Part shown: piece by piece, positions 1-64,000 of the stretch
Layout: every line of letters begins with the position of its first letter
How positions within the stretch are numbered: position 1 is the stretch's first letter
Source: Alphaproteobacteria bacterium
GTDB lineage: Bacteria; Pseudomonadota; Alphaproteobacteria; Caulobacterales; Maricaulaceae
Assembly (NCBI GenBank): GCA_018222865.1
Contig: JAAEZM010000007.1
Location: 109,557-173,556, forward strand
Direction: 5' to 3'
DNA: 64,000 nucleotides
Translations under genes and position numbers: made by a program
The notes under the pieces: generated by a model
What the model was told of the DNA's origin: nothing
Database searches by the model: none
What the model saw: the letters and a program-made list of their open reading frames with translations, nothing else

Positions 1-116
1 GTGCCATTCCGCGTATGCTTGTTAGAGATGGATTAACCTATCGCTATATGCCCCGCGTGCTGCGCTGAAGAAGTCGCGCGCCGCGGTGCCCCACTCTCCA
101 GGATGAGAGCGACCCG

Positions 117-2168
117 ATGAACGAGACGACACAAGAAAACGCAACGCGTCTGGCAGAACTGGAAATGCTACCGGATGCTGCTGATGCGCCACTGGCCGCT
201 GCACCGCAACCGGCAAGACCGGGTGAGACCGGGTCACGACCGGATGATCACGGACGAGCGCCCTCCCATCCCGGCGCCTGGCTGGTCTGGGTCGGCAATA
301 TCTTCGCTTTGTTGTGGGTCGGCGCTGTCGGGGCGTTTCTTTGGGGCTTCCTTGGCCTGCAATCGCTCGACAGTCTGACCCAATATGGTTTCGGACAACT
401 CACCGGCATGGCGGTCTTCGCCCTCGCCCCCGCCCTCCTGCTGATTACCGCAGGGCTGATGGGCCGGGAGATCGTCGCCAATGCCAGCAATACACGGCGG
501 GTTGAATATGCCCTGCGCCACCTCGCCGAGCCATCGCGCCGAGCGGAAGATGGTGTGCGCAGCCTCGCAGATGCGGTGTCCGGCGAAGTCGAACGCATTA
601 ATGCTGCGATGGACAGCGCCCTGGCCCGTCTGGCCGCGATGGAAGAAGTCATCAGCCACCATGCAGAAACGCTCGAACAATCCGCTGGCGATGCCCGGGA
701 GCGTACCGAGAGCCTCCTTGCAGGTCTGCGCAAGGAACGTCTGCGCTTGTCGGAAGTCTCAGAGTCCCTGGACGACAAGGCCGCGCTGATTGCCGCTGCG
801 ATCTCTGACCAGTCGAAAATGGTCGCCGCGGCTGCTGAGCTTGCCGCCAGCCAGGCCAAGGATACAGAAGAGAAGATTCTTGCCAGCGTCGATACGCTCA
901 ATGACGCCAGCACCAAGATCTCCGAACGCGGTCAGCTGGTATCTGCCAAGATCGGTGATCGCACTGATGAACTCCGCGATATGTCCAATGAGCTGAAATC
1001 CAGGTCGGAAGGCCTCGATGCCGCTTATCTGAAACATCGCGAGCGCCTGACCGAGGCCAGCGAATCCCTGCGTCAGGAACAGGAAAAAATCGCCGCAGCC
1101 CTCGACTTCCACCGGGCCGAGCTCGACGTCATGGCGAAAACCGCGCGTGACGGTGCCGAGGCCCTCAACTCCGCGACCACGGAAGGGGCCAGCGCCTTCA
1201 AGGATGCGGTCGAAAAAGCACTCGGCCGCGCACAGGATCTTGCCGGGCATATTCGTTCGGAAACCGATTACGCCGCCCGCGAACATGAAAGCGCCCTAGC
1301 TCGGCTGGTTGCGGCGGCTCAGGAAGCCAAGGAAATTTCCGACGCGGCAATCCATGCCGTCGAGGCCCAGGCTGATGTGATCGCCGAGAAGGTCGAGAAA
1401 ACCAATGAGGCCGCCTTTGATGCAGCCAAGCGCTCTGACGAGACGTTTGAGCTACGCCTGTCGGAAGCTGAAAAACTGACCGCCCGTGCGGCCCAGGCCG
1501 CAGATGATGCAGCTGAAACGGTCAAGCGCCGGCTCGAAGCGGTCTTGGCATCCGCTCGCGCTGAAACGCAGACGGTTGAACGTCAGCTGGAGCATATGAC
1601 CGAGCGGCTCTCGGAAATGCCGGTCATGGCCCGCGAACGCGCTCAGGAAGCTGCGGACACGCTGCGCCGCGGCCTCGAAGGCCTCAATGCCGCATCCCTG
1701 GCGGCCGCTGAGGAGGCTCAGGATATCGACGCGGCCTTCCAGTCCAGAATCCGTCAGAACTATGAATTGCTCAGCGATTTCATGTTGCGCATGGGATCGG
1801 TTGCAGGCGGGCGACGTGCACCGGATCTTGGCCTCAACGAAGTCCCGGCCCCGCTCTCACGCAAGCCGCGCAAGAATGAAGCCGCCTCTGAAAGCACACG
1901 CGAGCAGACGTTTGAAGCTGAAGACGCTGTCCCGGACACCGATGAGATGAATACCCCGCTGACCGGACAGCCAGCTCAGGACGAGGCATCTCCAGCCTCC
2001 AATACGGCATCGGACAAGGATGTGCGCGGCCGTGCTGACAATACGGTCGGTTTCCCGGAACGGCAGCCCCGCGCTGCCAATGAGCCAGGCTGGCGCTGGA
2101 AGGACTTGCTGTCCACCATGCCGAATGATGACGACCAAGCCAAGAAAGACGATCCGAAGCGCCGCTGA
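117..2168 (+). CDS. Membrane-anchored coiled-coil protein (TipN-like architecture)
   Basis: 683 residues. Residues 1-53 are soluble and Pro/Ala-rich. Two hydrophobic segments (about 54-77 and 97-116) form a membrane hairpin. Roughly 125-560 is a long Ala/Glu/Lys/Arg-rich heptad-like region expected to form a coiled coil, and 575-683 is charged low-complexity sequence. A Shine-Dalgarno-like AGGATGAGAG precedes the start. No catalytic motif is visible. The layout (two N-terminal membrane segments, then a very long coiled coil) is that of the Caulobacter pole-organising protein TipN, which is longer (from memory, about 890 residues). Similarity in layout is seen; homology is inference. A generic chemoreceptor- or RmuC-like coiled coil is an alternative. 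The gene stands alone and converges on the Mla operon. Confidence 0.8.
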   Translation: MNETTQENATRLAELEMLPDAADAPLAAAPQPARPGETGSRPDDHGRAPSHPGAWLVWVGNIFALLWVGAVGAFLWGFLGLQSLDSLTQYGFGQLTGMAVFALAPALLLITAGLMGREIVANASNTRRVEYALRHLAEPSRRAEDGVRSLADAVSGEVERINAAMDSALARLAAMEEVISHHAETLEQSAGDARERTESLLAGLRKERLRLSEVSESLDDKAALIAAAISDQSKMVAAAAELAASQAKDTEEKILASVDTLNDASTKISERGQLVSAKIGDRTDELRDMSNELKSRSEGLDAAYLKHRERLTEASESLRQEQEKIAAALDFHRAELDVMAKTARDGAEALNSATTEGASAFKDAVEKALGRAQDLAGHIRSETDYAAREHESALARLVAAAQEAKEISDAAIHAVEAQADVIAEKVEKTNEAAFDAAKRSDETFELRLSEAEKLTARAAQAADDAAETVKRRLEAVLASARAETQTVERQLEHMTERLSEMPVMARERAQEAADTLRRGLEGLNAASLAAAEEAQDIDAAFQSRIRQNYELLSDFMLRMGSVAGGRRAPDLGLNEVPAPLSRKPRKNEAASESTREQTFEAEDAVPDTDEMNTPLTGQPAQDEASPASNTASDKDVRGRADNTVGFPERQPRAANEPGWRWKDLLSTMPNDDDQAKKDDPKRR

Positions 2169-2195
2169 GCGCTTCGGAGTATTCTGCAGGAGACG

Positions 2196-2819
2196 CTAGC
2201 GGGCTGACGCGTCGCCGGTCCAGTTCGCCAGCTCGGTCGCGACTTGTGTCGAGGCCTCGTTGAAGGCCGTGACAATCGCGCCCGCACGGTTGGCGCCAGC
2301 GCGGACATTGGCAGAGAAGACCTGAGACGCCACCAGCTCCCGACCATCACTTTCGATCAGACGGGCAGCGATGCGGACACGCACAGTGGGCGCGACATCG
2401 CGTCCGCGATCATAATGGGCTTCAAACTCACGCAGATCGAGGCGCAGCTCGAACCGCGCGCGGATCGCATCGGCAGGATGCACAGGCTCAACGCCATCTT
2501 CACCGGCGTGGAATGTATCGATGATGAGGTTCTGGATGATCACCGGAGCCGGGGCAATCCAGCGCGCCGCCGACATATAGGCCAAGTGTCGATCAGCAAC
2601 CGCCACCGCGATCTCATCGCCAGACAGACCAGACGGCGCGACAGGGCGTTGGACCTGGACGATGACGGGCTCAAGGCCTGCCTCGCCCATACGCGGCTCA
2701 GGAGAAGACAGGCGATAAACCGCCGCTGGCTCGACCTCCGGCAATAAGGAGACACAGGCCGAAACGGATAAGGCACTCAGCGCGATCAGGCCGAGTTTGA
2801 CAGAACGCAGGCGGCTCAT
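2196..2819 (-). CDS. ABC transport auxiliary lipoprotein (PqiC/MlaD-partner type)
   Basis: 207 residues with a lipoprotein signal peptide: a positively charged N-terminus (SRLRSVK), a hydrophobic core, and a lipobox ending SVSAC with the lipidated cysteine at 22. The remainder looks like the ABC_trans_aux family, periplasmic or outer-membrane lipoproteins that partner MCE/Mla lipid transporters. The start ATG overlaps the stop of the upstream MCE gene (ATGA), so it is translationally coupled as the last gene of the four-gene lipid transport operon. It probably passes phospholipid between the MCE ring and the outer membrane; that role is inferred from context. Confidence 0.85.
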   Translation of the reverse strand: MSRLRSVKLGLIALSALSVSACVSLLPEVEPAAVYRLSSPEPRMGEAGLEPVIVQVQRPVAPSGLSGDEIAVAVADRHLAYMSAARWIAPAPVIIQNLIIDTFHAGEDGVEPVHPADAIRARFELRLDLREFEAHYDRGRDVAPTVRVRIAARLIESDGRELVASQVFSANVRAGANRAGAIVTAFNEASTQVATELANWTGDASAR

Positions 2820-3766
2820 TGCGGGACCTCCACGGTTTCACGCGGTGCGCCGGCAATAAAGGCGCTCGGATTGTTTTCGATTTGCGCAGCAACGCGCTCT
2901 AACGCCTCGGTTAGACGCTGAATATTCGATGCCGACTGGGTCAGGTCATTCAGACCTGTATCGGCGAATTCCTCGATCGAGGGACCGACGGCCAGCACCA
3001 GGCTATTGGTATCAACAGCCGCCTGATTCACAGCCATCGCAGCCAGCTGGGTCTCGTTCACCGCAGGGGTGAGATCATTGACCAGGAAGCTTTCCGTCGT
3101 CTGGCTAAAGCTTTGCAGGGCATCCGCTGCCGCGCCGATATCATTAGCCGCGCTCTCAATCTGGCGGACCGCGGAGCGCGCTTCAGCGACCAGCGTGTCT
3201 TCCTCGCGCACCCGCTCGGTAATGGCGCGGATATTCTCCAGCGTCTGGGAAACCTCTTCGAGATTCTCCTCGCTCATCAGTTCGGACAGCCGGATCAGTG
3301 CGATCTGCGCCGCATCGAGTACGTCCTCTGACCCTTCAACCAATCCCTCAAGCTGGGCCCGTCTTGCGAAGATCCGAGGGGGTGGGCGATTAGCCGGGCT
3401 GCGCAAGCGCTGTGCGTCCGGTGAACCACCGGAAAGCTGCACATAGGACAAGCCGGTCAGGCCCTGTGGTTCAAGCTGGGCAAAACTGTCTACGCGCACC
3501 GGCGTCTGCGCCAGAACCCGGATGCGAGCGATCACGCGGCTTTGCTCATCCAGGCCCAGCTCGGTAACCTCACCCACCTGGATGCCGTTGAAGCGAACCT
3601 CGCCGCTTTCGCGCAGACCGCGGACCGGACCGTCGAAGACAATGTCGTAGAAGGCGTATTCCTCGTCGAAAGAGACTTTCGCCATCCATAGCGAGAAAAA
3701 CACACCGGCGATGATAAGGCTGACCGAGAATAATCCGACCAGCACGTGATGCGCTTTGGTTTCCAT
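2816..3766 (-). CDS. mlaD: MlaD/MCE-family lipid-binding protein
   Basis: 316 residues. One N-terminal membrane anchor (about 7-29), then an MCE domain (about 40-120) with the family pattern G-x-V-R-x-x-G-x-x-V-x-F-x-G-I-x-V-G, followed by a long helical region (about 150-300) such as the central channel-lining helices of longer MCE proteins. MCE proteins form hexameric rings that carry phospholipids across the periplasm. AAGGAGAG lies before the ATG, inside the end of the ATPase gene, with only three bases between the genes. It is third in the operon after MlaE and MlaF. The length beyond short E. coli MlaD (about 183 residues) fits the alphaproteobacterial type. Confidence 0.9.
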   Translation of the reverse strand: METKAHHVLVGLFSVSLIIAGVFFSLWMAKVSFDEEYAFYDIVFDGPVRGLRESGEVRFNGIQVGEVTELGLDEQSRVIARIRVLAQTPVRVDSFAQLEPQGLTGLSYVQLSGGSPDAQRLRSPANRPPPRIFARRAQLEGLVEGSEDVLDAAQIALIRLSELMSEENLEEVSQTLENIRAITERVREEDTLVAEARSAVRQIESAANDIGAAADALQSFSQTTESFLVNDLTPAVNETQLAAMAVNQAAVDTNSLVLAVGPSIEEFADTGLNDLTQSASNIQRLTEALERVAAQIENNPSAFIAGAPRETVEVPQ

Positions 3767-3769
3767 CGT

Positions 3770-4546
3770 CTAGCTCTCCTTGCCCGACAAAGCGGCGCGT
3801 CCGCGCGGCCCGTGGAAGTATTCCTGGATCCAGGGATGCGGGTTACGCATCAAAGCCTCGATCGGCGCGACCGCCTCAACCCGCTTGTCGGCGAGCACAG
3901 CAACACGGTCGCAAATGGCGTGCAGGCTGTCGAGATCGTGCGTGACCATCAGCACGGTCAGGCCAAGAGCCTGCGACAATTCTGCAATCAAACTATCGAA
4001 TTTTGCCGCCCCGATCGGGTCAAGACCCGCGGTCGGCTCATCGAGGAAAAGAATTTCCGGATCCAGCGCCAGGGCGCGCGCCAGCGCCGCGCGTTTGCGC
4101 ATGCCGCCGGAAAGCTCGGACGGGAATTTATCCCCCGCTTCTGGCGGCAATCCCGCCAGACCGATCTTCATGCCGGCGATCTCTTCCATCAGCTGGTCGG
4201 ACATGTCGACATGCTCGCGAAGCGGCGCCATGACATTCTCCGCCACGGTCAATGAGGTGAACAGCGCCCCGTTCTGGAAAAGCACCCCCCAGCGCGAATT
4301 CACATAGCGGCGCTCTTCGCTCGACATATCGGAGAAATGCCGACCATTGAGCGTGATCTCTCCGGCATCGGGCTCTTTCAGGCCCAAAATCGTGTTCATC
4401 AGCACGGTTTTGCCCGTACCCGATCCACCGACCAGGCCCAGGATTTCGCCGCGGCGAATATCCAGATCCAGATCCTCATGGATCACATGCGTGCCAAACG
4501 CCGTCTTGAGACCGCGCACACGGATGAGAACGTCTTCATCCCTCAT
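3770..4546 (-). CDS. mlaF: Mla-type ABC transporter ATP-binding protein
   Basis: 258 residues from the ATG at 4546, whose bases overlap the TGA of the upstream permease (ATGA). The open frame extends further upstream, but only the overlap start gives the usual MlaF length. Walker A GGSGTGKT is at about 40-47, an ABC signature LSGGM lies mid-protein, and Walker B ends FLDEPTAGLDP. A D-loop and switch histidine (VTHD) follow. It powers the lipid transporter formed with the STAS-MlaE permease and MCE protein. The C-terminal tail of about 20 residues beyond the nucleotide-binding domain is typical of MlaF, where it contributes to dimer contacts. Confidence 0.93.
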   Translation of the reverse strand: MRDEDVLIRVRGLKTAFGTHVIHEDLDLDIRRGEILGLVGGSGTGKTVLMNTILGLKEPDAGEITLNGRHFSDMSSEERRYVNSRWGVLFQNGALFTSLTVAENVMAPLREHVDMSDQLMEEIAGMKIGLAGLPPEAGDKFPSELSGGMRKRAALARALALDPEILFLDEPTAGLDPIGAAKFDSLIAELSQALGLTVLMVTHDLDSLHAICDRVAVLADKRVEAVAPIEALMRNPHPWIQEYFHGPRGRAALSGKES

Positions 4547-5697
4547 ATGCCCAGCTCCAGATACATCATGGCGAAGAGCGCCTCGAGGACGATGACGGCG
4601 AAAATCGCCTGCACCACAGATGTCGTCACCCGTCGACCGAGCGATTCCACATCGCCGGTAACCTGCATCCCCTGACGGCAGCCAATAATCGCAACGACCA
4701 GGCCGAAGACCGGAGCTTTGGACATGCCGACAAGGAAGTGGTCCCAAGGCAATTCCTGATGGAAACGTGCGATGAAGAGCGTCGGGGAAATCCCCTGCGC
4801 GCTCCAGGCCACCAGCATGCCACCGAAAATACCGGAAATCATCGCGCCGAATGTGAGAAGCGGCGCCATCAGCGTACACGCAATAACACGGGGCAGAACC
4901 AGAACCTCGAAGGGATCGAGGCCGAGCGTGCGCATGGCATCGACCTCCTGCTGCATCTTCATCGCGCCGATTTGGGCGGTGAAGGCACTATCCGATCGGC
5001 CCGCCAGCATAATGGCGGTGATCAGAACCCCGAATTCACGCAGGACCGCAATCCCTACCAGCTCGACTGTGAATACGGAGAAGCCGAGTGTCTGGAGCAA
5101 GTTCGCGCCCATATAGGCCACAACTGCACCGATAAAGAAGGAGAGCGTCGCCACGATGGGCATGGCGTTTACGCCCACTTCTTCCATCGCATAGACGGTT
5201 GGCACCAAGCGCAAACGGCTTGGCCGGACCAGGGTTCGCAGCCCCACCTGGATCGTCTTGCCGAGGAAGCCGAACGTGTCGAGCACCTCGCCCATGATGA
5301 CTTCCATGCCCTGACCGATCTTGGCCAGCATGGCGAGCGGCCCCGCTGGTCCCGTATCTGCCAGGTCGCAAACCGTTGTTCGCGCCCGCACCTCAGCGAT
5401 CAAACGCTGGGCAACGGGATGCTCACCGATGAAATGGAAATCGCCATCTGGCGTCGGACAGGCTCGGGTCAGGCGTCCAAGAATGTAAGCACCAGACGTA
5501 TCGACACGCCCAAGCCGGGTGAAATCGATCGTGATGTCACAGGCATTCACCCGCGCCTCAATATCACGCAAAGTTCTATCGATCTGACCGATCGTTTCGA
5601 TCGTCCAGTCACCAAATGCCGAAACAATGGTCCTGCCGTGTTCCTCACGCAGGTCCACCCCGGCCGGATCTAGCTCAGGTGTGTGTTGACCCCTCAT
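4543..5697 (-). CDS. mlaE: MlaE-type permease with fused N-terminal STAS (MlaB-like) domain
   Basis: 384 residues. Residues about 10-110 form a STAS domain (VDTSGAYIL around the usual phosphorylatable-serine loop), equivalent to separate MlaB in enterics. Residues about 135-384 are the MlaE permease with five or six membrane segments and the conserved VLREFGVLITAIMLAGRSDS and LPRVIACTLMAPLLT stretches. It is the inner-membrane channel of the phospholipid transporter. First of the four coupled genes (MlaE-MlaF-MCE-lipoprotein), it starts ten bases after the stop of an MFS gene and may be cotranscribed with it. The STAS-MlaE fusion is known in Alphaproteobacteria. Confidence 0.92.
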   Translation of the reverse strand: MRGQHTPELDPAGVDLREEHGRTIVSAFGDWTIETIGQIDRTLRDIEARVNACDITIDFTRLGRVDTSGAYILGRLTRACPTPDGDFHFIGEHPVAQRLIAEVRARTTVCDLADTGPAGPLAMLAKIGQGMEVIMGEVLDTFGFLGKTIQVGLRTLVRPSRLRLVPTVYAMEEVGVNAMPIVATLSFFIGAVVAYMGANLLQTLGFSVFTVELVGIAVLREFGVLITAIMLAGRSDSAFTAQIGAMKMQQEVDAMRTLGLDPFEVLVLPRVIACTLMAPLLTFGAMISGIFGGMLVAWSAQGISPTLFIARFHQELPWDHFLVGMSKAPVFGLVVAIIGCRQGMQVTGDVESLGRRVTTSVVQAIFAVIVLEALFAMMYLELGI

Positions 5698-5707
5698 GGG
5701 CCTGACC

Positions 5708-6877
5708 CTAGTCGATTTTTTCGCGCTGCGGGAGTGCGGAAACGCGGTGAAGTGCGATTGCTGCGATCAGACCGATAATCGAGGGAAAAAGCATCAACGC
5801 AAAGCCGCCAACGCCTACCCAGGCATAGAAATATCCCGACACCGCCGCCGCCAGCGCCATCACCAATCCACCCGATAATGCCGAGTTTACCGCCTGGGCG
5901 GTCGCAGTGTGGCTCTCGGGAATACTGTCGATCGCGAATCGCAAGAAGCCGAGATAGGTGGCCGCAAAGGTCAGAGCGTGGAGCAATTGAAGGCCGAAGA
6001 GGACAGGCAGTGGAGGCCCCAGCGCCGTGAAGCCCCAGCGGATGATCGAGCCCGCAGCCCCCAGACCGAGAAGTTGGGCGGGCGTCAGGCGCGCCAAAAT
6101 GCCCTTTCCCGACCACCAGAGGAAGACGATCTCAATGACCACGCCTGTCGCCCAGAGCGCCCCGATGATCAATTGCGAATGCCCCATTTCCGCCCAGGCG
6201 ATCGCAGAAAAGAAATAATAGAAGCCATGAGCGCCCTGGACGCAAGCGGAGGCAAGCAGCGCCAATCCGAACGGTCCGCGCACCATGCGGCCAAACTGGA
6301 CCCAATCGATCCGGCGATCAGGGACTTCCCCCTCCGACTTGCCATTGGGCAAAGCAAACGCCGTGAGGACAATCAGCGCGGCACCGGTCGAGACAAAGAC
6401 CATCACGCTTTCCGATCCGGTTAGATCGAGCAAAGCGCCAGCGGCAAAATTGGCGAGAACAAAGGCGGCGGAGCCGAACGCTCTGACCGGGCCGAACGGA
6501 ATGGCTCCGGCGCGGGATTCGCGCATGGCAAATGCATCAGCCAACGGGATCTGGCCGAAGAAACCGGCTGAGGCGAGAAGGGCGAGCGCGAGGAGCGGCC
6601 AGGGCGAGGAAACCGGCAGGTGCATGATGAAGGCGACCAGGGATACCAGCGCCAGGGCAGCGATCGGACGTCGTTGGAATTTCGCCCGGTCAGACAGGCG
6701 CGCACCGAGCGGGGACACCAGCAAGCGACCAGCATAACCGGCCGCGCCGATCCAGCCGATCCACTCAGCAGAAATACCCCGTCCTTCCAGCCAGACAGGG
6801 AAATAGGGCAGGAATACCCCAAGGGTCAGGTAGAAGGCGCCGAAGTAGGCTGCGAAACGTATAACTTGAGAATTCAT
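5708..6877 (-). CDS. MFS transporter of the 3-phenylpropionate/HsrA-like (MFS_1_like) type
   Basis: 389 residues from the ATG at 6877, chosen because the first membrane helix (VIRFAAYFGAFYLTLGV) then begins a few residues in; an upstream in-frame ATG would add 25 basic residues. About 12 membrane segments are visible, with a loop between helices 2 and 3 reading GARLSDR. The opening pattern (YFPVWLEGRGISAEWIG) is that of transporters related to E. coli HcaT and LacY. The substrate cannot be read from sequence. It lies immediately upstream of the Mla-type operon on the same strand and divergent from the glycosyltransferase cluster. Confidence 0.85.
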   Translation of the reverse strand: MNSQVIRFAAYFGAFYLTLGVFLPYFPVWLEGRGISAEWIGWIGAAGYAGRLLVSPLGARLSDRAKFQRRPIAALALVSLVAFIMHLPVSSPWPLLALALLASAGFFGQIPLADAFAMRESRAGAIPFGPVRAFGSAAFVLANFAAGALLDLTGSESVMVFVSTGAALIVLTAFALPNGKSEGEVPDRRIDWVQFGRMVRGPFGLALLASACVQGAHGFYYFFSAIAWAEMGHSQLIIGALWATGVVIEIVFLWWSGKGILARLTPAQLLGLGAAGSIIRWGFTALGPPLPVLFGLQLLHALTFAATYLGFLRFAIDSIPESHTATAQAVNSALSGGLVMALAAAVSGYFYAWVGVGGFALMLFPSIIGLIAAIALHRVSALPQREKID

Positions 6878-6999
6878 GTGCACGCGGTCCCAGAACGCTG
6901 CCCATAACCTTTTGCGACGGATATGCATAGGTGTCTTTCGCTTGGCGAACATCGTTCACTTCGCTAGTTTCCCGCCAAGTCCTTTCAGAGACACGCCGG

Positions 7000-8298
7000 A
7001 TGACACTCAACACGACTGCAAATGCTTTAGCGGCCACGCCCGCCGCCACCGCCCCGATTCGCCCGCTGCGCGTTCTCGTCGCGGGATATCGCTCGCATCC
7101 CTATGTGGGCGGACAGGGTGTTTATATCCGTGAACTGACCACCGCCTTGAAGGCGCTCGGCCATGATGTGTCTGTTGCTTCCGGGCCGCCCTTCCCTCAG
7201 CTTGATCCAGGCATTCGGCTGATTGAGCTGCCGTCTCTCGATCTCTTCGCCGAGTCGAACGCCTTTCTCGCACTCCGCCCGCAGCATCTGATGAACTGGG
7301 CCGATCTGTCGGAGTGGATGGCGCACAATAGCGGTGCCTTCGGAGAGCTGAACGCCTTTGCCCTGCGCCTGGAGCGCTATCTGCTCGACCATGGCGATGA
7401 CTTTGACGTCATCCATGACAATCAGACGCTGATGCCGCCTTTTGCGCGAATCAATAAGCAAATCCCGGTGGTCGCGACCATCCACCACCCGATTGCTGTC
7501 GATCGGGAATTCGCGATCGCCGCCGGCCAGCGCTGGTGGGAAAAACTGCTCTCGCATCGGTGGTATAATTTCGTCGATGTTCAGGCCCGCATGACCCGGA
7601 AAATGCCGCGCTTGCTGGCCGTGTCTGAATCCGCCCGCCACAGCCATGTTGAGCATTACCGCGTCGATGCGGACAAGATCCGCGTCGCGTTTAACGGTAT
7701 CGACCACGCCGTCTTCCATCCGGATGCCGAGACGACCCGGGAGCCGGGCCTGATCGTCACCACGGCAAGCGCCGATGCCCCGATCAAGGGTCTCGACCTT
7801 TTGATCAAGGCGCTCGCGGAGATCGTGCCTGATCGGCCCAATCTTCGCCTTCACATTATCGGTCAATTGCGCGATGGCCCATCCAAACGGGCCTTGGAAG
7901 CGCTGGGCCTGCGCGATCGCGTGACCACCAGTTCCGGCTTGTCGCGCGCAGAGATCGCTCAGCTTTATCGCCGCGCCAATGTGGTTGCCTGTCCGGCGCG
8001 CTTTGAAGGCTTCGGCTTTCCAGCCGCTGAGGCCATGGCTTGCGGCGCGGCGGTCTGTACCAGCGACGGGGGGGCCTTACCGGAAGTGGTCGGCGATTGC
8101 GGGCTTGTTTCACCGGTCGAAGACACCCGCGCCCTGGCTGCAAATATCGCAAGCCTGATCGATGACCCGGAGAAGGCGGAAGCCTTGGGCGCCACCGCCC
8201 ATCAGCGCGCCCTCGCCGCTTTCAATTGGGAAGACCACGCCCTGGCCGCATCACAGCTCTACATGGATGCCCTGGCAGAGCGGGGAACAGTCTCATGA
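7000..8298 (+). CDS. GT4-family glycosyltransferase
   Basis: 432 residues from the ATG at 7000, which sits just before the first beta strand (LRVLVAGY). A GT-B fold retaining glycosyltransferase: N-terminal acceptor domain with the glycine-rich GGQGVYIRELTTAL, and a C-terminal nucleotide-sugar domain with EGFGFPAAEAMACG, the E-x7-E motif (about E336 and E344). No membrane segment, so probably cytoplasmic or peripheral. It transfers an unknown sugar to an unknown acceptor. Its stop overlaps the next gene's start (ATGATG), coupling it to a methyltransferase and then a toroid protein. I read these three as one operon that modifies a single product; that is inference. Confidence 0.9.
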   Translation: MTLNTTANALAATPAATAPIRPLRVLVAGYRSHPYVGGQGVYIRELTTALKALGHDVSVASGPPFPQLDPGIRLIELPSLDLFAESNAFLALRPQHLMNWADLSEWMAHNSGAFGELNAFALRLERYLLDHGDDFDVIHDNQTLMPPFARINKQIPVVATIHHPIAVDREFAIAAGQRWWEKLLSHRWYNFVDVQARMTRKMPRLLAVSESARHSHVEHYRVDADKIRVAFNGIDHAVFHPDAETTREPGLIVTTASADAPIKGLDLLIKALAEIVPDRPNLRLHIIGQLRDGPSKRALEALGLRDRVTTSSGLSRAEIAQLYRRANVVACPARFEGFGFPAAEAMACGAAVCTSDGGALPEVVGDCGLVSPVEDTRALAANIASLIDDPEKAEALGATAHQRALAAFNWEDHALAASQLYMDALAERGTVS

Positions 8299-9017
8299 TG
8301 GTCACCATCCGTATGGAGGACCTGGCCCTGGAAGAGGGAATGCGGGTCCTTGATCTGGGCTGCGGCCAAGGCCGTCACCTGCACGCTCTTTATTGGGATG
8401 AAACGCCGGTCGAGGTCGTCGGGCTGGATTTGTCGCTGGAGGATGTGAAGGTCGCCTGGGATGGCTTCTTTGAACTCCCCCCGCCCGATCCGTATTCGGA
8501 GCGGCGATCCGCCGTTGTCACGGCTGGCGATGCCCAGCGCCTCCCCTTCCCCGATAATAGTTTTGATCGCATCATCTGTTCTGAAGTCCTCGAGCATGTG
8601 CCTGATCCAGATCAGGTTCTTTCAGAGATTTCTCGCATCCTGAAACCCGGCGGATTATTCGCCGCTTCAGTGCCGCGTTACTGGCCCGAGGCGATATGCT
8701 GGCGCCTGTCCGAGGGCTATCAGAACACGCCGGGCGGACATGTGCGAATCTTCCGCTCCGAAGGCCTGAAATCCGCCGTGGAGGCTCAAGGCTTCAAACG
8801 CTTTGGCCGACATTGGGCGCATGCGCTTCACAGCCCCTATTGGTGGCTGCAATGCGCGCTCTGGGACAAGCGCGAAAGCAGCGGCCTGGTCCGGACCTAT
8901 CGCAAGTTCCTGGAATGGGATCTGCTCCAGCGCCCCTGGCTCACGCGCACGCTTGAAGCGCTTCTAAACCCGCTGATGGGCAAGTCTGTGGTCATGTATT
9001 TCAGGAAAGCCTCATGA
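8295..9017 (+). CDS. Class I SAM-dependent methyltransferase
   Basis: 240 residues starting at the ATG that overlaps the glycosyltransferase stop. Motif I, VLDLGCGQGRHL, is at 18-29; an acidic ribose-binding turn (VVGLDLS) and post-motif regions follow, including SEVLEHVPDPDQVLSEISRI and LKPGGLFAASVPRYWPE, the Methyltransf_11/UbiE-like layout. A basic, Trp-rich C-terminal extension (residues 170-240, with PYWWLQCALW) may bind lipid or a membrane surface; that is inference. The substrate is unknown. The stop overlaps the downstream toroid gene by ATGA, so glycosyltransferase, methyltransferase and toroid protein are translationally coupled. Confidence 0.9.
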   Translation: MMVTIRMEDLALEEGMRVLDLGCGQGRHLHALYWDETPVEVVGLDLSLEDVKVAWDGFFELPPPDPYSERRSAVVTAGDAQRLPFPDNSFDRIICSEVLEHVPDPDQVLSEISRILKPGGLFAASVPRYWPEAICWRLSEGYQNTPGGHVRIFRSEGLKSAVEAQGFKRFGRHWAHALHSPYWWLQCALWDKRESSGLVRTYRKFLEWDLLQRPWLTRTLEALLNPLMGKSVVMYFRKAS

Positions 9018-10126
9018 GCGAAATCGTCGATATACGGGGCTGCGCAGACCATATCGAAGCCCTGCAGGACGCCTCCGGCGCGATCAGCTGGATTGAGGCC
9101 GGGATCTGGGATGCCTGGAATCACGGCGAAAGCGCCATGGCCTTGGCCATTGCCGGACGCGAAACACCCGCCTTCAAAGCCCTTGATTGTCTGATGGACC
9201 GCCAGGAAAGCGATGGCGGCTTTACCGGAGATCTCGGCGCATCAGTCCCGCTCGATGAAAGCAATCGTCATCTCGTTCCGGGCGAGCCGGAAACCGCGCG
9301 CGATACCAATTTCACGGGCTACGCCGCTGTCACGGCATTGCGCAGCCTTCTGGCTTTGGGCGCTTTGGAACGCCTGCCGCGCTATTGGCCAATGATCCAG
9401 GCCGCCGCAGACTTTATCCTCGATCATCAAAGCCGACATGGCGATATCGTCTGGCGGGCCAGCGGGGATGAGAGCCTGGACGATATCGACAGCCTGCGCG
9501 CCGGCAATGCCAGCCTCTATAAATCACTGGAATGCGTGATCCTGGCGGGCCGCTGTGTGGGCGCGGATGTCACCATTTATGAGCGCGCGCGCTGCGCCAT
9601 CGGCGCGACACTCCGCGAGAATGACGCGCGCTTCGACCGGTTCGGGACCGACCGTCGACGCTATGCCATGGACTGGTATTACCCTGTGCTCGCAGGCGTC
9701 TTGCCGCTGGAAAGCGCACGCGCGCGACTTTATGCGCGCTGGCGGGAATTCGTCGTCGCTGGGCTGGGGTGCCGCTGCGTCACAGACGAGCCATGGGTGA
9801 CCGCCGCGGAAACCGCGGAATTGGCGCTCGCCTGCATCAGCGTCGCGCAAAAGGCCCAGGCCCGGACACTCCTCACCGATCTCGCGCCGCTGGTCGCGGA
9901 TGCGGGCGGTTACTGGATGGGCTGGCAGTTCAATGAGAATGTGATCTGGCCTTATGAACGCCCGTCCTGGACCGCTGGCGCCCTGGTGCTTGCCGCTGAC
10001 GCGCTGGACGAGCTGACCCCTGGCTCGACCCTGATGGTTCGCAATCATGTGCCGGAGCTGGGCCCTGGCCTCGGCTCTGGCGTTACGGCAAGCGGCGAAG
10101 CACTTCCAGCGTTCCTACGCGCTTGA
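9014..10126 (+). CDS. Alpha/alpha-toroid protein of the prenyltransferase/terpene-cyclase fold
   Basis: 370 residues, start overlapping the methyltransferase stop (ATGA). Internal QW-like repeats suggest an alpha6-alpha6 barrel: RQESDGGFTG (63-72), DHQSRHGDIVW (137-147), and a C-terminal GGYWMGWQF followed by WPYERPSWTAGA. Such repeats occur in squalene-hopene cyclases, protein prenyltransferase beta subunits and related toroids. I see no DxDD cyclase acid motif and no clear zinc triad, so neither cyclisation nor prenyl transfer can be claimed. The last 44 bases overlap the convergent methyltransferase gene. It probably binds or modifies the lipid or polyprenyl part of whatever the coupled glycosyltransferase and methyltransferase make. 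Confidence 0.75.
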   Translation: MSEIVDIRGCADHIEALQDASGAISWIEAGIWDAWNHGESAMALAIAGRETPAFKALDCLMDRQESDGGFTGDLGASVPLDESNRHLVPGEPETARDTNFTGYAAVTALRSLLALGALERLPRYWPMIQAAADFILDHQSRHGDIVWRASGDESLDDIDSLRAGNASLYKSLECVILAGRCVGADVTIYERARCAIGATLRENDARFDRFGTDRRRYAMDWYYPVLAGVLPLESARARLYARWREFVVAGLGCRCVTDEPWVTAAETAELALACISVAQKAQARTLLTDLAPLVADAGGYWMGWQFNENVIWPYERPSWTAGALVLAADALDELTPGSTLMVRNHVPELGPGLGSGVTASGEALPAFLRA

Positions 10127-10688
10127 CGCTTTCAAACAGGCCAGAGCCGACCGCCAGCTTCCAGATCTCATGGGGCGGACGACCGCCATCTTCCGGATTC
10201 GGGAAGACATCATGGATGGCCAGAATTCCGCCATGCACAACGCGCCCGGCCCAGCCGCGATAATCATCCAGCGCCGCTTGCATGGAATGACCACCATCAA
10301 TGAACACCATGCCCAAGGGCGTGGTCCAATTGGCTGCAATAGTGGCTGATTTCCCGATCACCGGAATAACGCAGTCTTCCAGTTCGGCCCGAAACAGCGT
10401 GCGACGCAACTCGCCCAAGGTTTCAACAGCGCCGAGCTCCGCATCAAAAAGATCCGGATCGTGATACTCCTCACCGGGTTGATGCTCCTCTGAACCGCGA
10501 TGATGATCGAGGGTATAGAGCACCGTTCCGGCCTTGCGCGCTGCGGGTCCGAGATAGAGCGCCGACTTGCCGCAATAGGTGCCGATCTCAAGAACCGGCC
10601 CCAGCGCCCCCGCCGTTTCAGCGAGCTGTGCCAAAGCCTCGCCTTCCTCGACAGCGAGGAAGCCTTTCACATCATCAGGATGGATCAT
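10083..10688 (-). CDS. Class I SAM methyltransferase (Methyltransf_24/CmcI-like)
   Basis: 201 residues. SAM-binding motif VLEIGTYCGKSALYLG at 32-47, an acidic residue after strand 2 (TLDHHRGSEEH) and GMVFIDGGHS (about 125-134), typical of the Methyltransf_24 group that includes O-methyltransferases and cephamycin CmcI-like proteins. The HH and D residues could hold a metal, as in that group. The start codon overlaps the stop of an upstream lipoprotein gene (TAATG), so the two are coupled; the 3' end overlaps the toroid gene by 44 bases on the opposite strand. Function is unknown. Whether it acts with the facing glycosyltransferase set is inference from proximity. Confidence 0.85.
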   Translation of the reverse strand: MIHPDDVKGFLAVEEGEALAQLAETAGALGPVLEIGTYCGKSALYLGPAARKAGTVLYTLDHHRGSEEHQPGEEYHDPDLFDAELGAVETLGELRRTLFRAELEDCVIPVIGKSATIAANWTTPLGMVFIDGGHSMQAALDDYRGWAGRVVHGGILAIHDVFPNPEDGGRPPHEIWKLAVGSGLFESVKRVGTLEVLRRLP

Positions 10689-11356
10689 TAGCCTGCCGCT
10701 TCTGCAGGAAGTGCGCGGCGGATCTCCGCCAGCTCGTCTGCGCGATCACGCAAGTATTCAGACTGACGCGCCAGTTCGCTGCGATGTGCCTGCAGCCGGT
10801 CGAGACCATCCTCATCAAGCTGAACCGAGACGGTCGCGATGGCGAGGTCGAAGGTCACCAGGGCCTCACGAGACTGCGCCAAGGCACGCTCAACCAGTTC
10901 CAGGTCCCGGGTCAGAGAGGTCCGGCTGACATCTTCATCACGCGATACAAGGCGGGCCGCGGCCAGATCAACATCGCGGACCAGATCCTGCGCCTCATCG
11001 AGATCCGTCATCAGACGTGCAACCGCAACAGCGCTGTCCATGGTGGAAAAATTGGTGTGTGCGAGATAGGGCGGTGCGCCCGGCGCTTCGGCCTCATCAG
11101 CCTGATCACGCTGACCGGTCAGCCGCGCCATCCAATTGCGGGTGGTCTGCTGCATGGAATTGGCGGCACGGATCCAGCCGCGCTCCTCGAAAATGGACTG
11201 CAACCGATTGGAGGCACCCCGGAGCGAAAGCTGTGTTTGTGTCTGCGCCAAGGAAACCGGGAGTGCGCTGCCGGCAATCGAGATCGGCGCACTCGCACAG
11301 CCCGTTGCCAAAACGCAGCTGCACGCTATGACCGAAACAATACGCAGATTGCCCAT
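10688..11356 (-). CDS. Putative helical lipoprotein, unknown function
   Basis: 222 residues. Signal peptide with a lipobox ending VLATGC, cysteine at 20, so probably membrane-anchored in the periplasm. The mature part is mostly helical; residues about 90-220 are rich in Leu, Ala, Glu, Asp and Arg and could form a coiled coil. I do not recognise the family. The stop shares a base with the start of the Methyltransf_24 gene (TAATG), which makes a coupled lipoprotein/methyltransferase pair, an odd pairing of an exported and a cytoplasmic protein. It is transcribed divergently from proline iminopeptidase. Confidence 0.7.
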   Translation of the reverse strand: MGNLRIVSVIACSCVLATGCASAPISIAGSALPVSLAQTQTQLSLRGASNRLQSIFEERGWIRAANSMQQTTRNWMARLTGQRDQADEAEAPGAPPYLAHTNFSTMDSAVAVARLMTDLDEAQDLVRDVDLAAARLVSRDEDVSRTSLTRDLELVERALAQSREALVTFDLAIATVSVQLDEDGLDRLQAHRSELARQSEYLRDRADELAEIRRALPAEAAG

Positions 11357-11468
11357 GCTTTTGATCGTCCCGACAAGAATTTTGACCCCACGGAGTAAAA
11401 GATATATGGCCGTAATGAAATAGGCTATGGTTTATTCCGTTTAAGACTGACTAACGGCATTACTCATA

Positions 11469-12434
11469 ATGGATGCGTCCTTCACTCGCCGCTTGCTATA
11501 CCCGCCGCTGCAGCCCTATCGCTCCGGCCGATTTGCGGTGGGTGATGGTCATGAAATCTATGTTGAGGAATGCGGGCGCCCCGATGGCCTCCCGGTGATT
11601 GCTCTTCATGGCGGGCCAGGCGGCGGGAGCTCACCAGCCCTTCGGCGTTTCTTCGATCCCGACCGCTACCGGATTATTCTCTTCGATCAACGCGGTTGCG
11701 GCCGTTCCACGCCGCATGGTTCGCTCAAAGCGAACACGACCCAGCACCTGGTTGAGGATATCGAGCGCATTCGCGAGCTCTGCCGCATTGATCGCTGGAT
11801 CGTGTTTGGCGGATCCTGGGGCGCGACCCTGGCGCTCGCCTATGGACGCGAACACGCCGAACGCTGCATGGCCTTCGTCCTGCGCGGCATTTTCCTGTGC
11901 TCACAGATGGAGCTGGACTGGTTCTACCGACAGGGCGCCAACATGCTGTTTCCCGATGCCTGGGACCGCTTGGTCAGCCCTCTAACCTCCGGTGAGCGGT
12001 CCGATATTGTCCGCGCCTATTATGAGCGCATGACGGAACCCGATGTCGTACGCCGTCGCCCGGACGCTCTCGCCTGGGCGCGCTGGGAAAGTGCATTGAT
12101 TTCCCTTGCTGGCGATCCCACCGCACCTTTGGCGGACCCCATGCGCGCTGACGGCCTGGCTCGCCTGGAAACGCATTACTTCCAGCACAAGGGGTTCTTC
12201 CGCAAGGACGGGGAATTACTGGCTGATGTTGATCGCTATAACCGAATACCGGCGGTGATTGTTCAGGGGCGGTATGATGTTGTTACCCCGCCCAAAACAG
12301 CATGGAGCCTCGCCCGGGCTTGGCCGAAAGCGAGGCTCCAATTGATCGGTGATGCCGGTCATGCGGCCGGCGAGCCTGGCGTGGTGGACGCGTTGGTACG
12401 CGCCACCGACAGCCTGGCTGATCAGCTGGTTTAA
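11469..12434 (+). CDS. pip: Proline iminopeptidase
   Basis: 321 residues, the usual length for the S33 family. Alpha/beta hydrolase with oxyanion motif HGGPGGG (47-53), DQRGCGRS (73-80) and nucleophile elbow GGSWG with Ser116. The catalytic Asp is about 270 (QGRYDVVTP) and His about 298 (GDAGHA). It removes N-terminal proline from small peptides in the cytoplasm. No signal peptide. It converges on the NSS transporter gene: its TAA (12432-12434) overlaps that gene's stop (12431-12433), so there is no room for a terminator between them. Confidence 0.93.
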   Translation: MDASFTRRLLYPPLQPYRSGRFAVGDGHEIYVEECGRPDGLPVIALHGGPGGGSSPALRRFFDPDRYRIILFDQRGCGRSTPHGSLKANTTQHLVEDIERIRELCRIDRWIVFGGSWGATLALAYGREHAERCMAFVLRGIFLCSQMELDWFYRQGANMLFPDAWDRLVSPLTSGERSDIVRAYYERMTEPDVVRRRPDALAWARWESALISLAGDPTAPLADPMRADGLARLETHYFQHKGFFRKDGELLADVDRYNRIPAVIVQGRYDVVTPPKTAWSLARAWPKARLQLIGDAGHAAGEPGVVDALVRATDSLADQLV

Positions 12435-13798
12435 CCCATACCCAGGATCGAGTTGAGGGCACCGCCGGTGAAGCGGGCATCAAGACCGAGCAGCAGGACC
12501 AGGCCGACCACAAACGGAATGACCCAGCGGATCATGAAGTGGAAGAAGCCGAACATGCGGTTGGACGCATGGGAAAGCTCTTCACGCAGGATCGTCTTCG
12601 GCAGAACCCAGCCAGCGAACAGCGCCACCAGGAAGCCACCGAATGGCAGCAGGATCTCGCCAGAAATCACGTCGAGGAAGCCGCCACCGAAATCGGAGGA
12701 GTAGACAGAGCCTGCGCCGATCATGAAGGCGAAACCGCCCAGCATCCAGGCAATCTGAGGGCGACCGAAATTGGAGTGCTCGTCAAAGAAGGCCACGGTC
12801 GCTTCGAGCAGAGAGATCGAGGATGTCAGCGCGGCGATGAACGCCAGGAAGAAGAAGGCGCCACCGATCAGATTACCAGCCGGCATGGAACCAAACAGTG
12901 CTGGCAATGTGTCGAAGATCAGCGTCATACCCGCAGCCGGATCAACACCCGCCGAGAAGACGATCGGGAAGATCATGAAGCCGGCGATCAGAGCGACCAG
13001 AGTATCAGCACCGGAGATCAAACCCGCCGACTCGCCGATATTCGTGTCCTTCGTCAGATAGGAGCCATAGGTGATCATGATGGCAGATGCCACACCAACA
13101 GAGAAGAAGGCCTGACCCAGGGCAGACACCATGGTCCCACCATCAACCGCCGTGAAATTCGGCGTGAACAGATAGGTAAACGCACGCACCGTGGAGCCGT
13201 CAGAGAAGCCGCGGATCACGGCAAAAACCGTCAGCGCGGCCAGCATCACGAAGAAGAGCGGCATGAGGATCGTGACGACGCGCTCGATACCACCTTTCAG
13301 GCCCCGAGAGACGACCCAGATGGTCAAAACCATAAAGGCGGCCTGCCAGAAGAGACCCGCAGATGAGCCGCCATAGAACATGTTGGCGCCTGCCTCGGTC
13401 GCAAACCCGCCGGCAAAACCTGCGGCAGACATGGCCATGACCTGACCTGCGATCACCGAGTAAGTGGTCAGGACGAGGAAGCCACCCGCCATACACACCC
13501 AGCCCACAAAGGACCATTTGCCCGACTTCTTGGCCTCAACAGCAAGATCGCGGGTCGAGCTGACCGCAGACTTTTGCGCCCGGCGACCAATGGTGAATTC
13601 AGCGATCAATACCGGGAATGCGATCAGCGCCACACAAGCGATATAGATAAGGACGAAAGCGGAGCCGCCATTCTCCCCCGTCTGGAACGGGAAACGCCAG
13701 AGATTACCGAGACCGACAGCGGAACCTACGGCCGCCATGATGAATGCGAAGCGCGACGACCAATGCGCATGCGCCGCCGGTGCAGGTGTTCCTGCCAT
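12431..13798 (-). CDS. Sodium-dependent transporter of the NSS (SNF) family
   Basis: 455 residues from the ATG at 13798, which has a strong GGGGAGAGA seven bases upstream; an upstream in-frame ATG adds 22 residues with no ribosome site. About 12 membrane segments. The first carries the NSS signature AAVGSAVGLGNLWRFPF, forming the Na+ and substrate sites. Bacterial relatives (LeuT, TnaT, MhsT) import amino acids; which one here cannot be told. It follows rodA on the same strand after a 115-base gap and so may have its own promoter. It ends by overlapping pip. Confidence 0.92.
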   Translation of the reverse strand: MAGTPAPAAHAHWSSRFAFIMAAVGSAVGLGNLWRFPFQTGENGGSAFVLIYIACVALIAFPVLIAEFTIGRRAQKSAVSSTRDLAVEAKKSGKWSFVGWVCMAGGFLVLTTYSVIAGQVMAMSAAGFAGGFATEAGANMFYGGSSAGLFWQAAFMVLTIWVVSRGLKGGIERVVTILMPLFFVMLAALTVFAVIRGFSDGSTVRAFTYLFTPNFTAVDGGTMVSALGQAFFSVGVASAIMITYGSYLTKDTNIGESAGLISGADTLVALIAGFMIFPIVFSAGVDPAAGMTLIFDTLPALFGSMPAGNLIGGAFFFLAFIAALTSSISLLEATVAFFDEHSNFGRPQIAWMLGGFAFMIGAGSVYSSDFGGGFLDVISGEILLPFGGFLVALFAGWVLPKTILREELSHASNRMFGFFHFMIRWVIPFVVGLVLLLGLDARFTGGALNSILGMG

Positions 13799-13913
13799 AT
13801 TACTCTCTCCCCTTATCAGCGGCCCCCTTGAGTTCCGCTGTCTGTTACAAATCGTCGCGCACACTTCCCCAAGCGGTAAGCGTGGTCAAGCTTGACATAG
13901 CAGGCCAAAACGG

Positions 13914-15071
13914 TCAGCCGAACAGGCCTGCCCCCTTCGGTGGCTCTGCATTTCGGTGAATATGGGCCCCGAGAATGAGGCCGAAGGCGCCCAGAACCGA
14001 CAGCACCACCGTGCCGCCATACGAGATCAGCGGCAGTGGAACCCCAACCACGGGCAGAAGGCGCGAGACCATGGCGATATTGATGAAGACATAGAGGGCG
14101 TAGGTTGCTATCAGCCCCATCACGGTCAAGCGCAGGAATGTACTCTTGCAGGTTATGGCAATGCCCACAGCCTGGGCCATGACGAGCGCATTGATAGCCA
14201 GAACGGTGATGCCACCGACAAAGCCGAACTCCTCGCCAAAAGCGGTGAAGATGTAATCGGTCTCCATTTCGGGCAGGAAGCCGAGCTTGGACTGTGTGCC
14301 CTCGAGGAACCCCTTGCCGGTCAGACCGCCAGATCCCAGCGTGATCACTGCCTGATTAGGGTGGTAATTAATATCCAGCGGATCGAAATCGGGATCCATA
14401 TAAGCGCGGACCCGATCCATTTGATACTCGGCGAGAATATTCTCCAGCCCGTAGATCGACACGCCGATCACCGCGACCAATCCCAGCCCCGCAACGGCCA
14501 GGATGAACCACCAGCTCAGCCCGGCCATGAAGATAATGGCAACCCCTGTCGCCGCCAGTAACAGGGTTGTTCCCAGATCTGGCTGACCAATAATCAGGGC
14601 GGCGGGTGCGCCAATCATCATCATCGGCACAATCAAGCCGCTTGGCGCTGTCACCTTCTCGCGCGGCAGGTCGTGATAAAAGCGTGCGAGCGCCAGGACG
14701 AGGGCCACCTTCATCACTTCAGACGGCTGCAATCGCATCGGCCCCAAATCAATCCAGCGCTGCGCGCCATTGATCTCCACACCGATGACTTCCACCAGAA
14801 CCAAAAGCAGAAGCGTCGCGGTATAAATGGGATAGGCCATGCCCATCCAGAAGCGCGGCGGGAACATCGCCACCACCAGCATGCCCGCAAAACCCACACC
14901 CAAACGCATGGCGTGATTGGCCGCCCAGGGTGACCAGCTTGCGCCTCCGACGGAATAGAGCATCGCCACGCCGACCGTGCCGAGCAGGACCAGCAACAGG
15001 ACGATATTCCAGTTGAGCTCCATCAACTTGCCCGGCAGGTCGCGGGGCACGGTCTCGCGGAAAACAGCCAT
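13914..15071 (-). CDS. rodA: Rod-shape SEDS glycosyltransferase RodA
   Basis: 385 residues with ten hydrophobic segments of the SEDS family. Typical stretches are GAQRWIDLGPMRLQPSE near the N-terminus, GQPDLGTTLL, and the C-terminal PLPLISYGGT. SEDS proteins polymerise lipid II into peptidoglycan glycan strands, RodA working with PBP2 in the elongasome. The start lies directly after the PBP2 stop with no gap, and it is the last gene of mreB-mreC-mreD-mrdA-rodA. Gene order separates it from its division paralogue FtsW. Confidence 0.96.
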   Translation of the reverse strand: MAVFRETVPRDLPGKLMELNWNIVLLLVLLGTVGVAMLYSVGGASWSPWAANHAMRLGVGFAGMLVVAMFPPRFWMGMAYPIYTATLLLLVLVEVIGVEINGAQRWIDLGPMRLQPSEVMKVALVLALARFYHDLPREKVTAPSGLIVPMMMIGAPAALIIGQPDLGTTLLLAATGVAIIFMAGLSWWFILAVAGLGLVAVIGVSIYGLENILAEYQMDRVRAYMDPDFDPLDINYHPNQAVITLGSGGLTGKGFLEGTQSKLGFLPEMETDYIFTAFGEEFGFVGGITVLAINALVMAQAVGIAITCKSTFLRLTVMGLIATYALYVFINIAMVSRLLPVVGVPLPLISYGGTVVLSVLGAFGLILGAHIHRNAEPPKGAGLFG

Positions 15072-16943
15072 CTAAGCGTCCCTGCCCGTTTGTGGGTTCA
15101 AAGAGGCGAAAACACCGGGTCGACTGGAGGGGTCGCGCGCTACAGTGCGGCGCAAGATGTCGCGTGCAGGACGTGTCGCAGCACTGGAACCGCCGCCATG
15201 CTCGACGACAACAACGCAGGCATATTTGGGATTATCTGCCGGGGCGTAGCACATGAAAAGACCGTGATTGCGCAAACGCCAGGGCAGATCTTCCTGATCG
15301 CGCACCCCGGCTTCGCGCTCAGCGGTGGTGATGGAGAAGACCTGGGCTGTCCCGGTCTTCCCGGCCATTTCAACGCCGTCAATCCCCAGTCCGCCCAGCG
15401 AGAAAGACGTCCCGGTTCGCTCATGCACCACGCCGCGCAGCCCAAAGCGAACCCGCTCGAGTGCGGCCTCTGAAACATCGACATATGGCGCTGGCGGTGC
15501 CATCGCATTGCGATAAAGGGTTGGTACGACGGAGCGCCCCGACGCGACGCGCGCCGTCATCACCGCAATTTGCAGAGGCGAAGCCAGCATGAAGCCCTGT
15601 CCGATACCGGTATTATAGGTCCGGCCGGTCGTCCAAGGCTCATTGCGATTGGCCCGTAGCCATTGAGGACTGGGATTGAGTCCTCTCGCAACACCGGAAA
15701 TACCCAGTTCAAATTGCTGACCGATACCGAAACGGTCCGCCATCTCATGGATACGATCAATGCCCAAGCGGTCGGCGATTTCATAGAAATAGGTGTCGCA
15801 GGAGGTCTTGATCGCCTCGTGCATGTCCACACGACCATGGCCTTCGCGGCGCCAGCAGTGGAAATCGCGATCTCCCAGGCGGGTGACGCCCGTGCAATTG
15901 ATCGTTTCCGAGGGATCGATGACATCATGCTCAAGAGCGGCCGCAGCGACGACTGCCTTGAAGGTGGAACCTGGCGGATAGGTCCCCTGGATCGATTTAT
16001 GAAAGAGCGGGCGACGGTCATTATCGCGATAACCGGCATAATCCGTCGTCGAGATCCCGCCAACAAACAGGTTAGGATCGAAGGACGGGGTCGAGACCAT
16101 TGCAATCAGCTCGCCCGTATTCACATCCATCACAACAGCTGAGGCGCTTTCATTGCCCAGCCGCGCCGAAGCATAGGTCTGGATATCCGCATCAAGCGTC
16201 AGCACAATATCCTGGCCCTGGGTCGGCTCGACCGATTGATCGGGCAATTCACGGACGATCCGCCCGCCGGCGGTCACTTCAGTTTTCAGTGCGCCAGCCG
16301 CGCCGCGCAGTAATTGCTCACGCGAGGTCTCGACGCCGGTTTTGCCGATGCGGAAACCTGGATGCAGCAAGAGCCGCTCAGCATCTGGCTCATTGGCGAC
16401 ATCTTCCCGATTGGGGGTTTGCACATAGCCGACAATATGCGCAAAGGCTTCGCCATAGGGGTAGGAACGGAGCTCTCCCACATCCGGGCGAACACCCTGC
16501 AATGTCGGCGCGTTCAGATTAATCGCGGAAAAGGTCTGCCAATCCAGATCATTGGCAATCACCACTTCCTCATAAGACTGAGCGGAATCACGCTGGCGAT
16601 GGATGCGGCGACGACGCGCATCAGAGATCGGCATGTATTCGCTCAATCGGTCGAGCGCCGGATCAACATCGCCGCGACGCCCGGGCACCAGAAGCACACG
16701 ATAATTGTCGCGATTATCGGCTACGGCAGTCCCGAAACGATCAAGGATGCGCCCGCGCGAGGGCGGCACCAGCTGATAATTGAACTGATTATCTTCCGAG
16801 AGGAGTTGATAGCGCTCAGTCTCTAGAACTTGCAGCGCGTAAAGGCGCGCACCGAGCACGGTGAATGCCAAACCACCCACCCCGGACAACAAAAGCGCCC
16901 GGCGGGTAAATTTGAGTTCTTCTTCCTGGCGATCAGCGCGCAT
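15072..16943 (-). CDS. mrdA: Penicillin-binding protein 2, elongation transpeptidase
   Basis: 623 residues. A short cytoplasmic tail, one membrane helix (about 14-38), a pedestal domain with SRGRILDRFG (62-71), then the transpeptidase domain with the three active-site motifs STFK (326-329, catalytic Ser326), SCD (381-383) and KTGT (529-532). It crosslinks peptidoglycan during lateral growth together with RodA. It starts 12 bases after mreD and abuts rodA. Class B PBP of normal length. Confidence 0.97.
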   Translation of the reverse strand: MRADRQEEELKFTRRALLLSGVGGLAFTVLGARLYALQVLETERYQLLSEDNQFNYQLVPPSRGRILDRFGTAVADNRDNYRVLLVPGRRGDVDPALDRLSEYMPISDARRRRIHRQRDSAQSYEEVVIANDLDWQTFSAINLNAPTLQGVRPDVGELRSYPYGEAFAHIVGYVQTPNREDVANEPDAERLLLHPGFRIGKTGVETSREQLLRGAAGALKTEVTAGGRIVRELPDQSVEPTQGQDIVLTLDADIQTYASARLGNESASAVVMDVNTGELIAMVSTPSFDPNLFVGGISTTDYAGYRDNDRRPLFHKSIQGTYPPGSTFKAVVAAAALEHDVIDPSETINCTGVTRLGDRDFHCWRREGHGRVDMHEAIKTSCDTYFYEIADRLGIDRIHEMADRFGIGQQFELGISGVARGLNPSPQWLRANRNEPWTTGRTYNTGIGQGFMLASPLQIAVMTARVASGRSVVPTLYRNAMAPPAPYVDVSEAALERVRFGLRGVVHERTGTSFSLGGLGIDGVEMAGKTGTAQVFSITTAEREAGVRDQEDLPWRLRNHGLFMCYAPADNPKYACVVVVEHGGGSSAATRPARDILRRTVARDPSSRPGVFASLNPQTGRDA

Positions 16944-16955
16944 CTTTCCTCGCGA

Positions 16956-17480
16956 TCACCCCCCGATAAAGCCGCTTCGGCTGGACCGGCGGTTACGCAC
17001 CACCAGGAATGCCACAAGCGGGAACATTAGAATTGAAGCCACAGCCTCGATAATCAAGGGCTGAAGATTGGCCGGATTGCCGGGTATCAGGGAGCCCGCC
17101 ACATAGGCAATTGTATGCGCGAGCAAAAGCGTTCCGGTAAAACGGATCACAATCGGCGGCAGATCACGGGGCATGCCCTCTTCGCCGCGAAAACGGAAAA
17201 CAGCTATCGACACCAGATATGAAAGCGCCCAGACCCCCATCGGCGCACCGGTCAGAAGGTCCTGGGTCAGCCCGATCAGGAAGACCGCAAAGGGCGGCAT
17301 GAAGTAGGGCCGCAACCCCGACCAGAGGAAGATCACCATCAATGGCAGGCTGGGCATGATATCAATGCCCTCGACCAGCCGCGTCGGTGCCGCCTGGAAG
17401 AGCAGCGCGACAATTACGGAAAGCACACAGCCCAGAGCCGCCCAATACGGAGCGCGGCGGCGTTCATTCGGACGTCTCAT
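16956..17480 (-). CDS. mreD: Rod-shape-determining protein MreD
   Basis: 174 residues, the usual length for MreD, with about five hydrophobic segments. The family is weakly conserved; the call rests on size, membrane topology, stretches such as GLTQDLLTGAPMGVWALSYL, and position between mreC and mrdA. MreD is an inner-membrane component of the elongasome that contacts MreC. Its ATG overlaps the mreC stop (ATGA), indicating translational coupling. Confidence 0.92.
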   Translation of the reverse strand: MRRPNERRRAPYWAALGCVLSVIVALLFQAAPTRLVEGIDIMPSLPLMVIFLWSGLRPYFMPPFAVFLIGLTQDLLTGAPMGVWALSYLVSIAVFRFRGEEGMPRDLPPIVIRFTGTLLLAHTIAYVAGSLIPGNPANLQPLIIEAVASILMFPLVAFLVVRNRRSSRSGFIGG

Positions 17481-18529
17481 GGCGCATCCTCCGGCTCAGT
17501 GTCGGCATTGGGCGCCTCGTCCACGGTATCGCCCGGGATATCGGCTGATGTTTCGGCTGATGTATCGTTAGTGGCCGTCATCGCCTGGGGCACATCCGAG
17601 GTCACGCTGTCAGCATCCGTTTGAGACGCCACACCCTCGACAGCAAGCCCGTCCATCCCCGGCGCGAGCTCCTCTTCGGCCTCCGCCTCGGGTCCGAGCG
17701 CCGGCTGGAAGGGCCAGACCCAGACAAAATCGATCGGGGCCTGGTCCGAATAAAGCTCAACCCGCCAACCGCCTTCACGCGTGGGAACCGCCTGGCCGAC
17801 CGGCAGGCCGCGCGGCAGGATACCGTCATCACCAGAGGAGACGAGGCGGTCACCGGCTTCGATATCCGGATTGCGACCAAGATAATCCAGACGTGGATAT
17901 TCCGAGTTGTCGCCGACCAGAATGGCCCGGGCATTGGAGCGGTCGACCATGACCGGGACTCGGCTATTGAGGTCTGTGAGCAAGAGCACACGCGCCGAGC
18001 GCTGTCCCGTCTCGTAAACCCGGCCCACCAGGCCATATAGATTGATCACCGGATAGCCATCGGCCACGCCACTTTGCGATCCGCGTCCAATCAGGCGCGC
18101 CTGGACAAAGGGGCCGCGCGGATCCGCGACGGTCCACGCACCAATCCGGTCCTGCGTGGCTGGGGTCTGGACATTCAACGCCGCCTCATAGACCTCAATA
18201 CGGTCACGCTGGCGGTACGCAATGTCTTCCCAATAACGCGCCTCGATCAATTGCCGGCGCAGTTCGGCATTTTCTTCGGCCAGCTCGCCCTGACGGCGAA
18301 AATACGGGCCAATCCCCTTCACAGCGCGCACGGGCTGTGCCGCCAATTCCAGCAAGGGCGCAGCAATATCGGTGAAACCGGCGCGGAAATTGGCAAAAGC
18401 CTGGGAACGACTATCGGGCTGGTCAAACGCGATAAGCGCGCCTGACATAACAATCAGGGCGATGAAGATCGTACGCGAAAACCGTACGCCATTTTCCGCA
18501 TCATCTCGTGTCGAGCGTCGCGACGCCAA
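17477..18529 (-). CDS. mreC: Rod-shape-determining protein MreC
   Basis: 350 residues. One membrane anchor (about 19-37), a periplasmic coiled coil (about 75-105, QGELAEENAELRRQL), then the two beta-barrel MreC domain with QSGVADGYPVINLYGLVGRV and LGDNSEYPRL-type stretches. The last 80 residues are an acidic, Thr/Ala/Asp-rich tail of low complexity. It links MreB to PBP2 and RodA. It starts 33 bases after mreB ends and overlaps mreD by four bases. Confidence 0.95.
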   Translation of the reverse strand: MASRRSTRDDAENGVRFSRTIFIALIVMSGALIAFDQPDSRSQAFANFRAGFTDIAAPLLELAAQPVRAVKGIGPYFRRQGELAEENAELRRQLIEARYWEDIAYRQRDRIEVYEAALNVQTPATQDRIGAWTVADPRGPFVQARLIGRGSQSGVADGYPVINLYGLVGRVYETGQRSARVLLLTDLNSRVPVMVDRSNARAILVGDNSEYPRLDYLGRNPDIEAGDRLVSSGDDGILPRGLPVGQAVPTREGGWRVELYSDQAPIDFVWVWPFQPALGPEAEAEEELAPGMDGLAVEGVASQTDADSVTSDVPQAMTATNDTSAETSADIPGDTVDEAPNADTEPEDAP

Positions 18530-18562
18530 CCCGCTACTCCTTCTCCCCCAACCCGGAAGAGC

Positions 18563-19723
<1,161 letters not shown>

Positions 19724-19748
19724 TCAATCCACAGGCGCTGAAGCGGCG

Positions 19749-20465
19749 TCAGGCTTTGTCAGTATCAGGTCGATTGCGACGCAGCCAGCGGCGCGCCAAA
19801 AGCATGAGAGCGATCCAGGCAATCATCGCCAGAACCAGTAGCGCAATCACCAACGGGTTCTGATTATTGAAGAAATCCAGAATGATCTGCCAGCCCAGGC
19901 TGACAATCACGATCTTGCATGCCGCCCCGATCGCGAGCCCAGCAATGAAAGCCCAATAGGGCGTCCGCGTCACGCCGAAACCCATATTGACCACAATGAA
20001 GGGACCGGAGGGCACAAAGCGCACAATGATCGACGCCATCAAGCCATTCCGGCCGATAAAGTCAGAAATGCGGTTCGCCCACTCCCCGCCATAGCGCTTG
20101 ACCAGATCGGACCCGAAACGCAGCCCCAGCCAATAATGCACACTCGCAGCCGCCAGCGTGCCCAGCCAGGCATAGACAAAGCCAACAATCGGCCCGAAGG
20201 CGACAACGGCCGCCCCCATCAGCACAAATTGCGGGAAACCGATAAAGGAGACCGCGATAAAAATAACGACGGTGAGTGGCAGGGCGAACCATTGTTCCGA
20301 CAGCCAGGCGAACCAGTTGGCGATACCGCTCTGATCAGCATCGAAAACCAGCTTGCCAGTGACAAACAGCACGCCGAGCACGGCAAACAGCGCCAGCGAG
20401 ACAAGAACCGCCCGCAGCGCCTTTGCGTCCATGCGCAAGAAGAAATTGGCTATGCCATTGATCAC
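19749..20465 (-). CDS. TVP38/TMEM64 (DedA/VTT-type) membrane protein
   Basis: 238 residues with about five or six membrane segments. The central VTT/SNARE-associated region includes FIGFPQFVLMGAAVVAFGPIVG-like glycine-rich turns and a later RFVPSGPFIVVNMGFG, with the arginine-proline motif typical of these proteins. Family members are thought to act as lipid scramblases or transporters at the inner membrane; the specific role here is unknown. A basic C-terminal tail (LARRWLRRNRP) follows the last helix. It lies upstream of the mre operon on the same strand, with about 145 bases between. Confidence 0.87.
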   Translation of the reverse strand: MINGIANFFLRMDAKALRAVLVSLALFAVLGVLFVTGKLVFDADQSGIANWFAWLSEQWFALPLTVVIFIAVSFIGFPQFVLMGAAVVAFGPIVGFVYAWLGTLAAASVHYWLGLRFGSDLVKRYGGEWANRISDFIGRNGLMASIIVRFVPSGPFIVVNMGFGVTRTPYWAFIAGLAIGAACKIVIVSLGWQIILDFFNNQNPLVIALLVLAMIAWIALMLLARRWLRRNRPDTDKA

Positions 20466-20664
20466 AGGTGTGGCCCCAATCGCGACACGAGCTGCTTACC
20501 TAAGCAGAGATCAGGCCAGCTGCAATGCGGATTTGCGGTCCGTGCACGGCAAGGCGCTCACTCGATCCGGCCGGATTCCACGTAATTCTACCCTTTGCGC
20601 TAGTGCAGTCTTTACGGATGATCAGGCATTCTGGCCTGGCGAGACGGCGGGAGTGTGTCGGCCT

Positions 20665-20973
20665 GTGAAATCATTGATCTTCAGTATCGTCTGGACTGTG
20701 CTTGCTGTCGCTTTCGTCATCGCGTTTCACTTCGAGGCGGGCTTCCAGAATGAAAGTACGCTTTTCAAGCTCGTTTTCAGGCTCATGCCGTTCGTTGGAC
20801 TTCTTTTTGTCTGGGATAGCTGGCGAAAATACCGTCGCTTTCGCAGTGTGCGATGCGAGTTCAGCGGGGATGGCCAACTATTCGTATGGACCGAGCTGAA
20901 TGGACAGCAAGTGCGCAGCAAGACTGATCCACGGCCCAAATGGAAAGACGATGACCGCCTGACAGACCCCTAG
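20665..20973 (+). CDS. Small two-helix membrane protein, unknown
   Basis: 102 residues if translation begins at the GTG at 20665, preceded by GGGAG at 20649-20653; another GTG at 20653 is possible. The upstream part of the open frame overlaps the divergent TVP38 gene and looks non-coding. Two hydrophobic segments (about 4-22 and 34-52), then a basic turn (WRKYRRFR) and a soluble C-terminus ending in many charged residues. I do not recognise the family. Coding status rests on the hydrophobic pattern and open frame only. Confidence 0.5.
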   Translation: MKSLIFSIVWTVLAVAFVIAFHFEAGFQNESTLFKLVFRLMPFVGLLFVWDSWRKYRRFRSVRCEFSGDGQLFVWTELNGQQVRSKTDPRPKWKDDDRLTDP

Positions 20974-21133
20974 GGTTTGACCCGCTTGGCCGTCTCGTCG
21001 CTGACACATAACACCGTCGAACTTGCCAGCCTTTGCCCAGGCAATTATGTCTTGCCTCGAACAATATGCGGTTGGCGCGAAGCACTATGCTGCAGCGCAC
21101 TATCATCAATAAACTAAAGACGCCGGGGCATAC

Positions 21134-23923
21134 ATGAGCTTGTATTCTGAATACCTTCAAGAGATCGAAACGCGGAAAACTCAGGGCCTGCATCCCAAGC
21201 CCATTGAAGGTGGCGATCTGGCGGCCGAAATCATTGCGAATATCAAGGACACCGATAGCGAACACCGCGCTCAATGCCTTGAATTCCTGATCTACAACAC
21301 GCTGCCAGGCACAACCCCGGCGGCCGAGAAAAAGGCCGAATTCCTTCGCGAGATCATCACCGGCGAAATCGCCGTCCCGGAGATCTCCGTCGATTTCGCC
21401 TTCGAGCTTCTCTCTCACATGAAGGGCGGACCTTCCGTCGATGTCTTGCTCGACCTCGCGCTTTGCCAGGATGCCGTTATCGGACCGAAAGCGGCCGATG
21501 TCCTCAAATCACAGGTCTTCCTTTACGAGTCGGACACGCAGCGCCTGGCAGACGCCTATGAGCGCGGCGATGAGATGGCGAAGCTCCTTCTGACCAGCTA
21601 TGCCAATGGCGAGTTCTTCACAGACCTGCCGGAGATCGACGAAACCATCCAGGTCGTCACCTATGTGGCGGCGGAAGGTGATGTCTCCACCGACCTTCTC
21701 TCTCCGGGCAATCAGGCGCACTCCCGCTCTGACCGCGAGCTGCACGGAAAATGCCTGATCTCTGAAAAGGCCCAGGAAGAAATCGAGGCCCTCAAAGGCC
21801 TGCACCCGGACAAGCAGGTCATGCTGGTCGCGGAAAAAGGCACGATGGGCGTAGGCTCCTCGCGCATGTCTGGCGTCAATAATGTGGCACTTTGGACCGG
21901 CAAGAAGGCCAGCCCTTACGTGCCCTTCATCAATATCGCCCCGATTGTTGGCGGCACGAATGGCATTTCCCCGATTTTCCTGACGACTGTCGGCGTGACC
22001 GGCGGTATCGGGCTGGATCTGAAAAACTGGGTGAAGAAGTTTGACAGCGCAGGCAAGCCGGTGCTGGACGAGAACGGCGACCCGGTCCTCGAACAGGTCT
22101 ATTCCATCGACACCGGCACGGTCCTGACCATTAATACCAAGACCAAGAAACTCTATGATGCGACGGGCGAGCAGGAGCTGGCGGACATCGCCGATGCGCT
22201 GACGCCGCAGAAAGTCGAATTCATCAAGGCTGGCGGCTCCTATGCAGTCGTCTTCGGCAAGAAGCTGCAGAGCTTTGCGGCAGAAACCCTGGGCATTGCG
22301 AAGCCCGACGTCTTCGCACCGTCCAAGGAAATCTCCCATGACGGCCAGGGCCTGACAGCGGTCGAGAAAATCTTCAACCGCAATGCCGTTGGCGTGGCAG
22401 ACGGCACCACGCTGCATGCCGGCTCCGACGTGCGCGTAAAGGTCAATATCGTCGGCTCCCAAGACACGACGGGCCTGATGACCTCGCAGGAATTGGAGGC
22501 CATGGCGGCAACGGTGATCTCGCCCTCGCTCGACGGCGCTTATCAGTCCGGCTGTCACACGGCTTCGGTCTGGGATCTGAAAGCCCAGCGCAATATTCCC
22601 AAGCTGATGAGCTTCATGAACAAGTTCGGCCTGATCACGGCGCGCGACCCGAAAGGCGAGTATCACGCCATGACGGACGTGATCCACAAAGTCCTCAACG
22701 ACATCACGGTCGACGACTGGTCCGTTATTATTGGCGGTGACAGCCATACCCGGATGTCCAAGGGCGTCGCCTTCGGCGCAGATTCAGGCACGGTTGCCCT
22801 GGCCCTTGCCACGGGTGAGGCCACCATGCCGATCCCGGAATCGGTCAAGGTGACTTTCAAGGGCGATCTGAAAGACCATATGGACTTCCGTGATGTGGTC
22901 CACGCCACCCAGGCACAAATGCTCAAACAGTTCGGCGACAATATCTTCCAGGGCCGCGTCATCGAAGTGCATATCGGCACCCTGCTCGCCGACCAGGCCT
23001 TCACCTTCACCGACTGGACTGCCGAGATGAAGGCCAAGGCCGCCATCTCCATCTCCACCGATGAGACGCTGATCGAGAGCCTCGAAATCGCCAAGAGCCG
23101 TATTGGCATCATGATTGAGAAGGGCATGGATAATGAAGCCCAGACTCTCGCCAATCTGATCAAGATCGCCGACCGCCGTATCGAGGAAATCCGTTCCGGC
23201 GAACGCCCGGCCCTCAAGCCGGACGAGAACGCCAAATACTTCGCGGAATTCGTGGTCGACCTGGACGAGATTGTCGAGCCGATGATTGCCGATCCGGACG
23301 TCAATAATATCGACGTTTCGCGCCGTTACACGCACGACACCATCCGTCCGGTCTCTCATTATGGCGGTGAAAAGAAAGTCGATCTCGGCTTTGTCGGATC
23401 CTGCATGGTCCATAAGGGCGATATGAAAATCATCGCGCAGATGCTCAAAAACCTCGAGCAGTCCGGTGACAAGGTCGAGTTCAAGGCGCCGCTGGTCGTC
23501 GCTCCGCCGACCTACAATATCGTCGACGAGCTCAAGGAAGAAGGCGATTGGGCCGTGCTGCAGAAATATGCAGGCTTCGAGTTCGATGATGATGCGCCGA
23601 AGAATGATGCGCGGACGGAGTATGAGAACATCCTCTATCTCGAGCGTCCGGGCTGTAATCTCTGCATGGGCAATCAGGAAAAGGCCGCCAAGGGCGATAC
23701 CGTAATGGCCACCTCCACCCGCCTCTTCAAAGGCCGCGTGGTTGAGGACAGCGATGAGAAAAAGGGTGAGTCCCTGCTTTCTTCCACGCCGGTCGTTGTG
23801 CTCTCGACCATTCTGGGCCGCACGCCGACCATGGAAGAGTACAAAGCCGCGGTGGACGGTATCAACCTGACCTCCTTCGCGCCGCCGCGTGAAAACCTGG
23901 CCGCGAGCTCCGTGCATTACTAA
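21134..23923 (+). CDS. acnB: Aconitate hydratase B / 2-methylisocitrate dehydratase
   Basis: 929 residues, the length of the AcnB type and longer than AcnA. Helical HEAT-like N-terminal domain (about 1-160), swivel domain (about 160-380), then the catalytic core. The [4Fe-4S] ligands are seen in YQSGCHTASVW and, near the C-terminus, RPGCNLCMGNQ, both cysteines of the CxxC pair being present. It interconverts citrate and isocitrate in the TCA cycle. Monocistronic: promoter region 20974-21133, and a strong intrinsic terminator follows at 23948-23979. Confidence 0.97.
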   Translation: MSLYSEYLQEIETRKTQGLHPKPIEGGDLAAEIIANIKDTDSEHRAQCLEFLIYNTLPGTTPAAEKKAEFLREIITGEIAVPEISVDFAFELLSHMKGGPSVDVLLDLALCQDAVIGPKAADVLKSQVFLYESDTQRLADAYERGDEMAKLLLTSYANGEFFTDLPEIDETIQVVTYVAAEGDVSTDLLSPGNQAHSRSDRELHGKCLISEKAQEEIEALKGLHPDKQVMLVAEKGTMGVGSSRMSGVNNVALWTGKKASPYVPFINIAPIVGGTNGISPIFLTTVGVTGGIGLDLKNWVKKFDSAGKPVLDENGDPVLEQVYSIDTGTVLTINTKTKKLYDATGEQELADIADALTPQKVEFIKAGGSYAVVFGKKLQSFAAETLGIAKPDVFAPSKEISHDGQGLTAVEKIFNRNAVGVADGTTLHAGSDVRVKVNIVGSQDTTGLMTSQELEAMAATVISPSLDGAYQSGCHTASVWDLKAQRNIPKLMSFMNKFGLITARDPKGEYHAMTDVIHKVLNDITVDDWSVIIGGDSHTRMSKGVAFGADSGTVALALATGEATMPIPESVKVTFKGDLKDHMDFRDVVHATQAQMLKQFGDNIFQGRVIEVHIGTLLADQAFTFTDWTAEMKAKAAISISTDETLIESLEIAKSRIGIMIEKGMDNEAQTLANLIKIADRRIEEIRSGERPALKPDENAKYFAEFVVDLDEIVEPMIADPDVNNIDVSRRYTHDTIRPVSHYGGEKKVDLGFVGSCMVHKGDMKIIAQMLKNLEQSGDKVEFKAPLVVAPPTYNIVDELKEEGDWAVLQKYAGFEFDDDAPKNDARTEYENILYLERPGCNLCMGNQEKAAKGDTVMATSTRLFKGRVVEDSDEKKGESLLSSTPVVVLSTILGRTPTMEEYKAAVDGINLTSFAPPRENLAASSVHY

Positions 23924-23947
23924 GCGCGATTGCGCTGAGGAATAAGG

Positions 23948-23979
23948 AAAAGCCCCTGGCCATGGCCGGGGGCTTTTTT
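23948..23979 (+). terminator. Intrinsic terminator of acnB
   Basis: AAAGCCCC and GGGGCTTT arms with an inner GGCC/GGCC extension around an AT loop, followed by six T residues, 25 bases after the acnB stop. Confidence 0.9.
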
Positions 23980-24013
23980 GTGTCTGCTGGTCGCTGGTGA
24001 AAGTGTTTTCAGG

Positions 24014-24874
24014 CTAGCGCCAGTGTTCGAGCAGCACCGGCATTAAACGCTCCGGCACCTCAGCCTGAAGCCAGTGCCCTACCCCGTCAAACCGTTCATA
24101 ACGCCATGCCGCATCGACCAGATCACCACTGGCCCGCATTTGACGTTCGCCCAGATACTTATCCCCATCGCTCCAAACACCCAGTGTGGGAATGCTGACC
24201 CGCTCCTCACCCAGCGCACCAGGCGTGGGCGGGTTGAGCATGCGATCCAGCCCGGCATTGGCACGATACCAGTTCAATCCGGCCGTTAATCGACCGGGAC
24301 GCGATAGCCTGGCGATCGCCCCATCCATGTCACAATGCCGATCCCAGTGGGCACGAAACCAGGCCCAGTCATTGCGCTTGTACGCCCACTCACACAGCCC
24401 ACGGAATTGGTGCTGGAGAATGTAGAAGCTCATCCGCATCTGGACCGGGTCTTTTCGCGCTTCGAGAAAAGCGCGCGGATGCCCCACGGAAAGGGCAGCA
24501 AGTGTTCTGAACCGATCAGGATGCTGAGCCGCAAGGAGCCAGGCGAGACTGGCGCCGAAATCATGTCCGACAAGATGGACGGGGCCAGGATCAAGTGCAT
24601 CGAGCACGCCAAGCACATCCGGTATCGCGCCCGTCCGCATCTCATACTGAGAGACCGCGTCTGCGATCCCGGTTTCGCCAAAGCCGCGCAAATCAGGTGC
24701 GATAACGCGATACCCTGCGTCCAGCAGGTGCGGTGTCAGAGGGTCCCAGACGGTATGATCATCAGGAAAGCCATGCAGCAACAGCACCGCCGGTCGCGAA
24801 ACCTCCAACGGCTGGCTGTCCCAGACATGGTGATCAAGACCATTGGCGTGAATTACATGCTGTGACGGTGTCAT
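24014..24874 (-). CDS. Alpha/beta hydrolase, epoxide-hydrolase-like
   Basis: 286 residues. Oxyanion motif HGFPDDHTVW (34-43) and nucleophile elbow VGHDFGAS with Asp105 instead of Ser or Cys, as in soluble epoxide hydrolases and haloalkane dehalogenases. The charge-relay acid is probably in SDGDKYLG and the His in GVGHWLQ near the C-terminus. A cap domain fills about 135-215. The Asp nucleophile rules out an ordinary esterase; epoxide hydrolase is favoured over dehalogenase, but the substrate is unknown. It lies 36 bases downstream of the CII-like gene and may be cotranscribed. Confidence 0.85.
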   Translation of the reverse strand: MTPSQHVIHANGLDHHVWDSQPLEVSRPAVLLLHGFPDDHTVWDPLTPHLLDAGYRVIAPDLRGFGETGIADAVSQYEMRTGAIPDVLGVLDALDPGPVHLVGHDFGASLAWLLAAQHPDRFRTLAALSVGHPRAFLEARKDPVQMRMSFYILQHQFRGLCEWAYKRNDWAWFRAHWDRHCDMDGAIARLSRPGRLTAGLNWYRANAGLDRMLNPPTPGALGEERVSIPTLGVWSDGDKYLGERQMRASGDLVDAAWRYERFDGVGHWLQAEVPERLMPVLLEHWR

Positions 24875-24910
24875 CTGCGCGCCCCTGATAAAGCGAAGAC
24901 GAACCCGACT

Positions 24911-25393
24911 CTATTCGTCCTCGCCCGCAGCAATTACTGAGAGTTTCGCCCGCTGCATGGCCAGAACACCAAGTTGTTCGTCGAGGATTTTCAGGATCTC
25001 GCGCGCTTCTTGCTGATCAACCTCGCCGGGGGAGCGTTCGGTCTCGCTGAGGCTTTCCATCAAAGCAGCGATATTGCGGGCATTGCGGCTGCTGGCTTCG
25101 CCAGCAAGGGCCAGCCAGTCTGCATCATCGGCCTTATCGATCGGCACAAATACACCGCCCGCCAGAGCAGCCAGATGCTGCGCCGCAGCCGTGGCGCCGC
25201 CCTCGGTCAGGGCACACACACGGGTATAGGAGATCTCATTGGTGGAGTCCGGGTCGGCCAGCGCATAGACGCGTGTGCGCGAGAGGTCCAGCAATTCCAT
25301 AACCTTAGGAATGCCACCTGCTTCCTCAAACAGACGGGCGACGACCTCTTTCGGCTCGCCATAGGGTCGTTGCTTTACAGGATTAAATGCCAT
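24911..25393 (-). CDS. Helix-turn-helix protein resembling phage CII/CP76 regulators
   Basis: 160 residues. Residues about 26-46 read as a helix-turn-helix (GGIPKVMELLDLSRTRVYALADP), and the stretch ALTEGGATAAAQHLAALAGGVFVPI matches the C-terminal pattern of the Phage_CP76 (CII-like) family, which ends in GGVFVPLP. The remaining C-terminus is helical and acidic. I infer a DNA-binding regulator or a domesticated phage-type repressor; its targets are unknown. No other phage genes lie nearby, so it is probably a resident gene. The similarity is from memory and needs a profile search. Confidence 0.65.
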   Translation of the reverse strand: MAFNPVKQRPYGEPKEVVARLFEEAGGIPKVMELLDLSRTRVYALADPDSTNEISYTRVCALTEGGATAAAQHLAALAGGVFVPIDKADDADWLALAGEASSRNARNIAALMESLSETERSPGEVDQQEAREILKILDEQLGVLAMQRAKLSVIAAGEDE

Positions 25394-25470
25394 GTCTGCC
25401 CCCGCATTCGGCTTTGGAATCGCTTAAGTTTTAAGACTGTTCGTGCAGTTTGGCTATTTCGAGGCACGCT

Positions 25471-26463
25471 TTAGTCACTTGCACCATAAAGTCGCGAACG
25501 CAGATCTTTTCCTGCCTCCTCGATCTTCAGACGCTTGTCCGCAGCGCGATCCGCTTTCATCGCGTCGCCCGCCTCATAGGTTTCCACCCATTTTCGAGCA
25601 AAGCGATCCGTTTCGATATCGGCCATGGCCTGGTCGAAAACCGATTTCAGCTCGGGACCGGCAATCTTGCCTTCAATTTCCCGCGCCCCGAATTCGGCGG
25701 TATCGGAAATCGCTTCATACATGCCTGCAATGCCGCGCGCCTGGATCAGGTCGGCGAGGTATTTGATCTCGTGGACGCAGTCGATATAGGCCATGCGTTC
25801 CGAGACGCCCGCAGCGACCAGACGCTCAAAGCTCGCCTTGGCCAGCGCGACCAGGCCACCGACCAGAACCACTTGTTCGCCAAAAAGGTCAGACACCGTT
25901 TCTTCGCGGAAACTGGTCTCGAAAATACCGACATTTCCTGACCCGATACCGGCCAGATAGGCGAGCGCCAATTCCTTGGCCGTGCCTGATGCATCCTGGT
26001 GCACGGCCCAAAAGCCAATCAGGCCCTTGCCTTTCTCAAACTCCTGACGCACCGCGCCGCCCGGCCCTTTGGCCGCCGCAAGGATCACATCGCAATCTGC
26101 GGGCGGTTCAATCAGACCGTAGTGTACGGAAAAACCATGGCACACGATCAGCGCCTGACCGGGCTTGCGATGGGGCGCGATGGCTTCATCCCAGATCATG
26201 CGATGCGCTTCATCCGCCGCCAGCAGCGCGATAGCATCCGCCCATGCTGCTGCTTCGGGCAGTGAAACGACCTCAAAACCATCCGCCTCTGCCTTGGCGC
26301 GCGAAGGCGAGCCCTCGCGAAGCGCAATGCGGATGGTCTTCGCGCCGCTATCGCGCAGGCAGAGCGCATGGCTGCGCCCATGATTGCCATAGCCGACAAG
26401 CGCCAGTTTCAGGTCGAAGATCGGGGAAAGGTCGATATCTAGATTATAAAGCGCGTCAGTCAT
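25471..26463 (-). CDS. Divergent ketol-acid reductoisomerase (IlvC-like)
   Basis: 330 residues from the ATG at 26463, which overlaps the end of the upstream NTF2-like gene by eight bases. Rossmann domain with LALVGYGNHGRSHAL (canonical GYGSQGHAHA is altered) and an NADPH-type loop LREGSPS; then HGFSVHYGLI, AAKGPGG (canonical KGPGH/T), the metal-binding DLFGEQ, and EIKYLADLI with SDTAEFG. Class I length. It would convert acetolactate to dihydroxyisovalerate in Val/Ile synthesis, with Mg2+ and NADPH. The altered motifs make a paralogue with another substrate possible. No ilvI or ilvH lies beside it. Confidence 0.8.
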   Translation of the reverse strand: MTDALYNLDIDLSPIFDLKLALVGYGNHGRSHALCLRDSGAKTIRIALREGSPSRAKAEADGFEVVSLPEAAAWADAIALLAADEAHRMIWDEAIAPHRKPGQALIVCHGFSVHYGLIEPPADCDVILAAAKGPGGAVRQEFEKGKGLIGFWAVHQDASGTAKELALAYLAGIGSGNVGIFETSFREETVSDLFGEQVVLVGGLVALAKASFERLVAAGVSERMAYIDCVHEIKYLADLIQARGIAGMYEAISDTAEFGAREIEGKIAGPELKSVFDQAMADIETDRFARKWVETYEAGDAMKADRAADKRLKIEEAGKDLRSRLYGASD

Positions 26464-26944
26464 CACTTGCCGGAACAGCTGGGGAATCGGGACGTTGATA
26501 GGACCCGTCCCGCGTGCCCATGTCCAGCAGTCCGCGCCACTCACCCTCAGCATTGCGTCGCCAGATGGTGACATACTTGCCGCGATCATCGGCGGGCTGA
26601 TCCATATCCCCGTCGCGATAGATGTAATACCAGCCCCAGGTCATGCCGAAATCACCAGCCTGGGAGGCAAACCCCTCTGACGGCTCCCAGTGCAGGATCA
26701 AATCCTCGGGGTAATTGACGAAACTCTCATAAATCGCACCGGAACCCGTGATCGGTTCGCCTGGCCCGCGCAGAAGACGGCCATCGACATCATCCATATA
26801 AAGCGCAAACGCCTCGGCAATGGTGTGGTCCTTGGCGTATTGGGAGAAATCCCGGTCAGCCTGCATGATCTCGGCGACATAATCTTGAGCATAGGCCGTG
26901 CTGGCCAGCAGTCCGGCCATCAGCGTTGCGGCGATCATCTTCAT
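26456..26944 (-). CDS. Secreted NTF2-like (DUF4440/SnoaL) protein
   Basis: 162 residues with a signal peptide (MKMIAATLMAGLLASTAYAQ, cleavage after AYA) and a mature domain of NTF2-like type: helices about 25-45 (ADRDFSQYAKDHTIAEAFA) then beta strands with DFGMTWGWYYIY and KYVTIWRRNAEGEWRGLLD. These domains bind small molecules or are enzymes; the ligand here is unknown and periplasmic. Its start lies one base beyond the miaA stop and its end overlaps the IlvC-like start by eight bases, so miaA, this gene and the reductoisomerase form one coupled unit. Confidence 0.8.
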   Translation of the reverse strand: MKMIAATLMAGLLASTAYAQDYVAEIMQADRDFSQYAKDHTIAEAFALYMDDVDGRLLRGPGEPITGSGAIYESFVNYPEDLILHWEPSEGFASQAGDFGMTWGWYYIYRDGDMDQPADDRGKYVTIWRRNAEGEWRGLLDMGTRDGSYQRPDSPAVPASDD

Positions 26945-26945
26945 C

Positions 26946-27866
26946 TTAATCCCCCTCTAGAATCGTCTCGAGTGCGGCAATCGCCGTCTCGCTATCCAGA
27001 GAGGTTATGCGCGGCCAGCTGCCGTTTTGATTACGAAACCATGTCGATTGGCGCTTGGCATAACGACGGCTATCGCGCTTGGAGATCTCCACCGCGTCCG
27101 CAAGCGTCATTTCGCCCGCCAGATGGGCGAGCAGAGGCGGAACGCCGAGGGCTTTCATCGCAGGCAGGTCCGGATCGAGCCGGCGCTCGGCAAACGCCGC
27201 CACTTCCTCCAGGCCTCCCTGTTCAAGCATGAGGTCGAAACGGCGCTCGATACGGGCGTAGAGCTGCGCGCGATCCGGCTCCAGCACCAGGCCACGCCAT
27301 TCGCCGTCTGGCAGGGCCGGCTTGGTCTTGTCCCAGAAGGATGAGAGCGCGGCCCCTGTTGTATAAAAGACCTCGACAATGCGCTGCAGCCGCTGGCGAT
27401 CAGCGGGCTCAACCCGCTCTGCCGCAAGCGGGTCGGCGCGCAAGGCTTCGGCCCGCAAAGCTTCGAAACCCTGCTGATTGATCAGCGCCTCTGCGCGTTC
27501 ACGGGCCGCGTCATCAATCTCCGGAACGGGCGCCAGCCCCTTGGTGAGCGCATTGAAATACAGGCCGGTCCCGCCCACCAGTATCGGTGTACGCCCGCGC
27601 GAGCGGATCTCTGCGATCAGGGCCAGCGATGCGTCCAACCATTCGCCGACCGAAAAACGGCGATCCGGCGCTATCGTGCCAAAAAGATGGTGCGGTGCCC
27701 GCGCTTCTTCCTGCGCATCAGGCCGTGCGGTGAGGATATGCAGGCCCTCATAGATCTGCATGGAGTCCGCATTGATGATCTCGCCGTTCAGGCGTTCAGC
27801 TGCGGCCAGAGACAAGGCGGTTTTACCCGCCGCCGTCGGCCCCGCAATCAGCAGGCATGGCCTCAC
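26946..27866 (-). CDS. miaA: tRNA dimethylallyltransferase
   Basis: 306 residues, standard length. P-loop GPTAAGKTALS at 9-19, DSMQIYEGLHILTARP with the catalytic Asp, LVGGTGLYF, and the C-terminal KRDSRRYAKRQSTWFRNQ that contacts the tRNA anticodon stem. It adds dimethylallyl to N6 of A37 in tRNAs reading codons beginning with U. Start overlaps the degP-like stop (ATGA), so it is coupled to that protease, and the NTF2-like gene follows after one base. Confidence 0.95.
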   Translation of the reverse strand: MRPCLLIAGPTAAGKTALSLAAAERLNGEIINADSMQIYEGLHILTARPDAQEEARAPHHLFGTIAPDRRFSVGEWLDASLALIAEIRSRGRTPILVGGTGLYFNALTKGLAPVPEIDDAARERAEALINQQGFEALRAEALRADPLAAERVEPADRQRLQRIVEVFYTTGAALSSFWDKTKPALPDGEWRGLVLEPDRAQLYARIERRFDLMLEQGGLEEVAAFAERRLDPDLPAMKALGVPPLLAHLAGEMTLADAVEISKRDSRRYAKRQSTWFRNQNGSWPRITSLDSETAIAALETILEGD

Positions 27867-29248
27867 GGGCGGATCGATTGCAGCACATACTGGCCGCCAC
27901 GATTGAGCTGGAAACGCACCGGACCATCCGCATTGGCAACGATCTCGCGGATCTCTGCAATCGTGCTGACGCGAGTGAACTCAACTTCTTCGATGACATC
28001 ACCACTGCGCACCTTGCCCGCCGCATCACTCAGCGGATCCACATCCGTCACCAGCACACCCTCTGCATCCGGGTGGACGCGATATCGACGTCTCAGAGCC
28101 GGGTCGAGCGCGCTCAGCGTCATGCCGTAAATCTCGTTGCCATCAGCAAGAGAGGGATCAATCACCGGCGTATCGCGGCCCTGCGCCTCATCAATGCCCT
28201 CCGCGTCTTCAGCGAGCTCTCCGATCGTCACGGTGCGGGTGAGACGATTATCGCGTCGAATGAGCTCAATCTCGATCTCGCGCCCGATTTCGGTTTCTGC
28301 GACCAGGCGCGGGAAGGAACGGCTATCGCGTACCCGGCGCCCGCCATAGCCGATCACAAGATCGCCCTGGCGCAGATCGGCATCGGCAGCAGGTCCATCG
28401 GGATCAACCCGGGAAATAATGGCGCCATAGGGCGTATCGAGATTGAAGCTCTCGGCAAGTTCCGGGGTTACAGGCTGAACGCTGACACCCAGCCAGCCGC
28501 GACGCGTCTCTCCAAATTCGATCAGCTGATCAACAACACGCATGGCGATATTGGACGGGATGGACAGGGAGATCCCCGCGCTCACACCGGTCGGCGACAG
28601 GATGAGCGTGTTCACACCGATCACATCGCCATCCATATTAAACAAGGGGCCACCGGAATTACCGGTGTTAATCGCGACATCCGACTGGATGTAATCATCA
28701 TAGCGGCCGCCCGCATCACGCCCACGCGCCGAGACGACGCCCGCAGTCAGCGTACCGCCCAGGCCAAATGGATTACCAATCGCGATCACCCAATCGCCAA
28801 CACGCGAGGTATCACTGTCACCGAAAGCGACAAACGGCATGTCTTCGCTGGTCTGCATCCGCAAGACGGCGAGATCGGTGACCGCATCAATGCCAAGCAC
28901 TTCAGCCGGGAAGACCCGCCCATCAGGCAAGGAGACTTCGACTTCATCGGCGCCATCAATGACGTGGTTATTGGTGACCACAATCCCCTCGGCATCAATG
29001 ATGAAACCCGACCCCAGCGAGTTCGCAATGCGCGGTCCGTTGCCGAAAATATCATTGAAGCGTTCAAGCGGAGAGCCTTCGGGAAAGTCCGGCAGTCGAT
29101 CATCGGCATCCAGGCGCTGCGCGGCCGAGATATTCACCACGGCCGGGGATAATCGCTCCGCCAGATCGGCAAAACCATCCGGTGCGGGATGGGCAAAGGC
29201 CGAGGCCGGCGCGAGGATAAGCAAAAAGGCAGCAAGGAAACGCAACAT
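27863..29248 (-). CDS. degP: Periplasmic Do-family serine protease (DegP/DegQ-like)
   Basis: 461 residues from the ATG at 29248, chosen because a signal peptide (LRFLAAFLLILAPASAFA) then begins at once. Trypsin-like domain with triad His95 (TNNHVI), Asp125 (DAVTDLAV) and Ser198 (TGNSGGPL), then two PDZ domains (about 255-350 and 375-461; the second is degenerate). It degrades or chaperones misfolded envelope proteins. A terminator separates it from hflC, and miaA overlaps its stop. DegP versus DegQ/MucD cannot be settled from sequence alone. Confidence 0.9.
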   Translation of the reverse strand: MLRFLAAFLLILAPASAFAHPAPDGFADLAERLSPAVVNISAAQRLDADDRLPDFPEGSPLERFNDIFGNGPRIANSLGSGFIIDAEGIVVTNNHVIDGADEVEVSLPDGRVFPAEVLGIDAVTDLAVLRMQTSEDMPFVAFGDSDTSRVGDWVIAIGNPFGLGGTLTAGVVSARGRDAGGRYDDYIQSDVAINTGNSGGPLFNMDGDVIGVNTLILSPTGVSAGISLSIPSNIAMRVVDQLIEFGETRRGWLGVSVQPVTPELAESFNLDTPYGAIISRVDPDGPAADADLRQGDLVIGYGGRRVRDSRSFPRLVAETEIGREIEIELIRRDNRLTRTVTIGELAEDAEGIDEAQGRDTPVIDPSLADGNEIYGMTLSALDPALRRRYRVHPDAEGVLVTDVDPLSDAAGKVRSGDVIEEVEFTRVSTIAEIREIVANADGPVRFQLNRGGQYVLQSIRP

Positions 29249-29352
29249 GGATGAGCGGCTCTGTCTGATGTTCAAAGATTCGAATATTAACACTTATGAC
29301 CGGGCTGTCGCCCCTGCAGTTGAAGCTCCCGCAGAACAAATCAAGGGCTGAC

Positions 29353-29384
29353 AAAAGAAAACAGCCCCGCACATGGCGGAGCCG
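29353..29384 (-). terminator. Intrinsic terminator downstream of hflC
   Basis: On the minus strand GCTCCGC, a short loop, GCGGGGC, then TGTTTTCTTTT. One G-U pair in a seven-base-pair stem. It lies 30 bases past the hflC stop and before degP, so it should end the thyA-folA-hflK-hflC transcript. Confidence 0.75.
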
Positions 29385-29413
29385 TTTCCATTAGATTGCA
29401 GAGCTGTCAGCCT

Positions 29414-30292
29414 TTACTGGCCAGTCTGGCTCTGGAAATAGCCGAAGAACTCACTGTCCGGCGGGATCACGATCGGCGTGCCCTCCTGGATGGCCAGCTC
29501 ATAGGCCTGCATGGTGCGATAGAATTCAAAGAAGTCCGTATCACGCCCATAGGCCGCAGCATAAATAGCGTTACGCTGAGCATCACCCTCACCTCGGATC
29601 CGCTCTGATTCAGCGCGGGCCTCAGCCTGGATAATGGTTGCTTCACGATCCGCATCAGCCCGGATTTCCGTGGCCAGCTGCTCACCTTCGGCGCGGATGC
29701 GCGCAGCTTCCTGCTCACGCTCTGAGCGCATACGCTGGAAGACGCGTTCAGCAATCTGGGTCGGCAAGTCAGCGCGCAGGATACGCACATCGACAACCTC
29801 AATGCCCAGATCCTGGGTGGCGACCTGAGCTTCCACCGCAAGCTGGACGCGTTCCATCAACTCGGCGCGCTGGCCAGAGATAACGTCCTGGGACGGAATG
29901 GAGGCGATCACACCCCGCAGGCTGTCATCCATGATGGACCGAAGCCGCAGCTCCGCGCCGGCCTCATTGCGAACCGTCTGATAGAAGCGCAGCGGGCTCG
30001 TAATGCGATAACGCAGGAAAGCATCCACAACGAGACGCACCTGGTCAGAGGCCTGGATCTCTTCCGGGCGCATGTCGAATTCAACATTACGCTTGTCGAA
30101 GATCAGCACTTCATTGACGAAGGGCAATTTGAAATGGAGGCCTGGATCGGCGTTCCCGGGCGCATTCACCTCACGAACCGGATCACCGAATTGCAGGACC
30201 AGCGCCTGTTCGCGTTCATTGACCGTAAACACGCTCTGCAGACCGACGAATGAGCCGGCGACGAGAATAACAATTACAAGAGTGCGAAACAT
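29414..30292 (-). CDS. hflC: HflC, FtsH protease regulator
   Basis: 292 residues. N-terminal membrane anchor (about 3-20), SPFH/Band-7 domain (about 20-200), then a helical Ala/Glu/Arg-rich region (RIRAEGEQLATEIRADADRE). HflC and HflK form a membrane cage around FtsH that controls membrane-protein degradation. The start overlaps the hflK stop by one base (TAATG). Confidence 0.95.
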   Translation of the reverse strand: MFRTLVIVILVAGSFVGLQSVFTVNEREQALVLQFGDPVREVNAPGNADPGLHFKLPFVNEVLIFDKRNVEFDMRPEEIQASDQVRLVVDAFLRYRITSPLRFYQTVRNEAGAELRLRSIMDDSLRGVIASIPSQDVISGQRAELMERVQLAVEAQVATQDLGIEVVDVRILRADLPTQIAERVFQRMRSEREQEAARIRAEGEQLATEIRADADREATIIQAEARAESERIRGEGDAQRNAIYAAAYGRDTDFFEFYRTMQAYELAIQEGTPIVIPPDSEFFGYFQSQTGQ

Positions 30293-31428
30293 TAGTTATT
30301 CCCCCGCGTACGATTTTGACCCAGCTGATCAAGCGGCAGGTAAGGCACTGCGCCAGCCTGACCGTCCAGCAAGAGCAGGTCGGATCGGCCAATAATCAGT
30401 TCCATTGTTTCCAGATACATACGCTGACGGGTCACGTCCGGTGCCTGAACGTATTCATCGAAGATCGCGTTGAAGCGGTCAGCATCACCTTGCGCCTGAG
30501 CAATCACGGAGTCGCGATAGGCTTGGGCAGACTGGGTCAGCTGGGCGGCAACACCACGAGCAGCCGGGATGACCTGGTTGGCATGAGCGGTCGCTTGCAG
30601 ACGTGCACGCTCAGCATCCTGCTCGGCCACGTCAACATCGCGGAACGCATCGATCACGCTGGCTGGCGGCTGGGCTGTCTGCAGGTTGATCTGCAGGATC
30701 TGGATACCGGCCTCGTACTCGTTCAGCGTTTCCTGGACGAGTTCACGCGTCCGGCGGGAGACCTCGCCACGACCGTCCGTGATGATGAATTCTAGCTCTG
30801 AGGTGCCGATAACCTCACGCATTGCACTTTCCGAAACCGCACGCACCGTGCCTTCCGGATTGCGAACGTTGAAGAGGTAGTCGCGAACACCGTCGGCATA
30901 GGACAGGTCGACACGCCACTGAACAGCGAAGTCGATATCAACGATATTCTGATCCCGCGTCAGCATCTGGCCTTCCGGACCATTGCCGATGGTGAGGGAT
31001 TGGGTCGTTGTGACTTCCGGACGCAAGACCGTTTCGATCGGAGTCGGGAGTTTGAAGTGCAGGCCCGGCTGAGTGGTGCGGTTGTATTCGCCAAAGCGCA
31101 ATACGACACCATTCTGGTTCGGCCCAACCTGATAAATGCCCGATGTGGCAAACCAGATACCGATCAAGACCAGAATAATCAGGCTGAAGCCAACAGCGCC
31201 AGCACCGCCGCCGCCCTTTTTGCCGTCACCGCCTGATCCGGATCCACCGAACCATTTGCGCAGGCTGTCCTGCATTTGACGGACGACTTCGTCGAGATCC
31301 GGCGGCTGTTGCCCGCCACCGCCGCCACCTTGCGGACGCTGGCCCCAAGGGTTCTGGCCGTTATTATTGCCGCCGCCGGAGCCCCAAGGGCCTCCGCCGC
31401 CGCCACCCTGATTATCATTCCATGGCAT
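30292..31428 (-). CDS. hflK: HflK, FtsH protease regulator
   Basis: 378 residues. The Gly/Gln/Asn-rich cytoplasmic head (about 1-45, with poly-Gly runs) is typical of HflK; a membrane helix at about 80-100 and an SPFH domain (about 105-280) follow, then a helical tail. Partner of HflC around FtsH. It lies 126 bases downstream of folA on the same strand and is coupled to hflC. Confidence 0.95.
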   Translation of the reverse strand: MPWNDNQGGGGGGPWGSGGGNNNGQNPWGQRPQGGGGGGQQPPDLDEVVRQMQDSLRKWFGGSGSGGDGKKGGGGAGAVGFSLIILVLIGIWFATSGIYQVGPNQNGVVLRFGEYNRTTQPGLHFKLPTPIETVLRPEVTTTQSLTIGNGPEGQMLTRDQNIVDIDFAVQWRVDLSYADGVRDYLFNVRNPEGTVRAVSESAMREVIGTSELEFIITDGRGEVSRRTRELVQETLNEYEAGIQILQINLQTAQPPASVIDAFRDVDVAEQDAERARLQATAHANQVIPAARGVAAQLTQSAQAYRDSVIAQAQGDADRFNAIFDEYVQAPDVTRQRMYLETMELIIGRSDLLLLDGQAGAVPYLPLDQLGQNRTRGNN

Positions 31429-31554
31429 GGATGAGATCGATCCTCATGTCTACAAATATGCTTATTGGACTAAATGTACCGAAGCGATGCCCGGTTCAAG
31501 ACTGGTACTGAGGGACGCGCGGCACAGGAATCCCCCCCTTCCTGCCGACCGCGC

Positions 31555-32076
31555 TCAGGCGCGTTCAAGCGCCCTGAAAACAAAGGCGTGGTCATCTGCC
31601 TCACCGGCAGCATAAACCTCTCGGCCCAGTTCAGACCAGCCCGCTTCATCAAATTCAGGAAAAACCGCTTCGCCAACGGGCTCCGCATCGACCTCGGTCA
31701 GATAAAGACGGTCGGCCAGAGCCAGGGTCGCGGCATAGACATTCGCGCCCCCAATAACGAAGACTTCATCCACCTGATCCTGGTTGGCCTGCATGAAGGC
31801 GGCTTCAAAGGCAGCGCCCATATCGCCGACCACGTGCGCCCCTTCGGCGCGATAGCCGGCCTGACGGGTGACGACGATATTCAGCCGCCCAGGCAAGGGC
31901 CGCCTTGGCAGGCTCTCCCAGGTTTTCCGCCCCATAATCACCGGCTTGCCGCGCGTGACGGCCTTGAACAGTTTGAGATCGGAGGATAACCGCCAGGGCA
32001 AATCACCATCGGAACCGATGACATTATTTCGGCCACGCGCCGCGATGAGAGAGATTTTGGGGACGATGGTGGGCAT
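31555..32076 (-). CDS. folA: Dihydrofolate reductase
   Basis: 173 residues. Opens ISLIAARGRNNVIGSDGDLPWRL, the substrate loop with the active-site Asp/Trp region, then VIMGRKTWESLP and, later, VFVIGGANVYAATL, which binds NADPH. It reduces dihydrofolate made by the neighbouring thymidylate synthase. It starts five bases after the thyA stop. Confidence 0.96.
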   Translation of the reverse strand: MPTIVPKISLIAARGRNNVIGSDGDLPWRLSSDLKLFKAVTRGKPVIMGRKTWESLPRRPLPGRLNIVVTRQAGYRAEGAHVVGDMGAAFEAAFMQANQDQVDEVFVIGGANVYAATLALADRLYLTEVDAEPVGEAVFPEFDEAGWSELGREVYAAGEADDHAFVFRALERA

Positions 32077-32081
32077 CAGCG

Positions 32082-32927
32082 CTAGACCGCCACCGGCGCG
32101 GCAATGCGCGGATGCGGGTCATAGTTTTCCAGCGCAAAATCCTCGTATTCGAAGGTAAAGAGATCCATCCGCTCCGGATTGATCTTCAGCTGCGGCAAAG
32201 CCCGCGGCGTGCGCGAGAGCTGCTCGTTCACCTGATCAATATGGTTCGAATAAATATGCGCATCGCCAAAGGTATGGATGTATTCGCCTGGCTCCAGCCC
32301 GCAGACTTGCGCCATCATCATGGTCAGCAAGGCATAGGAGGCGATATTGAACGGCACGCCGAGGAAAAGATCCGCCGAGCGCTGATAGAGCTGGCAGCTC
32401 AGCTTCCCATTGGCGACATTGAATTGGTAAAGCGTGTGACAGGGCGGCAGGGCCATATTCGGCACATCGGCCGGGTTCCAGCCGGACACAATATGGCGGC
32501 GTGAGGCCGGATTGGTCTTGATCTGCTCAACAAGACCGGCGAGCTGGTCGATCAACTGACCGTCAGGCCCCTCCCAGCGGCGCCATTGCTTGCCATAAAC
32601 CGGGCCGAGATCGCCATTTTCATCCGCCCATTCATCCCAGATCGATACGCCACGCTCCTGCAGCCAGCGCACATTCGTATCGCCGCGCAGGAACCAGAGG
32701 AGTTCCAAGGCAATCGACTTGAAATGTACCTTCTTGGTGGTCAAAAGCGGAAAGCCTTGCGACAGATCACAGCGGATTTGCCGGCCGAACACCGACAATG
32801 TGCCCGTCCCCGTACGGTCTTCCTGCTCGACGCCATTGGTCATGACATCACGCAAAAGCTCAAGATAAGCCGCCTCGATTTGCGAGGTCTGGGTGCCTGC
32901 GGCGACAGGGCTTGCAAGATCGGCCAT
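32082..32927 (-). CDS. thyA: Thymidylate synthase (ThyA type)
   Basis: 281 residues, about 17 longer than E. coli ThyA at the N-terminus. Catalytic Cys163 in [10 protein letters not shown], the phosphate-binding [10 protein letters not shown], and [18 protein letters not shown]. It methylates dUMP to dTMP with methylene-tetrahydrofolate, producing dihydrofolate recycled by FolA, the next gene. First in thyA-folA-hflK-hflC. The divergent interval to the VOC gene (32928-33190) should hold its promoter; I see nothing else there. Confidence 0.97.
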
Positions 32928-33190
32928 CCAGTTTCACTCCGGGCTGTGCGTTCCTGTCTAACATAATGCCGATTCGCATCGCCGCATCCCCTTCCCGCCT
33001 CTCCTGACCACACCTTGTCAGGGGGTGCACCCACCTATCGGATTTGTGACTTGCGCTCGGGGCGGGAGTGCGCGACCATGAGAACATAATGGGAACAAAT
33101 AAGACGCTTCCCATCCTTTCTACCGATGCCCGGTCAGATCCGACGATATCCGGGTAGTGGCATCAAATTGTAATATTACGGAGAAAGACC

Positions 33191-33562
33191 ATGCTGGGTT
33201 ATGTAACGCTGGGTACGAATGACATTCAAAAAGCGGCGGAGTTCTACGACAAGATCTGCGCGGAATTCGGCGTGGGCCGGATGATGGAAGACGAGAACTT
33301 CATCGCCTGGGCCGATCCGGCGACCGGCGGCTGCGGCGTCGGCCTGACCAAACCCTTTGACGGCCAGCCCGCTACGGTCGGCAATGGCGTGATGATCGCT
33401 TTCCAGGCCAAGGATAAGGAACAGGTCGACAAGGTCTATAACCTCGCCATTGAACTCGGCGCCAAGGATGAAGGCCCCGCCGGCCCGCGCGGCGACGGCT
33501 CTTTCTACGCTGGCTATTTCCGCGACCCGGACGGCCATAAGTGCAATGTCTTCTGCATGTAA
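33191..33562 (+). CDS. VOC-family (glyoxalase-fold) protein
   Basis: 123 residues, one vicinal-oxygen-chelate domain of two beta-alpha-beta-beta-beta units: MLGYVTLGTNDIQKAAEFYD opens the first, and GYFRDPDGHKCNVFC closes the second. The N-terminal TLGTN lacks the usual first metal His, so metal catalysis is doubtful; a binding or antioxidant-resistance role is also possible. ACGGAGAAAG provides a ribosome site. A strong terminator follows, making it monocistronic. The specific substrate is unknown. Confidence 0.88.
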   Translation: MLGYVTLGTNDIQKAAEFYDKICAEFGVGRMMEDENFIAWADPATGGCGVGLTKPFDGQPATVGNGVMIAFQAKDKEQVDKVYNLAIELGAKDEGPAGPRGDGSFYAGYFRDPDGHKCNVFCM

Positions 33563-33585
33563 GACGCGCAACGCCTGAACACGAC

Positions 33586-33622
33586 AAAGCCGGGATCAGC
33601 AAAAGCTGGCCCCGGCTTTTTT
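33586..33622 (+). terminator. Intrinsic terminator after the VOC gene
   Basis: AAAGCCGGG, a 16-base loop, CCCGGCTTTTTT, 23 bases after the stop. Confidence 0.85.
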
Positions 33623-33736
33623 GTGTCGCGCCATGCGGCACAAGCACTACGTACAGGTTTGAGGCGCAATGCCTCGCCCCCCCACTCACCCCGCCGCTTG
33701 ACGCGGCCGCCCGCTCAATGCTCCGCTGATCGCGCT

Positions 33737-34822
33737 ATGGGGAAACAGGCAGATACCGATATGACGGCGGAGCGCACGGAGGCGGTCGAGTATTGCGCGA
33801 ATTGCGGGGCGGTGCTGACGGGGCCGTTTTGTGCGCAATGCGGGCAGGCCAGGGAAGATATTCGCCGACCGGCCTGGCATCTTCTGACGGATTTGCTGGG
33901 CAGCCTGTTTGCCTGGGAAGGCAAGTTCTTCACCACCCTCGCCGCCCTCATCCGGCGGCCGGGCCAGGTGGCGCGGGCCTATGTCGACGGCAAGCGCAAT
34001 AGCTATACGGCGCCGATCCGGATCTATCTGATTTTCTCGGTGGCCTTCTTTATCCTCATGTCGCTCGGCGGTGTCCGCGTGGTCGGGGTGGAGATCTTTC
34101 CTGATGCCGATACCGTCCGGGCGCTCGACCCTGAAGTGATCGCGCAAAGACGCGCTGTGCTGGAGGATGAGAACAGGCCGGCGCCCGCGGCGCTGATATC
34201 ACCGGATTCGATACAATCCTCTTGCGGGGTATTGCCGGGCCACGATGAGATTGATCCGTCCGGACGCCTCGTCCTGGCCAGGGACACGGATGTGACGATT
34301 GAGCTTTTCCAGTTTGGCCAGACACCGGAAGGCCGCCTCATCCCGGACGATCCGCCCGGCTGCATCACGGCGTTTGACGTGGCCGATGGCATACCCGGTT
34401 TTGCAAGCGCCGGCCTGCTGGCGACGCAAAGCCCGGAATTGTTTGAAAACCGGATTTCGACGGCCGCTACGCAATCACTCCTGATCATGGTCATCGCCTA
34501 TGCCGGGCTGAACCTCATCATGCATCCGCGACGGCGTGTGATCGAGCATTTGATCTATTCGCTCTACTGGCATGTGCCCTATTTGACCGTGGTGGCGGTG
34601 CTCATCGGTCTGGGCCGGCTGGCGCAGGGCTCAATGCCTGCCTTGATTGCTCTCGCAGCCCTCGGAGCGACTGGCATTCTTGTGCTGCAATGGCTCTATG
34701 ATCGAGGCTTTTACGGCTCCAGCCGGATCGGCGCCGCGCTGCGCAGTATCGGGCTGCAATTTGCCTATATCCTCCTTGTCGCCATTGTTGCGCTGGTTTT
34801 GGTTCTCTTCTCAGCGGTCTAG
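33737..34822 (+). CDS. DUF3667-type membrane protein with N-terminal zinc ribbon
   Basis: 361 residues from the ATG at 33737; the ATG at 33761 is an alternative, and neither has a good ribosome site. Residues about 18-36 read EYCANCGAVLTGPFCAQCGQ, two CxxC pairs of a zinc ribbon. A conserved stretch follows (FAWEGKFFTTLAALIRRPGQVARAYVDGKRNSYTAPIRIYLIFS), the hallmark of DUF3667, and then four or more membrane segments. A polar loop of about 130 residues separates the first membrane helix from the later ones. Function of the family is unknown. It sits just upstream of the tmRNA gene. Confidence 0.82.
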   Translation: MGKQADTDMTAERTEAVEYCANCGAVLTGPFCAQCGQAREDIRRPAWHLLTDLLGSLFAWEGKFFTTLAALIRRPGQVARAYVDGKRNSYTAPIRIYLIFSVAFFILMSLGGVRVVGVEIFPDADTVRALDPEVIAQRRAVLEDENRPAPAALISPDSIQSSCGVLPGHDEIDPSGRLVLARDTDVTIELFQFGQTPEGRLIPDDPPGCITAFDVADGIPGFASAGLLATQSPELFENRISTAATQSLLIMVIAYAGLNLIMHPRRRVIEHLIYSLYWHVPYLTVVAVLIGLGRLAQGSMPALIALAALGATGILVLQWLYDRGFYGSSRIGAALRSIGLQFAYILLVAIVALVLVLFSAV

Positions 34823-34860
34823 ATCCACCTGACGGTCTTTCGCCGAGGCCCCCGATACCC

Positions 34861-34866
34861 TATATT
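34861..34866 (+). promoter_or_regulatory. Probable -10 element of the tmRNA gene
   Basis: TATATT at 34861-34866, about seven bases before the inferred 5' end of the tmRNA precursor. No convincing -35 element is visible 17 bases upstream, so the assignment is tentative. Confidence 0.4.
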
Positions 34867-34871
34867 GAGGG

Positions 34872-35240
34872 TGCCGGTTCGCTGGCTATGGCGATAAACG
34901 CACACGTAATAACCGGACTGGACCCGGGGGCAGTACCCGGCGGCTCCACCAAATCCTCCCTGTGAAAGCAGGGAACAGACCCGAACCGGTGTTGACTGGC
35001 GAGGGTCATTATGGGGGCCGAAACAGGATCGACAGACGGGTAAAGGTGATCGCTTTCGCTCGGGTGAGGCCCGTTACAGGCTCGATTTGAATAGTTGCTA
35101 ATGACAACTACGCTGAAGAGGTCGCTCTCGCTGCATAAGCAGTGCGGGTAATCTCGCTTAAAACTCCTATTCCCTTTAGCCGGAATAGGCGGGGCTCGGA
35201 GGCGCCTGGCAACAGAAGCCTCCACTTTCACTCCAGACCT
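34872..35240 (+). ncRNA. ssrA: Two-piece (circularly permuted) tmRNA
   Basis: Acceptor piece first, ending GGCTCCACCA at 34951, with the T-arm-like GGACCCGGGGGCAGTACCCGG before it. After an intervening segment of about 62 bases, the coding piece begins at 35014 with GGGGCCGAAACAGGATCGAC. The two ends pair as a seven-base-pair acceptor stem (GGGGCCG with CGGCUCC, one G-U), and ATCGC at 35049-35053 can pair with GCGAT at 34891-34895. The tag frame runs 35097-35138 and encodes ANDNYAEEVALAA plus stop; with the charged alanine the tag is close to the Caulobacter tag (AANDNFAEEFAVAA, from memory). It rescues stalled ribosomes. The outer ends are approximate. Protein frames across it are spurious. 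Confidence 0.93.
35097..35138 (+). other. tmRNA proteolysis-tag reading frame
   Basis: Thirteen codons and TAA, encoding ANDNYAEEVALAA. The C-terminal LAA or VAA-type ending is what ClpX recognises, and the N-terminal AANDNY part is what an alpha-type SspB adaptor would bind. The resume codon is GCT. Confidence 0.9.
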
Positions 35241-35270
35241 CGATATCGCGCGAATCCGGCCCTCGACTTC

Positions 35271-35290
35271 CCGCCTGGCAGGCATTTTTC
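35271..35290 (+). terminator. Possible weak terminator after tmRNA
   Basis: GCCT-GGC-AGGC followed by ATTTTT. The stem is only four or five base pairs, so this is tentative; no better terminator is visible before sspB. Confidence 0.3.
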
Positions 35291-35418
35291 GCTCGGGACG
35301 CGCGTGCCTGTGACGCGTTTCGCGCATCGAGATACGGATTGCAGTAGAACGCACGGATTTCGTTGACCTGAAGCCGTCCTCAGGTACCCTCCCTCTTCGG
35401 GAGACCGGGGGAAATGAG

Positions 35419-35913
35419 ATGGCAAAAGACCTGATGCGCTATGATGTGATGGCGCAAGAAGCGCTTCGCGGCGTGGTTAGACAGGCATTGATCAAGGCTG
35501 GTGGACCGGGTGGTCTGCCGGGTCAGCATCATTTTTACATCACTTTCCGGACCCGCGGCAAAGGCGTCGATATCGACCCAAGTCTGCTGGAGAAATATCC
35601 GGAAGAGATGACCATCGTCCTTGAGCACCAGTTTTGGGATCTTGATGTCACGGAAGCCGGTTTCGAAGTCACACTGAAATTCTCCGGTGTACCGAAATAC
35701 CTCAAAGTGCCGTTTACGGCCGTGTCGCGCTTCCATGATCCAAGCGTTGGCTTCCACCTTCAGTTTGAAGCTGATGAGGACATGCCAGCGCCCGAAGCTG
35801 CGGCGCCCGAAGCCGATAATGCTGAGCCGCTGGAGGCTGAGGCGGCTCCGGCCAAGACCGGAAGTGATGAAGGCGCCCAGGTCGTCAGCCTGGACAGCTT
35901 CCGCAAGAAGTAA
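35419..35913 (+). CDS. sspB: ClpXP adaptor SspB, alphaproteobacterial type
   Basis: 164 residues. The folded domain (about 1-115) carries RYDVMAQEALRGVVRQAL, LPGQHHFYITFRT and VPKYLKVPFTAVSRFHDPSVGF, the stretches I associate with SspB-alpha. A flexible Ala/Glu/Pro linker leads to the C-terminal VVSLDSFRKK, the ClpX-docking tail. It delivers ssrA-tagged proteins to ClpXP. GGGGGAAATGAG precedes the ATG. The gene lies next to the tmRNA gene that makes its substrate tag, and its stop overlaps the next start (TAATG). Confidence 0.93.
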   Translation: MAKDLMRYDVMAQEALRGVVRQALIKAGGPGGLPGQHHFYITFRTRGKGVDIDPSLLEKYPEEMTIVLEHQFWDLDVTEAGFEVTLKFSGVPKYLKVPFTAVSRFHDPSVGFHLQFEADEDMPAPEAAAPEADNAEPLEAEAAPAKTGSDEGAQVVSLDSFRKK

Positions 35914-36413
35914 TGTCTTCAGACACGCCTGCACCTGCAGATCTCAAGGATAAGTCACGCGACATTATCCCCCTGAGCGATGAAGATATTCGCGTTGCGC
36001 TCGACCAGATCGGAGCGCATGAACATGCTGCCGAGTTGCTTGGCTTCAACGCGTTGGAGTTTTCCGTCGAGGAAGGCTGGATAGAAGCGGCCTTCAATCC
36101 TGATCCGCGCACAGCCAATTTGCGTGGCGGTGTCCAGGGCGGGATGATTTGCGCCATTCTTGACGAGGTGATGTCGCTGTCGGCTGTTGTGGCAGAACGG
36201 TTCACGGTGGGTGTTCCGACCTTGGAACTCAAAACGAGTTTTCTTGCTCCCTTACCGCTCGGGCCCTGCCGGGCGCGCGGACAGATTGTGCGTATCGGCC
36301 GCAATGTCGGTTTTATGGAAGGCACGGTCTGGACGAATGATGGCATTGTCGCAGCGAAAGGGACGGCCACCTGCCAGGTCCGCCGGTCCTCGCGCATCAA
36401 GGTTCCAGAATGA
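35913..36413 (+). CDS. PaaI-family hotdog thioesterase
   Basis: 166 residues, one hotdog domain (about 45-155). GGVQGGMICAILDEVMSLSA contains the conserved glycine turn and the catalytic acidic residue (Asp of LDE) seen in PaaI/YdiI-type acyl-CoA thioesterases, and TVWTNDGIVAAKGTATCQV closes the domain. Acyl-CoA substrate unknown. The start shares a base with the sspB stop (TAATG) and its stop overlaps the MFS start (ATGA), so sspB, this gene and the MFS gene are coupled. Confidence 0.88.
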   Translation: MSSDTPAPADLKDKSRDIIPLSDEDIRVALDQIGAHEHAAELLGFNALEFSVEEGWIEAAFNPDPRTANLRGGVQGGMICAILDEVMSLSAVVAERFTVGVPTLELKTSFLAPLPLGPCRARGQIVRIGRNVGFMEGTVWTNDGIVAAKGTATCQVRRSSRIKVPE

Positions 36414-37627
36414 GCGATGAGCGCGCCTTTATTGGCAAGTCGCAGGCGCTTAGCTTCATAATCCTGGCTCAGATTTTTGCCCTGGCGGTCTGGTTCTCCG
36501 GAGCGGCTGCCCTGCCCGGCATTCTGGCAGAAGGCGAGCTGAGTGCTCTTCGTCAGGCCGCCCTGACCAGTTCAGTCCAGGCCGGTTTTGTCATCGGCGC
36601 GCTCACCAGTGCGATCTATGGCTGGCCGGACCGCATAGACCCGCGACGCCTGTTCGCGCTCGGCGCCGTATTGGCAGCGCTCGCCAACTTTATCGCCCTG
36701 GTGCTGGAGCCCGGTTCACTGGCGATGATCGCCACGCGCTTTGCCTCCGGTGCTGCACTGGCCCTTGTTTATCCGGTCGGCATGAAACTCGCCGCCAGCT
36801 GGGCGCGCGGTGATACAGGCCTGCTGGTCGGCCTTCTGGTCGGAGCGCTCACCCTGGGCTCCGCCGCTCCTTTCGCGTTCAATGCGCTGGATATCGGTTT
36901 GAGCTGGCAGGGCCCGTTTTTGATTTCCGCATTAACCGCGCTTGTCGCTGCCGGACTGATCTTGCTTGCGAAAGGCGGACCAGGCTTGCGCCCCGCCGCG
37001 CCCTTTGACCCCAGCGCAGCCTTTATGGCCATACGTGACCCGGCCTTGCGCCTCGCCAATCTGGGCTATCTGGGTCATATGTGGGAACTCTATGCCATGT
37101 GGGCCTGGATCGGCCCCTTCGCCTACGCCTATTGGGCCGCGCAAGGCGGTGGCGCCAATGCGGCAGACCTCACTGCCTTTGCCGTCATTGCCTCTGGCGC
37201 TGTGGCGTGTGTGATTGCCGGTCAGTTGGCTGACCGTTTCGGGCGCACCGCGATCACCGCCGGGGCGATGGGGATTTCCGGATCCTGCGCCCTCTTGGTG
37301 GGATTTGCCATCGAACTCTCGCCCTGGATCATGCTGCCGCTCTTGATCGTCTGGGGCATCACCGTGATCGCGGACAGCGCTCAATTCTCTGCAGCCATTA
37401 CAGAGCTGGCCCCGCCGGAGCGGACCGGCACGCTCTTAACACTGCAAACCGCAATGGGTTTTGCCCTGACCGTCATCATGGTCCAGGCCCTGCCCTTCTG
37501 GATCGATAGTGTGGGATGGAAATGGGGGTTTGCGCCTTTGGCCATCGGGCCGGCCTTTGGCGTCTGGGCCATGTTGCGTCTGCGCGCACGGCCCGAAGCC
37601 AGCAAGCTGGCCTCGGGCAATCGCTAA
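36410..37627 (+). CDS. MFS transporter
   Basis: 405 residues, about 12 membrane segments, overlapping the thioesterase stop by four bases. MFS signature-like loop near the second half: GQLADRFGRTAITAG. The first half has ASGAALALVYPVGMKLAASWARGDTG. Uptake or efflux and substrate cannot be told from sequence. Being the third coupled gene after sspB and a thioesterase, it may export an acid released by the thioesterase; that is speculation. It ends 13 bases from the convergent S9 peptidase. Confidence 0.85.
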   Translation: MSDERAFIGKSQALSFIILAQIFALAVWFSGAAALPGILAEGELSALRQAALTSSVQAGFVIGALTSAIYGWPDRIDPRRLFALGAVLAALANFIALVLEPGSLAMIATRFASGAALALVYPVGMKLAASWARGDTGLLVGLLVGALTLGSAAPFAFNALDIGLSWQGPFLISALTALVAAGLILLAKGGPGLRPAAPFDPSAAFMAIRDPALRLANLGYLGHMWELYAMWAWIGPFAYAYWAAQGGGANAADLTAFAVIASGAVACVIAGQLADRFGRTAITAGAMGISGSCALLVGFAIELSPWIMLPLLIVWGITVIADSAQFSAAITELAPPERTGTLLTLQTAMGFALTVIMVQALPFWIDSVGWKWGFAPLAIGPAFGVWAMLRLRARPEASKLASGNR

Positions 37628-37640
37628 ATCATCTTCGGTA

Positions 37641-39563
37641 CTAGTCCAGACCGAAGACTTCCCGGAAGAACATCGTCTCTGCTTCGCGCTGGAAATCCCG
37701 GTTGGATTTCTTGCGGAAGCCGTGTCCCTCATCATTGGCCAGGAGATACCACGGATCACCACCCGCTTCACGGACAGCGGCAAGGATCTGTTCCGCCTCA
37801 CTTGCCGGAACACGCGGATCGTTCAGGCCCTGAATAATGAAGAGCGGTGCGGTGATCTCGGCAGCGCGACGCGCCGGCGAGATTTCCTCGAAGAAGGCCG
37901 CCACATCCGGATCTCGCTCATCCCCATACTCCGCACGACGCAGATCGCGGCGATAGCCGGCGGTGTTTTCCAGGAAGGTGCGGAAGTCGGAGATCCCGAC
38001 GATATTCACGCCCCCGGCCAGACGGTCGGAATAATGCACCAAGGACGCCAGAACCATATAGCCACCATAAGACCCGCCGAAGACGACGACGCGGTCGCTA
38101 TCAAGATCCGGCTGGGTTTCGACCCAATCGAGCAATGCGCCGATATCACGAACGGAGTCTTCGCGATTGAACACATTGTCCATGGACACATATTCGCGGC
38201 CATAACCACTGGAGCCGCGCACATTCGGAGCGATGACGGCAGCGCCAAGCTCATTGAGCCAGTACTGGAAAGTCGAGGAGAAGCCCGGGCGATACTGACC
38301 TTCCGGGCCACCATGGATGGAAATGATGACCGGGTGGGGCCCTTCGCCTTCCGGACGATAGACAAAAGCCGGAACGTCCAGCCCATCAAAGCTTTCATAG
38401 CTGATCAGGTCCGGCTCAACGAAAGTCTCCGTATTCAGCCCGCCGACCTCACTCATCGTCCAGCGTGTCAGTGTCTGACTGCCCAGCGTGTAGACCCAGG
38501 CATCACTCGGTGATGTGGCCGCGTTCAGGGTGAACCCGATGCGCTCGCCGGCATCATCCCACTCCATACCGCCAACAAGACCGACCGGAAGCTCCGGCGC
38601 CTCGAGTTGATCGCCCGTGCGGACATCCAGCATCCGCAGCTCGGAAACGCCCCCTGCATTGAGGACATAGGCCAGGGTCCGACCATCAGGCGAGAGATCC
38701 ATACCTTGGACATCCCAGCCATGATCAGGCGTCAGCGGGGTCATCTCCCCGGTTTCAACATCCATGCGAACGACGCGGCGGAAGTCGGAATTGGCGTCGG
38801 TCACGACCAGAAGCGTATTGCCATCCGGCTCAAACTCATGCGCGGCATAAGCGATATCGAGATCCGGATTGATCTCGCGCACATCGCCGCTTTGCGTATC
38901 GACAATGAAGAGATCGCTATGGGTGATCGAGTAATAGCGCAGCATGGCAAGCTTGGAGCCGTCACTGGCCCAATCGCCCGGGAAGACAGCGCCTTCGCCC
39001 TCAACCAGGACGCGGCGGCTCTGCGGATCATCACTATCCGCAACGAGAATATCCCAGTTGGGATCGCCCTCGGTCGAGCGATACCAGGCAATCTGATCCC
39101 CCTCTTGCGACCAGCTGGCCGCGCCATTGCGGGTTTCTGCCTCGGTGATCTGGCGCACGCGACCGGTATTGGTGTCGAAAACGAAAAGCTGGAAATACTC
39201 ATCGCCGCCAACATCGCGGGAGAAAAGGAACTCACCGCTATCGCCCGGGCGCAGGCTCGCCCCGCCGACCGGCTCATCATAATAGGTCAGCTGTGAGCGC
39301 GAGCCGAGTGGCATATCGACCCGGTGGATCTGGCTCGTCTCTGCAAAACGGGTGGAAATCAGGATCCCGCCATCGGGCAGGAAGCCCTGGAAGCCGGCAC
39401 CGCGGACATTTTGGTACGTTCGCAGGCGCTCACGCACCTCCGCCGGGATCTCCGGAATGTTTTCCATTTCCAGATTGCCCACGACAACACGCTCGACTTG
39501 CGCTTGCGCGACACCGCCCAAGCTCAGCGCACCGGCGGCGGCCAGCATTAGAAGCTTCTTCAT
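37641..39563 (-). CDS. S9-family (prolyl-oligopeptidase-like) peptidase, secreted
   Basis: 640 residues. Signal peptide MKKLLMLAAAGALSLGGVAQAQ, then a beta-propeller domain (about 50-360, with repeated strands such as SPDGRTLAY) and an alpha/beta hydrolase domain. Ser about 498 in FGGSYGGYM, Asp about 582 (QGLNDPRVP) and His about 614 (DEGHGF) form the triad. Likely a periplasmic aminopeptidase or oligopeptidase of the DAP/acyl-aminoacyl group. Converges with the MFS gene. Confidence 0.92.
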   Translation of the reverse strand: MKKLLMLAAAGALSLGGVAQAQVERVVVGNLEMENIPEIPAEVRERLRTYQNVRGAGFQGFLPDGGILISTRFAETSQIHRVDMPLGSRSQLTYYDEPVGGASLRPGDSGEFLFSRDVGGDEYFQLFVFDTNTGRVRQITEAETRNGAASWSQEGDQIAWYRSTEGDPNWDILVADSDDPQSRRVLVEGEGAVFPGDWASDGSKLAMLRYYSITHSDLFIVDTQSGDVREINPDLDIAYAAHEFEPDGNTLLVVTDANSDFRRVVRMDVETGEMTPLTPDHGWDVQGMDLSPDGRTLAYVLNAGGVSELRMLDVRTGDQLEAPELPVGLVGGMEWDDAGERIGFTLNAATSPSDAWVYTLGSQTLTRWTMSEVGGLNTETFVEPDLISYESFDGLDVPAFVYRPEGEGPHPVIISIHGGPEGQYRPGFSSTFQYWLNELGAAVIAPNVRGSSGYGREYVSMDNVFNREDSVRDIGALLDWVETQPDLDSDRVVVFGGSYGGYMVLASLVHYSDRLAGGVNIVGISDFRTFLENTAGYRRDLRRAEYGDERDPDVAAFFEEISPARRAAEITAPLFIIQGLNDPRVPASEAEQILAAVREAGGDPWYLLANDEGHGFRKKSNRDFQREAETMFFREVFGLD

Positions 39564-39658
39564 CGCATTCTCCCCTTTGCGTATTGGGGAGAAGGCTAGG
39601 TCGCGCTGACGTTGAAATCTAGTAGATTACCGCGAATTCACCTTGAGCCTGAGCCTAT

Positions 39659-40273
39659 TCAATGCTGCAGCGAGATGAGCTGGTAGACGCTGGGAATTTC
39701 CGCATCGATGCGGAAGGGGCGGTGCCCTTCACAATCAATATGTGGCGCCATTTCATCTGCCATCAAGCGCGCCTGAACATTCGCATCCTCGATTTGGGAC
39801 GCCATGACATAGCCTACATGACACGACTCCGGTTCGCCGTCCGGTCGCAATGCCGTGACCACCAGAACCGACTGGCGCACCGGCTCGCCAGACCCAAAAT
39901 CCATGGAGTAGTAGCGATGAATGGTGGCGAAGGCCTGGCCCGCATCATCGCGTCGCCATTCGACTACCGTATGATAGTTTCCGAAATTGCCGGTATAGCC
40001 GCCATATTGCAGATCTTCAGGCATGGCATCGCCCTGGCTGTAGGCAGTCCATTCGCCATGATCATCCGCCTGGCGATAAAGCCACCAGCCATCCTGTCCG
40101 GCACAGCGGCTACCGATCTGCGTACTTGACCCCTCTTCGTGAATATAAAGGCTCTCGCAGGTTTCTTCGTTCAGCTGGGTGTAGGTGCTTTCCTGAGCGT
40201 TCGCGGCGGATGCCAAACTGAACGCGCCCCAAATAACGGCAAATGCGGCTGCGGTTTTATAACTGACAGACAT
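39659..40273 (-). CDS. Secreted protein of unknown function
   Basis: 204 residues from the ATG at 40273, which has GGGGGGAGAGG before it; the frame's earlier ATG adds six residues. Signal peptide with cleavage after ANA (SAANAQES). The mature part has four or five cysteines, able to form disulfides (TCESLY, SRCAGQ, SCHVGY, DCEGHR), and Trp/Tyr-rich strands (DGWWLYRQ, YTGNFGNYHTVVEWRR). I do not recognise the family. It follows the S9 peptidase promoter side and is transcribed in the same direction. Confidence 0.72.
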   Translation of the reverse strand: MSVSYKTAAAFAVIWGAFSLASAANAQESTYTQLNEETCESLYIHEEGSSTQIGSRCAGQDGWWLYRQADDHGEWTAYSQGDAMPEDLQYGGYTGNFGNYHTVVEWRRDDAGQAFATIHRYYSMDFGSGEPVRQSVLVVTALRPDGEPESCHVGYVMASQIEDANVQARLMADEMAPHIDCEGHRPFRIDAEIPSVYQLISLQH

Positions 40274-40339
40274 AGCCTCTCCCCCCGGCAATCAGACGGG
40301 AAGACCCTAGCGCAATCTGCTCGCGTTAAAAGCGAAATT

Positions 40340-40759
40340 CTAAACGATTTCCGTCGTTCGTGCCTTGGCCATTGGCCGGGCGGTGACGGTGATACGCGGT
40401 CGCGAGCCAAGCGTCTTGGTCACCAGTAATTTCTCGACCTGGCTGTCATCGTGAAACACGACCCCCGTCAGCGCGTCGAGTACGGCCTTGGCGACATTAT
40501 CGACATCGTGGGTCGGACTGGCCTCGGTGCGCTCGATATCGATCAGCACTTCATACGGGCCCCATTTTGGGCGCACGCGCTTGAATTCGAGGCGGAAGAA
40601 GTCCCCGATCAACGCCTTGAAGCGGCGTGTCTGCGTGGTCAATGCGTCCACGCGGAGATTGAGCTCATCACCGATCATGGCGGCCTGAACCTTCCCTCGC
40701 CCAGTCCAGTTAAGCGCTTGCCCCCCACGGCGATGCGCATCATCAACTTGATCCGTCAT
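40340..40759 (-). CDS. RusA-family Holliday junction resolvase-like protein
   Basis: 139 residues from the ATG at 40759 (an upstream ATG at 40798 would extend it to 152; neither has a clear ribosome site). The motif HDVDNVAKAVLDALTGVVFHDDSQV (split here as D85-x-D87-N, K91 and D104/D105) is the acidic/lysine active-site set of RusA (D70, D72, K76, D91 in E. coli). RusA dimers cut four-way DNA junctions with Mg2+. RusA genes are often prophage-borne, but no phage genes lie here. It is divergent from fumC. Confidence 0.85.
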   Translation of the reverse strand: MTDQVDDAHRRGGQALNWTGRGKVQAAMIGDELNLRVDALTTQTRRFKALIGDFFRLEFKRVRPKWGPYEVLIDIERTEASPTHDVDNVAKAVLDALTGVVFHDDSQVEKLLVTKTLGSRPRITVTARPMAKARTTEIV

Positions 40760-40835
40760 GCCTGAGTGATACACGTCCGAATCGAAGTTCACCATCATCG
40801 ATCAGCGCCAGGCGCGCTGCAAGGAGCCTCCCCTC

Positions 40836-42230
40836 ATGAGCGAGATGCGCACAGAAACCGACAGCTTTGGTCCCCTGGAAGTCCCGGCCGAAAAACTCTT
40901 CGGCGCCCAGACGGCCCGCTCTTTGATCAATTTCCCGATTGGCGTCGAGACCATGCCGGTCCCGCTGATACGGGCCTTGGGTATTGTAAAGCGCTCGGCT
41001 GCCCTCGCGAATAAGCGTCTGGACAATCTGGAACCGGAACTCGCTGACGCCATCGCGCAGGCCGCTCTGGAAGTCGCAGACGGCAAGTGGAACGATCACT
41101 TCCCGCTTTCTGTCTGGCAGACGGGCTCCGGCACCCAGTCCAATATGAACACCAATGAGGTTGTCTCGAACCGCGCGATCCAGATTCTTGGCGGCGAGGT
41201 CGGTTCAAAGGACCCCGTCCACCCGAATGACCACGTCAACCGGTCCCAGTCCTCCAACGACACCTTCCCGACGGCGATGCATATCGCTGCGGCCGAAGAG
41301 GTGAGCCACTCGCTCATCCCGGCGCTGCAGACCCTGCACAAGGCGCTCAATGACAAGACCGAAGAGTTCAAGGACATCATCAAGATCGGTCGTACGCATC
41401 TGCAGGACGCCACGCCGCTGACCCTGGGCCAGGAATTCTCCGGCTATACCGCCATGGTGAAAAACGGCATTCGTCGCGTCGAAGCCACCCTGCCCGCTCT
41501 CCTGGAACTGGCGATGGGCGGTACGGCGGTCGGCACCGGGCTTAATACCAAGCCGGGCTATGCTGAAGCCTTTGCAGAAGAAGTTGCCAGCCTGACCAAG
41601 CTCGGCTTCATCACTGCGCCGAACAAGTTCGAGGCTCTGGCCACCAAGGATGCGCTGGTCGAAGCCCATGGCGCGCTCAATTCCGTCGCTGTGTCCCTGT
41701 TCAAGATCGCCAATGATATCCGGCTTCTCGGCTCTGGCCCGCGCTCTGGCCTCGGCGAAATCGCCCTGCCGGAAAACGAGCCGGGTTCCTCCATCATGCC
41801 GGGCAAGGTCAATCCGACCCAGTGCGAAGCGATGACCATGGTCTGCACCCAGGTGATGGGCAATAACACCACCGTCTCCATGGCCGGCAGCCAGGGCCAT
41901 TTCGAGCTCAACGTCTTCAAGCCGGTGATCATTTACAACGTGCTGCAATCCATCCGCCTGCTCGCAGATGCTGCCAACACCTTCACCGAGAAATGCGTCG
42001 TCGGCATCAAGGCGCGCGAAGACAATATCAAAGACCTGATGCAGCGCTCACTCATGCTGGTCACCGCGCTCAACTCCACCATTGGCTATGACAACGCCAC
42101 CATCGTCGCCAAGACCGCACACAAGAACGGCACCACGCTGCGCGAAGAAGCGGTGAAGCTGGGCTTTGTCACCGAGGAACAGTTCGACGCCATCGTACGC
42201 CCGGAACAGATGATCGGGCCTAAGGCTTAA
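40836..42230 (+). CDS. fumC: Class II fumarate hydratase
   Basis: 464 residues. The superfamily signature [13 protein letters not shown] contains the catalytic-loop serine, with [14 protein letters not shown] and [15 protein letters not shown] earlier. Iron-free, oxygen-stable fumarase of the TCA cycle, making malate. An intrinsic terminator directly follows, so it is monocistronic or ends its transcript. Confidence 0.97.
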
Positions 42231-42244
42231 AGCCAGACCGAATG

Positions 42245-42275
42245 AAAAGCCGGGCCCTCGTGCCCGGCTTTTTTT
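42245..42275 (+). terminator. Intrinsic terminator of fumC
   Basis: AAAAGCCGGGC, a short loop, GCCCGGCTTTTTTT, 15 bases after the stop and just before the DUF4169 start. Confidence 0.92.
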
Positions 42276-42289
42276 GCTATAAGCCACTC

Positions 42290-42481
42290 ATGACCTCCAA
42301 ACCAATCAATCTGCGGCAATACCGAAAGCGCAAGCAGCGCGAGGACAAGGCCAAACAGGCTGAGACCAATCGGGTGGAATTCGGGACGCCGAAAGCACTC
42401 AGCGAACCGGTGCGGCTGGAACGCGAGCGGCTCCTGCGCGAGCTGGAAGCGAAGAAGCTGGATAGCGACGAAGACGAGTAG
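42290..42481 (+). CDS. Small basic DUF4169-like protein
   Basis: 63 residues from the ATG at 42290. The pattern INLRQYRKRKQREDKAKQAETNRVEFG is the one I associate with DUF4169, a short highly charged helical alphaproteobacterial family of unknown function. Almost all Lys, Arg, Glu and Gln with an acidic C-terminus (LDSDEDE). No ribosome site is evident, and the fumC terminator lies immediately upstream, so it either has its own promoter close to the start or depends on read-through. Confidence 0.75.
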   Translation: MTSKPINLRQYRKRKQREDKAKQAETNRVEFGTPKALSEPVRLERERLLRELEAKKLDSDEDE

Positions 42482-42520
42482 CAGAGCCTCATCTTCCCCC
42501 GCCAGGCTGGGGAGGAAACA

Positions 42521-42826
42521 TCAGTAGGGCGAGTTGAGCACCGGATTGCGGCCGTGCCGGCGACGATATTCGCTCAATAGGCGGTCCGCCTCCGGGGCGT
42601 CGCTGAATGTCTCGAAAAACATTGCCGCGCGAGGCATTGCCTGGCGATAGTCTTCATTCGGCTCAAGCGCATCGTAAAAGGCGCGTTTCAGCGAACGCGC
42701 CGGAATTATCTTCAGGACTGAGTTCAGTCGATCCTGGCTTTCAAGCAGGACAAAAACGCCAGGCCGGTCAGGAACCCGGCTGGCGTTCAGTTTTGTCAGC
42801 GATATCGGCTTGTGCCAGCGACGCAT
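42521..42826 (-). CDS. Small protein, possibly GIY-YIG-like fold
   Basis: 101 residues. The layout PGVFVLLESQ..VLKI..ARSLKRAFYDAL, followed by AMFFETFSDAPEADRLLSEYRRRHGRNPVLN, recalls GIY-YIG domains: a short beta hairpin, a helix with Arg, and a late Glu in a Leu-rich helix ending at Pro and Asn. The classical GIY and YIG tripeptides are absent, so nuclease activity is doubtful. Function is unknown. The fold is inference and needs a structural search. Confidence 0.6.
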   Translation of the reverse strand: MRRWHKPISLTKLNASRVPDRPGVFVLLESQDRLNSVLKIIPARSLKRAFYDALEPNEDYRQAMPRAAMFFETFSDAPEADRLLSEYRRRHGRNPVLNSPY

Positions 42827-42926
42827 AACAGTGCCCTAAAACTACTCGATGCTAAGACCTAATGGATTTGTTTCAAATCTTCACCTGCTTCTTCAGACTT
42901 CGGTAAGCAAGCTCTTAACCGACATG

Positions 42927-42956
42927 AAAAAGCGGGCGCACCAATGGCACGCCCGC
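42927..42956 (-). terminator. Intrinsic terminator of the S41-like gene
   Basis: On the minus strand GCGGGCG, a loop, CGCCCGC, then TTTTT, 28 bases past the stop. Confidence 0.85.
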
Positions 42957-42983
42957 CTCTCAATCAGCTGATTGTTCTGGACT

Positions 42984-44402
42984 TTATTCGATCCCAATCG
43001 CCTCTAATGCCGGATCGCGACCCTGGGCATAGGCTTCGAATGTCAACCCAGCTGGAATATCAACATCCAGATCATCCACGATCACCGGGAAGACATGCAG
43101 ACTGCCCCACGGACAGATGAAAATCCCTTCGCAACCATTCTGCAGATCGAAAAAGCCTGTGGAATAACGCGCCCGGAAACCCGAATTTGGCAGGGAGTAC
43201 CACCATCCCTCCGCCCAGAATTGCAGGCGGTCACCGATCGGCGCGCCGACAATACGCGTCTGGGTCGGTGCTGCCTCTTTGACCATGGCCAGATTCACGA
43301 CGCCGGCAGAGAATGTGTTGCCATTCGCCAGCATGAAAATCTCTCCGTCAGCGCCAACGATATCGCCAAGGGCTCGCATTAAAGGCGCCGTCCGGGTGAG
43401 GTCACCGCCGGAGTTGAAACGCTGATCAACGATCAAGGTCTCAACGCCCATGGCGTCAATCTCATCCCGGGCCCGCAACACCCAGTCTGCCAGCGCCTCA
43501 CCACTCTCATCATCAAAATTGGACCGGATTGCGATATAGGCCGTGCTCGCATCAAGGCGCTCAAACCAGTAACCATGCTCTGGATTGCGCAAGAGCAGCG
43601 CGTCGCCGGCGGGTTCAAACGCTATCCAGCTCTCCCCCTCGCTGACCCAGGGCATAAGCAAATCACCTGAGAACACGCGGGCTGCGCCTTCAATCGGTGC
43701 AATCGGGTCAATCCGCTCTTCGACAATCTCGCCTGTCATCAATTCCAGCCGATAGACCGGATCAGCAATGCCGATCGCCGCCAGATAGTCGGGGGCCTCA
43801 AGCAGAAGCGGTGCAAAGGTGAAATAGAAAGGGTCGATACCGCCAAAAGCATCGCGGAAGTCCGCCAGCACATCGTCAACAGCCACCCCACCAATATGCG
43901 TGAGACGCGCACCCAGCCAGGCTTCATAACCCGGCTGAACGCGCAGAACGCGCAGCTCATCCACCATCCAGCTGGTGCGGAATGGTACGCGATCAAAGGG
44001 CTCCACCATACGAGCAGCGGAGGCATTGGAGTGACCATTATCAATGCGCGCTTGCAGGCGTGCCAATTCAAGCTGGAACTCAGCCGCATTCAGCGAACCG
44101 GCTCGCGCCTCCAGGGCGACAATCGCCGCCTCGAAATCGGCGCGGCTCTCGGCATCAAGGGAGCGTTCATTGCGGCGTACATGGCGAAAATGCTGCAAGT
44201 CCTGCAACTGCGCCTCGGCCAGCGTCTCGGGCTCCCCCTGGAAGAGCGGCGGGACCGGGATGGGGTGGAAGGCGATAATTGTGGCGATGATCAGAAGGAT
44301 GTTGCGCCCGAACCAGGCGGCGATAGCGACCAGCGCCAGCCAGATATACCAGGGGATGAGACGAAAAGGCGCTGAAGCAAAACGCCAGACCGGAGCAAGC
44401 AT
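42984..44402 (-). CDS. Membrane-anchored S41-like peptidase
   Basis: 472 residues from the ATG at 44402, preceded by AGGGA; the frame extends 32 codons upstream. N-terminal membrane region (about 16-48, two hydrophobic stretches), a helical domain (about 55-130), then a tail-specific-protease-like fold: IDNGHSN, VETLIVDQRFNSGGD and GNTFSAGVVNLAM, where the Ser of TFSAG aligns with the S41 nucleophile. A lysine general base is not obvious and no clear PDZ domain is seen. It may be an envelope protease or an inactive relative. Divergent from the ribbon-helix-helix gene. Confidence 0.72.
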   Translation of the reverse strand: MLAPVWRFASAPFRLIPWYIWLALVAIAAWFGRNILLIIATIIAFHPIPVPPLFQGEPETLAEAQLQDLQHFRHVRRNERSLDAESRADFEAAIVALEARAGSLNAAEFQLELARLQARIDNGHSNASAARMVEPFDRVPFRTSWMVDELRVLRVQPGYEAWLGARLTHIGGVAVDDVLADFRDAFGGIDPFYFTFAPLLLEAPDYLAAIGIADPVYRLELMTGEIVEERIDPIAPIEGAARVFSGDLLMPWVSEGESWIAFEPAGDALLLRNPEHGYWFERLDASTAYIAIRSNFDDESGEALADWVLRARDEIDAMGVETLIVDQRFNSGGDLTRTAPLMRALGDIVGADGEIFMLANGNTFSAGVVNLAMVKEAAPTQTRIVGAPIGDRLQFWAEGWWYSLPNSGFRARYSTGFFDLQNGCEGIFICPWGSLHVFPVIVDDLDVDIPAGLTFEAYAQGRDPALEAIGIE

Positions 44403-44501
44403 GGTGATGTCCCTATTCTGCTTTTCAACAGACTTGATGCCTGCTTTCGCCGTCTTGGATGCACGGCCAAGCTTGATTTTCGGCAATACTGCGAGCACTC
44501 A

Positions 44502-44717
44502 GTGCGTATGCCCTTGCTCAAACGCTCCTTGTCTCTTGCTGGTCACCGCACCAGCCTGTCCCTCGAGCCAGAGTTCTGGGCGGTCTTGGACAAGGCGGCA
44601 GCCCAGCGGGATCAATCACTCGCCAGCCTGATTGCCGAGATTGATGAAGCACGCGGCAGCGAACCCTTGGCATCAGCAACACGCGTATGGGTTTTGCTTT
44701 ATACGCAAGAGGGATAA
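44502..44717 (+). CDS. Ribbon-helix-helix domain protein
   Basis: 71 residues beginning at GTG 44502 (ATG at 44508 is equally possible). RTSLSLEPEFWAVLDKAAAQRDQSLASLIAEIDEAR fits the RHH_4 group: a beta strand that would enter the DNA major groove, then two helices. Such small proteins can repress their own operon or act as antitoxins; no toxin partner is next to it, and the ClC gene follows 51 bases later on the same strand. The target is unknown. Confidence 0.78.
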   Translation: MRMPLLKRSLSLAGHRTSLSLEPEFWAVLDKAAAQRDQSLASLIAEIDEARGSEPLASATRVWVLLYTQEG

Positions 44718-44768
44718 CGCCTCAGCGCGCCTTGACCCATCGGCCCGACCAACGGCAAGTTCGCAAAC

Positions 44769-46400
44769 GTGAAAACCGCTCCAACCTCCGCGCGGACCCA
44801 TCCGCTGATCCGGGCCTTCAAGGACGGTCGCGGCCCTGCACTTTGGGCTATGGGGATCGTGGTCGGCCTCCTCGCGGGATATGCCACGCTGGGATTGCGC
44901 CTCGGCATTGCGGCAACAGAGCGCTTCTTCTTTGGAACAACAGAGGAAAACCTGGCCAGCGTCGCCGCGACACTGCCCTGGTATGCGTTGTTTTTTGTGC
45001 CGGTCATGACCGGCATTCTCATCGCCGTGCTTTTGTGGCTGGGACAACGCACAGGCCTCGCCCCGGGCGCCCGTGCCGGCGGCGTTGCCGACCTTCTCGA
45101 AGCGCGCGCCATTCGCGGCGGCCGGATTGAACTGAAGTCGGGACTTTATTCCTCACTGCTCGCCATACTCTCCCTGGGCGGCGGCGCCAGTGCGGGCCGC
45201 GAGGGTCCGGCGGTACATCTGGGCGGCACACTCGCGAGCTGGCTGTCCGGCGGGGTCGGCTTGGGACCACGCGGCAGCCGGACACTTCTGGCCTGCGGCG
45301 CTGCCGCGGCCGTCTCCGCCAGTTTCAACGCGCCGGTTGCGGGCGCGCTTTTCGCCTTTGAAGTCGTGCTCGGTCATTACGCCTTGCGCACCATTGCGCC
45401 TGTCGCCGTCGCCAGTGTTATCGGCGCGCTTATTGTGCGAATCCACCTGGGTCCGGATCCGGTCTTCGGTGTGCTGGAAACCTTCTCGGCCAGTCTTTGG
45501 GACTACCCTGCCGCCGCGCTTCTCGGCATCGCCGCAGCCGGACTTGCCATCCTGTTCGATCGCGGAACCTTGAACAGTGTGCAAACCGTGGAAAGCCACG
45601 CGCAACGCTGGAAAATACCGCTTTGGAGCCTGCCCGTTCCCGGAGGGATCCTAATTGGCGCTCTGGCCCTGATCGCACCGGAGATACTGGGCGTGGGCTA
45701 TGAGGCAACCTCCAACGCCCTCGCGACACATTATGTCTTCGGCGAGCTGGTCTTGCTGATCGTGCTGAAGACAATCGCCACCCAGATCACCCTGGCCTTT
45801 CGCTTTGCCGGGGGTGTCTTCTCCCCCTCCATGTATCTTGGCGCCATGCTGGGATCGGCGTTTGGCCTGATGATGATGGTCATCCTGGGCGACCAGACCG
45901 CAGGGGCCGGTTTCTTTGCGGTCATCGGTATGGGGGCTGTTGCAGGCGCAGTCCTCGGTGCCCCTCTATCCACCACCCTGATCGTATTTGAACTCACCAG
46001 CAGCTATGAAGCCGCTGTTGCGGTCCTTGTCGCTGTTTCTCTGGCAACTGCGCTGACACAATCGGCACTTGGCGGGTCGCTTTTCCAGAAACAGTTACAG
46101 TCGCGCGGCTACGACATCTCCGGCGGATCCAGTCGGCTTGTCCTGCAAACTATCCGGGTCCGCGACGTCATGATGCCACTTGGCGACTGGGCGGGGGCGC
46201 AAATCGATGACGGCGTGTGCGTTTATGAAGATGATACGCTTGGGCGCACGCTGGGTGTGTTCGATGCGGAGGATCTGGACGGCGCGGCCGTTCGCAGCCG
46301 CCAGGGCGATCAGGCGATTGTCGGCTGGATCACCAAGGCTGACGCGCATGCCGCCTACGCCAAAGCGCTGGCGGATATCAGCGAGGAAGAACATCAATAG
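44769..46400 (+). CDS. ClC-family chloride channel/transporter
   Basis: 543 residues starting at GTG 44769. About ten to twelve membrane segments. GASAGREGPAVHLGG holds the gating Glu145 of the GREGP motif; GGVFSPSMYLGAMLGSAFG is the second selectivity segment. The C-terminal 85 residues (from IRVRDVMM) look like a single, truncated CBS-type region rather than the usual pair. It would carry Cl- or exchange it for H+. The ribbon-helix-helix gene lies directly upstream. Confidence 0.9.
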   Translation: MKTAPTSARTHPLIRAFKDGRGPALWAMGIVVGLLAGYATLGLRLGIAATERFFFGTTEENLASVAATLPWYALFFVPVMTGILIAVLLWLGQRTGLAPGARAGGVADLLEARAIRGGRIELKSGLYSSLLAILSLGGGASAGREGPAVHLGGTLASWLSGGVGLGPRGSRTLLACGAAAAVSASFNAPVAGALFAFEVVLGHYALRTIAPVAVASVIGALIVRIHLGPDPVFGVLETFSASLWDYPAAALLGIAAAGLAILFDRGTLNSVQTVESHAQRWKIPLWSLPVPGGILIGALALIAPEILGVGYEATSNALATHYVFGELVLLIVLKTIATQITLAFRFAGGVFSPSMYLGAMLGSAFGLMMMVILGDQTAGAGFFAVIGMGAVAGAVLGAPLSTTLIVFELTSSYEAAVAVLVAVSLATALTQSALGGSLFQKQLQSRGYDISGGSSRLVLQTIRVRDVMMPLGDWAGAQIDDGVCVYEDDTLGRTLGVFDAEDLDGAAVRSRQGDQAIVGWITKADAHAAYAKALADISEEEHQ

Positions 46401-46493
46401 GCGCGTTCAATCCTCAGAACCGGTGTGCGTTTTATCACCAAGTTTCGAACGGTAATAATGCTTCCGTAATCATGTTGGGCTAGTTGGTTCAGC

Positions 46494-47042
46494 ATGGCAG
46501 TGGATGCGTCGCACAATTCCGCCGGTAACGGTGCGCCTCTTCAAGGGGGTGAAACGCTTGGCGAGGGCGCGCTGCGTGCTGAGGTCTTGAGCGCGGCCAA
46601 TATCAATCCAACCACCGGTCTGGCGACGGATTATCTCAATCACTTCAATGAAGTGGTCATGCTGATGGAAATGCTGCCTGACATGCCGGATTGTGCGGAA
46701 GATGTTCTGGAATGGCGTCCGGCCAGCTATGCGCAACATTTCGAGATGTCCGCCTTCAAGGATCGCGAACTGGCAATTATCGCTTACGAGGCGGCACCGC
46801 GTGCCCTGCGTGCGCATCTTGAAACCCTTATCCTGCAAATCGATGGAGAGGTTCAGCGCGCACAGGATTTCCTGCGTGAGGCCACAAGCCCTCAGATCTG
46901 TCATGCGGTCGCGCAAATGGCGACGGAGGAGATCAAACCACTGATCGCCGCAGCGTCTGGCGCCATTCACGGCAGTATTGATGGCGAAACGGCCTTTGAG
47001 GAAGAAAACGTCCAGGCGGGTGTCGACGCTCTGTTCGGTTAA
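46494..47042 (+). CDS. Conserved hypothetical protein, helical
   Basis: 182 residues, no signal peptide or membrane segment. The core NPTTGLATDYLNHFNEVVMLMEMLPDMPDCAEDVL followed by YAQHFEMSAFKDRELAIIAYE is a pattern I recall in uncharacterised alphaproteobacterial proteins. Mostly helical and acidic. The function is unknown; nothing in the neighbourhood (ClC upstream, unknown and hemerythrin genes downstream) gives a firm clue. No ribosome site is evident before the ATG. Confidence 0.72.
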   Translation: MAVDASHNSAGNGAPLQGGETLGEGALRAEVLSAANINPTTGLATDYLNHFNEVVMLMEMLPDMPDCAEDVLEWRPASYAQHFEMSAFKDRELAIIAYEAAPRALRAHLETLILQIDGEVQRAQDFLREATSPQICHAVAQMATEEIKPLIAAASGAIHGSIDGETAFEEENVQAGVDALFG

Positions 47043-47175
47043 AGCCTTCTTTCCAGCCGCTCTTCCGATCATAAGCAATTCACGCACTGGTGTAATATTT
47101 TACAATTCATGGTAGAGTTGAGTTGTGTCGGGTTTCCTTGCCCTCCCAAGGTTAACCACCCTCCTGGAGGATTCG

Positions 47176-47532
47176 ATGGCGCAAAATGCTACCCTGTTCG
47201 TTCCTTGCCGGACTGGCGAGATCCGTCGCCAGATCGACGAGACGCTTTTGGAGCTTCGTGTCGCGCAAGGCGAAGGCGGGCACGGGCCGCGCATCCTCTA
47301 CACAGTCAATGAATTAGCCGTGCTCTATGAGGACTTGTTTGAGACCCTTGAACAAGCACTTAGCGAGCAAGACGGCAGCGACCTTTCCTCCATCAGCTTC
47401 CAGCATGAAGCCTTTCTCGCGGATTTCTGCGACCTTGCAGACGAGATCCGAGCCCTCAATGGCGAAGTCCCGAATGCTTTCTTTGCCCTGCTGCGAGACG
47501 GACCGTATGCCGGACCCGCTATTGCCGCCTGA
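47176..47532 (+). CDS. Small helical protein, unknown
   Basis: 118 residues from the ATG at 47176, with CTGGAGG five bases upstream. All-helical prediction: residues 18-30 and 45-90 are amphipathic (YTVNELAVLYEDLFETLEQAL, then FQHEAFLADFCDLADEIRALNG). I do not recognise the family. The gene lies about 100 bases before the bacteriohemerythrin gene on the same strand. Confidence 0.65.
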   Translation: MAQNATLFVPCRTGEIRRQIDETLLELRVAQGEGGHGPRILYTVNELAVLYEDLFETLEQALSEQDGSDLSSISFQHEAFLADFCDLADEIRALNGEVPNAFFALLRDGPYAGPAIAA

Positions 47533-47634
47533 ACCCAACCAGGCTGTTGCGACATGCGTCAAAATGCGCCACGCGCATTAACCGCAGTTTTAGTCAGGTC
47601 TTCCAAACTGGGTGAAATTTTTGGAGGAAGACCT

Positions 47635-48039
47635 ATGCCCCTGATGACTTGGGACAGCTCGCTGGATGTCGGCGTGGCCGACATGAACAGAGAACATCAG
47701 CAAATCCTGGATCTGATGAACAAGATCTATGATGCGCGCGAAGCCGGCCAGACCGGAGCCAGTGTTATCGCGCTGGTTGACCGTTTGGCTCAGGTCACCA
47801 TTGATCATTTCCGCGATGAAGAGACGTATATGGAGAAGACCGGCTATGCCGGGCTCGCCTCGCACAAGCTGATTCACAAGGATCTGCTCGAGAAGTTCAC
47901 TGGCTTTGCAGACGAGATCAAAGCGAGTGGAGGTACGGTTCCGGACCGGTTTTTGACCTTCCTGAAACTCTGGCTCTCCGCCCATATCCGCGGCATTGAT
48001 ATGAAGTATGGCCCCAAGGCGGGTGACCTCGCAGCCTAG
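47635..48039 (+). CDS. Bacteriohemerythrin
   Basis: 134 residues from the ATG at 47635, with GGAGGA eight bases upstream. All diiron ligands are in place: His21, His58, Glu62, His77, His81, His117 and Asp122 (HQQIL, HFRDEE, HKLIH, HIRGID). A four-helix O2-binding protein that senses or stores oxygen. It stands alone, without a fused chemoreceptor or cyclase. Confidence 0.93.
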   Translation: MPLMTWDSSLDVGVADMNREHQQILDLMNKIYDAREAGQTGASVIALVDRLAQVTIDHFRDEETYMEKTGYAGLASHKLIHKDLLEKFTGFADEIKASGGTVPDRFLTFLKLWLSAHIRGIDMKYGPKAGDLAA

Positions 48040-48057
48040 CGCAGCGTGCCGGGCGAC

Positions 48058-48072
48058 GAACAAAAACCGAAC
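48058..48072 (+). promoter_or_regulatory. LexA/SOS box upstream of uvrD
   Basis: GAAC-AAAAACC-GAAC, the exact reverse of the alphaproteobacterial LexA consensus GTTC-N7-GTTC. It lies 82 bases before the uvrD start, in the intergenic region after the hemerythrin gene. The direct-repeat form matches the known alphaproteobacterial operator; it would place uvrD under SOS control. Confidence 0.85.
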
Positions 48073-48102
48073 AAACGCACATCCCTCCCTTGGGATTTGT
48101 AG

Positions 48103-48152
48103 GCAATCAGGCCAGACTAAGCCGAATACGACTCAAATCTCGGCCTGATTGC
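48103..48152 (+). repeat. 11-base inverted repeat ending at the uvrD start
   Basis: GCAATCAGGCC (48103-48113) and its exact complement GGCCTGATTGC (48142-48152), 28 bases apart. The second arm ends one base before the ATG at 48154, so an RNA hairpin would cover the ribosome-binding region. No terminator T tract. Confidence 0.8.
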
Positions 48153-48153
48153 A

Positions 48154-50445
48154 ATGTCCAACCTCTCCATTTCAGACATGGCGCGTCCCGCGCCGCCCTC
48201 GCCCTATCTCGACGGACTTAATCCCGAACAGAAAGAAGCGGTGGAAGCGGTGGAAGGTCCGGTCCTGGTTCTCGCCGGGGCCGGCACTGGCAAAACGCGG
48301 GTCCTGACGACGCGCCTGGCGCATATCCTGGCAACCGGTCGCGCCCAGCCCTGGCAGATCCTGGCGGTCACCTTCACCAATAAGGCGGCCCGGGAGATGA
48401 AAGAACGGGTCGGCAAGATTATCGGCGAAGCGGTGGAAGGCGTGCCTTGGTTAGGAACCTTCCACTCCGTTTCCGCACAAATCCTGCGCCGGCATGCCGA
48501 GCTGGTAGAGCTGAAATCCAATTTCACCATCCTGGACACCGATGATCAGTTGCGCCTGCTCAAACAGATCATCCAGGCCGAAAACATCGACGAAAAGCGA
48601 TGGACCCCGCGCCATCTGGCCGGGCTCATCGATGGCTGGAAAAACCGCGGCCTGATGCCGGACCAGTTGAGTGAAGAAGATAAATGGACCTTCGCCGAGG
48701 GCCGTGGCCAGGGCCTTTACACGATCTACCAGGAGCGTTTGAAGACACTCAATTGCTGCGATTTCGGCGATCTTCTCCTGCACACGCTGCACATCTTCAA
48801 AGACCATCCCGATGTGCTGGCTGAATATCACAAAAAGTTTCGCTACATCCTGGTCGATGAGTATCAGGACACCAATGTGTCGCAATATCTCTGGCTTCGA
48901 CTGCTTGCCCAGGGCACCGGGAATATCTGCTGCGTGGGTGATGATGACCAGTCCATCTATGGCTGGCGCGGTGCTGAGGTCGACAATATCTTGCGCTTTG
49001 AAAAAGATTTCCCTGGCGCGCATGTGGTGCGACTGGAGCGTAATTATCGCTCAACAGAACACATTCTGGCGGCTGCCTCTGGCCTGATCGCCTCCAATCG
49101 CTCCCGCCTTGGAAAGACGCTTTGGACCGAAGACAAGGGCGGCGAGAAAGTCCAGGTCCGCGGCATTTGGGATGGCGAGGCCGAGGCCCGGTTTATTGCC
49201 GAGGAGATCGAAAACTGGTCCTCCCAAGGCAAGGCCTATTCCGATATAGCCGTCCTGGTCCGCGCCGCCTGGCAAATGCGAGCCTTCGAGGATCGCTTCA
49301 TCATGCTGGGCTTGCCTTATAAGGTCATCGGCGGACCGCGCTTCTTCGAACGCGCTGAAATCCGCGACGCCCATGCCTATCTGCGCCTGGTCCGCTCGCC
49401 GGAGGATGACCTCGCCTTCGAACGTATCGTCAATACGCCCAAGCGCGGCATAGGCGACACCACTGTTCAGAAGATCGCCATGGCAGCGCGCGCCATGCAG
49501 GTTCCGATGAGCGAAGCCGCCCGGGTCATGGTTTCCTCTGATGAGATCCGCGGCAAGGCGCGTACAGGCCTGCAAGTCTTCCTGCGCGATGTGGAACGGT
49601 GGCGCGAACAGTCCGAGCATTCACGCCTCGATGAGCTCGCTGAAATCGTCCTCGATGAAAGCGGGTATACGGCCATGCTCCGCGAGGACAAGACGCCCCA
49701 GGCTGCCGGACGTCTGGAAAACCTCAAGGAACTCGTGCGGTCCATGGGGGAATGGGAGACGCTCGAAGCCTATCTCGAACATGTCTCCCTGGTCACTGAT
49801 GCGGATCGGGCCAGCGAAGAAGACGAAGTGACACTGATGACGCTTCATGCGGCCAAGGGCCTGGAATTCCCGCTCGTCTTTTTGCCGGGCTGGGAAGAAA
49901 CCGTTTTCCCCTCCCAGCGTTCGCTCGATGAAGGGGGAACGCGCTCCCTGGAGGAAGAGCGACGCCTCGCCTATGTCGGCATCACCAGGGCGCGCGAGCG
50001 CGCCATTATTTCCTTCACGGCCAATCGGATGATTTATGGCCGCTGGCAGGCCGTCATCCCCTCACGCTTTATCGATGAACTCCCCATTGATCACGTCGAA
50101 GCCCGCTCGGAAACCGGTTATTATGATGGCGGCCCCGGCCGTGAGAGCTTTACGGCAAACGCCGATCCTATGGAGTCGAGCTACTCTTCGCCGGGCTGGA
50201 AGCGCTATCAAGCATCCTCACAATCCGGCCGGCGCTCAGATCCGCCCACCATTAATGCCAAGGCGACCCTGATTGAAAGCGGCGGCTCTGATACACAGGG
50301 CAAGTGGAAGGCCGGCGACCGTGTCTTCCACGACAAGTTCGGCTATGGAACCGTGAAGAAGGCTGATGGCGCCAAATACACGGTCAAATTCGACAAGGCT
50401 GGCGAGAAGAAGGTCGTCGAGAACTTCCTGCGCGACCTGCCTTAG
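48154..50445 (+). CDS. uvrD: UvrD/PcrA-family DNA helicase
   Basis: 763 residues. SF1A helicase: Walker A AGAGTGKT (41-48), Walker B with LVDEYQDTN, GDDDQSIYGWRGA, LMTLHAAKGLEFP and VGITRARE. The C-terminal 45 residues (AGDRVFHDKFGYGTVKKADG) form the Tudor-like domain that contacts RNA polymerase in UvrD/PcrA. It unwinds DNA in nucleotide-excision and mismatch repair. No ribosome site is visible before the ATG; an in-frame ATG at 48178 is an alternative. Predicted SOS control via the box at 48058-48072. Confidence 0.96.
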   Translation: MSNLSISDMARPAPPSPYLDGLNPEQKEAVEAVEGPVLVLAGAGTGKTRVLTTRLAHILATGRAQPWQILAVTFTNKAAREMKERVGKIIGEAVEGVPWLGTFHSVSAQILRRHAELVELKSNFTILDTDDQLRLLKQIIQAENIDEKRWTPRHLAGLIDGWKNRGLMPDQLSEEDKWTFAEGRGQGLYTIYQERLKTLNCCDFGDLLLHTLHIFKDHPDVLAEYHKKFRYILVDEYQDTNVSQYLWLRLLAQGTGNICCVGDDDQSIYGWRGAEVDNILRFEKDFPGAHVVRLERNYRSTEHILAAASGLIASNRSRLGKTLWTEDKGGEKVQVRGIWDGEAEARFIAEEIENWSSQGKAYSDIAVLVRAAWQMRAFEDRFIMLGLPYKVIGGPRFFERAEIRDAHAYLRLVRSPEDDLAFERIVNTPKRGIGDTTVQKIAMAARAMQVPMSEAARVMVSSDEIRGKARTGLQVFLRDVERWREQSEHSRLDELAEIVLDESGYTAMLREDKTPQAAGRLENLKELVRSMGEWETLEAYLEHVSLVTDADRASEEDEVTLMTLHAAKGLEFPLVFLPGWEETVFPSQRSLDEGGTRSLEEERRLAYVGITRARERAIISFTANRMIYGRWQAVIPSRFIDELPIDHVEARSETGYYDGGPGRESFTANADPMESSYSSPGWKRYQASSQSGRRSDPPTINAKATLIESGGSDTQGKWKAGDRVFHDKFGYGTVKKADGAKYTVKFDKAGEKKVVENFLRDLP

Positions 50446-50792
50446 GCCGCCTCGTCAGCTCCGATCAGATATGCCGCTAGTCGCCGGGTCGCGCGGCACC
50501 CCGCCTCGCCGCTTTGGTATTCCTGCCACTGTTCGGACAAGCGCGATTGAGCGCTGACGCGTCGCATCTCGATCAACTCAAGCTGTGGTCCGATCTGGCT
50601 GATGCAAGCGTCTGTGGCTTGCGCCCCACATTGACGCTCTATCTCAGTCGCGCGGTTTTCGCTGTAGGCCTGATCAATCTGGACCGTCCACGCCGCCATG
50701 GCCTGACCGTCCGCCCGGCAAAACAGCTCTGCGATATGCGCACAGCCGGACAGGACAGGCAGGATTAAAATGAGAACAAAGACAGCTCTCAT
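50442..50792 (-). CDS. Small lipoprotein, unknown
   Basis: 116 residues from the ATG at 50792. Signal peptide and lipobox VLSGC, cysteine at 17. The mature part is helical with three further cysteines (FCRADG, QCGAQATDACI). No recognised family. It converges with uvrD, overlapping its last four bases, and follows the orphan gene at 50800-51447 by seven bases on the same strand. Confidence 0.65.
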   Translation of the reverse strand: MRAVFVLILILPVLSGCAHIAELFCRADGQAMAAWTVQIDQAYSENRATEIERQCGAQATDACISQIGPQLELIEMRRVSAQSRLSEQWQEYQSGEAGCRATRRLAAYLIGADEAA

Positions 50793-50799
50793 TTTTGGC

Positions 50800-51447
50800 T
50801 CATTCGTTGATCCCGAAGATCGTGTAGTCGTAATACATATTGCCGGACAGATCCGAGTTTCCGACGCTGGTCCGCTTGCCGGTCGGATAGTGCAGAGGCC
50901 GAATGAAGCTCTGCTCGACCACCCCAAGCTGATCATTATCATCATGCTTGAAGTAAGAGGTTATGCCTCGGATCAGTGTCTTGGATAATGAAAGAGCCGC
51001 GGAGATTTGTGGCGTTGCGGTCGCACCGGCGATCTTCAGCAGATTGCTCGCGATACTGTCCACCTTCTCGTCTGGCAGGAGCTCATCAATCCGGGCGCCC
51101 AGATCACGCACATCACTGTCCACATCGATGACAAACATGATCCAGTGGAACTCATTGGGGATTTCATTGGCGCTGTAGAGCACGCGGCCGGTATCACCGA
51201 ATTCGAAGACGTGATTGCTGCGAATATGATCGACCTGTACGCCTTCCCAGGCGCCCAGAACGGCCTGTGCAGCGGAGCGAACGATTGCACGTCGCTCCGA
51301 CACATCATGCGTTTGCGTCAGCTGATCCAATTGCGGCAAGCTGAAATTATTGTCGGATGCAAAACTGTAGAACTTGACCTCGGCGCCCAGGAAATCCCGG
51401 TTCTTGTGAATTTGCGCCTTGTCCAGAATAAGCCAGAACTTCGACAT
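50800..51447 (-). CDS. Orphan protein of unknown function
   Basis: 215 residues from the ATG at 51447, placed by GGAGGGG four bases upstream (an ATG 12 bases earlier overlaps that site). No signal peptide or membrane segment. Composition is more Asn/Asp/Tyr-rich and lower in GC than its neighbours (HDDNDQ, SGNMYYDYTIFG). I do not recognise the family; residues 60-130 look alpha/beta. The base composition suggests horizontal acquisition, but that is a visual impression. Confidence 0.62.
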   Translation of the reverse strand: MSKFWLILDKAQIHKNRDFLGAEVKFYSFASDNNFSLPQLDQLTQTHDVSERRAIVRSAAQAVLGAWEGVQVDHIRSNHVFEFGDTGRVLYSANEIPNEFHWIMFVIDVDSDVRDLGARIDELLPDEKVDSIASNLLKIAGATATPQISAALSLSKTLIRGITSYFKHDDNDQLGVVEQSFIRPLHYPTGKRTSVGNSDLSGNMYYDYTIFGINE

Positions 51448-51645
51448 ATACCCCTCCACCTTTGAGGCGAAGAGCTACCACCTGTGGTTAATCACGTCAA
51501 TTTTTGATAGAATTTCCTGAAGGTCAGCAAATCTCAGTGAGGCCACCCGCATTGAGATAACAGAGCTTTATCTGCCCGGCTCGTGATCACAGGTTTGCAA
51601 ATTCGCGCCGGATCAGTCACACCGCGAGCTCGAAGGAGAGCTTGC

Positions 51646-52518
51646 ATGTCTACACTTTGGCGCCTGACTGCCCAGGCGGATTTCAAAACCCTCGCCAATG
51701 CCGTTGAGAAGCTGGATGAGGCCTATCCGCCGATCGCCCTGTCCTGGTCGCTTTTCGATGACACTTCTCCAGCTCGGCTGGATGTGCTCTTTGATAATCC
51801 GCCCGATGAGGCTCAGTTCCGGGCGGCCTCCGGCCTGGCAGAGGATATTCTTGCCGAAATCCGACCTTTGCCGAATGAGGACTGGGTCCGGCTTTCCCTT
51901 GAAGGCTTGAAACCCGTCAATGCCGGGCGTTTCATTCTCTATGGCGAGCATGACAAGCAGCAGCTGCCAGAGGGCAAGATCGGTCTGGAAATCGAAGCTG
52001 GCCCGGCTTTCGGCACCGGGCATCATGGCACGACCAAGGGCTGCCTCCTGGCTTTTGACGAACTCCTCAGCGCAGGTGAGACCCCGGCGGCGATCTTTGA
52101 CCTGGGATGTGGAACCGCGGCTCTGGCAATCGCGGCTGCCAAATGCCTGCCGGACGCCGAGATCCTCGCTTCAGATATCGATCCAGAGGCCGTGGAAGAG
52201 AGCCGGGCCAATGCGCAGAAAAACGCGACGCCCGGCCTTGATATCTTTGTTGCCGAGGGGCTCGATCACCCCAAGCTTGCTGGTCGCGAATTCCAGCTGA
52301 TTTTCGCCAACATACTCGCCGGCCCGCTGGTCGAGCTGGCGCCCGGCATCGCCAAGGCGCTCGCCCCGCAAGGCCGGGTCATCCTGTCCGGCTTACTCAG
52401 CGAACAGGAAGACTGGGTTCGACAGGCCTATGAGACTGCGGGGCTTGTCGTCACCCGTCGCGAGCCCATTGAAGGCTGGGAAACCCTGGTGGCTCAACGC
52501 CCCGCCCAGGCCGGCTAG
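51646..52518 (+). CDS. prmA: Ribosomal protein L11 methyltransferase
   Basis: 290 residues from the ATG at 51646, with AAGGAGAG upstream. FGTGHHGTT (122-130) and SAM motif DLGCGTAALAIAAAK (152-166), then SDIDPEAVEESRANAQKN and FANILAGPLVELAP, all PrmA hallmarks. It trimethylates ribosomal protein L11. The TAG stop overlaps the stop of a small gene on the other strand. Confidence 0.93.
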   Translation: MSTLWRLTAQADFKTLANAVEKLDEAYPPIALSWSLFDDTSPARLDVLFDNPPDEAQFRAASGLAEDILAEIRPLPNEDWVRLSLEGLKPVNAGRFILYGEHDKQQLPEGKIGLEIEAGPAFGTGHHGTTKGCLLAFDELLSAGETPAAIFDLGCGTAALAIAAAKCLPDAEILASDIDPEAVEESRANAQKNATPGLDIFVAEGLDHPKLAGREFQLIFANILAGPLVELAPGIAKALAPQGRVILSGLLSEQEDWVRQAYETAGLVVTRREPIEGWETLVAQRPAQAG

Positions 52519-52682
52519 ACCGGTTTTTGCTTGCCCTTCAGACCGCATGCGGCAAGGAAGGCCTCAATATCCATGGTGCGCGGACGGGTGTGAACACCCG
52601 CTTTCTGACGGGCAGTCTCAGAGCGGCGCATTGTGGTCGGGCCTTGAAGCCGCAGAAAATCATCCATTGAGTACATGGTCAT
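52515..52682 (-). CDS. Short 55-residue protein
   Basis: 55 codons, starting at the ATG at 52682 with AAAAGGAGAC immediately upstream, a strong ribosome site. The protein is basic with a C-terminal AFLAACGLKGKQKPV and an N-terminal MYSMDDFLRLQGP. No family recognised. It is convergent with prmA, sharing three stop-codon bases. A second in-frame ATG lies two codons in. Support is the clear ribosome site and uninterrupted frame; length is too short for statistical proof. Confidence 0.6.
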   Translation of the reverse strand: MTMYSMDDFLRLQGPTTMRRSETARQKAGVHTRPRTMDIEAFLAACGLKGKQKPV

Positions 52683-52818
52683 GTCTCCTTTTCCTGCGTG
52701 CTGATGACCCTAATTGCTGCAATGCGGAAGCGCTATTGGGCCAAGGTCGAATTGCAGTTTCGCATGGCACGCAGACGGGCGATTGAAACCGTCACGCCAC
52801 GCGCCTAGTGTCAGGCCC

Positions 52819-54657
52819 ATGACCCAGATGATTTCACAGACTTTCGACGTTAAGGGCGGCCCGCAATATGGTCGCGACAATCTCCCCAAGCTGCGCGCAG
52901 AGCTCGCGAAACAGGGGCTGGATGGCTTCCTCGTCCCGCACGAAGACGAGTACGACAATGAGTATCTGCCTGACTGCAATGAGCGTCTCTTGTGGATCTC
53001 GGGTTTTTCCGGATCGGCCGGGGCCGCCATCGTCATGAAGGACCGTGCCGCTGTCTTCGTCGATGGTCGCTATACCGCCCAGGTTCGCCAGCAAGCTGAC
53101 GGCGATCTGTTCGATTATCGCGACCTGGTCGATGAAGGCCTGCACGGCTGGATCGAGACAGACGGCCAATCCGGCGAGAAAATCGGGTATGATGCCAAGC
53201 TGCACTCACCAGCCGCCTTGGAGCGCTTGCAGGTCGCTGCGGAACGCGCCGGGGTCGAACTTGTGAGCGTCGAGACCAATCCGCTCGATCTGGCCTGGAC
53301 TGACCGCCCTGCGGCGCCCATGGCCCAGGTCCATCCGCATCCGATTGAATATTCCGGCGAGGCGCATTCCTCCAAACGCCAGCGCATCGGTATTGCAATT
53401 GAAAGAGGCGCTGCTGATGCGGCCGTCATTACCGCACCGCCCTCGATCGCCTGGTTGTTCAACATTCGCGGCGGAGATGTCTCGCGCTCGCCCCTGCCCC
53501 TGTCGGCAGCGATCCTCGACAAGGCGGGTAAGGCCACCTTGTTTATCGCTCCGGAGAAATTGACAGACGAGACCCGCTCGCATCTCGGCAATGAAGTCGC
53601 CTTGCGCCCGGAAAGCGAGTTCGCACAGGGGCTCGCAGAACTTGAAGGCAAGACGGTCCGCGTCGATCCGAACACCGCTTCGGCCTGGGTCTTTGATCAG
53701 CTCGACCAGTCCGGCGCCAGCGTGCAGCAGCTGGAAGACCCGGTCATGCGGCCCAAGGCCGCGAAGAATGCCTCCGAGGTGGAAGGCGCCCGCCAGGCCC
53801 ATATCCGCGATGGCGCCGCCATTGTGCGCTTCCTGCACTGGCTCGACACAGACGCGCAATCCGGCGAGGTCGATGAGATCGAAGCCGCCCGCAAGCTGGA
53901 GAGTTTCCGCAAGGAATTGCCCGAGCTGCGGGATTTATCCTTCGATACGATTTCCGGCGCCCAGGAAAACGCGGCCTTCGCGCATTATCGCGTCTCCGAG
54001 GAGAGCAATCTGAAACTCGCAGAAGGCTCGCTCTACCTCGTTGATAGTGGCGGCCAGTATCCCGATGGTACGACGGATATCACCCGGACCGTGCCGATCG
54101 GCCAGCCCACCGCGGAAATGCGCACTCAGTTTACCCGTGTCCTCAAGGGCCATATCGCCCTGTCCATGGTCCGCTTCCCCAAGGGAACGACGGGCACCCA
54201 GCTGGATGTGCTGGCGCGTCTGCCGCTCTGGCAAGCCGGGTTTGATTATGATCACGGAACCGGCCATGGCGTCGGTTCCTTCCTCGGCGTGCATGAGGGC
54301 CCGCAACGCATCGCCAAGGCGCCCAATGCTGTCGCGCTCGAACCAGGCATGATCCTTTCCAATGAACCGGGCTATTACAAGGAAGGTGGATACGGCATCC
54401 GTATCGAAAACCTGCAGGTGGTCACGGATGCGCAGGCTATCGCCCAGGGTGAGCGTCCCATGCTTGGGTTTGAAACCCTGACCATGGCGCCCATCCATCG
54501 CGCCTTGATCGATCTGCATTTGCTCAGCCCGCAAGAGCTGGGCTGGATGGATGCCTACCACGCCGATGTCCGCAAGCGCATCCTCCCGCTTCTGGAGGGC
54601 GAGGTCGCGGATTGGCTGCTCAAAGCCACCGAACCTCTGGTCGGTGCAACGCCCTGA
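52819..54657 (+). CDS. Xaa-Pro aminopeptidase P
   Basis: 612 residues from the ATG at 52819. Three-domain aminopeptidase P: two N-terminal creatinase-like domains and a pita-bread catalytic domain with the metal ligands in LVDSGGQYPDGTTDITRT, GTGHGVGSFLGVHEGP, SNEPGYY and GIRIENLQ. It removes N-terminal residues before proline. The bases before the ATG include no good ribosome site. Its TGA overlaps the next gene's ATG by one base. Confidence 0.95.
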   Translation: MTQMISQTFDVKGGPQYGRDNLPKLRAELAKQGLDGFLVPHEDEYDNEYLPDCNERLLWISGFSGSAGAAIVMKDRAAVFVDGRYTAQVRQQADGDLFDYRDLVDEGLHGWIETDGQSGEKIGYDAKLHSPAALERLQVAAERAGVELVSVETNPLDLAWTDRPAAPMAQVHPHPIEYSGEAHSSKRQRIGIAIERGAADAAVITAPPSIAWLFNIRGGDVSRSPLPLSAAILDKAGKATLFIAPEKLTDETRSHLGNEVALRPESEFAQGLAELEGKTVRVDPNTASAWVFDQLDQSGASVQQLEDPVMRPKAAKNASEVEGARQAHIRDGAAIVRFLHWLDTDAQSGEVDEIEAARKLESFRKELPELRDLSFDTISGAQENAAFAHYRVSEESNLKLAEGSLYLVDSGGQYPDGTTDITRTVPIGQPTAEMRTQFTRVLKGHIALSMVRFPKGTTGTQLDVLARLPLWQAGFDYDHGTGHGVGSFLGVHEGPQRIAKAPNAVALEPGMILSNEPGYYKEGGYGIRIENLQVVTDAQAIAQGERPMLGFETLTMAPIHRALIDLHLLSPQELGWMDAYHADVRKRILPLLEGEVADWLLKATEPLVGATP

Positions 54658-55187
54658 TGCGGACGCTTCTGGTCATTCTCACAGCCGCTGTCTTCACCAG
54701 CGGCTGCTTTTACTCGGAAGACGCTCTGATTACCCGGCGCGCCGCCGATTTCCCCATCGTGGAAGGGGTTTATGACCACAGGCCCTATCATCCCGATGGC
54801 CGCCCATTTGACCGCACGACCTGGTCCGGGGAGATTGAACGCGAAGGCTGGAGCTATGCCTCGGACGTAGACGCTTTCCCGCATCAAAATATCCGCCTGC
54901 GCGAACTCACACCTGGGATTTTTGCCGCTCAGAGTGTCAATGAGGACAGGCATTATCTTTTTGGCCTGGTCTGGGTCTATCCCAGCGGATTGGTGACCTA
55001 TCACAATCCTTCCTGTTCGGACTTGTCCGACACGGCTCGCGAGACATACGGTCTGCTCGAGGAGATGACCGACGGGTATTGCCGGATTGACCGCTGGGAT
55101 GTGCTCAGCGCTGTCTTGCTGACCTATCTGTCCGAACATGATGGCCGACCCCGGATTGATGGCGAATACCGTCCGAACCGCGACTAG
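54657..55187 (+). CDS. Lipoprotein, first of a tandem paralogous pair
   Basis: 176 residues. Signal peptide and lipobox FTSGC, cysteine at 17, followed by CFYSEDAL. Start shares a base with the aminopeptidase stop (TGATG). The mature domain has strands with FGLVWVYPSGLVTY and a late CSDLSDTARETYGLL ... LLTYL region. It aligns with the next gene from lipobox to the C-terminus (see findings). Function unknown; exported and probably outer-membrane-attached. Confidence 0.8.
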   Translation: MRTLLVILTAAVFTSGCFYSEDALITRRAADFPIVEGVYDHRPYHPDGRPFDRTTWSGEIEREGWSYASDVDAFPHQNIRLRELTPGIFAAQSVNEDRHYLFGLVWVYPSGLVTYHNPSCSDLSDTARETYGLLEEMTDGYCRIDRWDVLSAVLLTYLSEHDGRPRIDGEYRPNRD

Positions 55188-55260
55188 GCCCTTCTGAAAA
55201 GCACTTGCCTTAGTTTCGGCATGAGCGTCCGGCATGCTCTCTCCAAGACTGGGGGAGAAG

Positions 55261-55806
55261 ATGCAGAAATTTATACGCATAGCGCTTACAGCCGCGCTCA
55301 GCCTGACGGTGTCAGGCTGCTTTGTTTCAGAGACCGCCCTGTTTGACGTTGATCCCGATATCCGGCCGGTCGAGCCGGGATGGTATATGGGCTATTCGGT
55401 CGACGAGGATGGCGAAATTGAAGGCGGCGACATCTGGATCGGCCAAGTCGGTTATGTCGATGGTATTCTATCATCGCAGACAGAAAATATGCCGCTTCAA
55501 GGCGCGGCCTTCTATGAGATCGGCCCGGACAGCTGGATCGCGCGCAACGCGCTGGAAGACGGGCTTTATGTCTATCTGACCGTGTTTCGCTATCCAGACG
55601 GGCGACTCTTTGGTCACTTGCCGGAATGCGACGGATTGAGCAGTGAAGAGCGCGCGGCGCTTGGTCTCGTCTTCGCTGAGCATGGGCGCTGCCAAGTCTC
55701 CTCTCTCGAGACCCTTGAAGACGCCATACAAGCCTATCTCGGCCGCAATAGCGGCATGATCCGCAATGGCGCCGTCCTGATGCCGATTTCACCGCCCGAG
55801 GAGTGA
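55261..55806 (+). CDS. Lipoprotein, second of the tandem paralogous pair
   Basis: 181 residues from the ATG at 55261, with GGGGGAGAAG upstream. Lipobox TVSGC, cysteine at 20, then CFVSETAL. YLTVFRYPDGRLFGH, CDGLSSEERAALGL and a late AIQAYL correspond to the neighbouring paralogue. Unknown function. Its stop abuts the ligA stop on the other strand. Confidence 0.8.
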   Translation: MQKFIRIALTAALSLTVSGCFVSETALFDVDPDIRPVEPGWYMGYSVDEDGEIEGGDIWIGQVGYVDGILSSQTENMPLQGAAFYEIGPDSWIARNALEDGLYVYLTVFRYPDGRLFGHLPECDGLSSEERAALGLVFAEHGRCQVSSLETLEDAIQAYLGRNSGMIRNGAVLMPISPPEE

Positions 55807-58323
<2,517 letters not shown>

Positions 58324-58342
58324 TTATCCTCTTTTCTCTAAT

Positions 58343-58378
58343 CGTCATCCCGGCGCAAGCCGGGACCCAGTTCATAGG
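58343..58378. repeat. Dispersed-repeat-type hairpin (CGTCATCCCGGC...)
   Basis: Begins CGTCATCC at 58343, then CCCGGC-GCAA-GCCGGG at 58349-58364 (six base pairs with a GCAA loop) and ACCCAGTTCATAGGG. This opening is one I recall as a widespread intergenic repeat in Alphaproteobacteria. Only one half of the usual larger palindrome is evident. Confidence 0.6.
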
Positions 58379-58488
58379 GCGGATCGGTGCCACGCTCACG
58401 CTCGGGCGCGCCCTGGAAACTAGGCCCAGACCGACGCCTGCGCAGGTCAAACCCGCGTCAGGGTGGCGGTAATTGTGCTGAAGCTCGC

Positions 58489-60186
58489 CTAGGCTTCGAC
58501 GGCCATCAGGGCGTCGGCCTGGGCCCGGGCGGCGTCTGTAATGTCTGCGCCGGAAAGCATGCGCGCAATTTCCTCGCGGCGTTCCTCGCCTGTGAGCCGG
58601 CGAAGCGTCGTACGCATACCGCCTTGACCATCATCGGATTTCTCAATCTTCCAATGATGATCTGCCAGGGCAGCCACTTGCGGAGAGTGCGTAACGACCA
58701 GTGTCTGTCCAGACCGCGAAAGCTGTTTGAGACGGCGACCAACGGCATCAGCTACCGCTCCGCCTACGCCCTGATCGACCTCGTCAAAGATCATCACGCG
58801 CATATCATCATCCCCGGCCAGCACGACTTTGAGTGCCAGCGCAAAGCGCGACAGCTCGCCGCCAGAGGCAATCTTGTCCAATGGGCCAAAGGGCGCGCCC
58901 GGATTGGTGGAGACTTCAATCGCGACCTTGTCCCAGCCGCGCGCATTGCCAGCCTGCTCATCCGATTCCACACCCACGCGGATCTGCGCCTTGTCCATTT
59001 TCAAGGGCGGCAATTCGGCACCAACCGCGACCGCCAACGCCTCGGCAGACGCCTTCCGGCTGGCCGATAAAGCCGAGGCTGCATCTTCATAGACGGCCCG
59101 TGCTGCGGTCAGCCTGTTTTCCGCTTCGGCGAGACGATCACCCGCATGCTCGATGGCATCGAGTTGATCGGCAAAGCGCGTGCGCAAATCTACCAACCCC
59201 TCAACCTCCACACCATGCTTGCGCGCCGCAGCGCGCAGCGCAAACAGCCGTTCTTCAACCTGTTCCAGCCGGCCCGGCTCCACGTCAAACGCGCGCTCTG
59301 CATCGGCCAGGGCTTCATGGGCTTCGGAAAACTCGATCAGCGCCCGGTCAATGGCACTGGCAGCACGATCAAGAGCCGAAGCAGCTTCACCAGCGCCCTC
59401 GCCAATTTGCTCGCGTATCCGCTCCAATCCGCGAAGCGCCGCATTGAGGCGGTTCTCCATCCCGCCACCTTCACCGGACAGGGCGGCTTGCGCATCTGCG
59501 AACTCGCTGGCGGCTTTTTCCGCCCCCATCAGGAATTGACGCTCTTCCGCCAGGGCCGCTTCTTCGCCGGCACGCGGCGCCAGCTCATCCAGCTCACGCA
59601 CGGCATGCTGGAGGAAGTCCTGCTCGGCCTGGCTGGCCTGGGTTGAAGCAATCAGCTCGTCCCGGTCACGCCGCGCATCGGCATAGGCTTTCCACCCTGC
59701 CCGGCACGCGGCCAACAGCGCGGCATGGCCGGCATAGCCATCAAGCAATCCGAGATGGGTTTTAGGATCCATGAGACCCCGACCATCATGCTGACCATGA
59801 ACCTCGACAAGGGTTTCACCGAGTTGTTTGAGCAGAGAGACACTGGCGGGCTGATCATTGATATGCGCCCGGCTCTTGCCGTCTGCGGTCAAGCGGCGGC
59901 GCAGGATTAAGGGTTCTGCCCGGTCATATTCAATCTCGGCCTCGGCCAGGATTGCCGCAACGGGATGGTGATCCGCCAGCTCGAATTCCGCGATCGCTCG
60001 CGCATCATCAGCACCAGCACGCACAAGCGTCCGCTCAGCGCGTGCCCCCACGGCCAGGCCCAAAGCCCCGAGAAGAATGGATTTACCGGCCCCCGTTTCG
60101 CCGGTCAGGGCTGATAGGCCGCCCTCAAAGCCCGCATCCAGCGCATCAATCAGAACCACATTGCGGATCGAAAGAGATTGCAGCAT
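58489..60186 (-). CDS. recN: DNA repair ATPase RecN
   Basis: 565 residues. SMC-like: Walker A GETGAGKS (29-36), a central coiled coil (about 165-370, rich in Ala, Glu, Arg), then the C-terminal signature SGGELSRFALALK and Walker B MIFDEVDQGVGG. It acts at double-strand breaks. It starts 25 bases after bamD stops. No GAAC/GTTC SOS box is visible just upstream, so if it is SOS-induced the operator lies further up. Confidence 0.95.
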   Translation of the reverse strand: MLQSLSIRNVVLIDALDAGFEGGLSALTGETGAGKSILLGALGLAVGARAERTLVRAGADDARAIAEFELADHHPVAAILAEAEIEYDRAEPLILRRRLTADGKSRAHINDQPASVSLLKQLGETLVEVHGQHDGRGLMDPKTHLGLLDGYAGHAALLAACRAGWKAYADARRDRDELIASTQASQAEQDFLQHAVRELDELAPRAGEEAALAEERQFLMGAEKAASEFADAQAALSGEGGGMENRLNAALRGLERIREQIGEGAGEAASALDRAASAIDRALIEFSEAHEALADAERAFDVEPGRLEQVEERLFALRAAARKHGVEVEGLVDLRTRFADQLDAIEHAGDRLAEAENRLTAARAVYEDAASALSASRKASAEALAVAVGAELPPLKMDKAQIRVGVESDEQAGNARGWDKVAIEVSTNPGAPFGPLDKIASGGELSRFALALKVVLAGDDDMRVMIFDEVDQGVGGAVADAVGRRLKQLSRSGQTLVVTHSPQVAALADHHWKIEKSDDGQGGMRTTLRRLTGEERREEIARMLSGADITDAARAQADALMAVEA

Positions 60187-60211
60187 TCAGCGTGATCGCA
60201 GCCTTTCCAGA

Positions 60212-61042
60212 CTAGCCAAAGAGGCGGCGCCAAGCGCGTTCGAAATAGGACGGGTCTTCGCGTTCCAGATCCACATCCAGCGTAATGCCTTCCGCGGTCA
60301 GAAGGTCATAGCTGGCCTCGTACCACTCATTACCCGGGAAGTTATAACCGAGCACGGCCGCGACCTGGCGCGCCTCGCTATCAATGCCGAGAGCGACATA
60401 GGATTCCACCAGGCGGTGCAGGGCTTCCGGCGTGTGCGTTGTGGTCTGATATTCGGAGATCACATTGCTGAAGCGATTGATTGCCGCGAGATGATAGTTG
60501 CGACGCAGATACCAGCGTCCAACATCCATTTCCTTACCCGCAAGGTGATCGCGGGTCATATCGATTTTCAACCGCGCATCAAGAGCGTAGCGACTGTTGG
60601 GGAAACGACGGACAACCTGTTCCAGCGCATCCATGGCCTGCTGCGTGGTCTGCTGATCGCGACCAACGTCCATGATCTGCTCAAAATAGCAAAGCGCGAC
60701 CAGATAATAGGCATAGGCTGCGTTGGAGTTGCCCGGGTGCAGAGAGATGAAGCGCTGGGCGTCAGAGATCGCTTCCTCATAATTGCGTGCCTGATAATTC
60801 GCGAAGGCCGCCATGAGCATGGAGCGACGTGCCCATTCCGAATACGGGTGCTGACGCTCGACCTCATCAAACAGAGCCGCTGCCATGCGGTAGCGGTTGC
60901 GCTCCATCTGGTCGAAACCGGCAGAGTAGATCGCCTCAGCCGGACGTTCGACGTATTCAACCGCCGTGTCCGGATTATTGCTGCAGGCAGCCAGGGTGCC
61001 GCCGAGAACGATAGGAAATAGCAGACGCTTAATTACGGACAT
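60212..61042 (-). CDS. bamD: Outer-membrane assembly lipoprotein BamD
   Basis: 276 residues from the ATG at 61042; the frame is open 48 codons upstream, but the signal peptide begins here. Lipobox TLAAC, cysteine at 20. Five TPR-like repeats fill the rest (DQMERNRYRMAAALFDEV, YAYYLVALCYFEQI, DALEQVVRRFPNSRYALDA). BamD is the essential lipoprotein partner of BamA in outer-membrane protein insertion. Between lpxC and recN, as I recall for comL in Caulobacter. Confidence 0.95.
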   Translation of the reverse strand: MSVIKRLLFPIVLGGTLAACSNNPDTAVEYVERPAEAIYSAGFDQMERNRYRMAAALFDEVERQHPYSEWARRSMLMAAFANYQARNYEEAISDAQRFISLHPGNSNAAYAYYLVALCYFEQIMDVGRDQQTTQQAMDALEQVVRRFPNSRYALDARLKIDMTRDHLAGKEMDVGRWYLRRNYHLAAINRFSNVISEYQTTTHTPEALHRLVESYVALGIDSEARQVAAVLGYNFPGNEWYEASYDLLTAEGITLDVDLEREDPSYFERAWRRLFG

Positions 61043-61148
61043 CGGCACAGGACTCGAATGGTTTCTAAGATGCGAATGCATCGAACTGAGTTTCTTGTAA
61101 CCGATGATTTGCCAGCGCAAAAGTCCGCTGTCATTCAGACCTGCGGAT

Positions 61149-62048
61149 TTACGAGTTCGCCAGCGCGACATCCTGCGCCACACCACCGCGCATAGGCACC
61201 CATTTCCAGGCCGTCGGATCGTTCAGAAGCGCGCGCAGCGCCTCATTATTGATCGAATGACCCGGACGGCTGGCGGAATAGCGGCCAATGATTGGCGCGC
61301 CTGCGAGATAAAGGTCCCCGAGGGCATCGAGCGCCTTGTGACGCACGAATTCATCATTGAAACGAAGGCCTTCCGGATTCACCACACCGGTCTCATCGAG
61401 CACGATGGCATTATCCATGGACCCGCCACGTGCCAGGCCCGCTGCAAGCAGGGTGTCGAAATCTTTCTTGAAACCGAAAGTCCGGGCCCCTGCGATATCC
61501 TCGGCGAAAATATCCGGTGTCACATCAAATACGCAGGTCTGACGACCGACCGCCTGATGTTCAAAACTGATCTCGACCTCAATCATCGGCTTCAGGGCCG
61601 GCAGGAAGCTGGCGCGGCGGCCTTCCGTCTCGACGGTGACCGGCTTGAGCACCTGAATAGCGCGGCGCGGCATCGCCTGCTGCTTCAGGCCAACATTGTG
61701 GATCAGCTCGACGAACGGCATGGACGAACCGTCCATGACCGGCAATTCCGGACCGTCGATATCCACGATCACATCATCAACACCAACACCGGCCAGGGCT
61801 GCCATGAGGTGCTCAACGGTCGCGACGGAAACCCCCGCCTCATTCGCGATCGTCGTGCCCAGGCGCACGCCGGTGACCGCATCGGCTCGCGCCTCAATGC
61901 GATTATCTTGATCGGTAACATCAGATCGGATGAAGACCACGCCCGTACCAGACGGTGCAGGCTGCAGCGCCAGGCGGACACGTTCTCCGGTGTGCAGCCC
62001 CACGCCTGCACATACTACGGGTGCCGCCAATGTTTGCCGGTTAATCAC
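61149..62048 (-). CDS. lpxC: UDP-3-O-acyl-N-acetylglucosamine deacetylase
   Basis: 299 residues. Zinc ligands His80 (TVEHLMAAL), His237 and Asp241 (HKALD), catalytic-site His264 (GHSINN). It performs the first committed step of lipid A synthesis, so the organism makes lipopolysaccharide. A terminator after ftsZ and a 235-base gap suggest lpxC has its own promoter. Confidence 0.96.
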   Translation of the reverse strand: MINRQTLAAPVVCAGVGLHTGERVRLALQPAPSGTGVVFIRSDVTDQDNRIEARADAVTGVRLGTTIANEAGVSVATVEHLMAALAGVGVDDVIVDIDGPELPVMDGSSMPFVELIHNVGLKQQAMPRRAIQVLKPVTVETEGRRASFLPALKPMIEVEISFEHQAVGRQTCVFDVTPDIFAEDIAGARTFGFKKDFDTLLAAGLARGGSMDNAIVLDETGVVNPEGLRFNDEFVRHKALDALGDLYLAGAPIIGRYSASRPGHSINNEALRALLNDPTAWKWVPMRGGVAQDVALANS

Positions 62049-62227
62049 AACACACTCGCCGTCGCTATTAATTCTATTTATTGCGACATTCCTGCCGCCC
62101 CTCGCCTACATAAAAAGACTTTATGGGCCAGGCTTCAATTAAAGCTTTGTTGCGCTTTGTTACGCAGTTGCGAGATGGCCTTTTCAAGCTTGGCCGGAGT
62201 TAATTCATAGAGCAGGTGCCTTAAAGA

Positions 62228-62257
62228 AAAACGGGGGCGCAATCCATGCAACCCCGT
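62228..62257 (-). terminator. Intrinsic terminator after ftsZ
   Basis: On the minus strand ACGGGG, a loop, CCCCGT, then TTTTCTTT, 27 bases past the ftsZ stop. Confidence 0.75.
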
Positions 62258-62283
62258 CTAAGAAACTGATTTTCAATTGACCT

Positions 62284-63966
62284 TTAATTGGCCTGGCGAC
62301 GCAGGAAGGCCGGGATTTCCAGATCGCCCTCATCCAGGCTGTCGCCGAAGAGATCGCCGGACGGCGCGCGCGGCGCCTGAACCGGCGGCAGTTTTTCAGC
62401 GACAGGCTCCGGAGCAGTTTTCGGCGCCGGTTCAGCCGGCTTGCGGCGGCGGCCAAAGAGAGAGAAACCGCGCTTGGGCTCTTCTGCTTCCGCTTTCGGC
62501 TGCGGTGCGGACTGCGCAGGTGAAGACTGGGTCGATGTGGACGCGGCCCGGCGCTGTTCATAACGCGCGTTCAGAGCCGCGGCCTCCTGCTGCAGACGCG
62601 CCTGGTCGGCCAGCACTTGCGGCGTTTCCGCTGCCGTCGGCGCAATAGGGGTCTGCTGACCAACGGGCTGCTCGCTATAATGTTCAGCACCCACGGCTTT
62701 TTGGACCGGTTGTTCAATCGGACGCTCTTCAACGGCCGGGATCTCCTGGCGTTCATCGCCCGGTTGGCTCTGCTCCGCCATGATGCGACCCGGGCGATCC
62801 GTATTCATCCGCTTCCAGGGCAGGATGTGATCATTGGATCCTTCCGAGGCCTGGCTGGCAGCAGCCGTTCGCTCTGCCACGGCACGTTCAATCGGCTGGC
62901 GCTCAACAGGCTGGCGGTCCAGGGATGGACGCTCAACAACCGGGCGCTCGACCGGAGCCGGCGTGCGCAACCGCGCCCGCGGATCCGGGGCCACCATCGC
63001 TTCAGCGCCAATGCCGGTCGCGACAACGGAGACACGCATGGAGCCTTCCATGTTTTCGTCAAAGGTCGAGCCAACAATGATATTGGCATCCGGATCGACT
63101 TCAGCGCGGATCTCGTTCGCGGCTTCATCGACCTCATACAAGGTCATGTCGTAGCCGCCAGTGATATTGATGAGAACGCCCGTCGCGCCCTTCATCGAGA
63201 CATCGTCAAGCAGCGGGTTGGAGATGGCAGCTTGCGCCGCTTCAATGGCGCGCTTCTCGCCCTCGGCCTCACCCGTGCCCATCATCGCCTTGCCCATCTC
63301 ATTCATCACGGCCCGCACATCAGCGAAGTCGAGATTGATCAGGCCCGGCATAACCATGAGGTCCGTAATGCCCCGCACGCCAGAGTGCAGAACCTGGTCG
63401 GCCATGGAGAAGGCCTCGGCAAACGTCGTCTTTTCCGTCGCAATGCGGAAGAGATTCTGGTTCGGGATCACGATGAGGGTATTGACATGCTCTTGCAGCT
63501 GATCGATCCCGCTTTCTGCCAGTTTCATCCGGCGCGTGCCTTCAAAATGGAAAGGCTTGGTGATCACGCCGACCGTCAAAATACCCATTTCACGCGCAGC
63601 CCGCGCAACGACCGGAGCACCGCCTGTGCCCGTACCGCCGCCCATACCAGCGGTGATGAAGACCATGTGCGCACCGGCAAGGTGCTCACGGATTTCATCA
63701 ATGGAGTCTTCCGCAGACTGTTCACCCACTTCAGGACGGGCCCCTGCACCAAGACCTTCGGTGATCGAGGCGCCCATCTGGACCCGCTTATCGGTCAATG
63801 AACGCGTTAACGCCTGAGCGTCCGTGTTTGCGACAACGAAATCGACGCCTTCGAGCTTGGCTTCGATCATGTTGTTGACGGCGTTACCCCCTGCGCCACC
63901 GACACCAAAGACGACGATGCGCGGCCGCAGTTCGGTCGTTTCCGGGATGGAGAGATTCAGCGTCAT
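62284..63966 (-). CDS. ftsZ: Cell-division tubulin FtsZ
   Basis: 560 residues. GTP-binding core (about 1-315) with [12 protein letters not shown], the tubulin signature GGGTGTG (109-115) and [16 protein letters not shown] disordered Glu/Gln/Pro/Arg-rich linker of about 220 residues follows, longer than in E. coli and typical of alphaproteobacteria, ending in the conserved tail [12 protein letters not shown] that binds FtsA and other partners. It forms the Z ring. Just upstream (outside the window) ftsA is expected. Confidence 0.97.
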
Positions 63967-64000
63967 GGGTGACCCCGTATACGGATAAGTAAGGTTAACG

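Follow-up and report, generated by a model that had tools for sequence, protein, structure and literature searches.

Gene organization

Which product is made by a tightly coupled glycosyltransferase, methyltransferase and toroid protein in a marine alphaproteobacterium of the genus Maricaulis, and is the pathway a new one? The genes are located in the window, i.e. the whole stretch of 64,000 nucleotides that was analysed. As read from the sequence, a coupled three-gene unit on the plus strand faces a methyltransferase gene on the minus strand, in the following arrangement:

5708..6952, minus strand: MFS transporter gene (Pfam MFS_1_like), divergent from manT
7000..8298, plus strand: manT, GT4 glycosyltransferase gene (ATG at 7000, stop codon 8296-8298)
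8298..9017, plus strand: pmeT3, SAM methyltransferase gene (stop codon 9015-9017)
9014..10126, plus strand: mmpH, toroid gene (ATGA overlap with the preceding stop codon)
10083..10688, minus strand: meT1, Methyltransf_24 gene (44 bases shared with the end of the toroid gene)
10688..11356, minus strand: lipoprotein gene (TAATG junction with meT1)

The ATGATG, ATGA and TAATG couplings and the 44-base convergent overlap, as described in the initial annotation, were confirmed in the sequence. The list of open reading frames gives a GTG start at 6931 for the GT4 gene, as compared to the ATG at position 7000. The following methyltransferase gene may start with the ATG at 8295 or at 8298, the ATGATG spanning the TGA of the GT4 gene; the start at 8298 is the best fit to the mycobacterial start in locus L093. 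Matches to Pfam families were Glycos_transf_1 and Glyco_transf_4 for the GT4 protein, Methyltransf_11 and Methyltransf_23 for the pmeT3 product, and Methyltransf_24 for the product of the minus-strand gene.

Assignment of the toroid protein

The toroid protein, which matches no Pfam or NCBIfam entry at E ≤1, gains a pathway name from structural databases. A phmmer search of the PDB returned 7QSJ (MmpH) as the sole sequence match at E ≤10 (E 3.8e-57, residues 8-341), and the predicted model of the protein (pLDDT 93.3) had the same entry as its top Foldseek match (TM 0.84/0.90, rmsd 2.2 Å), with an E-value of 1.8e-26 versus 1.9e-7 for the next entry. By sequence and predicted fold, the toroid is a homologue of MmpH, the (alpha/alpha)6-barrel endomannosidase of methylmannose polysaccharide (MMP). 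In MmpH, Glu262 is the catalytic base and Asp47 the putative acid. The corresponding residues in the window are E266 and D33, and Glu265 is represented by E269. Both glutamates are present in all of the 110 rows used (of 111), and Asp47 in 109 of them, the remaining one having Glu. The position of Asp50, at which an alanine variant of the M. hassiacum enzyme lost most activity (PMC9883506), is N36 in the window. Every one of the 12 gamma and 9 delta-type rows carries Asp here, and Asn occurs in 64 of 65 alphaproteobacterial and 3 of 24 actinobacterial rows; since Asn is found in both of the latter groups, Asp50 seems to be no defining feature of MmpH.

The toroid fold, together with drimenyl diphosphate synthase among the weak fold matches (E 3.2e-6), would also be compatible with an undescribed envelope lipid pathway in which the toroid acts as a terpene cyclase or prenyltransferase. 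However, the match to MmpH, the kept glycosidase residues including the catalytic base, and the lack of a DxDD motif make this so improbable that it was rejected. The initial annotation had already noted that DxDD is missing, and this was borne out, as no D.DD occurs in the protein; its absence is expected of a glycoside hydrolase of the (alpha/alpha)6 type. Glycosidases of families GH15 and GH125 have the fold and the position of the catalytic base in common with MmpH (PMC9883506), but gave no sequence match in the phmmer search of the PDB, and the GH125 relatives named in that paper are exo-acting. The toroid, whose role the initial annotation had left open, therefore falls within a characterised enzyme family, that of the MMP endomannosidase MmpH, as indicated by the 7QSJ match, the residues and the model (cf. 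PMC9883506).

Correspondence to the mycobacterial MMP cluster

The GT4 protein matched 7QSG with an E-value of 1.7e-88 (phmmer; next PDB match 6.3e-24), an entry described as the MMP alpha-(1->4)-mannosyltransferase ManT (PMC9883506). Equivalents of Gly15, Lys240 and Glu321 of ManT are kept in the window as G37, K263 and E344, and all 73 rows used (of 106) have both Lys240 and Glu321. Asp293, the proposed guanine contact, is R316 in the window and variable outside Actinomycetota, so GDP-mannose is regarded as a putative donor. The SAM methyltransferase appears from its sequence to be a homologue of the putative MMP 3-O-methyltransferase pMeT3, being 39-42% identical to what mycobacterial loci encode at this place of the cassette; the nearest folds of its predicted model (mean pLDDT 94.3) include SpnF, AtmM and RebM. 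The function of pMeT3 is putative in mycobacteria, too. The minus-strand methyltransferase matched 6G7D (phmmer E 1e-60, residues 5-199; next match E 0.05), which we take to be MeT1, the MMP 1-O-methyltransferase, the entry itself being titled "methyltransferase domain protein". With the protein in the meT1 position of mycobacterial loci it shares 51-55% identity, more than any of the other three.

On sequence comparison, the four window genes thus correspond one to one to the MMP cluster of nontuberculous mycobacteria (manT-pmeT3-mmpH-meT1; MHAS_04402-04405), with the same order and, as in Mycolicibacterium agri (L093), the same orientation with meT1 convergent. MmpH and ManT retain their main catalytic residues, and identities between the window proteins and those of the listed mycobacterial loci are 36-55%. 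The window differs from the mycobacterial cluster in its overlapping gene ends, in the replacement of Asp50 of MmpH by Asn and of Asp293 of ManT by Arg, and in its proteobacterial host, for which no FAS-I marker was detected. What had been considered an undescribed pathway hence matches a known gene set. Activities of ManT, MmpH and MeT1 are known from M. hassiacum (PMC9883506); we infer that the Maricaulis enzymes keep them, and that pMeT3 is a 3-O-methyltransferase.

Distribution of the cassette

All four genes, in the order ManT-MeT3-MmpH with a convergent meT1, were found in 96 of 111 mmpH loci, a set which includes the window itself and three pairs with identical mmpH. The four-gene loci span Alpha-, Gamma- (mostly SAR86) and delta-type proteobacteria as well as Actinomycetota, with class labels taken from record titles (L090, titled delta, is elsewhere classed as Myxococcota). 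In 21 loci of the genus Maricaulis (L001-L018, L030, L032, L033) the gene ends again overlap, by 44 or 41 bp. The recurrence of the unit with convergent meT1 in four large taxa, and that of the overlap, argue against a chance arrangement. meT1 is absent from 12 of the 111 loci, several of which stop at or shortly past mmpH; room for the gene exists in two Nocardia loci (7.9 kb) and in L081 (6.4 kb). The scan of named genomes comprised the best 80 of 576 confirmed stretches, so that the sample leans to near relatives. Within the class of the window, strong matches to mmpH (E <1e-100) occurred in 25 of 289 genomes and strong matches to meT1 (E <1e-60) in the same 25; by coordinates, the two genes are adjacent and convergent in each of these. 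Weak matches were disregarded; within the class they made up 8 of 33 for mmpH and 40 of 65 for meT1, and within the phylum 15 of 20 for mmpH.

A tree was calculated by a quick method from 80 of the 111 loci (pMeT3, MmpH and MeT1 all long enough, minus 15 same-genus rows). The alphaproteobacterial, actinobacterial and delta-type rows are each set apart by a branch with good support, and the gammaproteobacterial rows are weakly separated (SH-aLRT 48); the alignment includes two long rows and 22 rows with odd letter composition. A recent transfer from Actinobacteria to Maricaulis is not supported by this separation.

Among 81 loci, no fifth pathway gene was seen at a fixed place across taxa, with ORF picking being poor in the high-GC flanks of Streptomyces. 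An AMP-binding (acyl-CoA synthetase-like) family occurs in 6 of these loci from three taxa, at scattered positions. The lipoprotein next to meT1 has a lipobox-like LATGC close to its N-terminus (by eye) and no Pfam family at E ≤0.001, its Pfam and NCBIfam matches all being below the cut-offs. Its homologues are confined to some Maricaulaceae loci, which identifies it as a neighbour rather than a core part. MFS transporter genes with at least 41% identity adjoin manT only within the Maricaulaceae clade, and the matches in L060 and L062 are weaker (31-33%) and farther away. Both genes were therefore set aside as pathway parts.

Proposed pathway and alternative products

Homology, synteny, the retention of most catalytic residues, co-occurrence and a GDP-mannose enzyme encoded in the genome are the basis for reading the four genes as what is very probably a complete MMP cassette. 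The last point concerns the mannose-1-phosphate guanylyltransferase part of GMP_PMI, for which all 19 genomes of the genus gave a match, 17 of them above the cut-off, including that of the window (C23:171341-172411, profile positions 1-354 of 467); it is a common enzyme, also matching 12 of 14 control genomes. In the proposed pathway, ManT would transfer alpha-(1->4)-mannose from GDP-mannose onto short mannoside primers, pMeT3 would methylate the added mannoses at O-3, and MeT1 would place an O-1 cap at the reducing end. MmpH would cut finished chains internally, releasing short pieces to be extended again by ManT. The expected product is a 3-O-methylmannan with about a dozen units, soluble in the cytoplasm and able to hold long acyl chains.

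A related but different methylated glycan, with another sugar, linkage or decoration, is rather unlikely. Donor and acceptor sites would be shifted in Proteobacteria, in line with the changes at Asp50 of MmpH and Asp293 of ManT in Alphaproteobacteria, and in the delta-type loci mmpH is followed by a hexapeptide acyltransferase-like gene in 6 of 9 cases and by a B12 radical SAM gene, also in 6 of 9. Streptomyces griseus makes an acetylated form, AMMP (PMC9883506). Four other Streptomyces loci compared share the three-gene unit with the window, but their meT1 is 2.6-5.1 kb distant, and the window cassette has no acetyltransferase. The main catalytic residues, the conserved four-gene set, the identity of MeT1 to its mycobacterial counterparts, the highest of the four, and the GDP-mannose enzyme speak against a different glycan.

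Export of a methylmannan to the cell surface, e.g. as O-antigen, is still less probable, although bacterial surface polymers of 3-O-methylmannose exist, one of them in the alphaproteobacterium Oligotropha carboxidovorans. In that organism, the O-chain is built from 3-O-methylmannose in alpha-(1->2) linkage (cited in PMC9883506). The lipoprotein and MFS genes flanking the cassette in Maricaulaceae would fit such a role. So would the Kdo transferase gene of 7 gamma loci and the lipid A acyltransferase gene of 6, which follow mmpH at a downstream distance of 1.6-5.8 kb. However, these lipid A genes build inner LPS, and they did not emerge as recurrent families in loci other than those of the gamma group; in addition, no O-antigen exporter or ligase was recognised among the 35 families present in at least 4 of 81 loci (part of which were run against Pfam). 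Moreover, no signal peptide is visible by eye on ManT, pMeT3, MmpH or MeT1, and MeT1 would make the reducing end unavailable for attachment to a lipid.

The single glycosylated, methylated, lipid-linked envelope product of the initial annotation stands in part: the genes very probably act together to make a glycosylated and methylated compound. A lipid link and an envelope location are not supported, as MMP is cytoplasmic in mycobacteria (PMC2674218), signal peptides were not apparent, and the lipoprotein is restricted to some Maricaulaceae loci. The lipid A genes near gamma cassettes, which lack a parallel in the other taxa, count against a cytoplasmic location.

Fatty acid synthesis in the host and possible role of the polymer

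MMP is known from mycobacteria and certain other actinobacteria, and has mostly been accounted for by effects on acyl-CoA and on FAS-I, its proposed target. The FAS-I marker PF08354 was detected in none of 95 proteobacterial genomes, i.e. 0 of 61 relatives (31 of them with mmpH) and 0 of 34 other cassette-bearers, some of which are incomplete; it was found in 2 of 5 actinobacteria, with a control match in Corynebacterium glutamicum. If these four genes also produce MMP in Maricaulis and in SAR86, whose genomes measure about 1 Mb, and do so in the absence of FAS-I, this explanation is incomplete. There is about an even chance that MMP is an ancient polymer shared across phyla, present in nearly all members of a SAR86 family and common in Maricaulaceae, and that its original role had nothing to do with FAS-I. 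It might, for example, have been a general carrier of acyl chains or a cold-adaptation polymer in bacteria with type II fatty acid synthesis. Its role in acyl-chain binding and growth in the cold would presumably be the same in Maricaulis.

A search of titles and abstract openings, with most subscription journals outside its scope, revealed no report of MMP genes outside Actinobacteria among the matches listed. The pathway itself has already been described; new here is its occurrence outside Actinobacteria. Since the cassette is present in a Gram-negative bacterium from the sea and in organisms related to it, the polymer is probably distributed more widely than had been assumed. If MMP is indeed made there without FAS-I, a harmless marine bacterium becomes a model for its function.

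PUFA synthase was considered as a substitute target, and was found above the cut-off in 0 of 13 genomes. Sub-threshold matches occurred in all 13; most of them lie in frames of 300-430 aa, as separate synthase enzymes would give. The match in G045, a genome whose cassette is identical to that of a Henriciella record, reached 844 bits versus a cut-off of 1010.

Identity of the gene cluster

The cluster at 7000-11356 of the window contains a complete methylmannose polysaccharide (MMP) cassette in a Gram-negative bacterium. Coordinates and couplings of its genes, as given in the initial annotation, were all borne out on rereading of the sequence:

7000-8298, plus strand: manT, GT4 glycosyltransferase, homologue of the MMP mannosyltransferase ManT
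8298-9017, plus strand: pmeT3, putative MMP 3-O-methyltransferase; ATGATG spans the manT stop
9014-10126, plus strand: mmpH, toroid protein; ATGA coupling to pmeT3
10083-10688, minus strand: meT1, homologue of the MMP 1-O-methyltransferase; 44-base overlap with mmpH
10688-11356, minus strand: lipoprotein gene; TAATG coupling to meT1

The role of the toroid had looked open because the protein has no Pfam or NCBIfam match (E values up to 1). Among the sequences of solved structures (E values up to 10), its sole match is 7QSJ (E 3.8e-57, residues 8-341), the MMP hydrolase MmpH of Mycolicibacterium hassiacum, and a fold search with its predicted model (mean pLDDT 93.3) likewise returned 7QSJ at the top (TM 0.84/0.90, rmsd 2.2; runner-up entry at E 1.9e-7). 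The glycosyltransferase matched 7QSG (E 1.7e-88; second match, 6.3e-24); PMC9883506 describes 7QSJ and 7QSG as MmpH and ManT, respectively. The pmeT3 product is without a close solved relative (best E 2.2e-14), and shares 39-42% identity with the protein at the same place in mycobacterial loci, which is the pMeT3 position. The closest folds to its predicted model (pLDDT 94.3) are SpnF, AtmM and RebM, of which AtmM, titled D-glucose O-methyltransferase, and RebM act on sugars. The minus-strand methyltransferase matched 6G7D, together with 6G80 and 6H40 (E 1e-60; second match, 0.05); 6G7D, whose entry title is no more specific than "methyltransferase domain protein", is MeT1. With the matches to 7QSJ, 7QSG and 6G7D, the suggestion in the initial annotation of an undescribed pathway is not supported: the genes are those of the MMP pathway, which is already known. 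No report of this pathway outside Actinobacteria was found in the literature searched.

Active-site residues

MmpH residues were placed by motif and are numbered as in PMC9883506, the PDB chain running one ahead. The window MmpH retains Asp47, Trp49, Asn101, Phe102, Met215, Tyr219, Glu262, Glu265 and Trp315. Glu262 and Glu265 are invariant in the 110 rows used of 111, and Asp47 is present in 109 of these, with Glu in the remaining one. Two site positions differ in the window: Asn takes the place of Asp50, as it does in 64 of 65 alphaproteobacterial rows, and Ala that of Thr163, as in 43 of the 65. Since the choice between Asp47 and Asp50 as catalytic acid is left undecided in PMC9883506, the natural Asn at position 50 would favour Asp47, as judged from sequence. 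ManT retains Gly15, Lys240 and Glu321; at Asp293, for which a contact with guanine has been proposed, the window has Arg, and the residue varies outside Actinomycetota (73 of 106 rows used; the window row being too short, its residues were read from a separate comparison).

Distribution and evolutionary history

An mmpH match was detected in 31 of 61 genomes, the window's own included. The genus has it in each of its 18 further genomes (in one the match is partial and lies at a contig end), the rest of the family in 10 of 18 (one match being short and weak), and the rest of the order in 2 of 24. The best 80 of 576 confirmed stretches from a scan of named genomes belong to Alphaproteobacteria, Gammaproteobacteria (mostly SAR86), delta-type proteobacteria (including Syntrophales) and Actinomycetota. 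L032 and L033, the nearest named loci among these 80, are from Maricaulis, and their MmpH is identical to that of the same-genus genomes, which identifies the window's genus as Maricaulis.

In a gene-neighbourhood check, the glycosyltransferase, methyltransferase and toroid genes grouped by the initial annotation were found to co-occur elsewhere, manT and pmeT3 lying immediately upstream of mmpH in 106 of the 111 loci with mmpH. The four-gene cassette with convergent meT1 occurs in 96 of the 111, with meT1 more than 700 bp distant in 13 of them; meT1 is on the same strand in one locus (L098), and none was seen in 12. In a 289-genome sample of the class, strong matches to mmpH (E < 1e-100) and meT1 (E < 1e-60) were found in the same 25 genomes, the pair being adjacent and convergent by coordinates. 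The phylum at large yielded five strong matches in 398 genomes, and the family around the SAR86 genome L079 had mmpH in 36 of 40. The overall distribution of the cassette is thus patchy, with near fixation in some groups. One meT1 match (G078:C70:197990-198579) extends over two frames, perhaps due to a frame break or sequence error. Where mmpH matches contain single stops (L006, G209, several SAR86 genomes), the frames are open over their full length and the stops look like the gene end.

In an unrooted tree of three joined proteins (pMeT3, MmpH and MeT1) from 80 loci, a well supported branch sets apart the alphaproteobacterial rows, another the actinobacterial and another the delta-type rows, and a weakly supported branch the gammaproteobacterial rows; the whole taxon grouping requires three changes, which is the minimum. 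The tree fits a cassette of old date that was passed on inside each class, and does not support its recent acquisition by Maricaulis from mycobacteria; it would also accommodate older transfers between classes.

Function

An MMP cassette in a Gram-negative bacterium bears, in a testable way, on the purpose of MMP. The FAS-I marker PF08354 gave no match in any of the 61 window relatives (31 with an mmpH match), nor in another 34 proteobacteria that carry the cassette (24 alpha, 6 gamma and 4 delta genomes, not all of them complete). It was present in two of five cassette-bearing actinobacteria and, among 14 controls, in Corynebacterium glutamicum only. Maricaulis therefore most likely synthesizes its fatty acids with the discrete enzymes of a type II system, with which sub-threshold profile matches are compatible, and control of FAS-I cannot be the role of MMP in Maricaulis. 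According to PMC9883506, growth at 15 degrees was slower in an mmpH mutant that lacked MMP. A recycling cycle as outlined there is likely, in which chains would be cut by MmpH, the pieces extended by ManT, and methylation carried out by pMeT3 and MeT1. A GDP-mannose enzyme is encoded in the genus.

Neighbouring genes

No further gene family with a fixed place across taxa was found in 81 loci. Taxon-bound neighbours of gammaproteobacterial loci are lipid A genes, for a Kdo transferase (seven loci) and a lipid A acyltransferase (six), located 1.6-5.8 kb downstream of mmpH (e.g. L070:12171-14406), and a phosphomannomutase/phosphoglucomutase gene (seven loci, of SAR86 type; e.g. L074:3679-5052), which lies 4.3 kb upstream of mmpH (7.7 kb in one locus) and could help feed GDP-mannose. 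Delta-type loci carry a hexapeptide acyltransferase-like gene (six loci) and a B12-binding radical SAM gene (six), and perhaps specify a further modified MMP. Both genes occur in L086 (9089-11458), L085, L091 and L105, the former without the latter in L081 and L084, and the radical SAM gene alone in L078 and L090; they follow mmpH and precede meT1 where meT1 was seen. An AMP-binding enzyme family is scattered over six loci of three taxa. An alpha/beta hydrolase family is encoded near the cassette in L054 (4896-5885) and 16 other alphaproteobacterial loci, downstream in eight, where the window has its prolyl aminopeptidase gene, and upstream of manT in nine. The window also contains Mla-type transport genes (2816-5697; identified by eye as MlaD-, ATPase- and MlaE-like) after an MFS gene; an MlaE-like match near the cassette occurs in 6 of 81 loci, within the Maricaulaceae clade only. 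A permuted tmRNA gene of the alphaproteobacterial type, usual for the class, is located at 34834-35226.
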